DNA from: Prochlorococcus sp. AG-355-P16 | GTDB lineage: Bacteria > Cyanobacteriota > Cyanobacteriia > PCC-6307 > Cyanobiaceae | Length of the DNA: 64,000 nucleotides | NCBI GenBank assembly: GCA_003278525.1 | Contig: QCEQ01000003.1 | Location: 1 to 64,000 of the forward strand | Direction: 5' to 3' | Shown: positions 1 to 64,000 of the stretch, piece by piece | Layout: every line of letters starts with the position of its first letter | How positions within the stretch are numbered: the stretch's first letter is position 1 | Made by a program: the position numbers and the translations under genes | The notes under the pieces: generated by a model | What the model was told of the DNA's origin: nothing | Database searches by the model: none | The model's input: the letters and a program-made list of their open reading frames with translations, nothing else

Positions 1-96
1 GTTCCAATTGCAATTGTCTCGTTGGGAGCGAATAGAGATCAAACTATAGTAATTGAAGACCCAATTCATGGTCCTAAAAGAGCACTGCTTAGGTAA
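1..96 (+). CDS. purA: Adenylosuccinate synthetase, C-terminal end (partial)
   Basis: This is the last 31 codons of a gene that begins before the window, open in frame 1 and ending in TAA. The translated tail ([16 protein letters not shown]...) matches the C-terminal strand of adenylosuccinate synthetase, where a G-x-(D/N)-R-x-x-T-I pattern follows the last conserved region. The enzyme joins IMP and aspartate with GTP in AMP synthesis. The next gene, a sugar or nucleoside kinase, starts 15 nt downstream on the same strand, so the two may be cotranscribed. The call rests on a short tail only. Confidence 0.8.
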
Positions 97-111
97 TTTA
101 GTTCCAAATTA

Positions 112-1113
112 ATGAAGGAATCCTTTAGACATTTTGAACATAAAAAAGTTGATCTCATTGGTTTGGGCAACGCAATAGTAGATATCATTGTAAATATTGA
201 AGATGAGTTTCTTGAGATAAATAATCTGGATAAAGGATCAATGAATCTAATTAATTCTGATGAATCTCAGAGATTGTTAGAAAATTGCAAAGTGATCAAA
301 CAAATTTCAGGGGGGTCCTCAGCAAATACCGTTGTTTGTTTAGCAGAATTAGGTAATCATGTTCAGTTTATTGGAAGGGTGAAAAATGATCAATTTGGGG
401 ATTTCTTTTCTGACGATATAAAAAAAAGTAAAACTATATTTAATACTCCACCTACTATTGAAGGTCCTCCAACAGCTCATTCAATCATTTTGGTTACACC
501 TGATGCGCAAAGAACTATGTGCACTTACCTAGGAGCATCTGTAGAGTTTGAACCAAAAGACATTGACTTTACTGTAATTAAGGAAAGTAAATACTTATAT
601 TTAGAAGGATATTTATGGGACAGCGAATTAGCTAAAAAAGCTTTTATTAAAGCCGCCCAAATTGCAAAACAATCTAATACAAAAATTATCCTTTCTTTGT
701 CTGATTCATTTTGTGTAGATAGACATCGTGTGAGTTTCTTGGAATTAATTTATGAATATGTAGATATTGTTTTTTGTAATGAATCCGAAGTGTTAAGTCT
801 ATTTAAAAATGATAAATTAGAAAGCTGCCAAGAAGACCTATCTTCCTTATGTGAATTAGTCATAGTAACTCTTGGGAGCAATGGTTCTCTGATCATTAAC
901 AAAAATAATGTTGAAATAATTGAGTCAATAACGAAAGGCAAGATTATTGATACTACAGGAGCTGGAGATATCTATGCGGGAGGATTTATCCATGGATTAA
1001 TAAACAATTGTTCCCTCAAAAAATGCGGAGAGATAGCCTCAATTTGTGCGGGGCAAATAATTACCCAATTAGGATCTAGAACAGATATTGATCTTAAAGA
1101 GTTAATAAAATAG
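112..1113 (+). CDS. PfkB-family carbohydrate/adenosine kinase
   Basis: The 333-residue protein is a ribokinase/PfkB-fold kinase. The N-terminal GLGNAIVDI segment (about residues 18-26), the GGSSANT glycine signature (about 67-73) and the C-terminal DTTGAGDIYAGGF anion-hole and catalytic-Asp motif (about 280-292) are all present. The family phosphorylates sugars or nucleosides with ATP. The opening segment resembles adenosine kinase-like members annotated in cyanobacteria, but the substrate cannot be read from sequence. It lies directly after purA, which would suit a purine-salvage role; that is inference. Length is normal and no key motif is missing. Confidence 0.85.
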   Translation: MKESFRHFEHKKVDLIGLGNAIVDIIVNIEDEFLEINNLDKGSMNLINSDESQRLLENCKVIKQISGGSSANTVVCLAELGNHVQFIGRVKNDQFGDFFSDDIKKSKTIFNTPPTIEGPPTAHSIILVTPDAQRTMCTYLGASVEFEPKDIDFTVIKESKYLYLEGYLWDSELAKKAFIKAAQIAKQSNTKIILSLSDSFCVDRHRVSFLELIYEYVDIVFCNESEVLSLFKNDKLESCQEDLSSLCELVIVTLGSNGSLIINKNNVEIIESITKGKIIDTTGAGDIYAGGFIHGLINNCSLKKCGEIASICAGQIITQLGSRTDIDLKELIK

Positions 1114-1119
1114 ATTTAA

Positions 1120-1425
1120 TCAAATAGTCTTATTAAACCAATCATAATATTTCATCTCAGAATGGTATTTTTTGTAAATAATTTGAGGGACATCATATGT
1201 GGAATTTTTATTTACGAAATCAATTAAAGAATCTTTAAATTCTAGTTTACTTTTTATTATGATTTCAAACTCTTTAGTTTCTTCAATATCATCATCCCAT
1301 TTGTAAACTGAAAAAATTTGCTTTATCGAAACACAAGCTGCAAGTTTATTTTGTATTAGTAATTTAGCCATTAGCAAAGCATTTGCTTTACTTGATTCAG
1401 TTGTGATCATAACTAATACATCCAT
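1120..1425 (-). CDS. cutA: CutA1-like divalent-ion tolerance protein
   Basis: At 101 residues this is the usual size of CutA1, a small trimeric protein with a ferredoxin-like fold. The core KLAACVSI segment (residues 27-34), the central EIIIKSK strand and the VPQIIYKKY...YYDWF C-terminus match the family. CutA is historically linked to copper tolerance, but its biochemical role is unsettled; in cyanobacteria a PII-like signalling role has also been discussed. It converges on the PfkB-type kinase with a 6-nt gap and is followed on the same strand, after 13 nt, by the precorrin reductase gene upstream of it. Confidence 0.88.
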   Translation of the reverse strand: MDVLVMITTESSKANALLMAKLLIQNKLAACVSIKQIFSVYKWDDDIEETKEFEIIIKSKLEFKDSLIDFVNKNSTYDVPQIIYKKYHSEMKYYDWFNKTI

Positions 1426-1438
1426 AATGAATTAAACA

Positions 1439-2236
1439 TCAATATTTTTTAATTATGTGATTTATCAAATTTTGATATTGATCAAAAGAGTAAGAATAAT
1501 CATTTTTAACTTTCGGCCTTTTCACCAAAAATAACTTCATCTTACTTCCAGAAACTATACTCTCCCAGTTTTTCTGAGAATAACTTCCAGATTCTCTGCA
1601 TAGAACATAATCTATCTCCCAAAAATCACAAAGTTTTTTTTCTAAAATGCTTTTATTATTTTTAGTCGGTTCAAGTATCGCTATGTTTGAATTTTTAATA
1701 CGTGATCCAAAAGCTTTAGTTATACTTTCAAAAGTTGGAAGTACCCTTGTAAATACATTTGCTTTACAATTCATATAATAACTTGCTGTATCATTAAGGA
1801 ATCTTGATCCTATTGCAAGAAGAATATTCTTATTCTCAATATCGACATTATTTATATCCTTTAAATGATCAATATAAAAAAAATTATTAGTGTTATTTAT
1901 TAGTGATTTCCTCTCAAAAAGTAAGAGAGGTTTATTAATCTCTTTACATGCATCATTAAGATTTTTAGAAATTATTATGGCGAAGGGATGAGTAGCATCT
2001 ACAACGCATGTGATTTTATTTTTATTTATGAAATTAATTATTTGATCTTTATTATTTAATTTCCCCGTAATGATATGTAACTTTGGATTCTCAATATAAG
2101 CTTGCCCTGCTTTATAAGTTAAAACACTTGCAAAGACTGAATAATTAAGTTCAAGAAGCCTATTAGCTATTACAGGTCCATCCGAAGTTCCTGATAGGAT
2201 CCAAACATTTTTATAGCAATTTCCTTGATTCTGCAT
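1439..2236 (-). CDS. cobK: Precorrin-6A reductase
   Basis: The 265-residue protein belongs to the CobK/CbiJ family, which reduces precorrin-6A with NADPH during corrin ring synthesis. Visible family features are the N-terminal ILSGTSDGPVIANRL segment (about 13-27), the VVDATHPFA motif (about 96-104) and the LLAIGSRFLND segment in the C-terminal half. It probably forms a minus-strand pair with cutA (13-nt gap) and is divergent from ssb with only 28 nt between starts. The window also holds cobM and a CobT-like gene, supporting a working cobalamin-type pathway. AT-rich codon use matches the neighbours. Confidence 0.88.
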   Translation of the reverse strand: MQNQGNCYKNVWILSGTSDGPVIANRLLELNYSVFASVLTYKAGQAYIENPKLHIITGKLNNKDQIINFINKNKITCVVDATHPFAIIISKNLNDACKEINKPLLLFERKSLINNTNNFFYIDHLKDINNVDIENKNILLAIGSRFLNDTASYYMNCKANVFTRVLPTFESITKAFGSRIKNSNIAILEPTKNNKSILEKKLCDFWEIDYVLCRESGSYSQKNWESIVSGSKMKLFLVKRPKVKNDYSYSFDQYQNLINHIIKKY

Positions 2237-2264
2237 CAGTATGTCTTTAATTAAATAGTAAATA

Positions 2265-2690
2265 ATGAATCATTGTTTAATTCAGGCGGTCATTAATAGC
2301 GCTCCCGAAATGAGGTACACCAAAGAAAACCAAACTCCAATTGCAGAAATGATTGTTAATTTTAAAGGATTACGTAGTGAAGATCCAACCAGAGATCTCA
2401 AGATCATAGGATGGGGAAACATTGCCCAAGAAATGGTAGATGAACTAAAGGAGGGGCAAAATATTGTTATTGAGGGACGTCTAAAGATGAATTCTGTCAC
2501 TAGAAAAGACGGAACGAAAGAAAAGCAACCAGAACTAACAGCTTCAAAAATTCATCAAATATCACCAGTTGATGTTATTAAGTCTGATCAAAAAGAAAAT
2601 AATGAGTCACTTGAAAATAAAGGAACCGCCCAAAAATCTAGTTGGGATAGTTCACCTTTAGTACCTGAAGTTGACGAAATACCTTTTTAA
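2265..2690 (+). CDS. ssb: Single-stranded DNA-binding protein
   Basis: The 141-residue protein has an OB-fold over roughly residues 1-105, including the KIIGWGNIAQEMVDELKEGQNIVIEGRL core. A short flexible linker follows, and the acidic tail ends DEIPF, the partner-docking tip typical of bacterial SSB. It coats single-stranded DNA and recruits replication and repair proteins. It is slightly shorter than the E. coli protein because the linker is reduced. It starts 28 nt from the divergent cobK start and converges on a small unknown gene with 1 nt between stops. The helicase gene priA, a known SSB partner, lies about 5 kb away. Confidence 0.92.
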   Translation: MNHCLIQAVINSAPEMRYTKENQTPIAEMIVNFKGLRSEDPTRDLKIIGWGNIAQEMVDELKEGQNIVIEGRLKMNSVTRKDGTKEKQPELTASKIHQISPVDVIKSDQKENNESLENKGTAQKSSWDSSPLVPEVDEIPF

Positions 2691-2691
2691 A

Positions 2692-2901
2692 TCAAATATC
2701 AACATTATTTTCTTGAACGCTTATAATTAATTTGCTTATTTTTCTTTCAAGCGCGGCAAGGTCCCTTCTGATATCTGGCCATTTACCCTTATCTAAATTT
2801 TCTAATAACCATGCTCTATCTCGATCAAGTTTGAAAATTAAATCTTCTTGATTCGCAGTATTAAGATCTTGCATAATACTTATTAGCCCATTTAAAATCA
2901 T
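2692..2901 (-). CDS. Conserved small protein of unknown function (69 aa)
   Basis: I do not recognise a named family. The ORF encodes up to 69 residues, charged and probably helical, with the segment LDRDRAWLLENLDKGKWPDIRRDLAALERKISKLI. An internal Met at residue 10 (MQDLNTANQ) is an equally good start, because the first nine residues (MILNGLISI) are unlike the rest. The ORF is tightly packed: convergent with ssb on one side and 14 nt from the divergent DUF2854-like start on the other. The balanced composition and dense packing suggest a real gene. Confidence 0.65.
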   Translation of the reverse strand: MILNGLISIMQDLNTANQEDLIFKLDRDRAWLLENLDKGKWPDIRRDLAALERKISKLIISVQENNVDI

Positions 2902-2915
2902 TCTACTAAATCAAA

Positions 2916-3446
2916 ATGAAGAAATACTTGTCGCCTGGAAACTTAATCGTAACCGCTGGGGGTATATTAGCTTTTGTTGGGATGACTGCTTATTTTACAG
3001 ACTCAGTGAATTTAAGTGTGCCCACTTTTTTTTATGGAGTACCTATTTTTCTAATTGGATTAGGTTTAAAGACTTCCGAAATACCTCCTGTAGAGTTGTA
3101 TGACAAGACAAATTTTGCAAAAAATGAATTTAATAGACCAAAAGAATTAACAGCACTAGTTAAAGATGTTACGAGATGGAGGTATGGGATAAAAGCTCAT
3201 CTTGAATCTTCATTAGAATCTTTAAATTTGTGGGACGAGGATAATCCACCTCAACTAATAGAAGTAGAAGAAATTACAAAGGAAGAAAAAAATGGCCTAA
3301 GAATGCGTTTCGAATTAAACGCTGTTCCTCTAGAAAAATGGATTGAAAAACAAGAAAGATTAAACAGGTTTTTCGTCAAAGGTCTTGAATCAGAATTTAT
3401 TATCCACGATAATAAAAAAGAATTTGATTTTATTCTCTTTTATTAA
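2916..3446 (+). CDS. DUF2854-type membrane-anchored protein
   Basis: The 176-residue protein opens with two hydrophobic segments separated by a short turn (about residues 8-25 and 36-52; NLIVTAGGILAFVGM... and ...FFYGVPIFLIGLGL). A soluble, charged C-terminal domain follows. This arrangement and the GVPIFLIGLGLK(T/S)EIPP stretch resemble the cyanobacterial and plastid DUF2854 family, whose function is unknown. It precedes argB by 64 nt on the same strand. I infer a thylakoid or plasma-membrane location with the C-terminal domain in the cytoplasm, based only on the hydrophobic hairpin. Confidence 0.7.
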   Translation: MKKYLSPGNLIVTAGGILAFVGMTAYFTDSVNLSVPTFFYGVPIFLIGLGLKTSEIPPVELYDKTNFAKNEFNRPKELTALVKDVTRWRYGIKAHLESSLESLNLWDEDNPPQLIEVEEITKEEKNGLRMRFELNAVPLEKWIEKQERLNRFFVKGLESEFIIHDNKKEFDFILFY

Positions 3447-3510
3447 ATATAGGGATATATTTGTAGAAACCTAATTTCTTAATTCAATCAAGTTTTAATG
3501 ATTTTTAATA

Positions 3511-4362
3511 ATGAATGATTCTCAAAGAGTATCAATATTAAGCGAAGCACTTCCATATATACAAAGTTTCTCAGGCAGAAAAATTGTTATCAAATATGGT
3601 GGTTCTGTAATGGAGAATGATGATTTAAAAAATGCTTTTTTTAGAGATATAGCACTTTTATCAACAGTGGGGGTTTGTCCGATAGTAATTCATGGAGGCG
3701 GGCCCGAGATTAATAATTGGTTAAAGAAATTAGAAATTTCTCCTAAATTCGAAAATGGATTAAGAATTACTGATCACAAAACAATGGAAGTTGTTGAGAT
3801 GGTTCTAATGGGTAGGGTTAACAAACAAATTGTAAAAGGCATTAATAAAACAGGATCTTTAGCTGTTGGAATTTCAGGTCTTGATGGGAACTTAATTCAG
3901 TCTAGAGAATTAGGAGATGGGAGTCATGGTTTAGTAGGAGAGGTCACAAAAATAAATCCTGAAATATTAGATCCTCTTATTTCTAAAGGATATATCCCTA
4001 TTATCTCTAGCATTGGATCAACCATGGAGGGTATTTCCCATAATATTAATGCAGATTTTGTGGCTGGAGAAATTGCTGCTGCAATAAATGCAGAAAAACT
4101 TATTCTTCTTACTGATACTCAAGGGATTTTAAAAGAAAAAGATAACAAAAATAGTCTTGTTGAGAAAACGAATCTCAAAGAGGCAAGAGATTTTATTGAT
4201 AAAAAAATTGTGACTGAAGGTATGGTTCCAAAGACAGAATGCTGTATAAGAGCCTTAGCACAAGGAGTCAAAGCTGCTCACATAATCGATGGGAGAGTAG
4301 AACATTCATTACTTCTTGAGATTTTTACAAATTCCGGTGTAGGTACAATGATAGTGGCCTAA
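3511..4362 (+). CDS. argB: N-acetylglutamate kinase
   Basis: The 283-residue amino-acid-kinase-fold protein phosphorylates N-acetyl-L-glutamate, the controlled step of arginine synthesis. The KYGGSVM phosphate-binding loop (about 28-34), [12 protein letters not shown] substrate loop (about 66-77), [19 protein letters not shown] segment (about 178-196) and [12 protein letters not shown]-binding strand are all present. In cyanobacteria the enzyme is relieved of arginine feedback by PII; that is family knowledge and nothing here tests it. It is followed after 3 nt by the DUF3153-type gene, suggesting cotranscription. Confidence 0.95.
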
Positions 4363-4365
4363 CCA

Positions 4366-5475
4366 ATGAAAACTTATGAGCAAGTTTTAGAAACAGTGGA
4401 ACTTGCTTTATATAAAGGTGAGTATCAATATTGTATTGAATTTCTATTGCCCATAATCGAATCGTTCCCTTTATCAACTAAAGAAGGAACAAATTTAAGA
4501 ACAATTTTAATTACTGCTCTTTGCGGTATTAATAAAAAGGAGGAGGCCAAAAGATTTTGTAAAGAACTACTAAAATCTCACGATAATAAGACGAGAGAAA
4601 ATGCAAAATATTTGATGGAAGTTATAGATTCTCCTGACATTAAAAAGCCAGAAAACTGGAACGTGCAGTTTGAAAGCGACCCATCAATAAATAAAAAATC
4701 TCTTAACTCACTACGCAAAAAAAAAGAAGTATTGGAGAAAAAGAAATTTATTAATGTTACTGAGAATCCAACTGGTGAAACAAAACCCTTTCAGAAAGGC
4801 TTTTCACTGATCATTTTTTTAATACTATTATTATTAATACCACTCTTAAGCGGATGCGTAAAAGTTGAGGAAACTCTTGATCTTAGTGAACTTGATTCAA
4901 TAACCAATAGTTTTGTGATAGAAAGTAAATACATAAATAAATTTCCTTGGCAATTAAAATTTCAAGAGAAAATGAAAGATATTTTTCCCGATTCAGAAAT
5001 TGAACAAGACGAGTCAACTTTTTCTCTGAAACATAAAAATCTCAATCTAGAAGATACAAAGCAAGTTCTTAAAATTACCCAAAATAACGCTGGAGAATTA
5101 GCAGGGGTATCAACAAATATAGACATTAGTACTACTCAAAAAAACTTCATTTTTTTTAAAAAATACTTTTACAGGATAGATTTGGATCTAAATTCTATTC
5201 AGGGTGTTGATAATTTAGAACTAATTTTCAAAATTATTCACCCAGGTAAAGCTACCCTTATTAGTAAAAATAATTCCAATTTAGAAATTAAAAAAAATCT
5301 AATAACTTGGAATCTACATCAAGGTCAGATAAATAGTCTTGAATTTTCTTTCTGGAGCCTCAATAAACTTTTGATTGGGATATCTACTATTTTTACAATA
5401 ATAATATTTGCTTACATATTAAGGTTCAATAGATTTAAATTAGGTACAGATCTGCCTCAACTTCCACCAATGTAA
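4366..5475 (+). CDS. DUF3153-type membrane protein with helical N-terminal domain
   Basis: The 369-residue protein has three visible parts. An N-terminal helical domain (about 1-90) contains TPR-like spacing (ELALYKGEYQYCIEFLLPIIES). A lysine-rich linker leads to a hydrophobic segment ending LLSGC (about 144-162). A likely extracytoplasmic domain follows, then a second membrane segment near residues 333-352 and a short cytoplasmic tail. The central region starting CVKVEETLDL resembles DUF3153, a cyanobacterial family of unknown role usually found as a short lipoprotein; the added N-terminal domain is notable. It sits 3 nt after argB and meets priA stop to stop. Confidence 0.65.
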   Translation: MKTYEQVLETVELALYKGEYQYCIEFLLPIIESFPLSTKEGTNLRTILITALCGINKKEEAKRFCKELLKSHDNKTRENAKYLMEVIDSPDIKKPENWNVQFESDPSINKKSLNSLRKKKEVLEKKKFINVTENPTGETKPFQKGFSLIIFLILLLLIPLLSGCVKVEETLDLSELDSITNSFVIESKYINKFPWQLKFQEKMKDIFPDSEIEQDESTFSLKHKNLNLEDTKQVLKITQNNAGELAGVSTNIDISTTQKNFIFFKKYFYRIDLDLNSIQGVDNLELIFKIIHPGKATLISKNNSNLEIKKNLITWNLHQGQINSLEFSFWSLNKLLIGISTIFTIIIFAYILRFNRFKLGTDLPQLPPM

Positions 5476-7752
5476 TTACAACTCAGCTGGATTAATATCA
5501 ATTGTTAAAAAAACATTTTTTGGGATAAGTTTCCATAATATTGATCTATCAGGTAAAGGTATTTTTGTTCCTTCAGGACCATGCATCAATATCTGCCATC
5601 TAAATTTTTTACCGACTTTAGCAATTAAACAAGGCGCAGGTCCAATTAATGTCCAGTTCCTTTTCTCACAAAAATTGAGTAGATATTTTGCTATTTTGTT
5701 TGAAATTGATTCAGTTAATTCATAATTTTCACCTGATAATTTAAGAAGGCAAATCGCGCAAAATGGAAATAAATTAGAATTTTTTCTTAATCTCGAGTTG
5801 TCAATTAAGAATCTTTCATAATCTCTTTTTTTAAGATAAGAAATTACCGGATGGTTAGGTTTATATGTTTGAAAAATTACTTTTCCTTTTTTTTGAGCCC
5901 TGCCCGCTCTGCCAGCTAGTTGCAAAAACAATTGTAATGATTTTTCTTCTGCCGAAATATCTGGGCGATGAAGCAATCCATCTGCTGCAATAACTACTGA
6001 AAGAGTAATATTTGGGATATCAATCCCTTTTGCTAACATTTGAGTCCCCACAAGAATATCAGCATCACCCTTAGAAAACTTTGAGAGAATATGTCTATGA
6101 CCATCCTTTCCTGAAGTTGTATCTCGATCAAAGCGAAGAACTCTTAAGTCAGGAAATTCTTCATTTAAAAACTCTATGACCCTTTGCGTCCCTATTCCAA
6201 AAGGTTTAAAGGCAGTTGAATGACAATCTGGGCAGCGATTAATCAATCTCGATTTATGGTCGCACCAATGACAGCTTAACCATTTTTTTCCTTGTGAACC
6301 GAGATGCACTGATAAAGGAATGTCACAGTTGGGGCAATTTATTAAATATCCACAATTCCTACAACTTAAAAACCCACTATGCCCCCTCCTAGGGATCAAA
6401 ATTATTGCCTGCTCATTTTTCAAGCGTAGTTGAGGAAGCAATTGTAATAATTCATTGGAAAAAATTTTAATATTTCCCTTCTTGAACTCATCCCGCATAT
6501 CAATAATTCTTATTTCGGGAGTCTCATTACTGGATATCCTTTTAATCATTCTTACCAATTTAAAATTCTTTTCAAAAATACACTTTTTCCAAGTATTCAT
6601 TGATGGGGTGGCACTCCCAAAAATTAACTTTGCAGAATTCCTTTTTACCATTTGAATAGCAATCTCTCTTGCGTCATAACAAGGCATAGGGCTATCTTGT
6701 TTGTATGAAATATCATGTTCTTCATCCAATATTATTAATCCAAGATTTCTAATTGGAAGAAAAACTGCGGACCTTGTTCCTATTACTATTAAAGGTTCAT
6801 CAGCATCAATAATTTTCTTCCAAACTAAAGTTCTATGACTGGAAGAACAATTACTATGATATTCATAAACAACATTATTAAATCGCCGACTAAACCTATC
6901 AATAAGTTGAGGAATTAACCCAATCTCTGGGGCGAGTATCAAACAGCTTTTTTTCTTAAGAAATTGATCCTCAGCAATTCTCATATAGACTTCTGTTTTT
7001 CCTGAACCTGTTTCGCCCCACAAAAGTAGAGCATCTCCTGGTTTCATTGTTTTAAATTCTTGAAATGCAATTTTTTGCTCATTTGTATGATTTGGTTTCT
7101 TCGTTGAAATATGATCATTAACAAAGGAATTTAATTTAGTATTTATATTTTTTTTTCTTTTAGATTTAACAAGATAATTTTTATTGACCATTGAGTTAAT
7201 CAGATTATGGTTAAAACCAAACTTTATTAATTCACTTTGCCAATTACCTTTTTCAGGCAAATTATTTATTAAAAAAAATTCTTTTTCGGTTAATTTATTT
7301 TTCTTAATATCAAATTTTTTTTTAGTTTCAATCCATATTTGATCTTTTAAACCTTGAGAAATTTTCTTATATTTACCTATCCAGCCAGGAGGAAATGCAG
7401 TTTTAAACATTTTTAAATTACTAACCATATAAAAAGAGGCTAGGGACTCTATCCATTCTCTCCAAGAGTCATCAATTATTTTTTTCTGCAAAATACTTTC
7501 AATAAATAAATATTTTATACTTTTCTCTCTAGCATTATTTGATTCATTTTTATTAATTGTCAAATAGTTTTTTTTGGAGATCACCAACCCATTCAATAAT
7601 CTCCCTCTAAGTTTTACACACACAATATCCCCAACTTCTGCTCCAAGATTATTTCCATCTAAATAGTAAAAACTTTCATTACTACTGCCTGTATCAAGCA
7701 AAATTTCCAATTTGTAGGGGATATTTAATAACTGATTACTTGCCGGCTTCAA
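5476..7752 (-). CDS. priA: Primosomal replication-restart helicase PriA
   Basis: This 758-residue superfamily 2 helicase reloads the replicative helicase at stalled forks. Walker A (GETGSGKTE, about 244-252), the DEEH box (about 340-343), eight zinc-binding cysteines in four CxxC pairs (about 460-508) and the LAGRAGR motif VI (about 640) are all visible. The proposed start is TTG; residues from there match the PriA N-terminal DNA-binding domain (KLEILLDTGSSNESF...). The start overlaps the TGA of a 28-codon ORF just upstream (see 7749-7835), which may couple translation. A minus-strand promoter candidate lies at 7914-7942. Confidence 0.93.
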   Translation of the reverse strand: MKPASNQLLNIPYKLEILLDTGSSNESFYYLDGNNLGAEVGDIVCVKLRGRLLNGLVISKKNYLTINKNESNNAREKSIKYLFIESILQKKIIDDSWREWIESLASFYMVSNLKMFKTAFPPGWIGKYKKISQGLKDQIWIETKKKFDIKKNKLTEKEFFLINNLPEKGNWQSELIKFGFNHNLINSMVNKNYLVKSKRKKNINTKLNSFVNDHISTKKPNHTNEQKIAFQEFKTMKPGDALLLWGETGSGKTEVYMRIAEDQFLKKKSCLILAPEIGLIPQLIDRFSRRFNNVVYEYHSNCSSSHRTLVWKKIIDADEPLIVIGTRSAVFLPIRNLGLIILDEEHDISYKQDSPMPCYDAREIAIQMVKRNSAKLIFGSATPSMNTWKKCIFEKNFKLVRMIKRISSNETPEIRIIDMRDEFKKGNIKIFSNELLQLLPQLRLKNEQAIILIPRRGHSGFLSCRNCGYLINCPNCDIPLSVHLGSQGKKWLSCHWCDHKSRLINRCPDCHSTAFKPFGIGTQRVIEFLNEEFPDLRVLRFDRDTTSGKDGHRHILSKFSKGDADILVGTQMLAKGIDIPNITLSVVIAADGLLHRPDISAEEKSLQLFLQLAGRAGRAQKKGKVIFQTYKPNHPVISYLKKRDYERFLIDNSRLRKNSNLFPFCAICLLKLSGENYELTESISNKIAKYLLNFCEKRNWTLIGPAPCLIAKVGKKFRWQILMHGPEGTKIPLPDRSILWKLIPKNVFLTIDINPAEL

Positions 7753-7835
7753 AACTTTTTCTTAGTATTGGATTGTTGAACATTCCACAAAGTGTTTTTT
7801 GCACATTGTAAGTATCCTGCTCTTAAGGGAGACAT
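7749..7835 (-). CDS. Candidate small ORF directly upstream of priA (28 codons)
   Basis: This is too short for the ORF track. It reads MSPLRAGYLQCAKNTLWNVQQSNTKKKF and its TGA overlaps the TTG start of priA, a layout typical of translational coupling. The same frame stays open for about 26 codons further upstream (...GISQTGRSFFEFSVNDQSF), but I see no ATG, GTG or TTG there before a stop. The real product could therefore use a rare start, be a decayed gene tail, or be chance. The unbiased residue composition is unlike ordinary AT-rich spacer. No strong Shine-Dalgarno precedes the ATG. I do not recognise the protein. Confidence 0.4.
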   Translation of the reverse strand: MSPLRAGYLQCAKNTLWNVQQSNTKKKF

Positions 7836-7913
7836 GAAGCTTTGATCATTAACTGAAAATTCAAAAAATGATCTGCCTGTCTGAGAAATCCCAAGACTTT
7901 TTACTTTAGGTAA

Positions 7914-7942
7914 TCTATAGCACTATTTAAATTTTTCAACAA
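7914..7942 (-). promoter_or_regulatory. Candidate sigma70-type promoter for the priA transcript
   Basis: On the minus strand, TTGTTG (complement of 7937-7942) is followed after exactly 17 nt by TATAGA (complement of 7914-7919). Both boxes are close to the sigma70 consensus and the spacing is ideal. Transcription would begin near 7907 and give a leader of about 155 nt containing the small ORF before priA. AT-rich genomes produce such matches by chance, so this stays a prediction. Confidence 0.4.
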
Positions 7943-7945
7943 TTT

Positions 7946-7985
7946 AAAAAACTTTTTTATTCACATCATTAAAAAAGTTTTTTTT
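7946..7985. repeat. Perfect 14-bp inverted repeat with T tail between priA and rpoD
   Basis: The arms AAAAAACTTTTTTA (7946-7959) and TAAAAAAGTTTTTT (7970-7983) are exact reverse complements around a 10-nt loop, and the right arm continues into two more T residues. Read on the plus strand it looks like an intrinsic terminator, yet no plus-strand gene ends just before it. It may insulate the two divergent promoters, end a short unannotated RNA, or form a structure or protein site in the rpoD control region. The stem has only one G-C pair. Confidence 0.6.
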
Positions 7986-8063
7986 ACAAATTAACGGGAA
8001 AATTTACTACTAAATGTACAAATTAGCCCTAAATAAATTTTTATCTAGTTAAATTCACCGTAG

Positions 8064-8070
8064 AAAGGAG
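8064..8070 (+). promoter_or_regulatory. Strong ribosome binding site of rpoD
   Basis: The sequence AAAGGAG ends 6 nt before the ATG at 8077, close to the ideal anti-Shine-Dalgarno match and spacing. Most genes in this window lack such a site, so it fixes the rpoD start and suggests efficient translation. Confidence 0.75.
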
Positions 8071-8076
8071 TAAATC

Positions 8077-9258
8077 ATGTGTCCAGTAGCAGCAGAATCA
8101 AAGAATTCCAAGCCCAGCTCAGAAAAAAAGATTAACAAAAAAATTAATGCCAATTTAGAAACAGTACTTGAAAAAGAAAATAATTCTAACCGCCAAAATT
8201 TACAGCCGTCCCCAGATTCAAGTGAAAGTGGAATAGAAACTAATAATGAATTTAGTGATTCTGAAGATGAAGATAAAGGCCTTGGGAATATAAAGCTTGG
8301 CCCTAAAGGTACATATACTGAAGATTCAATAAGAGTTTACTTACAAGAAATTGGAAGAATTAGACTTTTAAGACCAGATGAAGAAATTGAACTCGCTCGA
8401 AAAATTGCTGACTTACTCCAACTAGAAGAACTGGCGACTCAATATGAGTCAGAAAAAGGGCATTTCCCTTCTGTAAGAGAATGGGCTGAATTAATAGATA
8501 TGCCTCTCTCCAAATTCAGGAGGAGACTTCTTTTAGGGAGAAGAGCTAAAGAAAAAATGGTTCAATCAAATCTAAGGTTAGTTGTTTCCATTGCGAAAAA
8601 ATATATGAATAGAGGATTATCATTTCAAGATTTAATACAAGAAGGAAGTTTAGGTCTAATTAGGGCAGCGGAAAAATTTGACCATGAAAAGGGTTATAAA
8701 TTCTCCACTTATGCTACTTGGTGGATTCGCCAAGCCATTACTAGAGCAATAGCTGACCAAAGTAGGACTATTAGATTGCCAGTTCACTTATACGAGACAA
8801 TTTCCAGAATTAAAAAAACCACAAAAGTTCTTAGCCAAGAATTTGGAAGAAAGCCCAGTGAAGAAGAAATAGCTGAAAGTATGGAAATGACAATTGAAAA
8901 ATTAAGATTTATAGCCAAAAGTGCTCAACTACCTATTTCTTTAGAAACTCCAATAGGTAAAGAAGAGGACTCAAGACTTGGAGACTTTATAGAGGCTGAC
9001 ATAGAAAATCCAGAGCAAGATGTTTCTAAAACTTTATTGAGAGAAGATTTAGAAGGAGTTTTAGCGACTCTAAGTCCAAGAGAAAGAGATGTGCTTAGGT
9101 TGAGATATGGAATTGATGACGGAAGGATGAAAACTCTTGAAGAAATTGGACAAATTTTCGATGTAACAAGAGAACGAATAAGACAAATAGAAGCCAAAGC
9201 ACTTAGAAAATTGAGACATCCAAATAGAAATGGGGTTTTAAAAGAATATATAAAATAA
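8077..9258 (+). CDS. rpoD: Principal RNA polymerase sigma factor (group 1 sigma70)
   Basis: The 393-residue protein has the full core sigma layout. Region 1.2 starts at [16 protein letters not shown] (about 84-99). Region 2 contains [32 protein letters not shown] and the -10-reading [13 protein letters not shown] segment (about 165-225). Region 3 follows, and region 4.2 ends with the [17 protein letters not shown] helix-turn-helix (about 365-381). An acidic, Ser/Asn-rich N-terminal stretch of about 80 residues replaces a classical region 1.1, as in cyanobacterial SigA. Full length and a strong ribosome site favour the housekeeping factor over a group 2 paralogue. hemC follows on the same strand. 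Confidence 0.92.
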
Positions 9259-9353
9259 AAATAGTTAAATATAATTTTTAGCTTTGGAAAGTTGCAAAAG
9301 AATAGCTTAAAATAAATTCGACTTAAATTTCATCAAAACTCAAATAATATTTA

Positions 9354-10304
9354 ATGACCAATTTTAAACTGAAAATAGCAAGTAGAAGAAGTAAACTAGC
9401 CATGGTTCAAACTTTATGGGTTAAAGATCAACTAGAAAAAAATATTCCTAATTTAGATGTTTCCGTTGAGGCCATGGCAACACAAGGAGACAAAATTCTT
9501 GATGTAGCCTTAGCAAAAATAGGTGATAAAGGCTTATTTACAAAAGAACTTGAAGCACAAATGCTTGTAGGTCAGGCAGATATAGCAGTTCATTCTCTAA
9601 AAGATTTACCAACAAATTTACCTAGCGGCCTTAAATTAGGATGTATAACAAAAAGAGAAGACCCTGCTGATGCTTTAATAGTTAACAAAAAAAATGATAG
9701 TTATAAATTAGAAACTTTACCACCAGGTTCGATTGTAGGGACAAGTTCTCTAAGAAGACTTGCGCAATTAAGAAATAAGTATCCACATCTTGTTTTTAAA
9801 GATATCAGGGGAAATGTTATTACAAGGATAGAGAAATTAGATGCTGGTGAATTTGATTGCATAATACTTGCTGCCGCTGGTTTAAAGAGATTGGGTTTTG
9901 AATCAAGAATTCACCAGATTATTCCAAATGAAATTTCCCTTCATGCTGTTGGTCAAGGTGCACTGGGTATTGAATGTAAATCTGATGATAAAAAGGTTTT
10001 AGAAATCATAAATGTCTTAGAAGATAAACCTACTAGTCAAAGATGTCTAGCAGAGAGAGCTTTTTTGAGGGAGCTTGAAGGGGGATGCCAAGTTCCAATA
10101 GGTGTGAATAGTAAAATTCAAAATGAACAACTTTGCCTTACTGGTATGGTTGCATCTCTCGATGGAGAAAGGCTTATTAAAGATCAATATATTGGAAATA
10201 TTAATGATCCCGAAGAAGTAGGGAAGGAACTAGCTAAAAAACTAAAGCTCCAAGGTGCAGACGAAATACTAAGCGAAATATTTGAACAATTTAGAGAAAA
10301 CTAA
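9354..10304 (+). CDS. hemC: Porphobilinogen deaminase (hydroxymethylbilane synthase)
   Basis: The 316-residue enzyme polymerises four porphobilinogens into hydroxymethylbilane, feeding heme, chlorophyll and corrin synthesis. The [12 protein letters not shown]-terminus, the HSLKDLPT motif (about 81-88), the GTSSLRR segment (about 126-132) and the GGCQVPIG motif carrying the dipyrromethane-anchoring Cys (about residue 244) are intact. It starts 95 nt after rpoD and converges on ppa. hemL, acting earlier in the same pathway, is in the same window. Length and motifs are typical. Confidence 0.96.
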
Positions 10305-10310
10305 AATTAG

Positions 10311-10901
10311 TTAATTTACCAATTTAGGATCAATTTCCTTTTCATATCTATCTTCACAATCTTTAATTATTTTAACAGCTTCTTCAATCCCTAAAAAACC
10401 ATTAACACTACATGTTCCTGGTTTTTTTAGATCTTTGTAGTGTTCCCAATAATACGTCGTTTCTTTTAGCCAATGCTCTCCAAGGTCTTTAAAACTTGAG
10501 ATATGATCCATTCTTTTATCATCTGCTAAAACTGCTATTACCTTATCATCCACCTCTCCACCATCATCAAATTTCATCACCCCAATAATCCTAGCTTCTA
10601 CAATAGATCCAGGTATCAATGGCTCAGTCACTCCTACAATTTCTATATCAAGTGGGTCTCCATCTTCATCCCAAGTCCTTGGTATACATCCATAAGCAAA
10701 GGGATATGCAAGTGAAGAATAACCCACCCTATCAAGTTTAAGGTGACCCGTTTCTGTAATTAATTCATATTTATTTATAGTATTAGAATTCAATTCAACA
10801 ATAGCGTTAATTACTGAATTTGAGCTATCAGTAAAAGCATTTAGTATATGTAATAGATTTGGTGTAACCCTACTTGGGGGTTGATTAAGATTTGCCATCA
10901 A
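10311..10901 (-). CDS. ppa: Inorganic pyrophosphatase (family I type)
   Basis: The 196-residue enzyme hydrolyses pyrophosphate to phosphate and so pulls biosynthetic reactions forward. The DEDGDPLDIEIVG motif (78-90) supplies the acidic metal ligands of family I soluble pyrophosphatases; YSSLAYPFAYGCIPRTW precedes it and DDKRMDHISSFKDL follows. The ORF begins MMANLNQPPS; the second Met is an equally plausible start. It converges on hemC with 6 nt between stops and follows the M32 carboxypeptidase... gene boundary by 60 nt on the opposite side. Confidence 0.93.
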   Translation of the reverse strand: MMANLNQPPSRVTPNLLHILNAFTDSSNSVINAIVELNSNTINKYELITETGHLKLDRVGYSSLAYPFAYGCIPRTWDEDGDPLDIEIVGVTEPLIPGSIVEARIIGVMKFDDGGEVDDKVIAVLADDKRMDHISSFKDLGEHWLKETTYYWEHYKDLKKPGTCSVNGFLGIEEAVKIIKDCEDRYEKEIDPKLVN

Positions 10902-10961
10902 GAAATTATTTTTGTTTATCTTACATCCTCACACCCAACCTAATTCTTTAAAAGTAATGTT

Positions 10962-12467
10962 TCAGCAAAAATCATATAGTTTAGACCTTAAATGATTAAT
11001 AAAATACTTTGGCGATAGTTCTTCATTAGTTACATCTTTTACCAACTCCATAGAGTTAACTGATCTTCCGTATTTATGTATGTGATTTTTTAACCAAAAA
11101 ATTATCTTCTTATATTCACCATTTTCAATTAAGTTATCAATCAAACCAATGTCTCTTTCCATTTGAAAAGATATTTGCGCACTTATAAGATGACCTAACA
11201 AATATGAAGGGAAATATCCAAACGCACCTTCACTCCAATGAACATCTTGAAGACAACCTTCTGAATCATTAGATGGTTTTATTCCTAAAAGTTCCCCGTA
11301 TCTTTTATTCCATTCCTCTGGAATATCTTGAGCAGGCAACCCTCCCTCAATTAAATCTATTTCAAGTTCAGTTCGAACCAGAATGTGTAAACCATAGGTC
11401 AATTCATCTGCCTCCACCCTATTTAATCCTGCTTCCAAGTGATTAATAGATTTCCAGAGTTCAAAATAATTATTTAATGTGCATCCAGCTGAAACAAATT
11501 TTTTAAAAAATCTTTTCGAAAAAGATTTAGATTTAACTATTCTATTTTCCCAAAATAATGATTGACTTTCATGTATACCCATAGAAGTTGCTTGACCTAA
11601 AGGCCAAGCAAACCATTGATGACTTTGTGATGGCAGACCTTGCTCATAAATTGAATGTCCCCACTCATGTGCAGTAGCTAAAAAACTTGATAATGGTTCA
11701 CCTTCAACAATTCTAGTCGTAATCCTATAATCATTAGGTCCTAATGTAATCGAAAAAGGATGGGGAGATTTACCAACAACTACTAGATCTTTATCTCTCC
11801 CAAACTCATCAAGTAATTTAGAACATAAATTCTGTTGAGATTTTGGACTTAAATCCCAGTGATATTTCTTTGACTTATTTATTCCTCTAATCAATTCTGG
11901 GAGAGTGTCTTTCAAAGGCTGAAACATTTTGTTCAACCAATTTAAAGTTAATTCAGGCTCAAAGGGTTGGGCTAAAGTCTCCCATGGTGAATAATGATCT
12001 GATATTTGATTTGCCTCTTCAATCCTTAACTTGACTAGTTGTTCAAAGAATGGGAGAAAAACTTTAAAATCTGATTTTTTCTTGGCTTCTTGCCAACTTT
12101 CATATCCTTTAGATTTAGCCTTCGCTAAAGACTCAACTAATTTAGGATCTAAATTTTTTGCTCTATTAAATTCTTTAATTAAAAGATTAATATTTCTTTC
12201 TTTATCTTTAATAACGAGTTTATTATTAGAATTTTTTTCAGTATCAAATAATTCATTTTTAGCGGATTGTATTAGATTAGAAAATTCTTCAGAAGAATTT
12301 CTTCTATGCAATATTTTTGCAATATAGGTAAGTTGTTCAGACCTCCAAGAGGCTCCTTTCTTGGGCATCCCAGTATTCTGATCCCAATAAAGTGTATTTT
12401 GGATTGATCCTAATATTTGAGTTTCTTTAAGATAAGCTCCCAGCTTATTCCATTGAATTTCTTTCAA
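10962..12467 (-). CDS. M32-family metallocarboxypeptidase (thermostable carboxypeptidase Taq type)
   Basis: The 501-residue protein carries the HEWGHSIYEQ zinc-binding HExxH motif (about 268-272) and the downstream HESQSLFWENRIV segment that supplies the third ligand (Glu) in family M32. Length matches the family, which removes C-terminal residues from peptides and is probably cytoplasmic, as no signal peptide is seen. It lies upstream of ppa on the same strand with a 60-nt gap, and is divergent from yjbQ across 107 nt that should hold both promoters. A role in peptide turnover is family inference. Confidence 0.93.
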   Translation of the reverse strand: MKEIQWNKLGAYLKETQILGSIQNTLYWDQNTGMPKKGASWRSEQLTYIAKILHRRNSSEEFSNLIQSAKNELFDTEKNSNNKLVIKDKERNINLLIKEFNRAKNLDPKLVESLAKAKSKGYESWQEAKKKSDFKVFLPFFEQLVKLRIEEANQISDHYSPWETLAQPFEPELTLNWLNKMFQPLKDTLPELIRGINKSKKYHWDLSPKSQQNLCSKLLDEFGRDKDLVVVGKSPHPFSITLGPNDYRITTRIVEGEPLSSFLATAHEWGHSIYEQGLPSQSHQWFAWPLGQATSMGIHESQSLFWENRIVKSKSFSKRFFKKFVSAGCTLNNYFELWKSINHLEAGLNRVEADELTYGLHILVRTELEIDLIEGGLPAQDIPEEWNKRYGELLGIKPSNDSEGCLQDVHWSEGAFGYFPSYLLGHLISAQISFQMERDIGLIDNLIENGEYKKIIFWLKNHIHKYGRSVNSMELVKDVTNEELSPKYFINHLRSKLYDFC

Positions 12468-12574
12468 AATTTATATATAAATTAAATTTATCTTAAGATA
12501 AAAATTTTGACGTTTGCATAAAACAAACATAGTGTATCCATTATAGAGTATTAGTTAATTGAGTATTACTAAAT

Positions 12575-13060
12575 ATGGAACAAATATTTTCAAAATTAGA
12601 ATTTATTACTAATGGCGAGGGTTTTATTGACATAACAAATGATTTAAATTTATTTATTGAAAAAAATAATTTTGATTCAGGAATTTTAAATTTAACTTCT
12701 CTTCACACTAGTTGCAGCTTGACTATTAATGAGAATGCTGATCCAAACGTACTAAGAGACTTAAAAAAATATATGCAATCTATTGTCCCATATAATTCCT
12801 ACTTAACTTTATCAAAAAATAGAGAAGAAATTTCTTATAAACATTATCAAGAAGGTGCTGACGATATGCCAGCACATATAAAAACATCCTTAACAAACAC
12901 TTGTTTATCTTTGAGTTTTCAGGATAGCAATATTATGCTTGGTACATGGCAAGCAGTTTATTTATGGGAACATAGATTTGATCAAAAAGAAAGGGTTTTA
13001 AATGTACATATAATTGGTGAGAAAAGCCAAAATATTTATAATGTAATTAATAAAAACTAA
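12575..13060 (+). CDS. yjbQ: YjbQ/UPF0047 family protein
   Basis: The 161-residue protein has the UPF0047 signatures LHTSCSLTINENADPNVLRDL (about 43-63), the DDMPAHIKTSL segment (about 90-100) and GTWQAVYLWEHRF near the C-terminus. The conserved His and Glu residues form the family's presumed metal site. Some bacterial members show weak thiamine phosphate synthase activity, but the physiological function is unknown. It is followed by a pterin dehydratase after 13 nt and then by a CobW-type GTPase, probably one transcript. Confidence 0.88.
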   Translation: MEQIFSKLEFITNGEGFIDITNDLNLFIEKNNFDSGILNLTSLHTSCSLTINENADPNVLRDLKKYMQSIVPYNSYLTLSKNREEISYKHYQEGADDMPAHIKTSLTNTCLSLSFQDSNIMLGTWQAVYLWEHRFDQKERVLNVHIIGEKSQNIYNVINKN

Positions 13061-13073
13061 TATTAATTTTTTA

Positions 13074-13364
13074 ATGGAACCTTACCTTTTGCAAGATGAA
13101 GAATTGAAAGAATTAGTTGTCAAAATACCCGGCTGGGAAATTAAAGATGAACAACTAAAGAGAGAATTTAATTTTTTTAATTTTATTGATGCCTTCTCGT
13201 TTATGACTAAAATTGCTTTAATCTGCGAAAAATATAATCATCATCCTAACTGGGAAAACGTTTATTCAAAAGTAATAATTAGCTTAAGTACACATGATTT
13301 GGGGGGAATAACAAATCTGGATCAAACATTAGCTACAGAAATAAATAAAGTTTTCGATCAATAA
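13074..13364 (+). CDS. phhB: Pterin-4a-carbinolamine dehydratase-like protein
   Basis: The 96-residue protein contains the dehydratase motif KYNHHPNWENVYSKV (about 53-67) and the THDLGGIT segment (about 78-85), including the paired catalytic histidines. The family dehydrates 4a-hydroxytetrahydrobiopterin, or in bacteria without aromatic hydroxylases may serve other pterin-linked roles such as molybdopterin or folate handling. I see no phenylalanine hydroxylase in the window. The gene lies between yjbQ and the CobW-type GTPase on the same strand with short gaps. Confidence 0.9.
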   Translation: MEPYLLQDEELKELVVKIPGWEIKDEQLKREFNFFNFIDAFSFMTKIALICEKYNHHPNWENVYSKVIISLSTHDLGGITNLDQTLATEINKVFDQ

Positions 13365-13403
13365 ATTACAAATTTGAATATGTTCATTTAAAAACTCGTC
13401 AAA

Positions 13404-14429
13404 ATGTCTAAAAAGTTATTACCTGTAACGATTATTAGTGGATTTTTAGGTTCTGGGAAAACCTCACTTTTAAATCATATTTTAAAAAATCAAGTTGGTC
13501 TAAAAACAGCTGTTTTGGTTAATGAATTTGGAGAGATAGGAATAGATAATGAATTAATAATAGAGGGCTCTGAAGATATGATTGAATTAAATAATGGCTG
13601 TATATGTTGCTCTATTAATGGTGAATTATTAAATACAGTATCCAAAGTTTTAGAAAGATCTGAAAAAATAGACTATTTGATTGTCGAGACTACTGGACTA
13701 GCAGATCCTTTACCAGTAGCTATGACTTTTGCAGCTGGAGATCTTCGAGAAAAAGTAAGATTAGATTCAATCATCACTGTTATTGATGGAGAGAATTTTG
13801 ATTTTGAAATTAATAATACTAGTGTCGCTTATTCTCAGATTTTATACGGAGATATCCTTCTCCTAAATAAATGTGATTTAGTCAAAGAAGAACAATTAAA
13901 AAAAGTCGAAAAATTTATTAATAAAATCAAAAAAGAACCGAGGATATTAAGATCCACCAATAGTAAGGTTGAATTGCAAACAATATTGAGTGTTGGTCTA
14001 TTTGAAACAGATACCTTTAAATACGATAAGGATAAAGAAGATGTAGAAGACAATATGCACAATCATTCTTCTCATTCACACGATCATTCTTCTCATTCAC
14101 ACGATCATTCTTCTCATTCACATGATTTGATAAATAATATAGAGGGTTTTACATCAGTTTCTTATGAGACACTTGAACCATTTTCCTTAAGAAAGTTTCA
14201 ATATTTCTTGGATAATCAAATCTCACAAAATGTATTTAGAGCGAAAGGAATATTATGGTTTATGGAAAGTGAAAGAAAACACATTTTTCATCTATCTGGG
14301 AAACGATTTTCCCTCGATGATGAAGAATGGACAAAAGAAAAATCTAACAAGATAGTATTAATTGGCAAAAACTTAGATCATCAAACTATTAAGAATCAAC
14401 TTTCATCGTGTAGATTTAGTAAAGATTAG
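13404..14429 (+). CDS. CobW/COG0523-type G3E GTPase with His-rich metal-binding loop
   Basis: The 341-residue protein has the G3E Walker A GFLGSGKTSLLNHIL (about 13-27), the GCICC metal motif (about 64-68), the ETTGLADP segment, an NKCD guanine-recognition motif (about 155-158) and a CobW_C domain. Between the two domains lies a His-rich stretch made of three exact HSSHSHD repeats. COG0523 proteins are metallochaperones for zinc, cobalt or similar ions. CobW-type cobalt delivery to corrins and zinc-limitation chaperones both fit; the sequence does not decide. It precedes an iron-type ABC permease by 27 nt. Confidence 0.9.
   Translation: MSKKLLPVTIISGFLGSGKTSLLNHILKNQVGLKTAVLVNEFGEIGIDNELIIEGSEDMIELNNGCICCSINGELLNTVSKVLERSEKIDYLIVETTGLADPLPVAMTFAAGDLREKVRLDSIITVIDGENFDFEINNTSVAYSQILYGDILLLNKCDLVKEEQLKKVEKFINKIKKEPRILRSTNSKVELQTILSVGLFETDTFKYDKDKEDVEDNMHNHSSHSHDHSSHSHDHSSHSHDLINNIEGFTSVSYETLEPFSLRKFQYFLDNQISQNVFRAKGILWFMESERKHIFHLSGKRFSLDDEEWTKEKSNKIVLIGKNLDHQTIKNQLSSCRFSKD
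14064..14126 (+). repeat. Three 21-bp tandem repeats encoding HSSHSHD
   Basis: The unit CATTCTTCTCATTCACACGAT occurs three times in tandem, in frame, with a single C-to-T change in the last copy. It encodes the His-rich metal-binding loop of the CobW-type GTPase. Copy number could vary between strains by slippage without breaking the frame. Confidence 0.92.
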
Positions 14430-14456
14430 ATTATAAATATTAGGATTGTTTAATTT

Positions 14457-15995
14457 TTGAGAGTATTTATTAAAGAATTTAAAAAAGCAGTAATCGAATT
14501 AAAACCTTTTTATTTTACTTCGTTTATTGTCGCACTTTTAGTAATCATTCCAATTATCAATTTTCTTCTTGAAGGAGTCCAATATGTTTTAAGTGGGAAT
14601 TTTTCATTAGGCATTGCTGGAGGAGAAGAGGTTTTAGAAACATTAAAAGTTTTAGTACTAACAAGTTTTTTTGGAGGAGGATTAGGCACTTTAAATGGAT
14701 GGATACTTTCAAATTGTGATTTTAAGTTCAGAAAAGTTCTGCGTATTTGTCAGCTCATTCCACTAGCCGCCCCAGCATACCTAATAACAGCTGTTTTGCA
14801 GGATTTAGGAAGTATTTTTGGGTATCAAGTAACCGGTTTATGGTGGGGGGTATTAATACTTTCAATTTCTACTTATCCATATGTATTTATTCTTGCTAAC
14901 GAAAGTTTTAATAAATTTGGAGTTAATCAAATCAATGCTAGTAGAGGATTAGGAGTTGGGCCATGGATGAGCTTCTTTAAAATAGCTTTTCCTATGTCGT
15001 TACCAGCACTAATAACAGGAATAAGTTTAATGTGTATGGAGGTAATGAATGAGTTAGGTACATTTGCATTATTAAATATTCCAAGTATTTCTACAGGAAT
15101 AGCAGAAAATTGGATAATTGAGGGTAATCCAAAAAGTGCGATTGGACTATCTTTGGTAGCTTTATTAATAATTTTCACTTTAATTATTTTTGAAAAATTC
15201 TCGAGAAGAAAATCAAAGAGGTGGAGTGAAAATCCTGCATCTAAAGATTCTCAAGGGTGGGAATTAAAAAAAACAAGAGCTCTTTTAGCTGTAACAATAT
15301 CTTTATTTCCTCCAATTTTCTCTTTTGGAATTCCATGTTTTTGGGTTCTGCTCAATATTGATCAAATTCAAAAAGGGTTATCTATAGAATTAATTACCTT
15401 ATCATTCAGGACCATAAGTCTAGGATTTTTTACTGCATTAATAACGATGTTATTCTCTTTAATAATTTCCCTAGCAAGACGTCCAAATAAAAGCTTATTA
15501 CTAGGACTAATAACAAACCTTGCAGGAATAGGTTACGCAATTCCAGGAACTGTATTAGCTTTATCTTTAATAAGCATTTCTTCTTCAAAATTCAATTTCA
15601 TTGCTATTGTCTTACTAATTTGGGGTTATCTTGTGCGATTTCTAACTATTTCTAAGGGTTCTATTGATTCAAGTCTTGAGAGAATTTCTCCTAGTCTTGA
15701 TGAAGCTGCACTTGGACTAGGAGAGAATTGGCCAGGAATCATCCAAAGAATTCATCTACCTCTTCTTCAGGGACCAATATTAGTAGGATCACTTTTAGTT
15801 TTTGTAGACACGATAAAAGAATTACCCATAACCTTTATTTTGAGACCATTTGATTTTGATACATTATCTGTGAGGATATATCAATATGCTGGAGATGAAA
15901 GAATGGTAGAGGCAATATTACCAGCCATTCTTATCATGACTTTGGGCCTTATTGCATCAATTACATTGATACCAAGTTTAGAGAAGAAAAACTAA
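14457..15995 (+). CDS. futB: Iron(III)-type ABC transporter permease (FutB/SfuB-like)
   Basis: The 512-residue membrane protein has two fused permease domains of about six helices each. Two EAA loops that contact the ATPase are visible: NASRGLGVGPWMSFFKIAFPMSLPALITG (about 160-188) and DEAALGLGENWPGIIQRIHLPLLQGPIL (about 415-442). This double architecture is typical of ferric-iron permeases. The start is TTG with no good ribosome site; the second residue region fits a normal membrane protein start. No ATPase or binding-protein gene is adjacent, so the partners must be encoded elsewhere. The upstream CobW-type GTPase is on the same strand. Confidence 0.85.
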   Translation: MRVFIKEFKKAVIELKPFYFTSFIVALLVIIPIINFLLEGVQYVLSGNFSLGIAGGEEVLETLKVLVLTSFFGGGLGTLNGWILSNCDFKFRKVLRICQLIPLAAPAYLITAVLQDLGSIFGYQVTGLWWGVLILSISTYPYVFILANESFNKFGVNQINASRGLGVGPWMSFFKIAFPMSLPALITGISLMCMEVMNELGTFALLNIPSISTGIAENWIIEGNPKSAIGLSLVALLIIFTLIIFEKFSRRKSKRWSENPASKDSQGWELKKTRALLAVTISLFPPIFSFGIPCFWVLLNIDQIQKGLSIELITLSFRTISLGFFTALITMLFSLIISLARRPNKSLLLGLITNLAGIGYAIPGTVLALSLISISSSKFNFIAIVLLIWGYLVRFLTISKGSIDSSLERISPSLDEAALGLGENWPGIIQRIHLPLLQGPILVGSLLVFVDTIKELPITFILRPFDFDTLSVRIYQYAGDERMVEAILPAILIMTLGLIASITLIPSLEKKN

Positions 15996-16948
15996 ATTCT
16001 TTTAGAAAGTTTTCTCAATAAGAAAGGTAGGCTTAAGAACAAATCTGCCGAGGTAGATATAACCCTAAAATAAACTAAGGTAATAAGAATTATATTTTGT
16101 GGAATACTTTTGCCCACAAATAAAAGGAGGCAAGCCTCAAAAACGCCAACTCCTCCCGGAGCACCCGGGACTACCAAGCCTAAAGACCATGACAAAGAAA
16201 AGATTACCAATAAAAATATAATGTTCAAAGTATTACTCGTATAAAAAGTATTTAAGCAAATATAAAACCCAATAAATTTAGATAAAACAAATCCAATTTC
16301 AAAAAATAAAGCTCTAGTAGGGAAAAATGAATTAATATTTATTCTCTCTTTAAATTGGCCCTTTGAATTTGGAAGTCTCATAACCTCAAATACTTTTCCC
16401 TTGAGAGACCCTAATCTTTTTAATATCAGAAAAATAAATTTCCTATTTAGGAATACTAAAGGAACAATTAAAAAAACATAAAATGGTGAAAAAATCAATC
16501 CCATCGATGCCAAGAGAAAAGATCCACTCAACATAAAGTAAGGTTCTATAAGTGTCGAATATATAGCGATCTGAGAATTACTTATTTTTTTTATAAAATT
16601 AAATCTCTCCACAAAATGCCAAACCCCTCCTGGAACGTATTTAAGAATATTGGTTAAAACATAAAAAGAGATTAGATTATTACTTTTAAATTCTACCCCA
16701 AACCATTTAACAATGTACTTCCATGAATAAGCGTTCAGATAAATACTTAAAATACAAAATAAAAATGATAAAAATAGATTAATTCCATTTCTTTCAAAAT
16801 TGACATCAAAAGAAATTTGATCAATATTATCAAAAAAATAAATACAAAAATAGGACAAGCTTGTAATAAAGAAAATACTCTTAAAACAACCAAAATTAAT
16901 TTTTTTAAGGAATTTAAAATATTTTTGATTACTTAAGTTAAATCTCAT
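15992..16948 (-). CDS. Polytopic membrane protein of the LPG-synthase TM/UPF0104 family
   Basis: The 318-residue protein is strongly hydrophobic with about seven or eight membrane segments. The GGVWHFVERF motif and the VVPGAPGGVGVFEA motif near the C-terminus are the hallmarks of the flippase-like membrane domain of lysylphosphatidylglycerol synthases and related UPF0104 proteins. No aminoacyl-transferase domain is attached, so lipid lysylation is not implied; a lipid or glycan translocation role is possible. Its start overlaps the larC stop by 4 nt (ATGA), indicating coupling, and its stop overlaps the convergent permease gene by 4 nt. Confidence 0.8.
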   Translation of the reverse strand: MRFNLSNQKYFKFLKKINFGCFKSIFFITSLSYFCIYFFDNIDQISFDVNFERNGINLFLSFLFCILSIYLNAYSWKYIVKWFGVEFKSNNLISFYVLTNILKYVPGGVWHFVERFNFIKKISNSQIAIYSTLIEPYFMLSGSFLLASMGLIFSPFYVFLIVPLVFLNRKFIFLILKRLGSLKGKVFEVMRLPNSKGQFKERININSFFPTRALFFEIGFVLSKFIGFYICLNTFYTSNTLNIIFLLVIFSLSWSLGLVVPGAPGGVGVFEACLLLFVGKSIPQNIILITLVYFRVISTSADLFLSLPFLLRKLSKRI

Positions 16949-18171
16949 TTCCAGTTTTCAAATGCTTTAAATTTTTTACTGGAATCTTTTATTATTTTTC
17001 TTATTTCTTCGGTTGATATTTTATGCCTAAGTTTTAATCTTAAAACTTCGTCATTTTCAGGCTTTATGGTTATTGATCCATCTGGTTTCAAAGTCTGTTT
17101 AACTTTTATTTTTCCAAAAGTCGTTGAACATTCTCCTCTCCTTCTAAGCAATATCCACCTTGATTGGGTCCTTTCACGAACTCCAATAGTACTGGAATAA
17201 TCAAACCAAAGTTGTCTAAAAAATTCTTTTTTCTCTATTGGTAAGATTGCTTGAATAGAAAATCCAATTCTATCTTTTTTCATATTGATAGCTTGATAAG
17301 AAACGTCGTAAGCTCCTTCAATTCTCAATTTCTCTACAAAATTGCATATATCTTCTGGTGTTTGGTCATCAATCCATGCTTCTTGAACAGATATTTCTTC
17401 AAACTTTGGATTAATTTCTTTTTTAATAGAAGCATTATCAAATGAAGAAATTTTATAAACTCTAACCAAATTAGAGAATGGAAATTTTTTGTTACCAATC
17501 CCTACTCCATAAGAATTAACAGAATATTTTGAAGGAGGTTCTGGATTGTTGACTAAATTAGAAAGTAAAGCAATGCCTGTAGGTGTAGATAGTTCACCCT
17601 CAATTGAGTCAAAACTTGATAAAACCTTAATATTTTTTTGCCTTATTAACTCTATAACTGCAGGAGGGGGTACGGATAATTTCCCATGTTGAGTTTGAAC
17701 GAATCCCTTCCCTAACATGGGTTCATTACAATAAACTTCTTTGGGATTTAGATAATTAAATGCAGCACATACTCCTACGATATCCACTAATGAATCGATA
17801 GCACCAATTTCATGAAAATGAACATCCTCAGATTTGATCCCATGAACTTTTCCTTCTGCATTTGCTAAAGATTCAAATACCTCATAAATTTTCTGCTTTA
17901 GTTTATTTTCTAAGTGTCCATTAGAAATAAGTTCTTTAATGCTTCTCCAAGTTCTTTTGATAGGACTACGATTAATATCCTCAACCTTCGCCTTTACACC
18001 TCGGATTGAACAACTTTTCGATTCTATAAATTCTAGATGATAAAAATCCTTTAATCCAAGATCAATCAGTGGTTGTTCAATAACTTGTTTAGGAACGCCT
18101 AAGTCGTAAAAAGCCCCTAGTAACATATCTCCAGAGATTCCTGGTGAACATTCAATTAAAACATCTTCCAT
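16945..18171 (-). CDS. larC: LarC-family (DUF111) nickel-insertion protein
   Basis: The 408-residue protein begins ECSPGISGDMLLGAFYDLGVP and contains VHFHEIGAIDSLVDIVG (about 118-134) and a GELSTPTGIALL segment, all diagnostic of LarC/DUF111. In the lactate racemase system LarC inserts nickel into a pyridinium dithioacid cofactor using CTP. No larA, larB or larE lies in this window, so the job here is open; Prochlorococcus does use nickel in superoxide dismutase and urease, but a link is speculation. It overlaps the downstream membrane-protein gene by 4 nt. Confidence 0.88.
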   Translation of the reverse strand: MEDVLIECSPGISGDMLLGAFYDLGVPKQVIEQPLIDLGLKDFYHLEFIESKSCSIRGVKAKVEDINRSPIKRTWRSIKELISNGHLENKLKQKIYEVFESLANAEGKVHGIKSEDVHFHEIGAIDSLVDIVGVCAAFNYLNPKEVYCNEPMLGKGFVQTQHGKLSVPPPAVIELIRQKNIKVLSSFDSIEGELSTPTGIALLSNLVNNPEPPSKYSVNSYGVGIGNKKFPFSNLVRVYKISSFDNASIKKEINPKFEEISVQEAWIDDQTPEDICNFVEKLRIEGAYDVSYQAINMKKDRIGFSIQAILPIEKKEFFRQLWFDYSSTIGVRERTQSRWILLRRRGECSTTFGKIKVKQTLKPDGSITIKPENDEVLRLKLRHKISTEEIRKIIKDSSKKFKAFENWK

Positions 18172-18224
18172 AAATCTTAGGTTTCTTTGTTGATAAGAAT
18201 TGCGATAAAGATCAACTTTGCATT

Positions 18225-18824
18225 CTAATTATTTTCAGGGAGATTTTTTCCAATAACTTCGTACTTTATTAATTTCAAAGAATTACCATCTCTGTTGACA
18301 TCTAAACTCACAAAATTATTGAGAAGTTCGAGAGAAAGCTCACCTTTTATGACTAACTTGAAATTTTTATTTTTTAAATTTTTTGACTTCATAGCAGTGT
18401 GGATTTTAATAACAATTTCTTTTTTTGATTTATTGACAAAAACTAGCTCTCCTCTTATAGAAAAATAATTATCTTTTAAATCTAATTCTTCTAATAATTT
18501 GGAGAAGTTAATTTTTGAAGAATTCTTTTGTAAATCGTTAAGTTGTACAGGATCCCAGATACCTGCAACCTGTAAATGCAAGCTTTGAGAGTTTTTATTC
18601 TTAGGATAAACAATCCAGTAATAATTTTTATTTAAATCAATATGCTTTTTTAAAAGTGATAATGCTTTACCTAGTACCACTGTTTCAATTTTTTCGCCTT
18701 CATTATCAATTATCAAACCTTTATTTAACTGCTCAGTATCATGAGGTGTAAATTTTCCATTCACAATGCCAATAGCTCTGTATTGCAATGGATCAGTAAC
18801 TTGTGGAATTGGATTTTTTAACAT
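18225..18824 (-). CDS. Conserved cyanobacterial protein of unknown function (199 aa)
   Basis: I do not recognise a named family. The protein has no signal peptide or membrane segment. Its N-terminal half has the well-formed stretch DPLQYRAIGIVNGKFTPHDTEQLNKG and a YYWIVYPKN strand, followed by LQVAGIWDP. The C-terminal half is rich in beta-type strands, and VIKGELSLELLNNF is its clearest segment. It is cotranscribed in all likelihood with the small secreted protein upstream (31-nt gap). Alternating strands suggest a soluble beta-rich fold; a role cannot be given. Confidence 0.7.
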   Translation of the reverse strand: MLKNPIPQVTDPLQYRAIGIVNGKFTPHDTEQLNKGLIIDNEGEKIETVVLGKALSLLKKHIDLNKNYYWIVYPKNKNSQSLHLQVAGIWDPVQLNDLQKNSSKINFSKLLEELDLKDNYFSIRGELVFVNKSKKEIVIKIHTAMKSKNLKNKNFKLVIKGELSLELLNNFVSLDVNRDGNSLKLIKYEVIGKNLPENN

Positions 18825-18855
18825 ATTAAAGATTTAAAAATGAAAATTTATCTTA

Positions 18856-19164
18856 TTAAATTTCTTCTTTTTCCTCCAAACTATTAAAAGACTCTAATGC
18901 ATCGTCTATAGCATCAGAAGGTTTAGTCGCATCAATTAAACTATTTTGTCTCCTAATCATTTCCACAATTTCAAATGGATTAGTTGGAATCACTGAACCA
19001 GAATCATCTTTTTTTGTTGAGGTATCGATTTCTAATTCTTCAAATAAATATTCAGCATTTAAGAGATCACCTCTAAGCGAAAATAATGAAATTAAAAATA
19101 AAAGGAGGAATATTGTTTTAGAGTATTTTTTTTTGAAATAGTGTTTCATTTTATTTAATTTCAA
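18856..19164 (-). CDS. Small secreted or membrane-anchored protein of unknown function (102 aa)
   Basis: The protein opens with a basic stretch (MKLNKMKHYFKKKYSK) and a hydrophobic core (TIFLLLFLISLFSL), a clear signal peptide or anchor. The remaining 70 residues are acidic and contain VIPTNPFEIVEMIRRQNSLIDATKPSDAIDDAL. An AxA-like or Cys processing site is not obvious, so it may remain anchored. A start at the second Met (MKHYFKK) is possible. It is the first gene of a minus-strand run with the 199-residue unknown and diverges from xth across 56 nt. Confidence 0.65.
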   Translation of the reverse strand: MKLNKMKHYFKKKYSKTIFLLLFLISLFSLRGDLLNAEYLFEELEIDTSTKKDDSGSVIPTNPFEIVEMIRRQNSLIDATKPSDAIDDALESFNSLEEKEEI

Positions 19165-19220
19165 AAATCTTTAACGCCAAAATTTTCTGCTAGTTTAATT
19201 TTACATAATATGTTAGAAAT

Positions 19221-20066
19221 TTGTTAATAGCAACTTGGAATGTTAACTCTATAAGAACCCGACTTTCACAAACAATAGATTGGATTAATCAAGTCAATCC
19301 AGATATTTTATGTTTGCAGGAAACGAAAGTAATGGATGATAGTTTCCCTATTGAACCTTTTGAAAAATTAGGATACTCAGTTGAGGTCTATGGACAAAAA
19401 TCATATAATGGTGTGGCTATTATTTCTAAAATAAAGCCAGAAAATGTTAAAAAAGGATTCTACGGATGTGCCAACTCTAATCAAAATATCGAAATTTTCC
19501 TGGATCAAAAAAGATTAATTTCTGCTGATATAAATGGTATTAAAATCGTAAATGTTTATGTTCCAAACGGATCTTCTTTAGACTCTAGTAAGTTTTTATA
19601 CAAAATTGATTGGTTAAATTGTTTAGCTACATTTTTAGATGAGCGAGAAAAAAAGGGGGAATTAATTTGTCTTATGGGTGATTTTAATGTTGCTCCATCT
19701 AATTTGGATATTCATGATCCAAAGAAATATGATGGAGGAATAATGGCATCCGAGATAGAAAGAAATGCACTGAATAATGTTCTGAAAAAAAGATTAATAG
19801 ATTCTTTCAGGATTTTTGAACAAAATACTGGCCATTGGAGTTGGTGGGATTACCGTAATAACGCATTTGAATTGAATAAAGGCTGGAGAATAGACCATAT
19901 TTATCTCAGCAAAGAACTGTCATCAAAACTTAAAAGTTGTGTCATAGACAGCTCGCCAAGAGGTAATTTACGTCCAAGTGATCATGCACCAGTTATGATA
20001 AATCTTGAATTAAGCGACATAAATTCAAATTTTTTTGAGGATGAGGACAATTTCTTCGAAATATAA
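19221..20066 (+). CDS. xth: Exodeoxyribonuclease III (AP endonuclease family)
   Basis: The 281-residue enzyme of the EEP fold repairs abasic sites and removes 3-prime blocks. The WNVNSIR motif (6-12), LQETKV (about 34-39), GDFNVAP (about 152-158), RIDHIYLS (about 222-229) and the catalytic SDHAPV (about 252-257) are intact. The start is TTG, chosen because it gives the normal MLIATWNVNS N-terminus and no ATG lies closer. The last 15 residues are acidic. It stands alone between divergent and same-strand neighbours. Confidence 0.94.
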   Translation: MLIATWNVNSIRTRLSQTIDWINQVNPDILCLQETKVMDDSFPIEPFEKLGYSVEVYGQKSYNGVAIISKIKPENVKKGFYGCANSNQNIEIFLDQKRLISADINGIKIVNVYVPNGSSLDSSKFLYKIDWLNCLATFLDEREKKGELICLMGDFNVAPSNLDIHDPKKYDGGIMASEIERNALNNVLKKRLIDSFRIFEQNTGHWSWWDYRNNAFELNKGWRIDHIYLSKELSSKLKSCVIDSSPRGNLRPSDHAPVMINLELSDINSNFFEDEDNFFEI

Positions 20067-20222
20067 ATTAAATAGATAATTCTTTCTTTAATGTCTGAGA
20101 ACGTTTGTAAACAAAGGGTTATTTAGAGACATCCTGTTTTATTTGATTAATTCTTAAAAAATTAATTATTTACAATCCAAACTATCGCAATAAAAATATC
20201 ATAATGTAGAATTTCAATCTGA

Positions 20223-20251
20223 TTGACAAAATTTTTACTTATTTCTAAGTT
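20223..20251 (+). promoter_or_regulatory. Candidate sigma70-type promoter of hemL
   Basis: A consensus -35 box TTGACA (20223-20228) is followed after 17 nt by TAAGTT (20246-20251), a moderate -10 box. Transcription would start near 20258, about 37 nt before the GTG start of hemL. The perfect -35 and ideal spacing make it better than background in this AT-rich sequence. Confidence 0.45.
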
Positions 20252-20294
20252 AGAACATGACAAATTTTTTCTCAAAGCTTTATTTAATTAAACT

Positions 20295-21596
20295 GTGACT
20301 GACATATTAAATTGCACCCAATCAGAAGAAATTTTCTCTGCTGCTCAAGAATTAATGCCTGGGGGAGTTAGCTCTCCAGTGAGAGCTTTTAAGTCTGTCG
20401 GTGGGCAACCAATAGTGTTTGATAGAGTCAAAGGGCCTTTTGCTTGGGATATTGATGGGAATAGATACATTGACTACATAGGTAGTTGGGGGCCAGCTAT
20501 TTGTGGTCATGCTCACCCTGAAGTTACCACTGCATTACAGGAAGCAATAGAGAAAGGTACCAGCTTTGGAGCTCCATGCATTTTAGAGAACAAACTTGCT
20601 GAGATGGTAATTGATGCTGTCCCATCAGTTGAAATGGTAAGGTTTGTCAATAGTGGAACTGAGGCCTGTATGGCTGTTTTAAGGCTTATGAGAGCATTTA
20701 CTGGAAGAGATAAAGTTATTAAATTTGATGGTTGTTACCATGGTCATGCAGATATGTTTTTAGTAAAAGCAGGATCAGGTGTAGCTACTTTAGGATTACC
20801 AGATTCTCCAGGGGTTCCAAGAACAACAACTGCTAATACACTTACTGCTCCTTACAATGATCTTGAAGCGGTAAAAAAATTATTTTCTGAGAATCCTGAT
20901 GCCATTTCAGGAGTAATTCTTGAGCCAATTGTTGGAAATGCTGGCTTTATTACCCCAGAACCAGGATTTTTAGAAGGATTAAGAGAATTAACAACTGAGA
21001 ATGGATCTTTATTAGTTTTTGATGAAGTAATGACTGGATTCAGAATAAGTTATGGTGGCGCTCAAGAAAAATTTGGTGTTACTCCTGACTTAACCACACT
21101 TGGGAAAGTAATTGGTGGAGGTCTACCTGTAGGCGCTTATGGAGGCAAGAAAGAAATAATGTCAATGGTAGCTCCTTCTGGCCCAGTTTATCAGGCAGGT
21201 ACTTTGAGTGGAAATCCACTGGCAATGACCGCCGGGATAAAAACTCTCGAGTTACTCAAACAAGAAGGTACTTACGAGAAACTAGAGGCAACAACTTCTA
21301 GATTAATTGAAGGTATAATTCAGTCTGCAGAAAATAATGGAATTGCTATTAACGGTGGTAGTGTAAGCGCTATGTTTGGATTTTTCTTATGTGATGGACC
21401 AGTTAGAAATTTTGATGAAGCAAAAACAAATGATGCTGAACTTTTTGGTAAGTTGCATAGAGAGATGCTTCAAAGAGGGATTTACTTAGCTCCAAGTCCT
21501 TTTGAAGCTGGTTTCACGTCACTAGCGCATAGTGAAGAAGAAATTGATAAAACAATCGAAGCTTTTGATCAATCTTTTAATGCGATCAAAAAATAA
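20295..21596 (+). CDS. hemL: Glutamate-1-semialdehyde 2,1-aminomutase
   Basis: The 433-residue PLP enzyme makes 5-aminolevulinate from glutamate-1-semialdehyde, the entry to chlorophyll and heme. The [19 protein letters not shown]-terminus, [30 protein letters not shown] (Asp binding PLP nitrogen) and the TLGKVIGGG motif with the Schiff-base Lys at residue 271 are present. The start is GTG. It probably has its own promoter and is followed by a hairpin that could end both this transcript and the convergent SPFH gene. gltX, whose charged tRNA-Glu feeds this pathway, lies 7 kb away. Confidence 0.97.
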
Positions 21597-21633
21597 TCAT
21601 TTAGCTATTTCCATTAAAGAAATAAGTAAATGA
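21597..21633. terminator. Candidate bidirectional terminator between hemL and the SPFH gene
   Basis: TCATTTA (21597-21603) pairs with TAAATGA (21627-21633), and inside it TATTTC (21606-21611) pairs with GAAATA (21619-21624), separated by a 2x2 mismatch and closing a 7-nt loop. It starts right after the hemL stop and lies between convergent genes. The T-tracts on both sides are weak, so efficiency is uncertain. Confidence 0.4.
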
Positions 21634-21665
21634 TTAACTGTTATAGAGGCTTAAACTTTAAAAAA

Positions 21666-22469
21666 TTATCTTCTACCACCTACTATTACTGGTGGACTTC
21701 CTCCTTCTGAGCCTGGGAGGCCAGGAACAACTTGTGTGCTTCCATCCCATTTATCAAGAAATAATTTGAACAATACTTGATCGTCAAGACTTCTATTTAA
21801 TGTCTCATATCTAAGTGCTTCTTGTTCAGCAATTTCTACTTCTGTTTTTGCTCTAAGTAATTGCTGACCAGCTATTTGCTTTTGTTCAATAGCAGCTCTG
21901 TATTCTTCAGCAATCTCTAATCCAGTAAGATCTAAACTTTTTACGTCAACATAATCGAATGAATTAAGTTCTTGAGCAACAGTATCGCCTACCTTTTCAG
22001 AAATTACTGCAAATTCAGTAGCGATTGTTTCAAGCTCGTACTGAGAAAAAACTGATTTTAGAGCTTTGAGTAAAGATGGCTGAACTATTTTTTGATAAAC
22101 ATCGCTATTTCTACTTGCAATTGTTGCAAAAATTCTTCCTGCTTCGTTAGGTTTTACTGAATACTTAACAGTTGCTGTAGCTCTAATAACCTGAAGATCT
22201 TTAGTTAAAGTTTCAAATTTCTCGGGTTGAACTTGAGTTTTTATATCAAATGGAAATACAGACTGAATGAACGGAAGTTTAAAGTTTAAACCAGCCCGCC
22301 TAGAGGGGCCACTTACTTTCCCTAATGTTGTAACAACTGCAACTTGTCCAGAAGGGACAACGAATAAAGATTGGGTAAGCAAAAGAAATCCTGTAAAAGA
22401 TAATACAATTAATAATGTTGTTGTACCGCCAGGACCTGTTGGCGTGACATTTTTAAAGGATGTAGACAT
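21666..22469 (-). CDS. SPFH/prohibitin-type membrane protein
   Basis: The 267-residue protein has one N-terminal membrane anchor (about 18-38, LLIVLSFTGFLLLTQSLFVV) followed by an SPFH (band 7) domain. The segments VPSGQVAVVTTLGKVSG and KFETLTKDLQVIRATATVKYSV mark this domain. A charged, probably coiled-coil region with RAAIEQKQIAGQQLLRAKTEVEIAEQEA follows, and the tail is Gly/Pro-rich. Such proteins form ring-shaped membrane assemblies that stabilise or scaffold other membrane proteins; in cyanobacteria prohibitins sit in thylakoid or plasma membrane. It is alone on this strand with 112 nt upstream. Confidence 0.9.
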   Translation of the reverse strand: MSTSFKNVTPTGPGGTTTLLIVLSFTGFLLLTQSLFVVPSGQVAVVTTLGKVSGPSRRAGLNFKLPFIQSVFPFDIKTQVQPEKFETLTKDLQVIRATATVKYSVKPNEAGRIFATIASRNSDVYQKIVQPSLLKALKSVFSQYELETIATEFAVISEKVGDTVAQELNSFDYVDVKSLDLTGLEIAEEYRAAIEQKQIAGQQLLRAKTEVEIAEQEALRYETLNRSLDDQVLFKLFLDKWDGSTQVVPGLPGSEGGSPPVIVGGRR

Positions 22470-22581
22470 TAAATTTTTTCTTTTAATTAATCATATTTAA
22501 ATAGACTAGTTAGTGCATTAATAAGGCATTTAATTAAAATATTTTTTTAATAATTGCAAATTTAAATATAGTTATTTTTAA

Positions 22582-22788
22582 TTAGTTATTTGATTTAAAT
22601 TCTTGCAAAAGTTCTAAATAAAGGTCCTCATCTATTTCCCTAATGTCATATTCAGATGGTAAAACACCATGCTTATGCTCATGCACCGCCATCCAGCAGA
22701 ATTTCTCTATTTCTTCTTTGGAAAAACGAGGATATTCTTTAACCTTTACAAACAATTCTTTTATAAGGGATTTAGGATGATTGGCCAT
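22582..22788 (-). CDS. Conserved small acidic protein of unknown function (68 aa)
   Basis: I do not recognise a family. The protein is soluble and charged, with segments FSKEEIEKFCWMAVHEHKHGVLPSEYDI and EIDEDLYLELLQEF. One Cys and two nearby His residues (C-x7-H-x1-H) could bind a metal, though this is speculation. It lies 21 nt downstream of yajQ on the same strand, so cotranscription is likely. The even residue composition and clear AUG start MANHPKS argue for a real gene. Confidence 0.7.
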   Translation of the reverse strand: MANHPKSLIKELFVKVKEYPRFSKEEIEKFCWMAVHEHKHGVLPSEYDIREIDEDLYLELLQEFKSNN

Positions 22789-22809
22789 CTTTATGAGATA
22801 TTAAATATC

Positions 22810-23307
22810 TTATCTGAAATTATTAGCTTTTAGAGGGATATTCAAAGTCTCTTCCAACTCACTAACAAGTTTAATTGCTAATTGAAGATCATTTTTGCTC
22901 TTACTAGCAACTCTGAGTGTTTCACCATTGATATTAACATTTATTTTTTTTATTTGATCTCTGATATTTTTACTGATTTTTTTTGCAATTTCTTGTTTAA
23001 TTCCTTGCTTTAATAGAATTGTCTGTTTAACTCTATTCCCACTAACCATTTCAATTTCACCGTAGTCAAATATTTTTAAAGATAAGTTTCTTTTTATTGC
23101 CTTCTGTCTAATTATGTCATTAACAGAGTTTAAGGTTAGCTGGCTATTAGTGATTATAAAAATATTTTCTTTGTCTAAATCAACTGAAGTATCTGTGCCC
23201 TTCAGATCGTAACGCTGAGAAATTTCTCTTTTTACTTGATCCAAAGTATTTACTAATTCCTGTCTATCAAAATCAGAAACTACATCAAATGAAAAACTTT
23301 CTGCCAT
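22810..23307 (-). CDS. yajQ: YajQ-family nucleotide-binding protein (UPF0234)
   Basis: The 165-residue protein has the YajQ layout: the SFSFDVVSDFDRQELVNTLDQVKREISQRYDLKGT start (about 4-38), two ferredoxin-like halves, and the C-terminal VRVASKSKNDLQ-type segment (here LRVASKSKNDLQLAI, about 132-146). YajQ proteins bind cyclic di-GMP in some proteobacteria and are otherwise linked to RNA or phage transcription; the role in picocyanobacteria is unknown. It is followed by a 68-residue unknown and preceded by the SLOG-fold gene on the same strand. Confidence 0.92.
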   Translation of the reverse strand: MAESFSFDVVSDFDRQELVNTLDQVKREISQRYDLKGTDTSVDLDKENIFIITNSQLTLNSVNDIIRQKAIKRNLSLKIFDYGEIEMVSGNRVKQTILLKQGIKQEIAKKISKNIRDQIKKINVNINGETLRVASKSKNDLQLAIKLVSELEETLNIPLKANNFR

Positions 23308-23372
23308 AGAAATTATTAAACGCTAAATATTAATAGCATAATTCATCTTTGAATAAGGGGAAATGGATTAAT

Positions 23373-23885
23373 TTAATCAAAAAATAACAAACTAACCACT
23401 TTCCCCATTTCTTCTGCGCATCTACAACTATTTAGCAATGTTTCACTATCGTGAAAAGCAAAGCATATTAATTGATCGCACCTAGTAATAATTTCTTGAT
23501 TACAAAGACTGCTTGCAAGTGGTAAAGGTAATTCATCATTTTCACTTTTTTCAACCAAATGCATAACCTTTTCAAGTTGATCCTTTATTTCGGGTATTTG
23601 TCTATCAAGACTCTGTGGTAATAAAACAGTTAATAATGATGGATTAATATCTAAGACAGCTCGAATAACAGCTGCATTAACACCTTGAGATCCAGAAGTA
23701 AGGATATTATGTCCTTCATCTGCTAACGACCTTGCTATCAACTCAATTAAGTGGATATCTACAACAGGTACGTGTCTACTACCTAGAAAAGCAATTCTCC
23801 TTTTCCCATTATCTTGGAGTTTTGCAAGTTCTTGAGCTAAGGCATCAACACCTTCAGTTGTTGGTAGATCTAAAGAGCGACTCAA
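23373..23885 (-). CDS. SLOG-fold protein, DprA/LOG-like nucleotide-binding family
   Basis: The 170-residue protein has a Rossmann-like SLOG core. RRIAFLGSRHVPVVDIHLIELIARSLADEGHNILTSGSQGVNAAVIRA (about 29-75) contains the glycine-rich TSGSQGVNAA loop, and LLPQSLDRQIPEI follows. Cyanobacterial databases call relatives DNA recombination-mediator A-like, but DprA proper is larger and this short form has no DNA-binding extension. It may bind a nucleotide ligand. It sits between the BioD-like/DRTGG gene and yajQ on the same strand. Confidence 0.72.
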   Translation of the reverse strand: MSRSLDLPTTEGVDALAQELAKLQDNGKRRIAFLGSRHVPVVDIHLIELIARSLADEGHNILTSGSQGVNAAVIRAVLDINPSLLTVLLPQSLDRQIPEIKDQLEKVMHLVEKSENDELPLPLASSLCNQEIITRCDQLICFAFHDSETLLNSCRCAEEMGKVVSLLFFD

Positions 23886-23910
23886 AATAATAAAGTTCCT
23901 ATATTTGAAA

Positions 23911-25020
23911 TTAGCATTTATCTGAAAAATTGCAGGGAAAATCTATCTTTTCGAGAATTCTTTTTAGATTTACATGCTCTTGAACTAATTGAATAGCATA
24001 AGAAGCTTTAATTGATTCATGTATTCTGACATGACCAAAAGCTTGTTCAATAATTTCAACGGTGGAAAGAGTATCTAACTCCACCTTTAAAATTGGTACC
24101 TCCAATTCCTCTGCTCTATGAATCAATTGTGACAAAGGATCTCCTAAACCAGTTAAAATTAGGCATTGAGTTGAAGCCTCCAAAGCAGCAAGTTGGATAT
24201 CAGTTCTATCAGCTCCTGTGACTACAGCCATATTTCTTCTTCTCCTGAAAAATTCCATTGCAGAATTCACCCCCATTGCACCAATACTTAATGTTTCAAC
24301 AAGCAATTGATCTTTTTCAGGGCAACAAATTACCTGGGCATCAAGTCTTCTTACAAGTTCACCTACCGTGACACTCCTAAGAAGTGGTGATTTAGGCATC
24401 ACTCCAAACACTTCAATATCCAGATTGTTAAGAGAGGGTATTATATCTTTTTTAACTTTTTCAACTTCTTGCGGCAAAACTCCGTTTAAAACAACACCAG
24501 CCAATTTCTCACCCAATTGTTTTTTCGCATCAAGTAATGCATCCACACTTTTACAATCTTCCCATAAATTCACAATTAAAACTTTCGCATCTAAATCCTT
24601 AGCTAGTTGTGGGAGACTTAATCCATAAATCATACCCTCATGAAGACTTCCGGCTGCCTCTAAAATATTCAGACCTTCAAAATCATCATTAACCAATCCT
24701 TCAATCTGATCAAAACCTTTTCCTGGTAGTAAGTCTTTATTGAATATTCTTTTTTCAGCTGAGATATTATCCAACAATCCTACTGAAGAAATTAAATTCT
24801 CTTCTTCGATATTTAATGTAGATCCAATAAACTTAACATCATCATCTATTAATCCTTCGTAAGACATTGAGGGGAGATTAGTAAGTTCAATACATGTTGC
24901 TAAAGGTTTTCCAATGCGTACTTTTTTTTTCTTCTGTAAAAGTTTTTTTGCTATCCCAAGAACCATTGCAGACTTACCACTAAATGGCTCACATGAACCA
25001 ATTAATAATATATCGCTCAT
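23911..25020 (-). CDS. BioD-like P-loop protein with DRTGG domain (phosphotransacetylase N-terminal type)
   Basis: The 369-residue protein has a dethiobiotin-synthetase-like P-loop (GSCEPFSGKSAMVLG, about 7-21) and a BioD-type NTPase domain to about residue 210. A DRTGG domain follows (about 215-320), in which VTGADRTDIQLAALEAS is the signature. This pairing forms the N-terminal regulatory part of some phosphotransacetylases, but the catalytic PTA domain is absent. A regulatory or nucleotide-sensing role is inferred. It is 25 nt upstream of the SLOG-fold gene and diverges from an SDR gene. Confidence 0.83.
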   Translation of the reverse strand: MSDILLIGSCEPFSGKSAMVLGIAKKLLQKKKKVRIGKPLATCIELTNLPSMSYEGLIDDDVKFIGSTLNIEEENLISSVGLLDNISAEKRIFNKDLLPGKGFDQIEGLVNDDFEGLNILEAAGSLHEGMIYGLSLPQLAKDLDAKVLIVNLWEDCKSVDALLDAKKQLGEKLAGVVLNGVLPQEVEKVKKDIIPSLNNLDIEVFGVMPKSPLLRSVTVGELVRRLDAQVICCPEKDQLLVETLSIGAMGVNSAMEFFRRRRNMAVVTGADRTDIQLAALEASTQCLILTGLGDPLSQLIHRAEELEVPILKVELDTLSTVEIIEQAFGHVRIHESIKASYAIQLVQEHVNLKRILEKIDFPCNFSDKC

Positions 25021-25114
25021 AATTTAGTAAATTATTTATTAATAGGTTTAAGATAATATTTTTTTCAGAACTAAACAAACATTTATTTATGAGTTTTAAT
25101 CAAATAAAAAATAA

Positions 25115-25128
25115 TTTTTTTTTTTTTT
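25115..25128 (+). repeat. T14 homopolymer in a divergent intergenic region
   Basis: Fourteen consecutive T residues lie 47 nt upstream of the SDR gene start and about 95 nt from the divergent DRTGG gene. Runs this long are prone to slippage in replication and in sequencing. It may affect promoter spacing for the SDR gene or simply be a tract of low complexity. Confidence 0.9.
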
Positions 25129-25174
25129 GGTAAATTTATTTTAATTCTTTGGTATCTCATAAAAATCAAGCAAA

Positions 25175-25894
25175 ATGATAAATCCAACCAAAAACGAAAA
25201 AACTATAGGGATAACTGGAGCCTCAGGTGCGCTAGGGAAAGAATTAACAAAGTTGTTTCGTCAAAAAGGATATAAAGTGATTGGATTTACTCATAGTAAA
25301 ACTAATTATGAAATAAATCTTGAATCCCCAAATGAATGGATTATGTGGGAATGTGGGAAGGAGTCGTCATTAAAAAAACAACTTGAAAATATAGACATTT
25401 TGATTTTGAACCATGGTATCTATGATTTGAGTAGAGAAAATTCCAATTATGAAAAATCAATAGAGATAAATGCATTAAGCAAATTCAAATTTTTAAATTT
25501 ATTTGAAGATATTGCTCTAAGCAATAATTCACTAATAAAAAAAGAGATTTGGATAAATACATCTGAAGCAGAGATATTACCAGCCCTAAATCCGTCATAT
25601 GAAATTAGTAAATCCCTTATTGGTCAATTAGTTTCTTTCAAAAAAAATCTTCTGGACAAAAATACAAAGAAAAAATTAATAATAAAAAAAATCATCTTAG
25701 GGCCGTTTAAATCAGAACTAAATCCTATCGGAATAATGAGTCCAAAATTCGTTTCTAAAAAAATTTATGATTTAGCTAATTCAAAAAATTATTTAATAAT
25801 AATTAGTCCAAACCCTTTGACATATATACTTTTTCCATTGAAAGAATTTTTTAATTTTTTGTATTGCCAAATTATCTATAAGTACAAACCTTAG
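25175..25894 (+). CDS. Short-chain dehydrogenase/reductase-family protein
   Basis: The 239-residue protein has the NAD(P)-binding GITGASGALGKEL motif (about 12-24), an NHGIYDLS segment equivalent to the NNAG strand (about 81-88), and a candidate catalytic SYEISKS (Y-x3-K, about 147-153). The C-terminal third is hydrophobic (YLIIISPNPLTYILFPLKEFFNFLY), suggesting membrane association, which is unusual for simple SDRs. The substrate is unknown. It is a single plus-strand gene converging on map with 3 nt between stops. Confidence 0.82.
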   Translation: MINPTKNEKTIGITGASGALGKELTKLFRQKGYKVIGFTHSKTNYEINLESPNEWIMWECGKESSLKKQLENIDILILNHGIYDLSRENSNYEKSIEINALSKFKFLNLFEDIALSNNSLIKKEIWINTSEAEILPALNPSYEISKSLIGQLVSFKKNLLDKNTKKKLIIKKIILGPFKSELNPIGIMSPKFVSKKIYDLANSKNYLIIISPNPLTYILFPLKEFFNFLYCQIIYKYKP

Positions 25895-25897
25895 TGA

Positions 25898-26737
25898 CTA
25901 GAAATCTCGATCTGTCAATATTTCAATACCATCTTTTAAAACAACTATTGTATGCTCCCATTGGGCCGATAGTTTTCCATCTTTTGTTATTACGGTCCAT
26001 CTATCATTTAGTGTTTTGCAAAATTTAGTCCCTTGATTAACGATTGGTTCTACCGCTAACGTCATTCCTTCACGAAGGACGACATTGGGCAATTCTTTGG
26101 TCCGAAAATTAAATACTGATGGTTCTTCATGAAGATTTCTTCCAACCCCATGACCTGTATAATCCTCAACAACACTAAAGCCATTTTTTACAACAATGTC
26201 TTCGATTTCCCCAGCCACATCTAGAAGCGTATTCCCTGCCTTGATTTTCGAAAGTCCTGCATACAATGCTTTATAGGCTACATCGCTAAGTTTTTGAGCC
26301 TTTGGACTAACTTCTCCTACACAAATTGAAATACAACTATCTCCATGGAAACCATCTAAATATGCCCCTGTATCAATTTTAACTAAGTCGCCATTTTTAA
26401 TTATTTTATTTTTACTTGGAATCCCGTGAACAACCTCATTATTAATACTAGAACAAATACTAGAAGGAAATCCATGGTAGCCCTTGAAACTTGGCACAGC
26501 TCCAAAACTTTTTATCCTCTTTTCTGCGAAATCATCTAAGTCTTTTGTACTCATTCCAGGTTTAATTAAATCATTAATTTCCCTCAAAACAGTTGCTACA
26601 ATCCTACTAGATTTTTTCATTAAATTTATTTCCCGTGAAGATTTTATTTCGATTCCTCTTCTCCTCTGAATAAAAGGAACTTGATCATTAACTTTGGAAT
26701 TATTTTTATTTAACAAAAGATCTGCAAAATGTCTCAT
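25898..26737 (-). CDS. map: Methionine aminopeptidase, type I
   Basis: The 279-residue enzyme removes N-terminal methionine from new proteins. The five metal ligands can be placed in [17 protein letters not shown] (two Asp), the [14 protein letters not shown] segment (His), MTLAVEPIV (Glu) and the C-terminal AQWEHTIVV (Glu). About 30 residues precede the usual catalytic start ([12 protein letters not shown]), rich in Lys/Asn/Arg; they do not look like the SH3-binding zinc-finger extension. The gene converges on the SDR gene and diverges from a small membrane-protein gene. Confidence 0.95.
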
Positions 26738-26828
26738 TGGAGTAAATAATAGTAATAGGTAAATATCTTCAAAATAGCCTTTATGGTCTTGGCTACCTTA
26801 AATCTATCAATAACAATAGTAAATAAAA

Positions 26829-27137
26829 ATGAAAACTTTATTTAATTCTAGGCAATTTCATAAGGCTTTGGCGCCCTGGGTTTTTCTTCCATTATTTATA
26901 TCTTCAATTACTGGTCTTTTTTATAGGGTTTCAAAAGATTTACTAGGTTACTCTAGAGAACAAGTTCATTGGTTAATGTCTCTCCATGAGGGCGAATGGC
27001 TTGGAGATAATGGAGAACTTATATACGTAATATTGAATTCCCTTGGGGTTTTATGGATGCTCGTAACAGGATTCCAAATGTTTTCAAAAACAATTTCATT
27101 TACCAAAAAGGTTACTAAAGGCGAGTCAAAAGGTTAA
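26829..27137 (+). CDS. Small PepSY-like membrane protein
   Basis: The 102-residue protein has two membrane segments (about 16-32 and 66-86). The pattern [26 protein letters not shown] at the N-terminus, then [14 protein letters not shown], then [14 protein letters not shown], resembles the PepSY-associated helix pair with conserved His residues. Such proteins are common in cyanobacteria and of unknown function; the His residues could bind heme or metal, which is speculation. It is 32 nt upstream of rplS on the same strand. Confidence 0.7.
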
Positions 27138-27169
27138 GATATAGAACTTGTAGGACAATAAAGACCAAA

Positions 27170-27640
27170 ATGGCCAAAGAGAAACAAGAGAAGGAATTAG
27201 AAACCAGTATTAAAGCTGACGCATCAGTTGATGTGGCAGTTGAACAAAAAGAACAAAATACGGTTTCTGAGAATATTCAAACCTTAAGCGCATCTAATCT
27301 TATTAAGGAATTTGAGAATGAACAATTAAAAAAAGAATTACCTGAAATATATGTTGGGGACACTGTTAAAGTTGGTGTAAAAATTACAGAAGGTAATAAA
27401 GAAAGAGTCCAACCTTACGAGGGCGTTGTCATAGCAAAAAGGCATGGAGGTATCAACCAGACTATTACAGTTAGAAGAATTTTTCAGGGCATAGGTGTTG
27501 AAAGAGTATTTATGCTACATAGTCCACAGGTTGCCTCTCTAAAAGTTGAACGTAGAGGTAAAGTAAGAAGAGCTAAGTTATTCTATCTGAGAGATAGAGT
27601 AGGAAAAGCTACTCGCGTAAAACAACGCTTTGATCGATAA
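27170..27640 (+). CDS. rplS: 50S ribosomal protein L19 with N-terminal extension
   Basis: The L19 domain spans about residues 45-156, with [36 protein letters not shown] and the C-terminal [16 protein letters not shown] block intact. L19 lies at the 30S-50S bridge. About 40 acidic, Glu/Gln-rich residues ([24 protein letters not shown]) precede it, longer than in E. coli; picocyanobacterial L19 often carries such an extension. tRNA-Trp begins 53 nt downstream, followed by PSHCP, tRNA-Asp and gltX, making this a translation cluster. Confidence 0.96.
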
Positions 27641-27693
27641 AGTTGTAAATTAATCAACTTATTGGTCACAAAGACGCTTATAATCATTTAGAT

Positions 27694-27766
27694 GCGTCGT
27701 TAGTTCAGTTGGTAGAACGCAGGTCTCCAAAACCTGATGTCGGGGGTTCAAGTCCTCCACGACGCG
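27694..27766 (+). tRNA. trnW: tRNA-Trp (CCA anticodon)
   Basis: A full cloverleaf can be drawn: acceptor GCGTCGT pairs with ACGACGC, with discriminator G. The anticodon loop is TCTCCAAAA with CCA, and the T-arm GGGGG-TTCAAGT-CCTCC contains one G-T pair. The gene is 73 nt and does not encode the 3-prime CCA. In many cyanobacteria secE-nusG follows tRNA-Trp; here PSHCP follows instead. Confidence 0.97.
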
Positions 27767-27801
27767 TTTAATCAACATTATGTAAATCATTTTTTCATAA
27801 G

Positions 27802-27996
27802 ATGGAGTTAGATCTTCAACCTGGGGACGTAGTTAAAGTCCTCGAATCAGCTGCTTTAGGATGGGTTCGTGCAAGAGTTATCAGAGTAAAGTCTGGTGGA
27901 AGAGTTGTCGTTCAAAGTGACCAAGGCAGAGAATTTACTGCTAGAGGCAATCAAGTTAGATTGATAGAACCTGCTGGTTTTAGACCTCAAAAATAA
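27802..27996 (+). CDS. PSHCP, hyper-conserved picocyanobacterial protein (SH3-like)
   Basis: The 64-residue ORF MELDLQPGDVVKVLESAAL... matches what I remember of PSHCP, the Prochlorococcus/Synechococcus hyper-conserved protein described as essentially invariant across the clade and absent elsewhere. Published work, as I recall it, reports association with ribosomal protein L2, PsaD and a Ycf48-like protein, and an SH3-like fold with RNA/tRNA binding. The sequence itself shows an SH3/KOW-like pattern (PGDVVKVL...WVRARVIRVKSGGRVVVQSD). It lies 35 nt after tRNA-Trp and 146 nt before tRNA-Asp. Its low lysine content and higher GC stand out from neighbours. Confidence 0.9.
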   Translation: MELDLQPGDVVKVLESAALGWVRARVIRVKSGGRVVVQSDQGREFTARGNQVRLIEPAGFRPQK

Positions 27997-28114
27997 ATAG
28001 TTGTTTTTACTAAAGCAGTTAAAAACTAATTATTTTTGTAAATCCTCAAATTAATAAATTTTTTTTTACAACCCCACAAATTAAGTATTATGATCTGATA
28101 ATTTTAAGAATGAA

Positions 28115-28134
28115 GTTCTAAATAAATTTAGAAC
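28115..28134. repeat. 9-bp inverted repeat just before tRNA-Asp
   Basis: GTTCTAAAT and ATTTAGAAC are exact reverse complements separated by AA, giving a compact hairpin that ends 8 nt before the mature tRNA-Asp 5-prime end. It could be a leader structure met by RNase P or a site overlapping the tRNA promoter. There is no T-tract on its 3-prime side, so it is unlikely to be a terminator. Confidence 0.6.
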
Positions 28135-28142
28135 AAAACTCT

Positions 28143-28216
28143 GGGACCGTAGTTCAACTGGTTAGAGCACCGCCCTGTCACGGCGGAAGTTGCGGGTTCG
28201 AATCCCGTCGGTCCCG
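28143..28216 (+). tRNA. trnD: tRNA-Asp (GTC anticodon)
   Basis: The 74-nt cloverleaf has acceptor GGGACCG pairing with CGGTCCC and discriminator G. The anticodon loop CTGTCAC carries GTC with stem CCGCC/GGCGG, and the T-arm GCGGG-TTCGAAT-CCCGT ends the gene. The 3-prime CCA is not encoded. The gltX start codon lies only 17 nt downstream, with no room for an independent promoter outside the tRNA. Confidence 0.97.
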
Positions 28217-28233
28217 TTTTTTCTAAAAAAAAT

Positions 28234-29664
28234 TTGGAAAAACGTTTAAGACTAGCCCCGAGTCCAACAGGTTTATTTCATATTGGGACAGCGCGAACAG
28301 CTCTATTCAACTGGTTGTATGCACAAAAAATAGGTGGAAAATTTCTAGTCAGAATAGAAGATACAGATTTTCTTCGATCTAAATCTGAATATACAAAAAA
28401 TATATTAGATGGTTTGAAATGGCTTGGACTTAAATGGGATGATGAACCTATTAAGCAAAGTGACCGAATTTCGATTCACAAAATTTATATCAAAAAGCTA
28501 TTGGAATGTGGAGCTGCATATAGGTGCTTTACAACAGAAGATGAAATATCTGAATTAAGAGAAGAACAAAAAAAGAAAGGATTACCTCCAAAGCATGATA
28601 ATAGACATAGAAATCTTTCAAAAGAAGAAATAGAAATATTCATATCCCAAGGCAGAACTTCAGTAATAAGGTTTAAGATTGATGAAAAAATTGAAATAAA
28701 ATGGGTAGATCAGATAAGAGGTGAAATCAAATGGCAAGGGAAGGATTTAGGTGGTGATTTAGTTTTGTCAAGAAGGGCTAAAGGTTATGAGATTGGAGAC
28801 CCTTTATATAATCTTGCAGTTGTAGTTGATGATAATTTCATGAATATTACTCATGTAGTAAGAGGTGAAGACCATATCTCGAACACTGCAAAACAAATAT
28901 TGATTTATAAAGCATTAAATTTTAATTTGCCAACTTTTTCGCATACACCCTTAATACTGAATAGCGAAGGGAAAAAATTATCGAAGAGAGATTGCGTTAC
29001 TTCAATCGACGAATTTAGAGAAATGGGATATTTACCTGAGGCCTTATCGAACTATATGGCCTTTTTAGGTTGGTCTCCAAAATCTGCTGATAGAGAAATA
29101 CTCTCGCTGAAAGAGATATCTGAAATTTTTGACTTATCAGAAATAAATAAAGCTGGAGCCAAATTCAGTTGGGAAAAACTCAACTGGATTAATTCTCAAT
29201 ATATAAAAAATATGGAATCAATAAAGTTAAGTGAGATCATAAAGAAATACTGGGACGATAATGATTGGGAGCCGCCATCTCAAGAATGGGCTTATAAATT
29301 AGCAATTTTGATTAGAGACTCTATGACTCTTTTAAAAGATTCAATTGATCAATCAAAACCATTTTTCTTAATACCTACAATTCAAAAAGAAGGACAAGAT
29401 TTTCTGGAAAACGATGATAGCAAATTATCTCTTAAACTAATCTTAGATTATTTAGTTAAACTAAATACTATAAAACTAACTAAAGAGAAAGCCAAAGAAA
29501 TAATAAACGAAATCTCTAAAAAGCATAATCTTAAAAAAGGGATATTAATGAAATCATTAAGAGTCGCTTTCTTTGGATCTCTCAGTGGGCCAGATTTAAT
29601 TCAAAGTTGGGAGCTTCTCGCAGAGACTAAAACCGATAGAACTCGAATTGAAAGATGTCTTTAA
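28234..29664 (+). CDS. gltX: Glutamyl-tRNA synthetase
   Basis: The 476-residue class I synthetase has the HIGH-type signature APSPTGLFHIGTARTALFNWL (about 7-27) and the KMSKS-type KLSKRD (about 248-253), with an alpha-helical anticodon-binding domain after that. In cyanobacteria it also charges tRNA-Gln for the amidotransferase route and supplies Glu-tRNA for tetrapyrrole synthesis. The start is TTG, 17 nt after the tRNA-Asp gene, with no ribosome site; no better in-frame start exists upstream. The message probably depends on tRNA processing or on a promoter within or before the tRNA. Confidence 0.95.
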   Translation: MEKRLRLAPSPTGLFHIGTARTALFNWLYAQKIGGKFLVRIEDTDFLRSKSEYTKNILDGLKWLGLKWDDEPIKQSDRISIHKIYIKKLLECGAAYRCFTTEDEISELREEQKKKGLPPKHDNRHRNLSKEEIEIFISQGRTSVIRFKIDEKIEIKWVDQIRGEIKWQGKDLGGDLVLSRRAKGYEIGDPLYNLAVVVDDNFMNITHVVRGEDHISNTAKQILIYKALNFNLPTFSHTPLILNSEGKKLSKRDCVTSIDEFREMGYLPEALSNYMAFLGWSPKSADREILSLKEISEIFDLSEINKAGAKFSWEKLNWINSQYIKNMESIKLSEIIKKYWDDNDWEPPSQEWAYKLAILIRDSMTLLKDSIDQSKPFFLIPTIQKEGQDFLENDDSKLSLKLILDYLVKLNTIKLTKEKAKEIINEISKKHNLKKGILMKSLRVAFFGSLSGPDLIQSWELLAETKTDRTRIERCL

Positions 29665-29674
29665 TCAATCAAAA

Positions 29675-30871
29675 TTATTTTTTGTGTCCTAATTCTAGTC
29701 TATTTGCCAAAGGTTTAGCTGAAAGTCCTTGAATTCCGACTGTCATCAAAATAGTAAGGAAAACTAAACCTTGGAGACGGCCAGCCCCAAGGATGCCAGC
29801 CTGCTCTAATCTGATAGAAAAAAGAGAAGCAACAGCTGCAGTAACAATACCTCTTGGGGCTAACCAGGCTAAAATTATTTTTTCTTTTAAGTTCAATTCT
29901 TTCCCAGTTGTTGCTATCCAGATAGAGATTGGGCGAACAATTACCATCAACATAAAAACGCAAACAACCCCTCCCCAGCCAAGCGGACTTAGTTCACCCC
30001 AAGAAACGTCAGCGGCCAAAAGAGGGAAAAGAACTGTTATTGCTAATTGAGCTAATTCACCAATTAGATTATCCAATCTCTCCTTATCTACAACTTCTCT
30101 TTTGCCTACAATAAAGCCTGCCGCGACAGAAGCAGGCAAGCCTGATTCTGGTAAAAAATATTCGCAAGTACCATACACAAGGAAAATAAATCCAAGGGTA
30201 ACTTGAAGCTCTATACCAAATGAGGCTTCATTTTTTATTTTTTTTAAAATTTCTGATAGTAACCATCCTGCGATTAATCCGATTAATACTCCTCCCCCTA
30301 ATCTTTGCATTAAAGCTATAAATACATCATTAATCCCACGGAGGTCACCTAAAGTCAGTTCTAAAAGCAGTAATGCTAGTACCGCACCAATGGGTTCAAG
30401 CAACAACCCCTCAGCTTTTAAGACTTCCGAGAGTGGGGAAGCTAATTTTATTTGTTCTACTAATGGAGAGACAACTGTTGGTCCTGTGGCTAGAACTATG
30501 GCACTATATATTCCTGCGACTTGCCATGAGAGGCCCGCCAGCCAATGCGCAATAAAAATTCCAGCTGATAATGAAATAAAAAGTCTTACTAATGAAATTT
30601 TCAAAACAGTATTTCTTATATTCCCCTCAGGCAGTTTTAAATTTAATCCGCCTTCAAAAAGAACCAAACAAACCAAAAGCCCCACAATAGTTTCTAGCCC
30701 TTGCCCGAGATCTAAAGGCTCAACAAGTCCTAATCCTGATCTTCCGATGAATAATCCAGAAAGCAATAAAATAACAACACTTGGGAATCCTGTAAAAGAA
30801 GATAATAATCTAGCGCAAGCACCTGCAAATACAGTTATCCCCCAAAGTAATCCAAGCCTTTCAGGCGTCAT
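29675..30871 (-). CDS. CPA1-type Na+/H+ antiporter
   Basis: The 398-residue protein is almost wholly hydrophobic with about 11-12 membrane segments. Early FPSVVILLLSGLFIGRSGLG and CLVLFEGGLNL, the central YSAIVLATGPTVVSPLV, and the late LAWLAPRGIVTAAVASLFS are family motifs of cation:proton antiporters of the CPA1 group. It lacks the long cytoplasmic tail of many NhaP proteins. It should exchange sodium for protons across the plasma or thylakoid membrane. The direction and cation are inferred from family only. It converges on gltX. Confidence 0.88.
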   Translation of the reverse strand: MTPERLGLLWGITVFAGACARLLSSFTGFPSVVILLLSGLFIGRSGLGLVEPLDLGQGLETIVGLLVCLVLFEGGLNLKLPEGNIRNTVLKISLVRLFISLSAGIFIAHWLAGLSWQVAGIYSAIVLATGPTVVSPLVEQIKLASPLSEVLKAEGLLLEPIGAVLALLLLELTLGDLRGINDVFIALMQRLGGGVLIGLIAGWLLSEILKKIKNEASFGIELQVTLGFIFLVYGTCEYFLPESGLPASVAAGFIVGKREVVDKERLDNLIGELAQLAITVLFPLLAADVSWGELSPLGWGGVVCVFMLMVIVRPISIWIATTGKELNLKEKIILAWLAPRGIVTAAVASLFSIRLEQAGILGAGRLQGLVFLTILMTVGIQGLSAKPLANRLELGHKK

Positions 30872-31034
30872 ATAAAAATATAAATAATAAAAATATTAAT
30901 TATTTTGATTAAATCAATAATCTTATCTCAAGTCCAATAAATAGAATACTTTTTAATTAAATTCATCAGCTGAACAAGAGTAACTTTTATTAAATCTTTT
31001 AAAACTTCTTTTAAGAAGATGAATTTTAGTTCAA

Positions 31035-31211
31035 TTAAGAAAACTGGCTTATTAAAGCAATAATTATGAAAATAATTCCTATCCCGACAGTTGCCATCCT
31101 TCCATTCCATATTTCAGCTTGAGGGGTAAAACCTCTTTTCCACAAATTTAGTTCTTTTTTATCAACAAAGTTTTTTGTTTCTTGAATCTCGATTTTAGGT
31201 TGTTTGTTCAT
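31035..31211 (-). CDS. hli: High light-inducible protein (Hli, one-helix chlorophyll-binding type)
   Basis: This gene is too short for the ORF track and was read directly: 58 residues starting MNKQPKIEIQ. The ...RGFTPQAEIWNGRMATVGIGII segment holds the chlorophyll-binding helix motif with conserved E-x2-N-x-R, followed by a hydrophobic stretch to the C-terminus. Hli proteins protect photosystems under excess light and other stress. It starts 5 nt after the tsaD stop, so it may be transcribed with tsaD or from a promoter inside it. A weak hairpin (CTTCT...AGAAG near 31005-31018) lies downstream. Confidence 0.9.
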   Translation of the reverse strand: MNKQPKIEIQETKNFVDKKELNLWKRGFTPQAEIWNGRMATVGIGIIFIIIALISQFS

Positions 31212-31216
31212 TGAAG

Positions 31217-32287
31217 TTAGAAAGGAGGATTTTCTTCGTAAAGGGTATTTGCTTGTTCAATTGATAGTCTTCCTGCGACACCTAATTTAAGGGAACTTAA
31301 ATGATCCTTAAATTTGATCCTGAACAACGCCGCCGCTCCAATCATTGCAGCATTATCTGTACAAAGATTAAGGGGAGCTAGATGAACTTTAATGGATTTT
31401 TTACGGGCTTCACTAATCATCATTTTTCTTAATGTATTGTTAGCAGCCACTCCCCCAACCACAACAACATTATCCAAACTATGATCATCTGCACATTTTA
31501 TTGTTCTCTCTACCAAGACCTCTGCCACTACTCTCTCAAAACTTGCAGCGATATCAGGAATTGGAACGGTCTTCCCATCCAAATTTATTCTCTCAACTAA
31601 TCTTAATACGGCAGTTTTTAGACCACTAAAAGAGAAATCATATTTTAGAAATCCACCTTTTTTATCAGAAATCCTACATTTTGGTAAATTAAATTTCATT
31701 GGGTCACCATTTTTAGCAATCTTTTCAATTGCCGGTCCTCCTGGATAACTAAGACCTAATAGTCTGCCAACTTTATCAAAGGCTTCTCCAGCAGCATCAT
31801 CGAAACTTCTCCCAAGTCTTTGCATTCTCCTCTTTTCATCAACTTTTATCAATTCAGTATGCCCACCGCTAACAAGTAATGTAAGAAAGGATTTCTTTGG
31901 GTAGTTTTCTGAAAAGAGAATTGAAGATAAATGCCCCTCCAAATGATGAATTCCCAAAAATGGTTTTGAATGTAACATGCAAAGTGATCTTGCAGTAATG
32001 GAGCCAACTCGTAAACAACCAACTAATCCAGGAGCTACAGTTGATGCAATATAATCAACTTCCTCAATTTTGATTTTTGATTCTTCTAAAGCCTTATCTA
32101 AAACAAAAGGTAATAACTCTAAATGCTTTCTAGCTGCAAGTTCCGGGACAACTCCTCCCCATTTTGAATGATCTTCAATTTGAGAGGCAATTATATTTGA
32201 ATGTATTCTGAAAGTATCGCCAATATTAGAAACTATTGAGACAGATGTCTCATCACAACTTGTTTCAATAGCTAAAACTTTATGCAT
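31217..32287 (-). CDS. tsaD: tRNA N6-threonylcarbamoyladenosine synthase subunit TsaD
   Basis: The 356-residue ASKHA-fold protein transfers the threonylcarbamoyl group to A37 of ANN-decoding tRNAs. AIETSCDETSVSIV (about 6-19), the metal-binding GIHHLEGHLSS segment with HxxxH (about 112-122), TLLVSGGHTELI and VVVGGVAANNTLRKMM are visible. Its stop lies 5 nt before the hli start on the same strand. It diverges from psaF with about 73 nt between starts, which should contain both promoters. Length and motifs are typical. Confidence 0.96.
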   Translation of the reverse strand: MHKVLAIETSCDETSVSIVSNIGDTFRIHSNIIASQIEDHSKWGGVVPELAARKHLELLPFVLDKALEESKIKIEEVDYIASTVAPGLVGCLRVGSITARSLCMLHSKPFLGIHHLEGHLSSILFSENYPKKSFLTLLVSGGHTELIKVDEKRRMQRLGRSFDDAAGEAFDKVGRLLGLSYPGGPAIEKIAKNGDPMKFNLPKCRISDKKGGFLKYDFSFSGLKTAVLRLVERINLDGKTVPIPDIAASFERVVAEVLVERTIKCADDHSLDNVVVVGGVAANNTLRKMMISEARKKSIKVHLAPLNLCTDNAAMIGAAALFRIKFKDHLSSLKLGVAGRLSIEQANTLYEENPPF

Positions 32288-32360
32288 TTTTGATTCAACT
32301 TGTTCTATTTTAATATTAATTTCTTACTTAACACACTACAGGAATTAAAGATTGCAACTT

Positions 32361-32915
32361 ATGAAATTCTTTTTTTCAATCATAACCTCAGTTTTTCTGT
32401 TCCTCGGAATTACTCCAATTGCTCTAGCTGCCAATGGGCCTGCTTTAAACGCAGATAGAGCTAGCACTGAATATACCGCTTCAGCCCTCACAAAATGCTC
32501 TGAAAATCCTAAATTCATTGAGAGAGCAAATTCTGCAACTACTCAAAAAGACATCGCAAGATTTGAAAGATACGGAAAAGCATCCTGCGGAGATGATGGT
32601 CTTCCACATTTAATAATTGGACCTCCTCTTGAGCCATGGGGAGCCCTTTTAAATAGAGGTCATGAGGGAGATTTACTTATTCCGGGAGTACTGTTCATTT
32701 ATATTGCTGGAATTATAGGTTGGTCAGGAAGAGAGTATCTGATTGAGTCAAAAAAGACTAAGAACCCAGCAGATCTTGAGATCATTATTGACCTAGACTT
32801 AGCCAGAAAATGCCTTGTGAAAGGAGCACAATGGCCTCTTCTTGCTAATAAGCAAGGTAGAAATGGAGATTTAAGAGAGAAAGATAATAATATTACACTT
32901 AATGGTCCTCGCTAA
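32361..32915 (+). CDS. psaF: Photosystem I subunit III (PsaF)
   Basis: I start the gene at the ATG at 32361 (MKFFFSIITSVFLFLGITPIALAA) rather than the track's TTG three codons earlier, because it gives a standard signal peptide cleaved after ALA. The lumenal domain with LTKCSENPKFIERANSA and ARFERYGKASCGDDGLPHLI, the two conserved Cys, and the later membrane helix (ILFIYIAGIIGWSGREYL type) match PsaF. PsaF docks the lumenal electron donor, plastocyanin or cytochrome c6. psaJ follows after 27 nt as usual. Confidence 0.96.
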   Translation: MKFFFSIITSVFLFLGITPIALAANGPALNADRASTEYTASALTKCSENPKFIERANSATTQKDIARFERYGKASCGDDGLPHLIIGPPLEPWGALLNRGHEGDLLIPGVLFIYIAGIIGWSGREYLIESKKTKNPADLEIIIDLDLARKCLVKGAQWPLLANKQGRNGDLREKDNNITLNGPR

Positions 32916-32942
32916 AATCTTTAAAAAACTTTCATAAAACAA

Positions 32943-33077
32943 ATGTTCAAAATTCTAAACACAAAATTTGTCAGATCTGCCCCAGTAGTAGCTGCAATTT
33001 GGCTAAGCCTTACTGCCGGAATAATTATTGAATTTAATAGATTTTTCCCAGATTTATTATTCCATCCAATGAGCTGA
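32943..33077 (+). CDS. psaJ: Photosystem I subunit IX (PsaJ)
   Basis: This 44-residue gene is absent from the ORF track. It reads [26 protein letters not shown]... with one membrane helix and the typical C-terminal [13 protein letters not shown] stretch. PsaJ is a small PSI subunit next to PsaF that helps position it and binds chlorophyll. It follows psaF directly on the same strand. No Shine-Dalgarno precedes the ATG, so translation may be coupled to psaF. A strong hairpin terminator follows 10 nt later. Confidence 0.95.
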
Positions 33078-33086
33078 TAAAGAGAA

Positions 33087-33122
33087 AATAATCAAGTTTT
33101 TATTAACTTGATTATTTTTTTT
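33087..33122 (+). terminator. Intrinsic terminator of psaF-psaJ, overlapping the gmk 3-prime end
   Basis: AATAATCAAGTT (33087-33098) pairs perfectly with AACTTGATTATT (33105-33116) around a 6-nt loop, and is followed by T residues to 33122. It lies 10 nt after psaJ. The stem covers the last codons and stop of the convergent gmk gene, whose C-terminal IKLIKT is encoded by the hairpin. On the minus strand the tail is TTTTCTC, so it may terminate gmk too. Confidence 0.82.
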
Positions 33123-33646
33123 GCTGTTTCATCAACATTGTGATTTGTTAATGCAAAATCAAATTGATTTGATACAGAAATCTCATAATTAGCCCTTGAG
33201 AGTCTTTTTTTAATTGCCTCTTCTTTTTCTGTACCTCTATTTCTTATTCTTCTTTCTAACTCTTTTTTATCCGGAGGAAGTAAAAATATTGACAGTGAAT
33301 TAGGAAACTTATTTTTTATTTGCCTTGCACCCTCTACTTCAATTTCAAGTAGTACGGTAAATCCCTTTTTTATTTTCTCATTAACAGAAGATAAAGGGGT
33401 TCCATAGTAGTTCCCAGCAAATTGAGCCCATTCAAGAAACAGATTTTGTTTAATCATTTCTTTAAACTTTTCTTGATTTAAAAAGTAGTAATTTTTTCCG
33501 TCCTTCTCTCCCTCTCTAGGTTCTCTAGTGGTTGCAGAAATTGAAAGCCAAAAATTATTTTCTTTACCTAATATTGCTTTAACAACTGTTCCTTTACCTA
33601 CTCCGCTTGGCCCAGTAAGGATAATAAGTTTTTTTTGATTTTTCAT
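33092..33646 (-). CDS. gmk: Guanylate kinase
   Basis: The 184-residue enzyme phosphorylates GMP to GDP with ATP. The P-loop LTGPSGVGKGTV (about 9-20), the TTREPREGEKDGKNYYFL GMP-binding segment (about 39-56), and VLLEIEVEGARQIK (about 93-106) are intact. The last residues (IIKLIKT) are encoded within the psaF-psaJ terminator hairpin, so this 3-prime end is under two constraints. It diverges from the NFACT-type gene with about 50-75 nt between starts. Confidence 0.95.
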   Translation of the reverse strand: MKNQKKLIILTGPSGVGKGTVVKAILGKENNFWLSISATTREPREGEKDGKNYYFLNQEKFKEMIKQNLFLEWAQFAGNYYGTPLSSVNEKIKKGFTVLLEIEVEGARQIKNKFPNSLSIFLLPPDKKELERRIRNRGTEKEEAIKKRLSRANYEISVSNQFDFALTNHNVDETAKKIIKLIKT

Positions 33647-33695
33647 ATTAAATTTTTTACAGTAAGATAAAAATCTTGTGATTTAAAAAGGAATA

Positions 33696-35420
33696 ATGCA
33701 AAAAGGAGTTCCCCAGATAATGGACATTACATCTATTAGATCTGTCTTGCATTATTTGACAAGGAATATCTTACCTACAAAGTTCGAAACTGCCCAACAA
33801 CCAGAGCCTAATACAATTCAATTATGTTTCAGAGGAGTTAATTCTCAAACATGGTTAGAAGTTTCATGGAATGGAGACTCTCCTAGAATACTAAAGATAA
33901 ATAAGCCAGAAAAGATTGGTAGAGAAAGCACACTTTCTAAACAAATAAGATATGGATTAAAGTATATGGCTTTAATTTCGATTGATCAAGATGATTTCGA
34001 GAGAGTCATAAAATTTAGTTTTGCAAAAAAACCTGGAGATGAAATTAATAAGTATTTAATTTTTGAATTAATGGGTAAGCATAGCAATATTTTTTATTTG
34101 GATAATAAACAAAAAATAATTGCCGTTGGTAAACAAATTAAATCAAGTCAATCTAGTTTTAGAACAATTTCAACAGGATCAATTTATTCTAGCCCGCCAA
34201 TTAATCTTAAAAAACAACCTAGAGAAGATGAGTCTTTTCAATCATGGAAAACCTCAATTTCAGTAGTACCTGAGTCTTTGAAATACTGTTTAATAAATAC
34301 CTATCAAGGAGTAAGTCCTATCCTTACAAAACAATTAGAGGTTATTAGCAAAACTGGCAATCCTCAAATCATGGAAAAAAATATCGATTTCATTAGCGAT
34401 TCGGACTTAAAGGAGATATTTAAAAATTGGAAGATTTGGATAAATAGGTTTAAAAACAATAACTTTAAGTTTTCTATATTTAACAATCATTTTTATTGCG
34501 TTTGGTTTTTTGATAAAGAAATTAATTGCGAAAAAAAAATGGATTTATGCAATAGTTTAGAAAATTATTATGATTATTATCTGAAACAAAAAAAACTTGA
34601 ATTATTGGAAAAGAAAATTGAAGGGATAATTTTTAAACAGACCAATACTGAGAAAAAGAATTTAAATATACAATATGATCTTCTGACAAAATCAGAGAAT
34701 TACGAGGTATATAAAGAAAAAGCTGACAATATATTCACTTCGAATGAAATTACAAAACGAGATATTATTAAAGGTCAAAAACTATATAAAAAGTCAAAAA
34801 AACTTAAGAGGTCTAGAGAATTGATAAAAGAAAGATTAAGTATTTACAAAACAAATATTGAAAGATTAGAAGAATTTACTACTCTTCTAGAAAATTTGAA
34901 TTCTTTAAATCATGAAAAACTTTTTATGAGAATCAAACTACTAGAAGAAATTATGGAAGAAATTTGTAACGAGTTTAATATCAATATCAAAAGGCAAAGA
35001 GAAGATCAGAAAAGTACATATGAGATACAATCTTCACCAATTCAAGTTAACACTCCCACAGGATTGAAGCTTCAGGTAGGGAGAAATATGAGGCAAAATG
35101 ACTTAATAAGCTTTAAGTATTCAAAAAAAGGCGATTTATGGTTTCATGCACAAGAATCACCAGGCAGCCATGTAGTTTTGAAGTCTTCATCTTCAGCAGC
35201 ATCTGAACAGGATCTTCAAATAGCTGCAGATTTAGCTGCTTTATTTAGTAAGGCAAAAAGAAACATTAAAGTACCAGTTAATTTAGTAAAAATTAAAGAT
35301 TTACAAAAAATCAAAAAAGGAGGGCCAGGTTGCGTTTCCTTTAAAAATGTAGAAATAATTTGGGGAAATCCTACAAGAGGAGAAGATTACATTAAAAATA
35401 ATCTTAAAACAGTAATTTAG
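33696..35420 (+). CDS. NFACT/Rqc2-like protein (fibronectin-binding A family)
   Basis: The 574-residue protein has an NFACT-N domain (from MDITSIRSVLHYL), a central coiled-coil region rich in Lys/Glu (about 300-430), and an NFACT-R domain at the C-terminus with FKYSKKGDLWFHAQESPGSHVVLKS. Bacterial relatives (RqcH/Rqc2) bind stalled 50S-peptidyl-tRNA complexes and add Ala tails for rescue. The N-terminal and NFACT-R motifs are kept, so a ribosome-rescue role is plausible. ATG at 33720 (MDITSIR) may be the true start, as the first eight residues look unrelated. Confidence 0.88.
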   Translation: MQKGVPQIMDITSIRSVLHYLTRNILPTKFETAQQPEPNTIQLCFRGVNSQTWLEVSWNGDSPRILKINKPEKIGRESTLSKQIRYGLKYMALISIDQDDFERVIKFSFAKKPGDEINKYLIFELMGKHSNIFYLDNKQKIIAVGKQIKSSQSSFRTISTGSIYSSPPINLKKQPREDESFQSWKTSISVVPESLKYCLINTYQGVSPILTKQLEVISKTGNPQIMEKNIDFISDSDLKEIFKNWKIWINRFKNNNFKFSIFNNHFYCVWFFDKEINCEKKMDLCNSLENYYDYYLKQKKLELLEKKIEGIIFKQTNTEKKNLNIQYDLLTKSENYEVYKEKADNIFTSNEITKRDIIKGQKLYKKSKKLKRSRELIKERLSIYKTNIERLEEFTTLLENLNSLNHEKLFMRIKLLEEIMEEICNEFNINIKRQREDQKSTYEIQSSPIQVNTPTGLKLQVGRNMRQNDLISFKYSKKGDLWFHAQESPGSHVVLKSSSSAASEQDLQIAADLAALFSKAKRNIKVPVNLVKIKDLQKIKKGGPGCVSFKNVEIIWGNPTRGEDYIKNNLKTVI

Positions 35421-35449
35421 TTTATAATGAAAAAAATTTTAAAAACTAA

Positions 35450-35710
35450 ATGTTTGATTTTCTTTTGGGCACTCATGAATTTTTAGGAAATCATAGTTTT
35501 CCAGAATTTATTGTTGGATATCTATTTGGAGCTGCATTAATAATTGGAGCTCCTACTGTTTTCTTGCTACTTGCCTTCGTAAGTGCTCTTATGAAAACAA
35601 ATGGGAAAATGGGTGGATATAGAGAATATGAAACATATGGTGAATCATCTTTGAATGATGCCCCTCCTTTCTTATTACCAGATCCCACTAATCCTAAATT
35701 AAGCAAATAA
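35450..35710 (+). CDS. Small conserved membrane protein of unknown function (86 aa)
   Basis: I do not recognise a family. The protein has one long hydrophobic segment (about 18-48, FIVGYLFGAALIIGAPTVFLLLAFVSALM) and a soluble C-terminal tail with GGYREYETYGESSLNDAPPFLLPDPTNPKL. The Gly- and Ala-rich segment could be one long or two short helices. It lies 29 nt after the NFACT-type gene and 80 nt before tatC on the same strand. A membrane location is clear; a photosynthesis link cannot be shown from this sequence. Confidence 0.7.
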   Translation: MFDFLLGTHEFLGNHSFPEFIVGYLFGAALIIGAPTVFLLLAFVSALMKTNGKMGGYREYETYGESSLNDAPPFLLPDPTNPKLSK

Positions 35711-35790
35711 TTAAGCTTATCAAAAAACAAATTGGACTTTGACAATAGTAATTTTAAACCTTTTTCTTACAAAATCTTAACTAAATTATA

Positions 35791-36549
35791 ATGAGAGGTA
35801 AAAGTCAAAGTGAAAATAAATTATCAGATTCGATGACTTTTAGTGATCATTTGCAAGAGCTTCGTCAAAGGATACTAAACTCAATTTACTCAATACTTAT
35901 TTCAATATTCTTTAGTTTTCTCATCATAAAGCCATTAATATCTTTTTTAGAAATCCCAGCTGGAGATATTCATCTACTACAACTTGCGCCAGGAGAGTTT
36001 TTATTTGTAGCTATTAAAGTTGCAGGCTACAGCGGATTAATAGTTTCTTTTCCTTATATTATTTATCAAATAATTTTGTTCATTTCCCCCGGTTTAACAA
36101 AACAAGAAAAAAGCCTTATCTTGCCAGCAGTTTTTGGTTCAGGTATTCTATTTTTTTTAGGGTTAATTTTTTCATGGTGGATATTAGTCCCAGCAGCAAT
36201 AAATTTCTTTATTTCTTTCGGTGCTGATATTGTTGAACCAACTTGGTCTATAGAAAGATATTTTGATTTTGTTCTCTTATTAATGTCTAGCACTGCGATA
36301 GCTTTTCAATTGCCAGTATTACAATTTATTCTTGGTTCTCTTGGAATAATCACAACAGAAAAAATGATTTCTAATTGGAAGATAGTTGTTATTTCCTCCG
36401 CAATATTATCTGCAGTGATTACCCCTTCAACGGACCCATTGACTATGTCATTGCTATCTATATCGATTGTGTTTTTATTTTTTGTAGGTACTGGATTAAC
36501 TTACTTATCAGAAAATCTTAAGTCAAAAACTCTTTCATCTTCTCATTAA
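35791..36549 (+). CDS. tatC: Twin-arginine translocase subunit TatC
   Basis: The 252-residue protein has six predicted membrane helices and the TatC start MTFSDHLQELRQRILNSI (about 15-32), which binds the RR signal. LQLAPGEFLFVAIKVAGYSG and the FQLPVLQFILGSLG segment are also typical. TatC exports folded proteins across thylakoid and plasma membranes, including the Rieske protein encoded at petC about 400 nt downstream. Its 3-prime end overlaps the convergent DUF3067 gene by 32 nt. No tatA is present in the window. Confidence 0.95.
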   Translation: MRGKSQSENKLSDSMTFSDHLQELRQRILNSIYSILISIFFSFLIIKPLISFLEIPAGDIHLLQLAPGEFLFVAIKVAGYSGLIVSFPYIIYQIILFISPGLTKQEKSLILPAVFGSGILFFLGLIFSWWILVPAAINFFISFGADIVEPTWSIERYFDFVLLLMSSTAIAFQLPVLQFILGSLGIITTEKMISNWKIVVISSAILSAVITPSTDPLTMSLLSISIVFLFFVGTGLTYLSENLKSKTLSSSH

Positions 36550-36835
36550 GATTTAATTGCAAGCTGACAGCTCTACCTAATCTCGGCTTAGCATTGACTT
36601 TCTTTAGCCATTCCCTTACTTCTTCTGAATATCCACATCTATTTAAAATCTCGATTTTATCAGCTATAGATTTTCTATATTCATCTTCACTTAAAGGGAA
36701 TGATTCCTGTCCAAGAAATCCCCACATCATTTGAAAATACACAAATTTTCCTCTTCTAAAGAGTCTAAAATCATATTTTTTCCCCCAGCGATAAATCAAA
36801 TAATGTATAACTTCATCTACTAGTAATGGGTTCAT
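36518..36835 (-). CDS. DUF3067-type conserved protein (105 aa)
   Basis: The protein matches the cyanobacterial and plastid DUF3067 pattern: VIHYLIYRWGKKYDFRLFRRG at the N-terminus, FQMMWGFLGQESFPLSEDEYR in the middle and a CGYSEEVREWLKKVNAKPRLGRAVSLQL end. It is soluble with many aromatic residues. The function is not established; relatives occur in plants and algae, so a plastid or thylakoid role is likely in a general sense. Its 3-prime end overlaps tatC by 32 nt. It is divergent from petC. Confidence 0.78.
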   Translation of the reverse strand: MNPLLVDEVIHYLIYRWGKKYDFRLFRRGKFVYFQMMWGFLGQESFPLSEDEYRKSIADKIEILNRCGYSEEVREWLKKVNAKPRLGRAVSLQLNLNEKMKEFLT

Positions 36836-36958
36836 TTAAATCAATTAATTAAGACTTCCTAAATTTTTACTTTAAATTATTAAAAGTCCTATCTATTTGC
36901 AACAGAAATTGAACAATTTGATCCATAATAACTAATAAATAACAGAACCAAGTAGCGA

Positions 36959-37495
36959 ATGACTCAGTTAAGTTCCAATGATGTCCCTTCAATGGGTCGA
37001 AGGCAATTTATGAATCTTCTTACATTTGGTACTGCAACTGGTGTAGCATTAGGCGCCCTTTACCCTGTAGCGAATTATTTCATGCCTTTAAGAGCAGGTG
37101 GAGGTGGAGGTGGAACTTCTGCTAAAGATGAATTAGGGAATCCAATAACTAAGACAGGTTGGTTAGCTACCCATCAAGCAGGAGACAGAAGTTTAGTGCA
37201 GGGTCTAAAGGGAGATCCAACTTATTTAATAGTTAATGAGGGTGGTGAAATAGGAGAATTTGGTTTAAATGCAATTTGTACTCATTTAGGTTGCGTTGTC
37301 CCATGGGATAGTGGTGCTAATAAATTTATATGTCCTTGTCATGGAAGTCAGTACGATACGAATGGAAAGGTAGTAAGAGGACCTGCTCCTTTATCTTTAG
37401 CTTTAGCTCATGTCGATATTGAAGATGATGCTGTACTCGTCAAACAATGGTCAGAAACTGACTTTAGAACTAATGAAAATCCATGGTGGGCATAA
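36959..37495 (+). CDS. petC: Cytochrome b6f Rieske iron-sulfur protein
   Basis: The 178-residue protein has an N-terminal anchor with [28 protein letters not shown] (about 14-41), carrying the RR pair read by the Tat system. A Gly-rich hinge follows, then the [2Fe-2S] motifs CTHLGC and CPCHGS (about 107-131). The protein passes electrons from plastoquinol to cytochrome f. tatC lies close upstream. petA starts 4 nt after the petC stop, giving the usual petCA operon. The 123-nt upstream gap should hold the promoter. Confidence 0.97.
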
Positions 37496-37499
37496 AAAA

Positions 37500-38453
37500 A
37501 TGAAAGGTCTTAAAAATCAAATCATGAAAAAAACAAGTTTATTTATCTGTACTCTGCTTCTCATTTCAAGCATTGTATTATACCCAAAGATCACTTTTGC
37601 TTATCCATTTTGGGCTCAGCAGAACTATGAATCCCCAAGAGAAGCCACAGGGAAAATAGTCTGCGCAAATTGTCATCTAGCTCAGATGCCTACAATTGCA
37701 GAGGTTCCACAATCTGTTGGAGCAGACAGTGTTTTCAAAGCAGTAGTCAAAATACCCTACAAAAATGACTTAAAAGAGATCGGGGCTGATGGTTCAGAAG
37801 TCCCATTACAAGTTGGTGCAGTTGTAATGCTTCCTGATGGCTTTAAACTTGCTCCACAAGAAAGATGGACCGAAGAAATCAAAGAGGAGACAGAAGGAGT
37901 GTATTTTACTAATTACAGTGAAGAGAAAGACAATATCATCATTGTTGGACCATTACCTGGCGATACCAATAAAGAAATCGTTTTCCCAGTACTTTCACCT
38001 GACCCATCGACTAACAAAGAATATCACTATGGGAAATACTCGTTACATATCGGAGGCAATAGAGGTAGAGGTCAGGTATACCCAACTGGAGACAAAAGCA
38101 ATAATGTAGTTTTCACTTCTTCCACCTCAGGAACTATCAATTCAATAGAAACAATTGAAGATGGTAGCTATAAAATCAATATAGAAAGCGATAATGGTGA
38201 GATCACCACTGAAGCAGTACCCGTTGGTCCTCAACTTATTGTAAAAGCTCAAGACAAAATTAATGCAGGTGACCCTCTTACTAATGATCCCAACGTCGGA
38301 GGCTTTGGGCAATTAGATGCTGAGGTTGTACTTCAGAGCCCTTATAGAGTAATTGGATTGATTGCATTCTTCATTGGTGTAGGCCTAACACAAATACTTT
38401 TAGTATTAAAGAAAAAACAAGTAGAAAAAGTGCAAGCAGCAGAAGGTATCTAA
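37500..38453 (+). CDS. petA: Cytochrome f
   Basis: I start the gene at the ATG at 37500, not at the track's upstream start inside petC. A later ATG at 37524 ([13 protein letters not shown]) is an equally good candidate. A signal peptide ends before [28 protein letters not shown], where the mature N-terminal Tyr is the axial heme ligand and CANCH attaches heme c. A lumenal domain with YPTGDKSNN follows, and a C-terminal anchor ([20 protein letters not shown]) ends in a Lys-rich stroma-side tail. It forms the electron exit of the b6f complex. Confidence 0.95.
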
Positions 38454-38466
38454 CTTTCTTTATTAA

Positions 38467-39360
38467 ATGCTTATACTTCAAGCTTTTATACAATCTCCAG
38501 GAGAAACTTTTTTAAATTTAGGATTTATAACTATTAGATGGTACGGACTCCTTATTTCGGTTTCGGTTTTAATAGGCCTATTTGTCTCTAAAAAACTAGC
38601 AAAGGCAAGAAATATTAACCCAGAGTATATCAGTGAAATACTTCCATCATTAATAATTTCTTCAATAATTGGTGCTAGAGCTTATTACGTAATTTTTGAG
38701 TGGAGGCAATATAGCGGAGAGAACTTTTTTACTTCTTTTGAAATATTCAATAACATCATTCAAATACCTTCTTTTCTTGCAGTTTGGGAAGGAGGTATAG
38801 CAATCCATGGAGGTCTAATTGGCGGATTAATGTCTATTATCTATTTCTGTAAGTCGAAAAAAATTAATTTAAAAACTTTTATAGATATATTAATACCCTC
38901 GATTATTCTTGGACAATCAATAGGGAGGTGGGGAAATTTTTTCAATAATGAAGCCTTTGGAGTTCCTACAAATTTGCCTTGGAAATTATTTATACCTATC
39001 CAAAATAGACCTTTAGAATTTATTAATTATGAATTTTTTCATCCTACATTTCTCTATGAGTCATTGTGGAATATTTTAATTTTCATCGTCCTTATTATTA
39101 TTTTTAATAAACAAGGCAAAACAGATTTTTTCAGGCCTGGCTTTATTAGCTGTCTTTATTTAATAAGTTATAGCTTTGGAAGATTCTGGATTGAAGGTTT
39201 AAGAACTGACCCTCTATGCATTGGTGGACTTCCACCTTTTTGTGATGGTGGGATAAGAATAGCTCAGTTTATAAGTATTTTTCTATTTTCTTCTGGATTA
39301 ATTGGAATATTTTTTTTAAGATTAAGAACAAATTGTGGGGCAAATAGAAAGAATGGATAA
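38467..39360 (+). CDS. lgt: Prolipoprotein diacylglyceryl transferase
   Basis: The 297-residue protein has about seven membrane helices and the Lgt signature [14 protein letters not shown] (about 155-168). An early GAR-x-Y-Y segment ([11 protein letters not shown]) and a late [19 protein letters not shown] are also present. It attaches diacylglycerol to lipobox cysteines. The window encodes several likely substrates, such as the solute-binding protein and the repeat-rich lipoprotein. It follows petA by 13 nt and overlaps the cobM start by 8 nt, so the petCA-lgt-cobM run may be one transcript. Confidence 0.95.
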
Positions 39361-40108
39361 AAAAATATCCTTTGTTGGTGTTGGTCCAGGGGATCCAGAA
39401 TTATTAACTTTAAAAGCATTAAAAAAGATAAAAATTGCAGATGTCATTATTTGGACTGACTCTCTAATTCCTGAAAAAATTCTAGATTTTTCTAAAGAAG
39501 GTTCCGAAAAAATAAAAACTAGTTCACTTAACTTAGAGCAAATCACCTCAATTATGATAGAAAAATTTCAGGCAGGGAAGACTGTTGTAAGGTTGCATGA
39601 TGGAGACCCTAGCCTTTTTGGAGCAATTAGGGAACAAATCGAAATTTTAAAAAACGAAAAGATTGCAATCGAAGTCGTACCTGGCGTAAGTGCTTTTCAA
39701 GTTGCTGCAGCATATCATGAAGCCGAGTTAACCATCCCTGACATAACTCAAACAATAATTTTAACCAGAGCAGAAGGGCGTACTGGGATGCCTGAAAAAG
39801 AATCTCTGAAAGATCTTGCGAAACACAATTCCTCTATATGTCTTTATCTAAGCGCTAGGCACGTGAAAAGGTCTCAAGAAACTCTATTAGAGTTCTACCC
39901 TCCAGAGACTAAAGTGATTGTTGGATTCAGAGTATCTTGGGATGATGGTTGGACATCATTAATAGAATTAAAAGATATGGAAAAATTTTCTATTGAGAAA
40001 AAACTTATTAGAACAACCATTTACATAATTAGCCCAGCAATTAGTTATTCTCAAAAAAGATCAAATCTTTATAATCCATCTTATAGACATCTCTTTAGGA
40101 ATAAATAA
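39353..40108 (+). CDS. cobM: Precorrin-4 C11-methyltransferase
   Basis: I start the gene at the ATG at 39353 ([22 protein letters not shown]), the usual N-terminus of corrin methyltransferases; the track start adds six residues. The family GxGxGDxxLLT motif, the [12 protein letters not shown] segment (about 80-91) and [11 protein letters not shown] are intact. The enzyme methylates C-11 of precorrin-4 using S-adenosylmethionine. The ATG overlaps the lgt stop. With cobK and the CobT-like gene it supports corrin synthesis. Confidence 0.93.
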
Positions 40109-40163
40109 TCTTTAAGTTGTTAGAAAAATATTAATTACTATAATTGGTAAAAATTCACTTGCT

Positions 40164-40658
40164 TTGAAAGAAATAAAATCTGTTTCGGGAATCAACAATA
40201 AAGGAGAAGATTCCTCTTTAAAGAGAATTGGAAATTTCATTAAAGAGGCTAGGTTAAGTAAAAATCAATCTATTGAAGAGTTGGCTTCTGATTTAAAAAT
40301 AGGAGCTCATCAACTTGAAGCCATAGAAGAAGGTAATGAAGAAAAACTACCTGAAAAAGTATTTGTCAAAGCAATGATTAGAAGGATTTCACAGAAGCTC
40401 AAACTTGATACAGAATTTTTAATGGATGAATTCAAGACAGAGAGGAAAGAAGTGAAAATTGAAGAAATAGTTGAAGAAGTTTCCAAAAAAAATTACAAAT
40501 CTACGCCATCTAAGAATTTTAATCCAGTAGGATTCCTTATATTTATTTTAATTTCAGGCTTTCTAGGGCTAATCGCCTCGTCCTTAATTTTCAATTTATT
40601 TTCAGACTCTTCTAAGAATCAAACTCCAAAACAAGAACTTATTAAAAAAACTAAATAA
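40164..40658 (+). CDS. RodZ-like helix-turn-helix membrane protein, short form
   Basis: The 164-residue protein has an N-terminal HTH_25 domain (RIGNFIKEARLSKNQSIEELASDLKIGAHQLEAIEEG, about 20-56, then KVFVKAMIRRISQKL), a charged linker and one membrane helix (about 121-146). It ends about 18 residues after the helix, so the periplasmic domain of classical RodZ is missing. RodZ links MreB to the envelope. Here a role in cell shape or in anchoring is inferred only. The start is TTG. Its 3-prime end overlaps ppx by 8 nt. Confidence 0.8.
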   Translation: MKEIKSVSGINNKGEDSSLKRIGNFIKEARLSKNQSIEELASDLKIGAHQLEAIEEGNEEKLPEKVFVKAMIRRISQKLKLDTEFLMDEFKTERKEVKIEEIVEEVSKKNYKSTPSKNFNPVGFLIFILISGFLGLIASSLIFNLFSDSSKNQTPKQELIKKTK

Positions 40659-42246
40659 CTTTTAATTCCAAATTCTTTAGTTCTTTTATTACATTACGGC
40701 ATAATCCTAAGTTCCATTTTTCAAGGAGAAGATCATGGTTTCTGTTAAAAGGTAAAAGTTCAAATGTAAGAATATTTTCCTGCAATTTTATTTGAACTGA
40801 GGAGATCACCTTGTCAGGTCTTTGATCAAGAGATGCTGCTAGTCTCAGGATTAATGACATTTCAAGAACTAATGTCTTATCTTCTTTGGATATTAAATTT
40901 TGCCAAGATTCATGTCTTTTCTTGGGTAGAGTCTTTCTATGGTACCTAGCAATTGAAGCAATAATATTTGTTTCTGCTTCAGAATATCCCAACAACTCAC
41001 AATTTTTTATTAAGTACCAAGAGTGTTTGTGATATGAACCTACATTCACATATTTCCCACAATTATAAAGATTAGAAGCTGCCCAAAGAAGTTCTTTAGC
41101 TTTGGGGTCATTATCGTTATGAAAGATATTTATAGTCTGATTATAGATTTGAAATGCAATATCAATAACTTTCTCAGCTCTTGTATTATCTACTCCAAAC
41201 TTTCTGGCCTGATGAACTATGGTTCTTTTTCTAATATTGCTTTGAATATTTAACTCGTGTTTAATTATCCCTTTACGAAGCATCCAATCTACAACCAAAC
41301 CCTCTCGAAGCGCCCTCTCACTTATTATCAATTCATTAAAGTTCAACATCTCCATTGCGGTGTTTAATATCAATGCTCCTGGAATAATTATTTCTGCTCT
41401 TCTCTCACTTAATGAAGGTATTTTCTTGATTTCCGAAACTGGTAATTTAATAAGTTTTTCCAATACATTTTGTAAATTTTCCCTTTTAAATTTATAACCA
41501 TGCAACTTTTGTTTAGATTCTCCCAAATCATCTGAAATCAAATTTCCTAATGAGGTTGCAGTGCCACTGGTTGCAATCATAGATAAAGGCTTATCTTCCT
41601 TAGATCTACTTTTTATTTTTCGAACAGATGGTTCTAAAGATCCTTTAATAAAAGTTGTTAGAAAATTCGATCTTTCTGAATTTATAGACTCTTTATTTAA
41701 AAAATCATTTTTAAGTCTTACAGCACCAATTCTTGAACTGGTAAGAGCTTTAGCATCTTTTTTATCTGCAAGGATTAATTCTGTAGATCCTCCTCCAATA
41801 TCTATTATTACAAAAGACTGTTCTTCAAAAGCCATTCCAGACAGAACACCAAGGTAAATTAATCTAGCTTCCTCCGAACCACTTATCATTTCTATTTGAA
41901 TATCAGTTTCTTCAAGAACTCTTCTAATAAAATCTTGACCGTTTGGAGCTTCCCTAACTGCACTTGTGGCGGCTGTTACTATTTGATTTACTCCATTACT
42001 TTTACAATATTCCTTAAATCGCTTAAGAGTAACTAATGCTCTTTGGATTGATTCTTCAGTAAGATTACCCTCCTCATCTCTTTCGCCAAGACGAGTAGTT
42101 GATTTATCAGTGAATTTTATTGAAAATGATTTTAATTCTAGATTAATTTCTGCGACCAAGAGATGTGTAGAGTTAGTTCCAATATCTATAGAAGCTAATA
42201 AAATTTGCTTTTCTTGAAAATATCTTAAATCTTGTTTCTGTATCAT
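40651..42246 (-). CDS. ppx: Exopolyphosphatase / guanosine pentaphosphatase family
   Basis: The 531-residue protein has an ASKHA-type N-terminal half with SIDIGTNSTHLLV (about 19-31), the TSAVREAPNG segment (about 93-102) and IDIGGGSTELILA (about 147-159). A C-terminal HD-like domain with HKHSWYLIKN follows. The enzyme releases phosphate from polyphosphate and in some bacteria also hydrolyses pppGpp. Polyphosphate use matters in phosphate-poor surface ocean; the link is inference. It converges on the RodZ-like gene and diverges from ubiA. Confidence 0.92.
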   Translation of the reverse strand: MIQKQDLRYFQEKQILLASIDIGTNSTHLLVAEINLELKSFSIKFTDKSTTRLGERDEEGNLTEESIQRALVTLKRFKEYCKSNGVNQIVTAATSAVREAPNGQDFIRRVLEETDIQIEMISGSEEARLIYLGVLSGMAFEEQSFVIIDIGGGSTELILADKKDAKALTSSRIGAVRLKNDFLNKESINSERSNFLTTFIKGSLEPSVRKIKSRSKEDKPLSMIATSGTATSLGNLISDDLGESKQKLHGYKFKRENLQNVLEKLIKLPVSEIKKIPSLSERRAEIIIPGALILNTAMEMLNFNELIISERALREGLVVDWMLRKGIIKHELNIQSNIRKRTIVHQARKFGVDNTRAEKVIDIAFQIYNQTINIFHNDNDPKAKELLWAASNLYNCGKYVNVGSYHKHSWYLIKNCELLGYSEAETNIIASIARYHRKTLPKKRHESWQNLISKEDKTLVLEMSLILRLAASLDQRPDKVISSVQIKLQENILTFELLPFNRNHDLLLEKWNLGLCRNVIKELKNLELKVI

Positions 42247-42350
42247 TTCTTTTTTTAAGATGCAGATGTCTATAATCCACTAATAAATATACCCAAGATT
42301 GATAATTAAATAATAGAAATCATTTAATCCTAGTAAAATTATTTAAAGTT

Positions 42351-43259
42351 ATGAAATATACAATAGGTCATATGCAAAATAAAAATCAACAAATTAAATT
42401 AAGTACTTTTTTTGAATTATTGAGGTGGAATAAGCCTACTGGAAGAATGATCTTACTTATTCCTGCTGGATGGAGTTTATATTTAACCCCAGATGCTAAT
42501 CCAACATTTTTAATGTTGCTAAGAATAATTCTAGGAGGACTACTAGTAAGTGGATTAGGCTGCGTGGTTAATGATATTTGGGACAAAAAAATTGATCAAA
42601 AAGTTTTTAGGACAAAGAATAGACCTCTAGCTGCAAATAAAATAGGTCTTAAAACGGCTTATTCAATTCTTTTCATTTTAATTTTATGTAGCTTCTTATT
42701 AACTTTGTCACTACCTCAACCTGGAAGAATCCTTTCCATTTCACTTGCTTTTTTAGCATTACCTATTATTTTAATATATCCTTCTGCCAAAAGATGGTTT
42801 AAATATCCACAATTAATCTTATCGATATGCTGGGGTTTTGCCGTCTTAATTCCCTGGGCCGCAAATGAAGGCAATTTAAATAGTATTGTTTTATTGTTTT
42901 GCTGGCTAGCTACCATTTTTTGGACTTTTGGCTTTGACACTATTTATGCTTTAGCAGATAAAAAATATGATATCAAAATTGGAATAAATAGTTCCGCAGT
43001 TAACCTCCAGAACAATACAAGAATAACTATTCAAATTTGTTATCTTTTAACTTCTAGTTTTCTCGCATTTTGCGGATTTATTAATCAAATGGATTTTATT
43101 TTTTGGCCTATTTGGCTTATAACGTCAATCTTAATGCAGAGAGATATACTAAAAGTATTTCCTGAGGAAAATCAATCAATAAAAAATATTGGGAATCACT
43201 TCAAAAATCAATCAATTTATGGAGGAGTCCTCTTATTAGGAATTATCATTGCCTCATAA
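42351..43259 (+). CDS. ubiA: UbiA-type polyprenyltransferase (4-hydroxybenzoate-like)
   Basis: The 302-residue membrane protein has about eight helices and both Asp-rich motifs of UbiA: NDIWDKKIDQKVFRTKNRPLA (about 77-97) and DTIYALADKKYD (about 196-207). In cyanobacteria this enzyme prenylates 4-hydroxybenzoate in plastoquinone synthesis, which is known for the family. A Met at residue 8 (MQNKNQQ) is an alternative start. The LD-carboxypeptidase follows after 9 nt on the same strand. Confidence 0.9.
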   Translation: MKYTIGHMQNKNQQIKLSTFFELLRWNKPTGRMILLIPAGWSLYLTPDANPTFLMLLRIILGGLLVSGLGCVVNDIWDKKIDQKVFRTKNRPLAANKIGLKTAYSILFILILCSFLLTLSLPQPGRILSISLAFLALPIILIYPSAKRWFKYPQLILSICWGFAVLIPWAANEGNLNSIVLLFCWLATIFWTFGFDTIYALADKKYDIKIGINSSAVNLQNNTRITIQICYLLTSSFLAFCGFINQMDFIFWPIWLITSILMQRDILKVFPEENQSIKNIGNHFKNQSIYGGVLLLGIIIAS

Positions 43260-43268
43260 ATTCTAAAT

Positions 43269-44138
43269 ATGGTTTTTAGATTAAAAAAAGGAGATCTAAT
43301 AGATATTTTAGCTCCGGGCTCCTTTATTGATGAAGACAAAAATTTTCAAAGAGGCATGGAAATCTTAAAAAATTGGGGCTTGGAAATTAATGAAAATAAT
43401 TCTCAAACAAAAAAATTTGGTTATTTTGCAGGCAATGATCTAACTAGATTTGAAGAACTGGAAAAAGCACAAAATAGTAAGTTAATCATTTTTGCAAAAG
43501 GAGGCTGGGGTTCAGCAAGACTTTTAGAAAAAGAACCTTCTTGGCAACATGGTTTAATGCTTGGATTCTCAGATACATGTTCTTTATTACTATCTAAATA
43601 TTCCCAAGGATTTATAGGTTCTATTCATGGGCCTATGGTTACTAGCCTTGTTAAAGAGCCAGAGTGGAGTCTTGAGAGATTAAGAAATTTACTTTTTGAA
43701 GGATATGTTGAGGATATAAGAGGAATTCCTTTAAGAGGTGGGAAAGCTAAAGGAGAAATTATCGTTTCTAATTTAACTATTGCAACTTTTTTAATTGGTA
43801 CTAATCACTTTCCAGATTGCAAAGGGAAAATAATAATTTTTGAAGATATTAATGAAGATATTTATAAAATTGATCGCATGTTGACTTACCTCAGAATGAC
43901 AAAAACACTCACTGAAATTGCTGGTATTGGATTCGGAAGTTTTTCTAATGATTCCTGCGACCTTGAATGGAAAGATTTACTAAAAAACTGCATTATTGAA
44001 AGACTCCAAGAGTTTGATTTTCCTATTCTTTTTGACCTTCCAATAGGCCACATATCTGGAAATGCTTGCATTCCTTTAGGATACGAAGCCACCTTAAATG
44101 GTGACGATGGCATTCTTAGTATCGATACAGCTTCATAA
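43269..44138 (+). CDS. ldcA: LD-carboxypeptidase (S66 family)
   Basis: The 289-residue protein has the S66 architecture: LAPGSFIDEDKNFQRG at the start, the AKGGWGSARLLE segment (about 77-88), the nucleophile in GFSDTCSLL (about 103-111), GSIHGPMV, and a later EDINEDIYKIDRML containing the catalytic Glu. A C-terminal LPIGHISGN supplies His. The family trims the terminal D-Ala from muropeptides for wall recycling. No signal peptide is seen, so it acts in the cytoplasm. It meets ispD stop to stop. Confidence 0.9.
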   Translation: MVFRLKKGDLIDILAPGSFIDEDKNFQRGMEILKNWGLEINENNSQTKKFGYFAGNDLTRFEELEKAQNSKLIIFAKGGWGSARLLEKEPSWQHGLMLGFSDTCSLLLSKYSQGFIGSIHGPMVTSLVKEPEWSLERLRNLLFEGYVEDIRGIPLRGGKAKGEIIVSNLTIATFLIGTNHFPDCKGKIIIFEDINEDIYKIDRMLTYLRMTKTLTEIAGIGFGSFSNDSCDLEWKDLLKNCIIERLQEFDFPILFDLPIGHISGNACIPLGYEATLNGDDGILSIDTAS

Positions 44139-44810
44139 CTAGAGGGTCTTCACAAAAAGTTTTGCTATTTTCAAATCTATAGGGGACGTGATTTTTATGT
44201 TTGAGTAAGTTCCTTCAATAATCTTCACTTTCCAACTAAGCATTTCGAATAGTGAGGCATCATCTGTGACTTTCCAGTTTTTATCAATTGCCATCTTATG
44301 AGCTTTTTTCAATCTATCTACTAAGAAGCCCTGAGGAGTTTGCGCTGCCCATAAATAATTTCTATCTGGGGTTTCTTTAATAAAACCTTCATTATCAACA
44401 ATCTTTATAGTGTCAGTTACCTTAGTAGCCAAAATTACAGCTTCATTTTCATCTAATTGCTTGGCACAAAGATCTATCAATTCAGGATTAATTAAACATC
44501 TTGCACCATCATGTATTAAAACTTTTTTAGCATCTTTTGGTAGCGCTTTTAAACCATTAAAAACTGACTGTTGTCTTGTGTCACCGCCATTAATCCAATG
44601 AACTTTTTGGGCAAAATCCTTTGCTGAATTTAACAATAATTTTTTATCTTTGGGCTGCCCAATTATTCCAACCCAGTTTGTTGAGCTTGCAGAAAATACA
44701 GATTTAAGTGTCCAATAAATCAAAGACTCTCCCTCTAAATCAATAAGTAATTTATTTTTTCCAGCTTTCATTCTGCTACCACTCCCCGCAGCTGGTATTA
44801 AAAAGTGCAC
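44139..44810 (-). CDS. ispD: 2-C-methyl-D-erythritol 4-phosphate cytidylyltransferase
   Basis: The 223-residue enzyme couples MEP to CTP in the non-mevalonate isoprenoid pathway. The N-terminal LIPAAGSGSRMKAGKNKLLIDLEG (about 4-27), GGDTRQQSVFNGL (about 75-87), LIHDGARCLI (about 100-109) and WAAQTPQGF (about 155-163) match the family. Isoprenoids feed chlorophyll, carotenoids and plastoquinone; ubiA nearby uses such chains. It converges on the LD-carboxypeptidase gene and diverges from fabG. Confidence 0.95.
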   Translation of the reverse strand: MHFLIPAAGSGSRMKAGKNKLLIDLEGESLIYWTLKSVFSASSTNWVGIIGQPKDKKLLLNSAKDFAQKVHWINGGDTRQQSVFNGLKALPKDAKKVLIHDGARCLINPELIDLCAKQLDENEAVILATKVTDTIKIVDNEGFIKETPDRNYLWAAQTPQGFLVDRLKKAHKMAIDKNWKVTDDASLFEMLSWKVKIIEGTYSNIKITSPIDLKIAKLFVKTL

Positions 44811-44902
44811 AATAGAAGGTCTTAATTTTTTCTAGACAATTATAAATAAAAGCCATATCTTTACACAAATAGTACTACGATTGAAAATTATAAAATTTCA
44901 TA

Positions 44903-45652
44903 ATGTCCAATACAGATTCATTATCAGGCAAAGTTGCTTTAATCACTGGAGCTAGCAGAGGAATTGGTAAAGAAATTGCTTTAGAACTAAGCCGCTTAGG
45001 AGCAGAAGTTTTTATTAACTACTCTTCTTCTGATGAAAAAGCTGAAGAAGTTGTAAATTCAATAAAAAATTCGGGAGGTAAAGCTCATAAATTAAAATTT
45101 GATGTATCTAGAGAGGATTCTGTCAGTTCAGCTTTTGAAGAAATCATAAAAATTAATGGCTCCATTGATATTCTTATAAACAATGCTGGTATTACTAGAG
45201 ATGGACTATTGATGAGAATGAAATCGGAACAATGGGATGATGTATTAAATACAAACTTAAAAGGGGTTTTTCTTTGTACAAAATATGCTTCAAAATTTAT
45301 GATGAAAAAAAGAAGCGGTAGTATCGTAAATATTTCATCTGTTGTTGGAATAATTGGTAATCCCGGTCAAGCAAATTATTCTGCAGCTAAAGCTGGAGTT
45401 ATTGGATTCACCAAAACTTGTGCTAAAGAATTTGCTTCAAGAGGTATAAACGTAAATGCAATAGCTCCAGGCTTTATAGAAACAGAAATGACCGAAAAAC
45501 TTAATACTGAAGAGATACTTAAAGTTATCCCTTTAGGGAAATTAGGAAGTTGTACTCAAATTGCAAACTTAGTGTCATTCTTAGTTTCAAGTAATGCTGG
45601 TAGCTACATTACAGGGCAAACAATAAGTATTGACGGAGGTATGAGTATTTAA
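44903..45652 (+). CDS. fabG: 3-oxoacyl-[acyl-carrier-protein] reductase
   Basis: The 249-residue SDR has the ITGASRGIGKEIALEL cofactor motif (about 14-29), NNAGITRDGLLMRM (about 93-106), the catalytic NYSAAKAGVIGFTK (Y-x3-K, about 156-169) and the VNAIAPGFIETEMT loop typical of FabG. It reduces beta-ketoacyl-ACP in fatty acid synthesis. Length and motifs are typical. It is divergent from ispD, and its stop is immediately adjacent to the stop of a small minus-strand gene. Confidence 0.95.
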   Translation: MSNTDSLSGKVALITGASRGIGKEIALELSRLGAEVFINYSSSDEKAEEVVNSIKNSGGKAHKLKFDVSREDSVSSAFEEIIKINGSIDILINNAGITRDGLLMRMKSEQWDDVLNTNLKGVFLCTKYASKFMMKKRSGSIVNISSVVGIIGNPGQANYSAAKAGVIGFTKTCAKEFASRGINVNAIAPGFIETEMTEKLNTEEILKVIPLGKLGSCTQIANLVSFLVSSNAGSYITGQTISIDGGMSI

Positions 45653-45832
45653 TTATGTACTTTCATAAGGCTGGCCTAATTCATCTCTTAACCTTCTAAT
45701 TTTCTGTAAAAGTTTAAGTCTTCGACTTCTAGCAGTTAATGTCAAGAAAAATCTTAAAGGAAAGTATATTAGTGTCATAGCAATCGCAAAGATTGCGGTA
45801 AGAGTAAAAATAAGATTATTAGTTTCTTCCAT
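45653..45832 (-). CDS. Small membrane protein of unknown function (59 aa)
   Basis: This ORF is absent from the track and was read directly. It encodes MEETNNLIFTLTAIFAIAMTLIYFP..., one hydrophobic helix (about 8-35), then a highly basic helix (TARSRRLKLLQKIRRLRDELGQPYEST). The layout suggests a membrane anchor with a positively charged cytoplasmic or stromal tail. Its stop abuts the fabG stop with no gap, and it is divergent from groEL. I do not recognise a family; the balanced composition and clean start make a real gene likely. Confidence 0.7.
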   Translation of the reverse strand: MEETNNLIFTLTAIFAIAMTLIYFPLRFFLTLTARSRRLKLLQKIRRLRDELGQPYEST

Positions 45833-45963
45833 TACTTAAAGATACTCTTATTTGAGTTAATTTGTATGTCTTATTTAAAGAAATTCGGCTTTCCCCACTT
45901 AATAAAATATCCCTTAAAAATGATTCTATGGGAGATTAGAATAAGACTAAAGATCGAGTAAAC

Positions 45964-47709
45964 ATGGCGAAACAGTTAAGTTTTTCTAATGAATCAAGAG
46001 AAGCGCTAGAAAAAGGTGTGAATTTCGTAGCTAATGCAGTAAAGGTTACTATTGGGCCAAAAGCAAAAAACGTTGTGATAGAAAAGAAATTTGGTTCGCC
46101 AGATATAGTAAGAGATGGATCTACAGTTGCTAAAGAGATTGAGATTGAAAACCCTATTTCTAATTTAGGTGCGAAATTAATAGAACAAGTTGCATCCAAG
46201 ACAAAAGAGAGTGCTGGTGATGGGACAACAACAGCAACCATTTTGACTCAGAAAATGGTTCAGGAGGGATTAAAAAATATTGCTTCTGGCGCCAACCCTA
46301 TGGAGTTAAAAAAAGGTATGGAGGCAGGCCTAGCTTTTGTGTTAGAAAAATTAAGTTCCAAAAGTATTTCATTAAGTGGTTCTGATATCCAAAAAGTTGC
46401 AACAGTCAGTGCTGGAGGTGATGAAGAAATTGGATCTATAATTTCGAAAGCAATGGATATTGTTACTTCAGATGGTGTAATAACTGTTGAAGAATCTCAA
46501 TCACTAGAAACAGAATTAGATATAACTGAAGGAATGTCTTTTGATAGAGGTTATAGTTCTCCATATTTCGTAACAGACCAAGAAAGACAAGTTTGTGAAC
46601 TTGAAAACCCTAAATTATTAATAACTGATCAAAAAGTCTCAACTTTAGTTGACCTAGTTCCAATACTTGAAGAAATTCAGAAGTCAGGCTCACCTTTTCT
46701 AATTCTTGCTGAAGATATCGAAGGAGAGGCTTTAACCACTCTAGTTTTAAATAAGAATAGTGGGGTTTTAAATGTTGCTTCCGTAAGAGCTCCGTTATTT
46801 GGTGAGAGGAGAAAAGCTGCCCTTGAAGATATTGCAATTCTTACAGGGGCTAAGTTAATTAGCGAAGACAAATCGATGACTCTAGATAAAGTATCGATTA
46901 ATGATTTAGGAAAAGCAAAAAAAATAACTATCACAAAGGATAAAACCACAATTATTGCCTTCGAAGACACTAAAGATTTAGTTAAAGCAAGAGTAGAGAA
47001 ATTAAAGAGAGAAGTTAACATAACTGAATCTGAGTATGATCAGGATAAAATTAATGAAAGGATAGCCAAACTAGCTGGAGGGGTAGCTCTTATCAAAGTA
47101 GGAGCTGCTACAGAAACAGAGATGAAGTATAAAAAGTTGAGAATCGAAGATTCCCTTAATGCTACGAAAGCTGCTATAGAGGAGGGTGTTGTTTCTGGAG
47201 GAGGACAAACTTTAATTGAAATATCAGATGACCTTTTAAATTTAAGTGAAACATCTTCAGATGATTTAAAAACAGGGATAAATATTGTTAAAGAAGCCCT
47301 TTTGGAACCTGCCAAACAAATAGCAAAAAATGCTGGTTTTAATGGTGATGTAGTTGTCGCTGAAATACAAAGGCTTAAGAAAGGCTTTAATGCCAATTCA
47401 GGACAATATGAGGATTTAAAAGATTCAGGAATATTGGATCCAACCAAAGTAATAAGATTAGCTCTTCAAGATTCAGTATCTATTGCAGCTATGCTCCTCA
47501 CAACAGAAGTTGCGATGGCAGACATTCCAGAACCTGAAGCCGCCGCCCCTGGTGGACCAGGTGGAGATCCAATGGGAGGAATGGGTGGCATGGGAATGCC
47601 AGGAATGGGTGGCATGGGAATGCCAGGAATGGGTGGCATGGGAATGCCGGGAATGGGTGGCATGGGAATGCCAGGAATGGGTGGCATGGGAATGCCGGGT
47701 ATGATGTAA
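45964..47709 (+). CDS. groL1: Chaperonin GroEL, stand-alone copy with Gly-Met repeat tail
   Basis: The 581-residue chaperonin has all the usual core: [21 protein letters not shown] (about 28-48), [10 protein letters not shown] (about 86-95) and SAGGDEEIG in the intermediate domain. No groES gene lies upstream, and the C-terminal tail is an expanded repeat of MGGMGMPG ending in GMM, longer than the E. coli GGM tail. Cyanobacteria normally carry a second groEL in a groESL operon, so this is probably the extra copy. Hairpin and T-run follow at the stop. It is divergent from a 59-residue membrane protein. Confidence 0.94.
47581..47700 (+). repeat. Five 24-bp tandem repeats encoding MGGMGMPG in groEL
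   Basis: The unit ATGGGTGGCATGGGAATGCC(A/G)GG(A/T) is repeated five times in frame at the 3-prime end of groEL, with only third-position differences. It extends the flexible Gly-Met tail inside the folding chamber. Slippage could change the copy number without a frameshift. Confidence 0.95.
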
Positions 47710-47727
47710 AAGCTAACTAGCTTTTTT
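47708..47727 (+). terminator. Short intrinsic terminator of groEL
   Basis: AAAAGCT (47708-47714) pairs with AGCTTTT (47719-47725) around a 4-nt loop and is followed by more T residues. It begins at the groEL stop codon and overlaps the last codons and stop of the convergent 158-residue gene. The stem is only 7 bp, so strength is uncertain. Confidence 0.6.
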
Positions 47728-48189
47728 ATCGTTATTAATCCACTTTCTTAAATTTTTAATATTAGGCAACGGTAATTTCTGGATATCTGTAAGTTTTTTT
47801 ATATTATTAGAATTTTGATCTTTGTTAAATATTCCATTATTGGTAGAAGTTTCAAGATAATTTGATTCCCATTTTGTTTCTTCTATATTTTCAAAAGTTT
47901 TTGATAATTCAAGTTTAAGTTGTTCTTTATTTTCTTCTTCATGATTTTCATCAATTAAAGAGATTTTTTCTTGATTTTCTTCTTTATGATTTTCATCAAT
48001 TAAAGAGATTTTTTCTTGATTTTCTTCTTCATGATTTCCCTTTTGTACTGGACTATGGATTAATAAATCATTTAAAGAATCAATCCCAAATCTATGGACC
48101 CACTTAAGAACAATGTTTTCTTTAAGCAAAAAATTATTTTCTGAAGAGGCTTTTTTAAAAACTTCTATTAAATGATTTTTTAAAAGCAT
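47713..48189 (-). CDS. Acidic repeat protein of unknown function (158 aa)
   Basis: I do not recognise a family. An N-terminal domain of about 55 residues (MLLKNHLIEVFKKASSENN...NIVLKWVHRFGIDSLNDLLI) looks helical and ordered. The middle is a tandem array of the 15-residue unit NHEEENQEKISLIDE, two near-exact copies and partial ones. A C-terminal part ends WINNDKKAS. There is no signal peptide. It lies 7 nt after the ABC-2 permease on the same strand as the last gene of the ctaA-ctaB run. Its 3-prime end overlaps the groEL terminator hairpin. Confidence 0.6.
   Translation of the reverse strand: MLLKNHLIEVFKKASSENNFLLKENIVLKWVHRFGIDSLNDLLIHSPVQKGNHEEENQEKISLIDENHKEENQEKISLIDENHEEENKEQLKLELSKTFENIEETKWESNYLETSTNNGIFNKDQNSNNIKKLTDIQKLPLPNIKNLRKWINNDKKAS
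47941..48030 (-). repeat. Two 45-bp tandem repeats (15-residue units) in the 158-residue unknown
   Basis: On the plus strand the unit ATGATTTTCATCAATTAAAG... (45 bp) occurs at 47941-47985 and 47986-48030 with one C/T difference, and partial copies flank it. Each unit encodes an acidic 15-residue segment in the minus-strand protein. The exactness suggests recent duplication. Confidence 0.9.
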
Positions 48190-48196
48190 AAATTTA

Positions 48197-49021
48197 TTAA
48201 TTTAACTTCTTATTTAACAGAGGCCTTATAATAATCAAGGATAAAACTGTTAAAGAGAATAAAATTGATATACAACTCTTACAAGTTAAATCACCATATG
48301 GAGCATGTAAAGCCACTAATTCTAAATTCATAGTTTCTGTATATGCAGTCCTAATAGGTTCTATCGCAAAAGTTAATGGATTTAATGAAGCCAACCACCC
48401 AAGCCAATTTGGCATGAAAGAAATAGGAGCCAAAGCTGTACTTGCAAAAAGAAGAGGTAAATTAATCACAAATATCAGAGCGATTAATTCAATATGTCCG
48501 GGCAAAACAAACGCTAAGCATAAACTTATTGATGTCACAAAAAGAACTAATAGAATTAGTGTTGCAAACACAATTCCTAAACCATATAAGTTGGGCCATC
48601 CATATCCCAAAGTGTATGAAACAACCATTATTACAATACTCTGAACAAAGCTCAGGATTGTTATGTAAAAAAAAGAAGATAAAACTATAGATAACCTACT
48701 GGTTAAAGGAGCCACAAGTAATCTGTTAAGGAATCCAAACTCTCTATCAAACATTAAAGGAAGACCAGAATTTAGGGCTCCGCTAAAAGCAGTAAAAACA
48801 ATAAGTCCTGCTCCTAAAAAATTCCCATAAGAATCAACTCCCGGTAAAAAACCTTCAGGAGCTTTTGAGAATAATGCCCCAAATAAAAAAAGCCAAATTA
48901 TAGGTTGTAATATTCCAGCTAAAAGGGTTGATGGTCTTCTTTTTAATTGAATAAATAATCTCTTTGTTAAGGCAAATGTTTCTTGATATAAAAAAAATAA
49001 ATTATACTGTTGTAATTCCAT
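48197..49021 (-). CDS. ABC-2 type transporter permease
   Basis: The 274-residue protein has about six membrane helices of the ABC-2 exporter type. An amphipathic N-terminus (LTKRLFIQLKRRPSTLLAGILQPIIWLFLFG, about 18-48) and the central FDREFGFLNRLLVAPLTSRLSIVLSSFF (about 91-118) are typical. It pairs with the ATPase gene 46 nt upstream. Both follow ctaA and ctaB on the minus strand. The substrate is unknown; association with cytochrome oxidase biogenesis is inferred from position only. Confidence 0.88.
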   Translation of the reverse strand: MELQQYNLFFLYQETFALTKRLFIQLKRRPSTLLAGILQPIIWLFLFGALFSKAPEGFLPGVDSYGNFLGAGLIVFTAFSGALNSGLPLMFDREFGFLNRLLVAPLTSRLSIVLSSFFYITILSFVQSIVIMVVSYTLGYGWPNLYGLGIVFATLILLVLFVTSISLCLAFVLPGHIELIALIFVINLPLLFASTALAPISFMPNWLGWLASLNPLTFAIEPIRTAYTETMNLELVALHAPYGDLTCKSCISILFSLTVLSLIIIRPLLNKKLN

Positions 49022-49067
49022 AATTAGCAGTAATTAATTCTCATTATAGTTAGTTAACCAAAATTTT

Positions 49068-50087
49068 TTATCGCATTGATTGCTTTGATTCTTTTTTAAG
49101 GTCTCTTTTCCCTGCCATAGAAATTTCGGCATCCAATAATGTTTTCCCGGTTGCCTGAAGATATACATCATCTAAGCTTGGCTGACTTTGGGTAAGAGAA
49201 AAAATTTCAAACTTTGAGAAGGCCAATTCCACTTTGAGCTTCGTAAGTAAATCTTTTTCCTTATCTGCTACAAAATTTATCGAGAAACCTTGAGCTTCAT
49301 TTATGATAATCTGACTAATTCCATCTATTGAAGATAAAATTTGGCATATATTTTTTGCTTCTTCCTGATTACTAAATTCTCTTACTTTCAAAGTTACTCT
49401 ATCTCCTCCTAATTTATTTTTCAGTTCTGTAGGAGCGCCTTGTGCTATAACTCTTCCATCATCAATAATCACTAATTTGTCTGCCAATTTATCTATTTCA
49501 TCAAGATAGTGACTGCTTAAAATAATTGTCATTCCATTATTTCTCAAATCTTTTAAAAGTTGCCATATGATATTTCTACTTTCAATATCTAAACCAACTG
49601 TAGGTTCATCCAATATTAATACTTGGGGCAAATGTAATAGTCCAGCTGCAAGATCTATTCTTCTTTTCATTCCCCCTGAATAAGTTCCGCACTTACGATC
49701 AATCCAATCATTCATTTCTAATTGATCTATTAATTTCTTTATCCTTTCAAATTTTTTGTTTTTGTTGATGTGATATAAATCTGATTGAAAATCCAAAAGC
49801 TCTCTTCCAGTTAATATTTTATCAAGTGCAATGTCCTGGGCAACATAACCAATTAATTCTCTAATTTTCCTTGAATTTTTTATCAGATTAATATTATTTA
49901 TAAAAACTTCTCCACTATCAGGCTCTATTAAAGTAGCGAGTATTTTTATAAGTGTTGATTTGCCAGCACCATTGGGACCAAGTATTCCGAATAATGTTCC
50001 AGCTTCAATTTCCATTGATAAATTTTTTAAAGCCTTGATTTCTGAATAAGATTTTGAGAGTCCTTTAACTTTTATATAATTCATCAA
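49068..50087 (-). CDS. ABC-2 type transporter ATPase
   Basis: The 339-residue protein has Walker A GPNGAGKSTLIKIL (about 37-50), the signature YSGGMKRRIDLA (about 137-148), Walker B VLILDEPTVGLD (about 156-167) and an H-loop in SSHYLDEID. A C-terminal domain of about 110 residues ending SLDDVYLQATGKTL is the tail of the DrrA-type exporter ATPases. Together with the permease gene it should form an exporter. It lies 34 nt downstream of ctaB on the same strand. Confidence 0.93.
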   Translation of the reverse strand: MMNYIKVKGLSKSYSEIKALKNLSMEIEAGTLFGILGPNGAGKSTLIKILATLIEPDSGEVFINNINLIKNSRKIRELIGYVAQDIALDKILTGRELLDFQSDLYHINKNKKFERIKKLIDQLEMNDWIDRKCGTYSGGMKRRIDLAAGLLHLPQVLILDEPTVGLDIESRNIIWQLLKDLRNNGMTIILSSHYLDEIDKLADKLVIIDDGRVIAQGAPTELKNKLGGDRVTLKVREFSNQEEAKNICQILSSIDGISQIIINEAQGFSINFVADKEKDLLTKLKVELAFSKFEIFSLTQSQPSLDDVYLQATGKTLLDAEISMAGKRDLKKESKQSMR

Positions 50088-50121
50088 ACTTACTATCTCT
50101 TAAAAACATCTTACATCTAAT

Positions 50122-51123
50122 TTAATTACTAAGGAGGGATACTATAGATAAATATATTTGCATAGATTGCTGCTCAAATTCGACGGAAAGTTGGGTTCTG
50201 GAGATTAATAACAAAAGACAAATACCAAACATATAGAGAATAGACCACCTAAAAAGAGACTTTGCTCTTGAAAGATCATCAGGAGATTTCTTTAATTCAT
50301 TTATTAATTGCAAAAGTCTTCCATTAAATGGCAATAACATAATTCCGTATAAGAGGCCTCCTTCAGGTAAAGCTAAGACTCCCATAATACTCATTAAAAC
50401 TGTTGCCCATCCGTAACGAGAAATCGCTTTAGCAGTAAAAACAGATCCCTTAACAGAAGGGAGCATAGGAATGCCAACAGACGCGTAATCGTCCTTCAAT
50501 AAAATTGCAAGTGCCCAAAAATGAGCTGGAGTCCATAACATTACTAAACCAAACAACCACCAACCGCTTAGGCCTACATGCCCTGTGGCAGCAGATGCAC
50601 CAACTAGAGGTGGTATCGCGCCAGCAACTCCTCCGAAAACAATATTTTTTGTTGTACGAGGTTTCAAAATAACTGTATATAAAATTACATAGCTAAATAA
50701 ACCAAGAAGAGTTAATCCCGCAGCCAAATAATTTACACCACTTACTAAAAGCATCGAAGCTGCCAAAGTACATGATACGGCAGCTAAAAATACAGTCTCA
50801 GATGACAATTTTCCTGCTGGCAAGGCTCTTTTGCTTGTTCTTTTCATCCTCTTATCTAATTCCATTTCCCACAAGCAATTAAGAGCTCCTGCTGCTGCTG
50901 CTGCCAAAGCGCCGCCTCCTAAAGTGCAGATAAGCTTCGGTGAAGACAAAGGCCATTCCTCTGTTAAAGCCATTCCTCCTAAAGTTGTTGCCAGTAAAAG
51001 TGGGATTAATCTAGGTTTTGCCACTTCTAGCCAAGGGGGCAAAGTTAATCTTTTTCTTGAAGGTACTACTTCATCCCTAATTGAAGATTTATAGTTCAAG
51101 TTTTCTAAGTTACTACTCTTCAT
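50122..51123 (-). CDS. ctaB: Protoheme IX farnesyltransferase (heme O synthase)
   Basis: The 333-residue UbiA-superfamily membrane protein attaches a farnesyl chain to heme b, making heme O. The [25 protein letters not shown] motif (about 81-105) contains the Asp-rich site, and the later [34 protein letters not shown] stretch is diagnostic of CtaB/CyoE. About nine helices are present. The gene overlaps ctaA by 4 nt (ATGA) and precedes the ABC ATPase by 34 nt. It supplies the cytochrome oxidase encoded on the other strand. Confidence 0.95.
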
Positions 51124-52094
51124 GAATTGACATCAACCATTTGGGAACTAAGAGAGTGGTTTAGACCTATTTTGGTTAAAGGATTTTTAAAAAATAATGT
51201 AGTTAATATCGCAATAAATAAAGAGGCGTTAAGTTGATGACCGATAATAAAAATAGGTTCATTTAAATTTGTTTTAAGGCTTAAAACACCCAAAGCAATT
51301 TGGGAAAAGAAGAGAAAAAAAAGTGCTGAGAGATATTTCCAATTTTCATTAAGCAAATCTCTCTTATAAATTGAAGTAGCAATTATTAATAGAATTGAAA
51401 AAGCAATAGGGAAAGCAAATAATTTATGAGTATTTAGAATTAGACATTGTTTATTAAAAGATAAGCAAATATGTGCTGACCAAGTTGATGAAAGCCTTAC
51501 TCCAATAAAAGATTGAATCAGGGAAAGTGAAAGAGGAACAAACAATAATAATCTCCACCAAATTAATGGCTCATCTAGGTCGTCATTTTCTAAATTTTGA
51601 TTTATTGAAATTGTTGTTATGAGAAGTAGAAAAGCTATTAAAAGATGGCCAGTAACAGTATATGAATCAAGGAGGTTTATGACTGTTAAAGCTCCAAAAG
51701 ATCCCTGGACAATAACGAGAAAAAGTAATAATGAATAAGTTTTAGGTAACCAATTTGGAATTTCATTTTTCCAAATTATTGAAAGAGCAAATTTAAAAAG
51801 AATTAATATTCCAACCAGAAAAGCATCTAGACGATGAAACCACTCTAGAAATACTCTTAGGTTCATATGATTAAAAGGCAAAAAAGATCCATAACACAAT
51901 GGCCAATCTGGGCAGGCAAGCCCCGCCTCCATGACTCTCGTAGCACCTCCAATTACGATTAGTGCAATAAGTGCGAGTACACTATGACTCCCCAACCTTT
52001 TAAAAACTGTCAGATATTTTGATTTATATAATTGGTTATTAATCAAATGGATAAAACCTATTTTTTTGCATAATAAATTAGATTTAAAAACCAA
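51120..52094 (-). CDS. ctaA: Heme A synthase
   Basis: The 324-residue protein has about eight membrane helices in two four-helix halves. [25 protein letters not shown] (about 44-68), [12 protein letters not shown] with a heme-ligand His, and [10 protein letters not shown] near the C-terminus match CtaA. The enzyme oxidises the methyl group of heme O to the formyl of heme A. It is first in the minus-strand run and diverges from ctaC across 215 nt, which should contain both promoters. Confidence 0.93.
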
Positions 52095-52309
52095 ACATTA
52101 ATAAAAAATTAATATGTTAATTTAAAAAATTTTTTGCTAATTTAATCTTTTTTCCCTGACAATTAACTCTAAAAAGTTATTAATAATACGCCTTTTATTT
52201 CATAAATCTTAAGAAGTTGTGAATTTAAATGTTTTTCTTTTAACAAAGGATGCAGGTTTAAAAAAATTGAATATCTTGAGGATATAAATCCAATTTATTA
52301 AGTAATCAA

Positions 52310-53113
52310 TTGTTAAATAAAAACATTTATTTAATACTAATTATTTCGCTTGTTTTTGCTATATCTTTTTGGATTGGTTTTAATGTAAATTTGCTCCCAG
52401 CGGAAGCAAGTATTAATGCACCAATTTACGATGAACTTTTTAAAATTCTTTTCATTATTGGGTTAATTATTTTTATAGGAATGACAATAGCAGTTATCTA
52501 TAGCTTATTTAAATTCAGGAAAAGAAATGATCAGATAGGCGATGGTATAGCTTTAGAGGGAAATTTAAGCTTAGAAATTGTATGGACAATTATCCCTTCA
52601 ATAATTGTTTTATTAATAGGTCTCTATAGCTACAACATCTACGATCGAATGGGAGGGATGAAAGAACTAAATCATAACCATGAAATGATGAGTTCTAACT
52701 CTGAAAAAATATGGGCTGGAATAAGTCAAACTTCTGATAATGAAATAGCAATAAATAATTTATCAATCGAAGTTTCAGCTATGCAATTTGCATTTCTATT
52801 CAATTATCCCAAGGGCAATTTCATATCAGGAGAACTACACGTTCCTGTTGATCAAAAAGTATCAATGAAAATGGAATCCAAAGATGTCATTCATGCTTTT
52901 TGGGTACCAGAGTTCAGAATTAAGCAGGATATTATTCCTGGACAACCGACTATCCTAAATTTCACTCCTACAAAGGTAGGAAAATATCCGATAATTTGTG
53001 CAGAATTATGTGGCCCATATCATGGAGGAATGAGAGCCTCGATAATTGTTGAAGAAGAATCTGATTACAACGAATGGTTTAACAAAAATAAAAAACCAGA
53101 GGTAAATTTATGA
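52310..53113 (+). CDS. ctaC: Cytochrome c oxidase subunit II
   Basis: The 267-residue protein has two N-terminal membrane helices (about 5-24 and 44-66) and a lumenal or periplasmic CuA domain. The CuA motif CAELCGPYHGGM (C-x3-C-x3-H, about 225-236) and the upstream HAFWVPEF His segment are intact. The start is TTG with no clear ribosome site. The stop overlaps the ctaD start by 4 nt (ATGA). Electrons enter the oxidase here from cytochrome c or plastocyanin. Confidence 0.95.
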   Translation: MLNKNIYLILIISLVFAISFWIGFNVNLLPAEASINAPIYDELFKILFIIGLIIFIGMTIAVIYSLFKFRKRNDQIGDGIALEGNLSLEIVWTIIPSIIVLLIGLYSYNIYDRMGGMKELNHNHEMMSSNSEKIWAGISQTSDNEIAINNLSIEVSAMQFAFLFNYPKGNFISGELHVPVDQKVSMKMESKDVIHAFWVPEFRIKQDIIPGQPTILNFTPTKVGKYPIICAELCGPYHGGMRASIIVEEESDYNEWFNKNKKPEVNL

Positions 53114-54735
53114 CAATATCAATTGATCCACAAAAAACTAAAAATGAAAGTCTTCAACCCAAAGGTTGGCTTAGATACTTTAGTTTTAGCCTTGATCATA
53201 AAGTAATTGGGATTCAATACTTGGTTTGCGGCTTTCTCTTCTACTTAATAGGAGGGACCTTAGCGAGCGCTATAAGAATTGAACTGGCCAGCCCAATGTC
53301 TGATTTTATGCCAAGAGATGTTTATAACCAAGTTTTAACTTTACACGGAACAATCATGATATTCCTCTGGATAGTTCCTGTAGTCAACGGTGCTTTTGGA
53401 AATTATTTAATTCCATTTTATGTAGGTGCGAGAGATATGGCATTCCCAAGATTAAATGCAGTAGCTTTTTGGTTAATTCCTCCTTCAGGTTTGATGCTGG
53501 TAGCAAGCTATTTTGTTGATGGTGCTGCTCAGGCTGGATGGACTGCTTATCCACCTTTGAGCATAACTACCCCTCAATCAGGACAAATTATTTGGATTCT
53601 GAGCGTTCTATTACTTGGAGGCAGTTCTATATTTGGTGGAATCAACTTTATCGCGACCATTATCAAATTAAGAAGGCCAGGATTAAAACTTATGCAATTG
53701 CCAATGTATTGTTGGGCAATGCTCGGAACAAGTCTATTAGTTGTTTTGTCAACTCCTGTATTAGCTGGCACTTTAATTCTACTTAGCTTCGATATCATTG
53801 CTAATACAGGTTTTTTCAATCCTGTCTTGGGTGGCAATGTCGTAGTTTATCAGCATTTATTTTGGTTTTATTCTCATCCAGCTGTATACATTATGGTCCT
53901 TCCTGCCTTTGGTTTAGTTAGTGAAATACTTCCTGTACATGCTAGAAAACCACTTTTTGGATATACAACAATGGTTTTTTCAATAATGGGGATAGTGGTT
54001 TTAGGTTTAGTTGTTTGGGCGCATCACATGTTTACGAGTGGAACCCCCCCTTGGATGAGATTGTTCTTTACTATTGCCACGGCATTTATTGCTGTTCCAA
54101 CTGGTATAAAATTTTTCAATTGGGTTGCAACATTATGGGGAGGTAAAATTTCTATCAATAGTGCAATGTTATTCTCTTGCGGATTTATTATAAATTTTGT
54201 TTTTGGAGGTATCACAGGAGTTGCTTTGGCACAGGTACCTTTCGATATTCACGTACATGATACCTATTTCGTTGTAGCCCATTTTCATTACATAGTTTAT
54301 GGAGGGACTGTTTTTATTATTTTCTCTTCAATTTATCATTGGTTCCCCAAAGTAACTGGGAAAATGTTCAATGAAAAATTAGGAATTTTACATTTTATCA
54401 TTACCTTTATTGGATTTAACTTGTGCTTTGCTCCTCAACATTGGCTTGGTTTAAATGGAATGCCAAGAAGAGTTGCAGAATATGATCCTCAATTCCAGTT
54501 CGTGAATCAAATTAGTAGCCTTGGGGCTCTTTTGATGGCTATAAGTACAATTCCTTTTTTAATTAATGTATTCCTTAGTGTGAGGAATGGAAAAGATGCT
54601 GGAGATAACCCTTGGAATGCTCTTACACCTGAATGGTTAACATCTTCTCCACCTCCAGTTGAAAATTGGGAAGGAGAAGCTCCATTAGTTGAAGAACCAT
54701 ATGGTTATGGTAAAGAAATTTCTGAACTAAAATAA
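53110..54735 (+). CDS. ctaD: Cytochrome c oxidase subunit I (A2-type)
   Basis: The 541-residue catalytic subunit holds heme a, heme a3 and CuB. Helix II LHGTIMIFLW, helix VI HLFWFYSHPAVYIMVLPAFG (the crosslinked His-Tyr region), WAHHMFTSG, HDTYFVVAHFHYIVYG and the late FNLCFAPQHWLG segments are present. The helix VI sequence is YSHPAVY rather than HPEVY, marking the A2 group where Tyr-Ser replaces the proton-channel Glu. It overlaps ctaC by 4 nt and precedes ctaE by 6 nt. Confidence 0.97.
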   Translation: MTISIDPQKTKNESLQPKGWLRYFSFSLDHKVIGIQYLVCGFLFYLIGGTLASAIRIELASPMSDFMPRDVYNQVLTLHGTIMIFLWIVPVVNGAFGNYLIPFYVGARDMAFPRLNAVAFWLIPPSGLMLVASYFVDGAAQAGWTAYPPLSITTPQSGQIIWILSVLLLGGSSIFGGINFIATIIKLRRPGLKLMQLPMYCWAMLGTSLLVVLSTPVLAGTLILLSFDIIANTGFFNPVLGGNVVVYQHLFWFYSHPAVYIMVLPAFGLVSEILPVHARKPLFGYTTMVFSIMGIVVLGLVVWAHHMFTSGTPPWMRLFFTIATAFIAVPTGIKFFNWVATLWGGKISINSAMLFSCGFIINFVFGGITGVALAQVPFDIHVHDTYFVVAHFHYIVYGGTVFIIFSSIYHWFPKVTGKMFNEKLGILHFIITFIGFNLCFAPQHWLGLNGMPRRVAEYDPQFQFVNQISSLGALLMAISTIPFLINVFLSVRNGKDAGDNPWNALTPEWLTSSPPPVENWEGEAPLVEEPYGYGKEISELK

Positions 54736-54741
54736 AATCAT

Positions 54742-55344
54742 ATGACAACTCTAGATAGCTCAAAAGAAATTCAAAATAATAATTCTGAAGTCACTGAAAC
54801 ACATCACGACTTCAGAATGTTTGGTCTTATAACTTTCCTAATTGCGGACGGAATGACTTTTGCTGGATTCTTTGCTGCTTATTTAACTTATAAAGCAGTA
54901 AATCCATTACCTGATGGTGCTATTTATGAATTAGAACTACCAATACCTACACTTAATACAATACTGTTACTTGTTAGTAGTGCAACTTTCCATAAAGCAG
55001 GCAAAGCACTTTTAAAAGATAAAAACTCTGAATCCCAAAAATGGTTATTTTTTACTGCTTTTCTTGGAATTATATTTTTAATATGTCAATTATTTGAATA
55101 TTTTCATTTACCTTTTGGATTAACCGATAATTTATTTGCAAGTACTTTTTATGCTCTAACTGGTTTTCATGGATTACATGTCACTTTAGGCACTTTAATG
55201 ATTTTAATTATTGCTTGGCAATCGAGAGTCAAGGGCGGAAGATTAACTAGTCAAAATATGTTCCCTTTGGAAGCTGTCGAATTGTACTGGCATTTTGTAG
55301 ATGGAATATGGGTTATTTTATTTATTATTTTATATCTTTTATAA
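54742..55344 (+). CDS. ctaE: Cytochrome c oxidase subunit III
   Basis: The 200-residue protein has five membrane helices, the short form of subunit III. FRMFGLITFLIADGMTFAGFFAAYLTYKA (about 25-53), the GFHGLHVTLGTLMILI segment (about 141-156) and the C-terminal EAVELYWHFVDGIWVILFIILYLL are diagnostic. It completes the ctaCDE operon. The cyAbrB-type gene follows 97 nt later on the same strand. Subunit III stabilises the oxidase and its oxygen access. Confidence 0.95.
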   Translation: MTTLDSSKEIQNNNSEVTETHHDFRMFGLITFLIADGMTFAGFFAAYLTYKAVNPLPDGAIYELELPIPTLNTILLLVSSATFHKAGKALLKDKNSESQKWLFFTAFLGIIFLICQLFEYFHLPFGLTDNLFASTFYALTGFHGLHVTLGTLMILIIAWQSRVKGGRLTSQNMFPLEAVELYWHFVDGIWVILFIILYLL

Positions 55345-55441
55345 AAAACTTAATTTTAAAAATTAAATATATTTTTTATTAATTTATATTGCCACAGTTC
55401 TTCTTTTTAGTAAGAATATATAATTAGAAATTTGTCAGATA

Positions 55442-55795
55442 ATGCTAGAAGGAAAAGAACTTCTCGAAAAAGCAAAATTATTAAGTAAAAAATCTGAAGA
55501 TGAGATAGCAAAAGGTTGTGGTTACGTAGGTCCAAGCGGAAGAATCTTAAGAAAAAGTTTTTATAGAGCGCTTATTGAAGCTAAGGGTTACAAAATAGGA
55601 AATGGTCGTCAGGGGAAAAATGGTAATAGAGCTTCAAGAGGCAGACAGACAGAATTCAAAACTAAAGTTCATGGCAATGGGAACCTATTAATTGGTCATG
55701 CCTACACCAAAAAATTAGGTCTGGAACCTGGTCAGGAATTTAAAATCGATCTCAAAAAAGAGTCAAAAACAATCTATCTGATTCCATTAAATTAA
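55442..55795 (+). CDS. Cyanobacterial AbrB-type DNA-binding protein (cyAbrB)
   Basis: The 117-residue protein matches the cyAbrB layout. An N-terminal segment LLEKAKLLSKKSEDEIAKGCGYVGPSGRILRKSFYRALIEAKGYKIG is followed by a basic Gly/Arg-rich link, and a C-terminal AbrB swapped-hairpin (TEFKTKVHGNGNLLIGHAYTKKLGLEPGQEFKIDL) ends the protein. cyAbrB proteins act as broad transcription regulators of carbon and nitrogen metabolism and nucleoid organisers in cyanobacteria. Targets here are unknown. Its place after ctaE need not imply control of cox genes. Confidence 0.9.
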   Translation: MLEGKELLEKAKLLSKKSEDEIAKGCGYVGPSGRILRKSFYRALIEAKGYKIGNGRQGKNGNRASRGRQTEFKTKVHGNGNLLIGHAYTKKLGLEPGQEFKIDLKKESKTIYLIPLN

Positions 55796-55804
55796 AAATA
55801 TATT

Positions 55805-56458
55805 TTACCAACCGTTTTCTTTAAGCCACTCGGAAGAAATATTATTTGAAGATAAATCTTGATTACCTTTTTTATTAAATAAAAGTAATTTCTCCACATA
55901 TTTAATTAGTGCATCTGCCTCAAGGTTTACGCTGTCACCGATATTTAATTTATTTAGATTTGTGTTATGCCAAGTATGAGGAATTATCGCAATAGTAAAT
56001 ATTTCTCCTTCCTGCTTATATTTTGCAATCGTAAGACTTATACCATTTACACAAATACTCCCTTTATTAACTACATATTTTGAAAAATTATTATTTTTCC
56101 ACTTTATTGATAAGAGCCAAGATTTCTCTAATTTTTCTATATTCTCAACCGTTCCAAGGCCATCAACATGTCCGCTGACTATATGACCTCCTAGACGGTC
56201 AGACACCCTAAGAGCAGGCTCCAAATTAACAATCTGATTCAGGTTCGACTTTACTCCTAAAGTTGTTTTTTGTAATGTCTCCTCACTAACATCAACAGTA
56301 AATTTATTTTGAAAAATCTCTTTAACTGTCAAACAAATTCCATCAACAGCTATGCTGTCACCGATTGCCATATCAAATAAATTATCTAGAATTTCAATTT
56401 CTAAAATATTTTTTTCTTGTCTTAGTTTTCCAACTGATTGAATTATTCCTGTAAACAT
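55805..56458 (-). CDS. ribE: Riboflavin synthase, alpha subunit
   Basis: The 217-residue protein has the MFTGIIQSVGKL start and two similar lumazine-binding halves. The first holds IAVDGICLTV and GGHIVSGHVDG; the second holds ICVNGISLTIA and a NLEADALIKYVEKLL end. It dismutates two lumazines to riboflavin. It converges on cyAbrB with 9 nt between stops and diverges from the aldo/keto reductase gene. The symbol follows common cyanobacterial use; some annotations use ribC. Confidence 0.95.
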   Translation of the reverse strand: MFTGIIQSVGKLRQEKNILEIEILDNLFDMAIGDSIAVDGICLTVKEIFQNKFTVDVSEETLQKTTLGVKSNLNQIVNLEPALRVSDRLGGHIVSGHVDGLGTVENIEKLEKSWLLSIKWKNNNFSKYVVNKGSICVNGISLTIAKYKQEGEIFTIAIIPHTWHNTNLNKLNIGDSVNLEADALIKYVEKLLLFNKKGNQDLSSNNISSEWLKENGW

Positions 56459-56570
56459 AGATTTAAGAAAAATATTTTTGCAAAATTTTGTATTTACTTT
56501 AATTTACTTTAAATGATTTTCAACTATAAATAAATTAAAGAGTAAATAAAAAGAAATTGATCATATTTAG

Positions 56571-57713
56571 ATGATTATTAATTCACAAAAAAGATCTTTT
56601 GGTAGAGGGGCGAAAGTGAGCTTATTCACTTTAGGGACAATGCGAGCAACTGAAAGTCTCGAAAAAATGTACAGCATAATAAAAAATGCATACTATGTAG
56701 GTATTAACCACATAGAGACAGCACCCTCTTATGGTGATGCTGAATCACTTATTGGAAATTCAATAAAAAAATTAGCAATAGAAGAGAATATAAAAGAAAA
56801 AAATTGGGTGATTACTTCCAAAGTTTTAGCAAAGGGTGATTTTGACTTTTTAAAAAATAATTTTAAAAAGTCTCTTAAAAATTTAAATCGCGAGAAAATA
56901 GATAATCTTGCAATTCACGGACTCAACTTAAAACAACATCTAGATTGGGCTCTTGCTGGAGAAGGTAAGAAATTCATATCTTGGATACTTGAGAGGGAAC
57001 TAGTTGATCAAGTCGGTTTTAGTTCTCACGGAAGTTATTCACTAATTAAAGATGCAATTAACTGTGAAGTTTTTACTTTTTGTAGTCTTCATTTACATTA
57101 TTTAGATCAATCTAAGATTGCTTTAGCAGAGGAAGCTATAAAAAAAGGTATGGGAGTTTTAGCAATATCACCTGCAGATAAAGGCGGTAGATTGTATTCT
57201 CCAAGTGATATTTTAATAGAGGCCTCTAAGCCTTTTCATCCATTAGAATTAGGGTATCGATTTCTTCTGGCAAAAGGCATTACAACTTTATCCTTGGGGG
57301 CGACAAACAAAAAAGATTTTGAATTTGCGCAAAAACTTAGAAACTCATTCGAGAAGCTAACAAAACTTGAAAAAAGCGCCCTAAATAAAATTGAGGAAGT
57401 TTCTAATGAAAGATTAAACTCAACCAAATGTGAACAATGTAGATCTTGTCTTCCATGTCCAAATGAAGTGCCTATTCCAGAAATACTTCGTTTAAGAAAT
57501 ATATCTGTTGGTTATGGCCAATTAGAATTTTCAAAAGAAAGATACAATTTAATAGGAAAAGCTGGCCACTGGTGGGAAGAAAAAAATTCCTCATTTTGTC
57601 AAGAATGTAATGAATGTGTTCCTAAATGTCCTAGTAAATTAGATATACCAAATTTATTAAAGGAAACTCATAACTTATTAATTGAAAATCCTACAAAAAG
57701 ATTATGGGGATAA
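56571..57713 (+). CDS. Aldo/keto reductase with C-terminal 4Fe-4S ferredoxin motifs
   Basis: The 380-residue protein has an AKR barrel (about 1-285: TLGTMRATESLEKM, GINHIETAPSYGDAESLIG, QVGFSSHG, KGITTLSLGA). A C-terminal ferredoxin-like region follows with CEQCRSCLPCPNEVPIPEI (about 287-305) and CQECNECVPKCPSKLDIP (about 345-362). The usual Tyr of the AKR tetrad is in the TAPSYGDAE segment. The CxxCxxCxxxCP pattern suggests electron transfer to or from the barrel domain; the redox partner and substrate are unknown. Its last 12 nt overlap the convergent solute-binding gene. Confidence 0.85.
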   Translation: MIINSQKRSFGRGAKVSLFTLGTMRATESLEKMYSIIKNAYYVGINHIETAPSYGDAESLIGNSIKKLAIEENIKEKNWVITSKVLAKGDFDFLKNNFKKSLKNLNREKIDNLAIHGLNLKQHLDWALAGEGKKFISWILERELVDQVGFSSHGSYSLIKDAINCEVFTFCSLHLHYLDQSKIALAEEAIKKGMGVLAISPADKGGRLYSPSDILIEASKPFHPLELGYRFLLAKGITTLSLGATNKKDFEFAQKLRNSFEKLTKLEKSALNKIEEVSNERLNSTKCEQCRSCLPCPNEVPIPEILRLRNISVGYGQLEFSKERYNLIGKAGHWWEEKNSSFCQECNECVPKCPSKLDIPNLLKETHNLLIENPTKRLWG

Positions 57714-58700
57714 TGACTCATTCCAGATCTTTTTAAGATTAATTTTTTGTTCATTTGTTAAGACAGGTAAAGACCAACTATTTTCCCAACATTTCTCAGA
57801 AGGTCCTGAGATGGGGAGCATTTCAGTTTTATATTTACTTTGCAAATAATCACTATTGAATGGAAGATACCAACCCTGACTTACTAATTTATCTACTATT
57901 GATTTATTTTCTAAAGATTTAATCCATTTAATTAATATTGCATTATTTAGATTTGATCGACTAAGTAGAAAATGCCACATCAAAGGTACGCCTTGGTTTG
58001 GGAAAACTAAAGAAAGCCTTGGATCTATTTTTAAATATTTTGAACAAAGACTATAAGGAACTATTGCGACAATAGCATCAGAATTAATCAACCAATTGAG
58101 CATATTTTTATCATCAAATAACATTGCTTGGCTTTTGAGTTTTTTTAAAGAATTAGATAAATTAATTTTTTGAGCAATTGACAATATTATTCTGGGACTT
58201 TGTGGAAAAATAATTTTCCCAGTTAATTTTTTAGAAAGAAGAAAATCCCAAGATATTCTTGCTGAATTTATTAATCCTTTATTATTTTTAATGATAATTG
58301 TATAAGGTATTACGCCAATAGGAAATAATTTACTCCTCTGATTTTGATTAAAGCTTCCCAAAAAATCTATCGATCTCTTATCTAAATTTTCTAACAGTGC
58401 ATATTCATTTATTTTTTCAAATTCTGAAAAATCTATACTAGAAATCCATCCATCATTTATTAAGGTAAAGTCAGAATTGAAGATTGTGTTTCTATTTTTT
58501 TGTAGTCGAATATTTTCAAAATTTATTTTTTCCTGCTTCCAATCTTTTGGAATCACATCTTTAAAAGATTCTGGATAAAAAGAATTTTGTAATGCAATTT
58601 TTACTTTATTAGGTAGATTACTGCAAGAGTTTAAGAAAAGTAAGAGCGAAAGCTTACCACAATTTAAAAATTCTCTTCTGGTGGCAAATTTTGAAAACAT
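57702..58700 (-). CDS. Orphan solute-binding lipoprotein with twin-arginine-type signal
   Basis: The 332-residue protein starts FATRREFLNCGKLSLLLFLNSCSN: an RR pair before a hydrophobic stretch and a lipobox-like FLNSC, so it may be Tat-exported and lipid-anchored. The remainder has the two-lobed layout of a periplasmic solute-binding protein (VPKDWKQEKINFENIRLQ..., DGWISSIDF..., LLSKKLTGKIIFPQSPR, SDAIVAIVPYS). It is distantly reminiscent of polyamine or ferric-ion binders, but I cannot name the ligand. No permease or ATPase gene is adjacent. Its start is 1 nt from the stop of the CobT-like gene. Confidence 0.65.
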   Translation of the reverse strand: MFSKFATRREFLNCGKLSLLLFLNSCSNLPNKVKIALQNSFYPESFKDVIPKDWKQEKINFENIRLQKNRNTIFNSDFTLINDGWISSIDFSEFEKINEYALLENLDKRSIDFLGSFNQNQRSKLFPIGVIPYTIIIKNNKGLINSARISWDFLLSKKLTGKIIFPQSPRIILSIAQKINLSNSLKKLKSQAMLFDDKNMLNWLINSDAIVAIVPYSLCSKYLKIDPRLSLVFPNQGVPLMWHFLLSRSNLNNAILIKWIKSLENKSIVDKLVSQGWYLPFNSDYLQSKYKTEMLPISGPSEKCWENSWSLPVLTNEQKINLKKIWNESLSP

Positions 58701-59858
58701 TCAACAATCCTTCTCTAAAGAAATTTGACCTAGGCCCTTCATCATTTCCAGATTTTGTTGACACAATGAAACTATTTCTTCATTTTTAAATCCCTCTAAG
58801 AAAGCAAGCAATGATATTCCACCAGCACCTACACCTTCTTTTACATGACCTAATTCATAATCCTTCAATTCTTTGTAATTTGAAGATTTGAAATTTAAAG
58901 GACTGGCTAAACCTAATAATTTGACATCATATTTTTCATTAATTATATTTACTAAATCATTTAGTGAATTATCTTTCACAAGCCACCCAGTTGTCGCAAT
59001 AAAAACATCTTCAATAAATTCATCTTTATTTTTTTCATCTAAAAATTCTAATACAAGCAAAATGACCGCTAACATCTGACTTCCACCAGACAAAATTACA
59101 GGTTGTTTTGCTAACCTGGCACCAATTAGAAGGCCCATTGAGAAAGCTTGGAAAGGATCACCTACGGCCGCGACAACATCAAAAGAGTCGAAATCACCCT
59201 TGAAATTTGCATTGAAAAGTCCTCTTCCAACTACTTGTCTTCTTAATTCTCTTGGAGCTTTAAATAAACTACTCCCTACTAAACTAGATACCTGCAAACC
59301 AAAAGCTTCCATTACTGCCTGAGCAGTTGTGGTGCCCCCCGGTACAGATTCAGAAATTAAAACTGGTTGTTTTAAGGATTTTCCTATCGCTAAACCTTTT
59401 TCATAGAGGTTTAAAACTCTCTCTTTTGTCATCGATTTACCAGTAGTAAGACAATTTGATGGGCCCAAATTTCTATCTTCTACAACCAAATGATTAAAAT
59501 AAGGTTTTGCTCCTATTCCCAGAGGAACAATAACTGGATAAATATTTATAAGCTTTGAACAAACATGACTGATTAGGGCAGGAGTTACTCCTGCATTGAG
59601 AAGAGGCAATTTATATTTATGATCTTTTGAAGCACCCTCAAGCAAAAATTCGGCATCTGCGAGTGCAGTTGTTCTTCTTGATTTTGCATTAACACCTGCT
59701 GCAGAAATACCTGGAATTTGAGAAGTTTTAGTTCCAGCAATTATAAGAAATATTTTTAAATTTTTAATATTCTTTTTCAGTATTTCTATCTTCCTAAGTT
59801 GTCTTTTTTTATTGGATTTATTACCAAAAAAATTTATCCCTAATTCTGAACTGTACAT
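58701..59858 (-). CDS. CobT-like protein (UPF0284, NaMN:base phosphoribosyltransferase-related)
   Basis: The 385-residue protein matches the UPF0284 family, distantly related to CobT, which joins nicotinate mononucleotide to the lower-ligand base of cobalamin. The FLIIAGTKTSQIPGISAAGVN segment (about 36-56), ESVPGGTTTAQAVMEAFG (about 169-186), the VVAAVGDPFQAF turn and the GGISLLAFLEGFK end are visible. Cyanobacteria that make pseudocobalamin with adenine lack standard CobT, so this may fill the step; that is inference. It lies directly next to the solute-binding gene and 11 nt after the DUF2232 gene. Confidence 0.85.
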   Translation of the reverse strand: MYSSELGINFFGNKSNKKRQLRKIEILKKNIKNLKIFLIIAGTKTSQIPGISAAGVNAKSRRTTALADAEFLLEGASKDHKYKLPLLNAGVTPALISHVCSKLINIYPVIVPLGIGAKPYFNHLVVEDRNLGPSNCLTTGKSMTKERVLNLYEKGLAIGKSLKQPVLISESVPGGTTTAQAVMEAFGLQVSSLVGSSLFKAPRELRRQVVGRGLFNANFKGDFDSFDVVAAVGDPFQAFSMGLLIGARLAKQPVILSGGSQMLAVILLVLEFLDEKNKDEFIEDVFIATTGWLVKDNSLNDLVNIINEKYDVKLLGLASPLNFKSSNYKELKDYELGHVKEGVGAGGISLLAFLEGFKNEEIVSLCQQNLEMMKGLGQISLEKDC

Positions 59859-59869
59859 TCTTACTTTTT

Positions 59870-60508
59870 TTAATTATTAAAATCAACTAAGCTATTTAAT
59901 AATCTTGGAGGATCTGGGATGGTTAATTTAAATTTAGGAAACAGAGAATAGGCAACTACATGTACAGTTAAAACATAAACTATTTCTTGAAAAATTATTA
60001 ATAAAATTGCACCTATTTGTATACTCAAAATTGAGGGATGTAAAGGTAAATTAAATAATCCAATGAACTTTTCTATAAGACCATAACTCGCTCTAGTAAT
60101 TAACACCCAAAGATTATCTCCAACCAAAGTAGATAATGCTATTACTCTTATTAAGAAGCCAAGGGTTCCAATAAAAACCCCCCCAGTTAAACTAAGTTTC
60201 CAACTCTTTTCTTTAAACCAACACCAACCTAACCAAAAAGCCAAAATCCCATAAGGAAATAAAAATAAAGTCCCTCTAACAGGACCCATAATTACGAATA
60301 AAAGTAGAAATTGTATTAAAAGTCCTTCCAATGCAATTTTAGTTCCTCTTCTCAAGTGCAACAAGATGATTGGGAGGGGTAAAATCAACCTTAATAAAGC
60401 TCCCCCAATTGGCAGATAATATAATGCAACCCATAATAAAGACGAAAGAGATGCTAAATAAGAGGTCTCGACAATATTTAATGCTTCAGTTTTTGTTGTT
60501 ATTTTCAT
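59870..60508 (-). CDS. DUF2232-type polytopic membrane protein
   Basis: The 212-residue protein has about six membrane segments. Its N-terminal TEALNIVETSYLASLSSLLWVALYYLPIGGALLRLILPLPIILLHLRRG matches the DUF2232 pattern, in which the PLP-x-x-L-x-x-RRG region is conserved. Relatives in cyanobacteria are of unknown role; some resemble substrate-capture parts of ECF transporters. It is 11 nt upstream of the CobT-like gene, and a cobalt or vitamin transport link is only a guess. The repeat-rich lipoprotein gene lies 20 nt upstream on the same strand. Confidence 0.78.
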   Translation of the reverse strand: MKITTKTEALNIVETSYLASLSSLLWVALYYLPIGGALLRLILPLPIILLHLRRGTKIALEGLLIQFLLLFVIMGPVRGTLFLFPYGILAFWLGWCWFKEKSWKLSLTGGVFIGTLGFLIRVIALSTLVGDNLWVLITRASYGLIEKFIGLFNLPLHPSILSIQIGAILLIIFQEIVYVLTVHVVAYSLFPKFKLTIPDPPRLLNSLVDFNN

Positions 60509-60528
60509 TTTTTGTTAAATATTTTTAA

Positions 60529-61131
60529 TTAATTTTTATTCATACTTTTACTGTTTGAATCTAAAATACGTTCAATCTTTTCTATTTCAAAATTTACATC
60601 AGAATTACTCAATATGGAACTCAACTCTGCAGTGGGATCTTTTGGATCTACATCTTTCAAAATGAATATTATTTTGTAAGATTGAAGCTCATTTTTTCTT
60701 TTTTTTGAAATTTTTTTAATTTTTTTATTTTTTTTATCATCAAATTTTTTGTTTTCTTTTTCTAAATTTATATCGTTTTTATTTTCTAAAACATTTTTTG
60801 GCTTTTCTACTGTTTTAATTTTTTTATTTTTTTTATCATCAAATTTTTTGTTTTCTTTTTCTAAATTTATATCGTTTTTATTTTCTAAAACATTTTTTGG
60901 CTTTTCTACTGTTTTAATTTTTTTATTTTTTTTATCATCAAATTTTTTGTTTTCTTTTTCTAAATTTATATCGTTTTTATATAGTAAGTTATTTTGTAAA
61001 TCTTCATTTTTGCTTGTTTTTTCTAAATCAATAAAACTACTTTCAAGAAAATTTCCAATCCTCCCACCAGAGCATGATTGCAAGAAAATTAAAAAAATTA
61101 ATAAAAAAAATTCTTTTTTTTTTAAAATCAT
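60529..61131 (-). CDS. Repeat-rich lipoprotein of unknown function (200 aa)
   Basis: The protein begins with a lipoprotein signal peptide MILKKKEFFLLIFLIFLQSCSG, with Cys at residue 20 (LQSC). Then come about 2.7 copies of a 33-residue Lys/Asn/Glu-rich unit (KNDINLEKENKKFDDKKNKKIKTVEKPKNVLEN), which looks disordered. A C-terminal domain of about 55 residues (NELQSYKIIFILKDVDPKDPTAELSSILSNSDVNFEIEKIERI) has beta-alpha character and may be the functional part. It lies 7 nt downstream of topA on the same strand. I do not recognise a family. Confidence 0.7.
   Translation of the reverse strand: MILKKKEFFLLIFLIFLQSCSGGRIGNFLESSFIDLEKTSKNEDLQNNLLYKNDINLEKENKKFDDKKNKKIKTVEKPKNVLENKNDINLEKENKKFDDKKNKKIKTVEKPKNVLENKNDINLEKENKKFDDKKNKKIKKISKKRKNELQSYKIIFILKDVDPKDPTAELSSILSNSDVNFEIEKIERILDSNSKSMNKN
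60714..60980 (-). repeat. 99-bp tandem repeat, about 2.7 exact copies
   Basis: Identical 99-bp units begin at 60714, 60813 and 60912; the last is cut off near 60980. I compared the copies base by base and saw no difference over the shared span. Each encodes a 33-residue in-frame unit of the lipoprotein. Exact identity implies recent expansion or ongoing conversion. Confidence 0.95.
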
Positions 61132-61138
61132 ATTTTTT

Positions 61139-63745
61139 CTAACTTTTCTTTTTCCTTGTAGTTTTTTTATTACTAATCTTTGTTTTTTTTAAAATTGCGC
61201 CTTTTTTATCTTTTAGTTTTTCTTCTAAAAGTGATACTGCATTATCTATGGTAAATTTTTCTATATCAGTATCCTTGGCAATCGAAACATTAGTTTTGCC
61301 ACATTTTAAATAGACGCCATATCTTCCATTTAATATTTGAATTTTTTCTTTAAATTCTTTCGGTTTTCCAAAGTCTTTAAGTACCTCTTGACCACCTCTA
61401 CCCATTTTTGGCATCGCAAGGATTTCTAATGCTCGTTCTATATCAACAGTAAAAACATCATCCTCTTTCTTTAAGGATCTGTTTTCAGAATCATTTTCAT
61501 TTTTAATCCATTTGATATACGGGCCAAATCTTCCTCTATCAGCCTCAACAACTCCTCCTTCAGGATGAACTCCTAACAATCTAGGCAAACTTAAAAGGAC
61601 AAGAGCCTCATCTAGGGTTAAATCATCAGTTTTCAACTCTTTGGGTAATGAAGCTCTTCTTGGTTTAGATTTATCTTGATCATTATTTCCCAATTGAACA
61701 TAAGGTCCATAAGGGCCAAATCTTAAAAAGACTTTTTCCCCAGTTTTTGGATCAGTTCCAAGATCCGATGGGCCACTTAAGATTTGATCAACTTGCTTTA
61801 TGTTTAAATCCCCAGGAGTAATATCCATTGGAAGATTACCTTTAGCCTGAATTTCATTACCAGATTCATCAATTTTTGTGCCCTCTAGCCAAGGCCCGTT
61901 AGAGCCTATTCTGACTACGCAAGGAAGGTCTTCGAAATCAACTTGTCTATATGCTTTACCATCAATATCACCCTCTGTTTTCTGAACTTTTACCTCCAAA
62001 CCATTTTTACCTTTATAGAAAGTTTCAAGGTATGGTAGCCACTCGAGATTACCTGAAGATATTTCATCCAATGAAGATTCCATTTTTGCAGTAAAAGTAG
62101 TATCAACCAAATCAGGAAAATGTTCTTCTAAAAGAGCAGTAACAGCAAAGGCTGTAAACGTTGGAGCCAAAGAATTTGAAGAAATATTTGCATAACCTCT
62201 ATCCACTATTGTCCCAATAATGCTTGCATATGTAGAAGGTCTTCCAATCCCTTCTTTTTCAAGTACTTTAACTAATGCAGCCTCTGTATATCTTGCAGGA
62301 GGTTTAGTTTCATGAAAAGTAGATTCCTTATTAGAAACTTTAAGACATGTCCCAGTTGTTAAGTTTGGGAGAATAATTTCTTGTTGTTCAAGGGATGAAC
62401 TTGGATCATCGCTTCCCTCGACATAAGCTCTGAAGAATCCTGCGAAATCAATACTTTTCCCACTCGATTTAAATAATCCATCCCCCACGCTAATTTCAGC
62501 ATTAATCATTGTTAGCCTAGCTTCCGCCATTTGACTGGCGACAGTTCTTTTCCAAATCAAATCGTAAAGAGATAAGTCTCTACCAGTTAGATTAGTTTCC
62601 TTGGGTGTTTTAAATACCTCACCTGCCGGCCTAATGGCTTCGTGTGCTTCTTGAGCATTTCTTGCAGTTGAATTAAATTGTCTTGGTGAGTTAGATAAAT
62701 ATTCTTTTCCATACATAGAACTGACACATTTTCTAGCAGCTCTTGTAGCTTGTTCGGAAAGATGAACCGAATCAGTTCTCATATATGTTATAAAACCTCT
62801 CTCATAGAGTCCTTGTGCACATCTCATTGTTTCTCTTGCAGACAACCGAAGCTTCCTGTTTGCTTCTTGTTGTAATGTGCTAGTTGTAAATGGAGGAACA
62901 GGCTTACGAGTGGATGGTTTTCTTTCGATTTTTGAGACTAACCAATCCTCTGAGGAAAAAGTCTTCAATAAATCATTTACCTTTTCTTCTCCAATTATTA
63001 AAGATTTATTTCCTTGTTTTAATTTGCCGGTCTGTTCATCAAAATCGGAACCATTAGCAATTCTTTGACCGTTTAAACTGAATAATTTAGTTTCGAAAGT
63101 AATTTTATCCTTTAACAAGGAAGCTTTAATCCCCCAGTAACAAGCTTTTTTAAATGATCTTCTTTCTCTCTCTCTCCTTACAAGAAGTCTTACAGAAACT
63201 GATTGAACACGACCAGCAGATAATCTGGGGGCTACCTTCTTCCAAAGTAAAGGAGATAATTCATATCCAAAAAGCCTGTCTAAGATTCTTCTTGTTTCTT
63301 GAGCCTGAACAAGTTCCATATCAATTTCTCTAGTTTGGTCTAAAGCTTTGTTAATTGCCTTTTTTGTAATTTCATGAAAAACCATTCTCTTAGTAGGTAT
63401 TTTAGGCTTGAGTATTTGCAGAAGATGCCAGCTAATACTCTCTCCCTCTCTATCTTCATCAGTTGCCAGTAATAGCTGAGTCGCACCTTTCAATGCATCT
63501 TTCAACTCCTTAACAACCTTTTTCTTATCTTTTGGAACTATATAAAGTGGTTCAAAATCTTCTGTTGTATTTACTCCTATCCTTGACCATTTTTCTTTTT
63601 TAACCGCAGCAGGTATTTCAGCTGCTCCTTTTGGAAGATCTCTTACGTGTCCCATTGAAGCGAGAACTTCATAATTAGAAGGCAAAAACTTTCTTATAGT
63701 TTTTGCTTTGGTGGGACTTTCAACAATAACGAGTGTGTGATCCAA
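61139..63745 (-). CDS. topA: DNA topoisomerase I
   Basis: The 868-residue type IA enzyme relaxes negative supercoils. The Toprim start LVIVESPTKAKTIRKFLP (about 5-22), DEDREGESISWHL (about 94-106), the SAGRVQSVSVRLLVRRE segment, the active-site GFITYMRTDSVHLS with catalytic Tyr (about 312-325) and TAKMESSLDEI are present. The C-terminal part consists of repeated FGPYGPYVQLG / RFGPYIKW-type units instead of zinc fingers, and ends in a Lys/Thr-rich tail (KKTKISNKKTTRKKKS). It diverges from ndhB. The repeat lipoprotein follows after 7 nt. Confidence 0.96.
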   Translation of the reverse strand: MDHTLVIVESPTKAKTIRKFLPSNYEVLASMGHVRDLPKGAAEIPAAVKKEKWSRIGVNTTEDFEPLYIVPKDKKKVVKELKDALKGATQLLLATDEDREGESISWHLLQILKPKIPTKRMVFHEITKKAINKALDQTREIDMELVQAQETRRILDRLFGYELSPLLWKKVAPRLSAGRVQSVSVRLLVRRERERRSFKKACYWGIKASLLKDKITFETKLFSLNGQRIANGSDFDEQTGKLKQGNKSLIIGEEKVNDLLKTFSSEDWLVSKIERKPSTRKPVPPFTTSTLQQEANRKLRLSARETMRCAQGLYERGFITYMRTDSVHLSEQATRAARKCVSSMYGKEYLSNSPRQFNSTARNAQEAHEAIRPAGEVFKTPKETNLTGRDLSLYDLIWKRTVASQMAEARLTMINAEISVGDGLFKSSGKSIDFAGFFRAYVEGSDDPSSSLEQQEIILPNLTTGTCLKVSNKESTFHETKPPARYTEAALVKVLEKEGIGRPSTYASIIGTIVDRGYANISSNSLAPTFTAFAVTALLEEHFPDLVDTTFTAKMESSLDEISSGNLEWLPYLETFYKGKNGLEVKVQKTEGDIDGKAYRQVDFEDLPCVVRIGSNGPWLEGTKIDESGNEIQAKGNLPMDITPGDLNIKQVDQILSGPSDLGTDPKTGEKVFLRFGPYGPYVQLGNNDQDKSKPRRASLPKELKTDDLTLDEALVLLSLPRLLGVHPEGGVVEADRGRFGPYIKWIKNENDSENRSLKKEDDVFTVDIERALEILAMPKMGRGGQEVLKDFGKPKEFKEKIQILNGRYGVYLKCGKTNVSIAKDTDIEKFTIDNAVSLLEEKLKDKKGAILKKTKISNKKTTRKKKS

Positions 63746-63920
63746 GGTTTATTTCAAAAATTGGTGTTTTTGTTCAGTTAGGGCATATTATGATTATTTG
63801 AAGCTTTTTCAAGTAATTTCTTCTGAAAATTTCAAAAATCATACCCACAAATTATAATCAAGTTAAGATTAACTCTTAGACTCTTACATTCAAACATCTA
63901 ATTTAATCCAATTTAATCAA

Positions 63921-64000
63921 GTGCCCAACGAAATCTTTACAATTAATTTAAATGCTCAAGCCATTATTCCAGAGGCTTTTATTTTATTAGGTATTGTTGG
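63921..64000 (+). CDS. ndhB: NAD(P)H dehydrogenase subunit NdhB, N-terminal start (partial)
   Basis: A GTG start opens a frame that runs off the window: [27 protein letters not shown]. The beginning of a membrane helix after the PEA motif matches NdhB of cyanobacterial NDH-1, the subunit common to respiratory and cyclic complexes. Only 26 residues are visible, so domains cannot be checked. It is divergent from topA with a 175-nt gap. The gene order topA next to ndhB fits what I recall for Prochlorococcus. Confidence 0.8.

Follow-up and report, generated by a model that had tools for sequence, protein, structure and literature searches.

The locus lies in a 64,000-nt stretch of DNA, hereinafter the window, and carries in succession rplS, a tRNA-Trp gene, a short ORF, a tRNA-Asp gene and gltX (Table 1). 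The list of features, obtained with ORF calling, ARAGORN and Rfam, confirms the position of the 64-codon gene and the gene order given in an earlier note made from the DNA letters. The 64 aa translation of the ORF is MELDLQPGDVVKVLESAALGWVRARVIRVKSGGRVVVQSDQGREFTARGNQVRLIEPAGFRPQK. As that note also described, the gene is less AT-rich and poorer in lysine than its surroundings: the GC content of the ORF is 0.43 vs 0.32 in the window, and lysine makes up 4.7% of the protein vs 10.9% and 11.1% in the products of rplS and gltX, respectively. The GC3 of the ORF (0.22) is on par with that of the neighbouring genes, which indicates that its higher GC content stems from the amino-acid content. No Shine-Dalgarno sequence is evident in the leader. 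Upstream of rplS, a 102-aa ORF at 26829–27137 matched PepSY_TM (31.7 bits, Pfam cut-off 28.8 bits).

Table 1. Features of the PSHCP locus, with coordinates in the window.
Feature	Coordinates	Strand	Remarks
rplS (bL19)	27170..27640	+	NCBIfam TIGR01024, E 8e-47
tRNA-Trp (CCA)	27693..27767	+	ARAGORN and Rfam
Leader, tRNA-Trp end to PSHCP start	27768..27801	+	34 nt
PSHCP coding sequence	27802..27996	+	64 aa plus stop, ATG to TAA; barrel in residues 1–56
Sigma-70-like promoter match TTTACA-18-TATGAT, 5' of tRNA-Asp	28065..28094	+	Promoter scan
tRNA-Asp (GTC)	28142..28217	+	ARAGORN and Rfam
gltX	28234..29664	+	Apparent TTG start, 16 nt past tRNA-Asp

Identity and distribution of PSHCP

Judged by its sequence, the ORF encodes PSHCP, an already known protein, as the earlier note had named it. 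Residues 1–56 are identical to PDB entry 6NNB (E 2.9e-31), which is the sole PDB entry matched. This entry was deposited as Prochlorococcus/Synechococcus Hyper Conserved Protein and is the NMR structure of a solved Tudor domain (Bauer et al. 2019); the title of that paper, as given in the reference list of PMC7585439, refers to a Tudor domain and to an RNA-binding function. PSHCP was matched in 363 of 400 genomes of the family, including 246 of the 250 near-complete ones, and this presence, together with the identity to 6NNB, indicates that the ORF is not a chance one.

The gene, its near-invariance, its neighbours, the pull-down of L2 and the RNA binding of PSHCP were all published earlier. 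Whidden et al. 2014 (PMC4215834) found PSHCP to be near-invariant, noting substitutions in particular strains and a two-residue C-terminal variation, and reported the order rpl19, trnW, pshcp, trnD, gltX. According to the same work, the pshcp transcripts begin inside or just past trnW, and the abundance of the protein is of the order of that of RbcL.

A profile search in 291 genomes of the class recovered all 44 family members. The other 247 class genomes contained no convincing PSHCP, the 13 partial matches with E-values of 0.003–0.1 being fewer than the 25 or so that chance would give. Thirteen family genomes negative for PSHCP were examined; ten of them also had no detectable rplS, and three had rplS at contig ends only. 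Since these sampled absences coincide with a missing or contig-edge rplS, true loss of the gene was rejected, and no convincing loss was seen in the 13 genomes. PSHCP is restricted to Prochlorococcus, marine Synechococcus and freshwater relatives, and is found throughout this family. The supposed absence outside the clade was therefore borne out. The supposed clade, Prochlorococcus plus marine Synechococcus, was drawn too narrowly, since the protein is also present in Cyanobium, in Synechococcus from fresh water and in the Paulinella chromatophore (PMC4215834).

The search in phage records and viral contigs gave no match, and the viral structure library yielded weak matches to generic barrels; a phage origin or phage carriage of PSHCP was rejected on these grounds. 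Besides, a small contig of one genome (G182, L297:1-300) opens with an inverted rplS fragment beside tRNA-Asp and gltX, and is probably an assembly chimera.

Conservation and selection

The conservation of PSHCP, a protein of the most abundant phototrophs in the ocean, is striking. About nine-tenths of the family genomes are estimated, from match scores and not from alignments, to be identical over residues 1–62. The near-invariance supposed in the earlier note holds to this extent, but it is not strict: conservation across the clade falls short of 100%, with variants at about ten positions. Variants of single genomes in the sampled loci comprise E2D, V13A, K12R, R25S, R43S and I55N, and in one genus (g9) V10L and L19M are fixed, being common to all six genomes read. 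The start in this genus lies two residues later, and a late start was also found in genome G049. Lys-30 and five arginines (R23, R28, R34, R48 and R53) are unaltered in every aligned variant. PSHCP reportedly binds tRNA in preference to DNA, the patch of contact lying around Lys-30. The residues past GF vary, with the endings RP, KP, HP, HN, ST, SSP and RPQK, and the QK tail is present in most of the window's genus. The last residues had rightly been supposed to be less constrained, although the loose part begins already after GF and not after GFRP.

The suggested comparison of non-synonymous and synonymous change was carried out on 28 diverse loci, a set deliberately including the most divergent PSHCP copies, and it showed that the protein is constrained. 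The pN value was 0.019 for PSHCP vs 0.047 for the rplS core, and the pS values were 0.70 and 0.64, respectively. In 110 Prochlorococcus loci, 94 distinct DNA sequences encode one PSHCP protein; changes occur in 52 of 60 codons, all of them silent, but these loci are the best-scoring matches, which biases the zero amino-acid change, and the conclusions therefore rest on the 400-genome search and on the diverse set. The divergence at four-fold sites is not below that of rplS, and the GC3 of PSHCP tracks that of rplS (r = 0.91). As the synonymous sites vary as much as those of rplS, selection acts on the protein and not on the DNA. PSHCP is under protein-level purifying selection with free synonymous change.

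These values also bear on the idea that the conservation belongs to a DNA or RNA element beneath the ORF and not to the protein. The dense site between two tRNA genes would suit such an element; Rfam detected only tRNAs at the locus. The number of distinct DNA sequences encoding one protein, the four-fold divergence and the GC3 correlation contradict it, and the explanation, refuted by the synonymous divergence, can practically be dismissed.

Within 28065–28130 of the spacer between PSHCP and tRNA-Asp, the block TATGATCTGATAATTTTAAG shows almost no variation across 98 distinct Prochlorococcus spacers. The second hexamer of the TTTACA-18-TATGAT match falls inside this block, the promoter scan alone being at chance level. 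Because of this location of the hexamer, it seems that tRNA-Asp probably has its own promoter in the spacer.

Gene order and the history of the locus

The order rplS-trnW-PSHCP-trnD-gltX was kept in every sampled family locus uncut by a contig end, including that of G049 when a longer sequence was used, so the tRNA-PSHCP-tRNA arrangement is as fixed as had been expected. The gap between trnW and the ATG codon is 33–37 nt in 22 of the 28 diverse loci; the gap between PSHCP and trnD ranges from 130 to 1437 nt.

The pair rplS-trnW is general among cyanobacteria, and in the outgroup secE-nusG comes after trnW in 43 of the 61 distinct genomes. One related family (f10) has rplS-trnW-trnD-gltX without PSHCP in all four genomes with the region assembled, and another (f11) has rplS-trnW-trnD in two genomes. 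The unrooted tree of two genes, gltX and rplS, placed f11, then f10 with genome G406, beside the PSHCP family, the support of the deeper branches being moderate (94/85, 91/91). Since f10 possesses the order without PSHCP, the array rplS-trnW-trnD-gltX appears to predate the gene. In the simplest history, trnD-gltX had already joined behind trnW before PSHCP was inserted between the two tRNA genes. The spacer separating trnW from trnD in f10 and f11 contained no relic of PSHCP, the best local scores being no higher than those of shuffles (p 0.2–0.9). In relatives from f11 (L263, L264), tRNA-Trp is directly followed by an apparent intrinsic terminator, recognised by eye, at the place where the family has the PSHCP leader.

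The order was probably inherited, and therefore the neighbourhood gives little evidence of PSHCP function. The tRNA and ribosomal context, put forward earlier in favour of a translation-linked job, turned out to be a weak argument, because the f10 order exists without PSHCP and rplS-trnW is general. The greater age of the order weakens this one functional argument and, at the same time, offers a pre-insertion comparison for the origin of PSHCP.

At its N-terminus, the bL19 protein of the family is extended by a tail of low complexity and mostly acidic composition (27170–27283 in the window), which amounts to about 30–50 extra residues in nearly all family loci read. Outgroup bL19 normally begins 23–28 residues before the GDTV motif. 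None of the 30 outgroup loci read shows the tail, apart from a few ambiguous longer predicted starts, which are probably upstream in-frame codons; within the family, G049 apparently has no tail and genus g9 has one. It might be supposed that PSHCP arose at the origin of the family, de novo or by transfer, within the existing array and that, with the bL19 tail, it marks a remodelled ribosome where the tail and PSHCP are functional partners, but we consider this history very unlikely. The free variation of the tail, as against the near-constancy of PSHCP, makes a specific partnership of the two unlikely.

Fold, function and comparison with known systems

The template-free AlphaFold model of PSHCP is a five-stranded barrel. 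Among PDB structures it resembles 6NNB most closely; myosin SH3-like, Agenet and Tudor domains come next. The Pfam search placed SH3_1 just under the cut-off (21.9 vs 22.9 bits) and gave no KOW match for PSHCP. The fold is a Tudor/SH3-like barrel, in agreement with the solved structure. Of the SH3/KOW-like pattern described earlier, the SH3/Tudor-like part is consistent with these results, and the KOW part, which found no Pfam counterpart, is not supported. The derivation of PSHCP from the KOW domain of NusG, whose gene lies 3' of trnW in most cyanobacteria, was rejected, as hhalign gave a probability of 12.7% over 28 columns for the NusG KOW region.

Among the nearest folds past 6NNB are Agenet and TDRD3 Tudor domains, readers of methylated residues, and PSHCP might accordingly be a classical Tudor reader of methylated Lys or Arg on a protein. 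However, it possesses three aromatic residues only (W21, F45 and F60), F60 being within the variable end, which makes a classical cage unlikely and methyl reading highly improbable.

It is rather probable that PSHCP is a clade-specific, ribosome-associated, tRNA/rRNA-binding accessory factor of translation. The Arg/Lys-rich face of the free-standing basic barrel would grip tRNA or rRNA, and the protein would act at the large ribosomal subunit or close to it. Its invariance would mean that so large a share of this small protein is in contact with RNA or protein partners that nearly no replacement is tolerated. This role agrees with the identity to 6NNB, the model that best matches it, the basic composition (8 Arg and 3 Lys; pI about 10.8), the unaltered K30 and five arginines, the strong constraint on the protein at freely changing synonymous sites and the RNA-binding function named in the title of Bauer et al. 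2019. It is also supported by the pull-down of L2 from three strains and by the expression of PSHCP, which tracks that of translation genes when N or P is limiting (PMC4215834). The published data are most economically read as a basic, RNA-binding surface at or close to the large subunit. The translation-linked RNA role near L2/L19 proposed in the earlier note fits PMC4215834 and 6NNB, with L2 coming from the published pull-down; no support was found for the L19 contact. Against the role stand the substitutions R25S and R43S in single genomes, which could be assembly errors; the gene order, being older than PSHCP, provides no argument for it. The analysis turned up neither a ribosome structure that contains PSHCP nor an in vivo map of its RNA contacts.

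Besides L2, PsaD and a Ycf48-like protein were recovered in the pull-down (PMC4215834), which counts against a role in translation. PSHCP could instead be an adaptor tying translating ribosomes to photosystem assembly factors such as Ycf48, the binding of RNA or L2 being its ribosome-side contact. However, the unique pull-down peptides were few, often one per strain (PMC4215834), and neither the PSHCP sequence nor its gene neighbourhood contains a photosystem pointer, so that the adaptor is unlikely. A general RNA chaperone whose substrates are mRNA or small RNAs, with in vitro tRNA or ribosome binding incidental to positive charge, would be consistent with a small, abundant and basic protein and with the SH3-like/Tudor barrel, a generic fold that matches many unrelated structures. 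Charge alone, however, would not demand a near-invariant whole barrel, and the expression follows translation genes (PMC4215834); the chance that PSHCP is such a chaperone seems low.

With the accessory factor of translation as the preferred reading, PSHCP can be compared with three known systems. The KOW domain of NusG/Spt5 is an SH3-like barrel of like size (4zn1, TM-score 0.72), and nusG is located near trnW in most other cyanobacteria, but PSHCP differs from it in having no Pfam KOW match and the low profile probability given above. With the eukaryotic Tudor and Agenet domains of TDRD3 and ADCP1, PSHCP shares the five-stranded barrel (TM-score about 0.73–0.76), whereas the identity is about 20–25%, the aromatic residues are probably too few for a full methyl-reader cage and RNA is the reported ligand. 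Finally, the window copy shares with PSHCP as previously described (PMC4215834; 6NNB) the protein, the gene order, the family-wide distribution and the variable C-terminus. It differs from the described protein of about 62 aa only by the two-residue C-terminal QK, and such variation in length had been described before.
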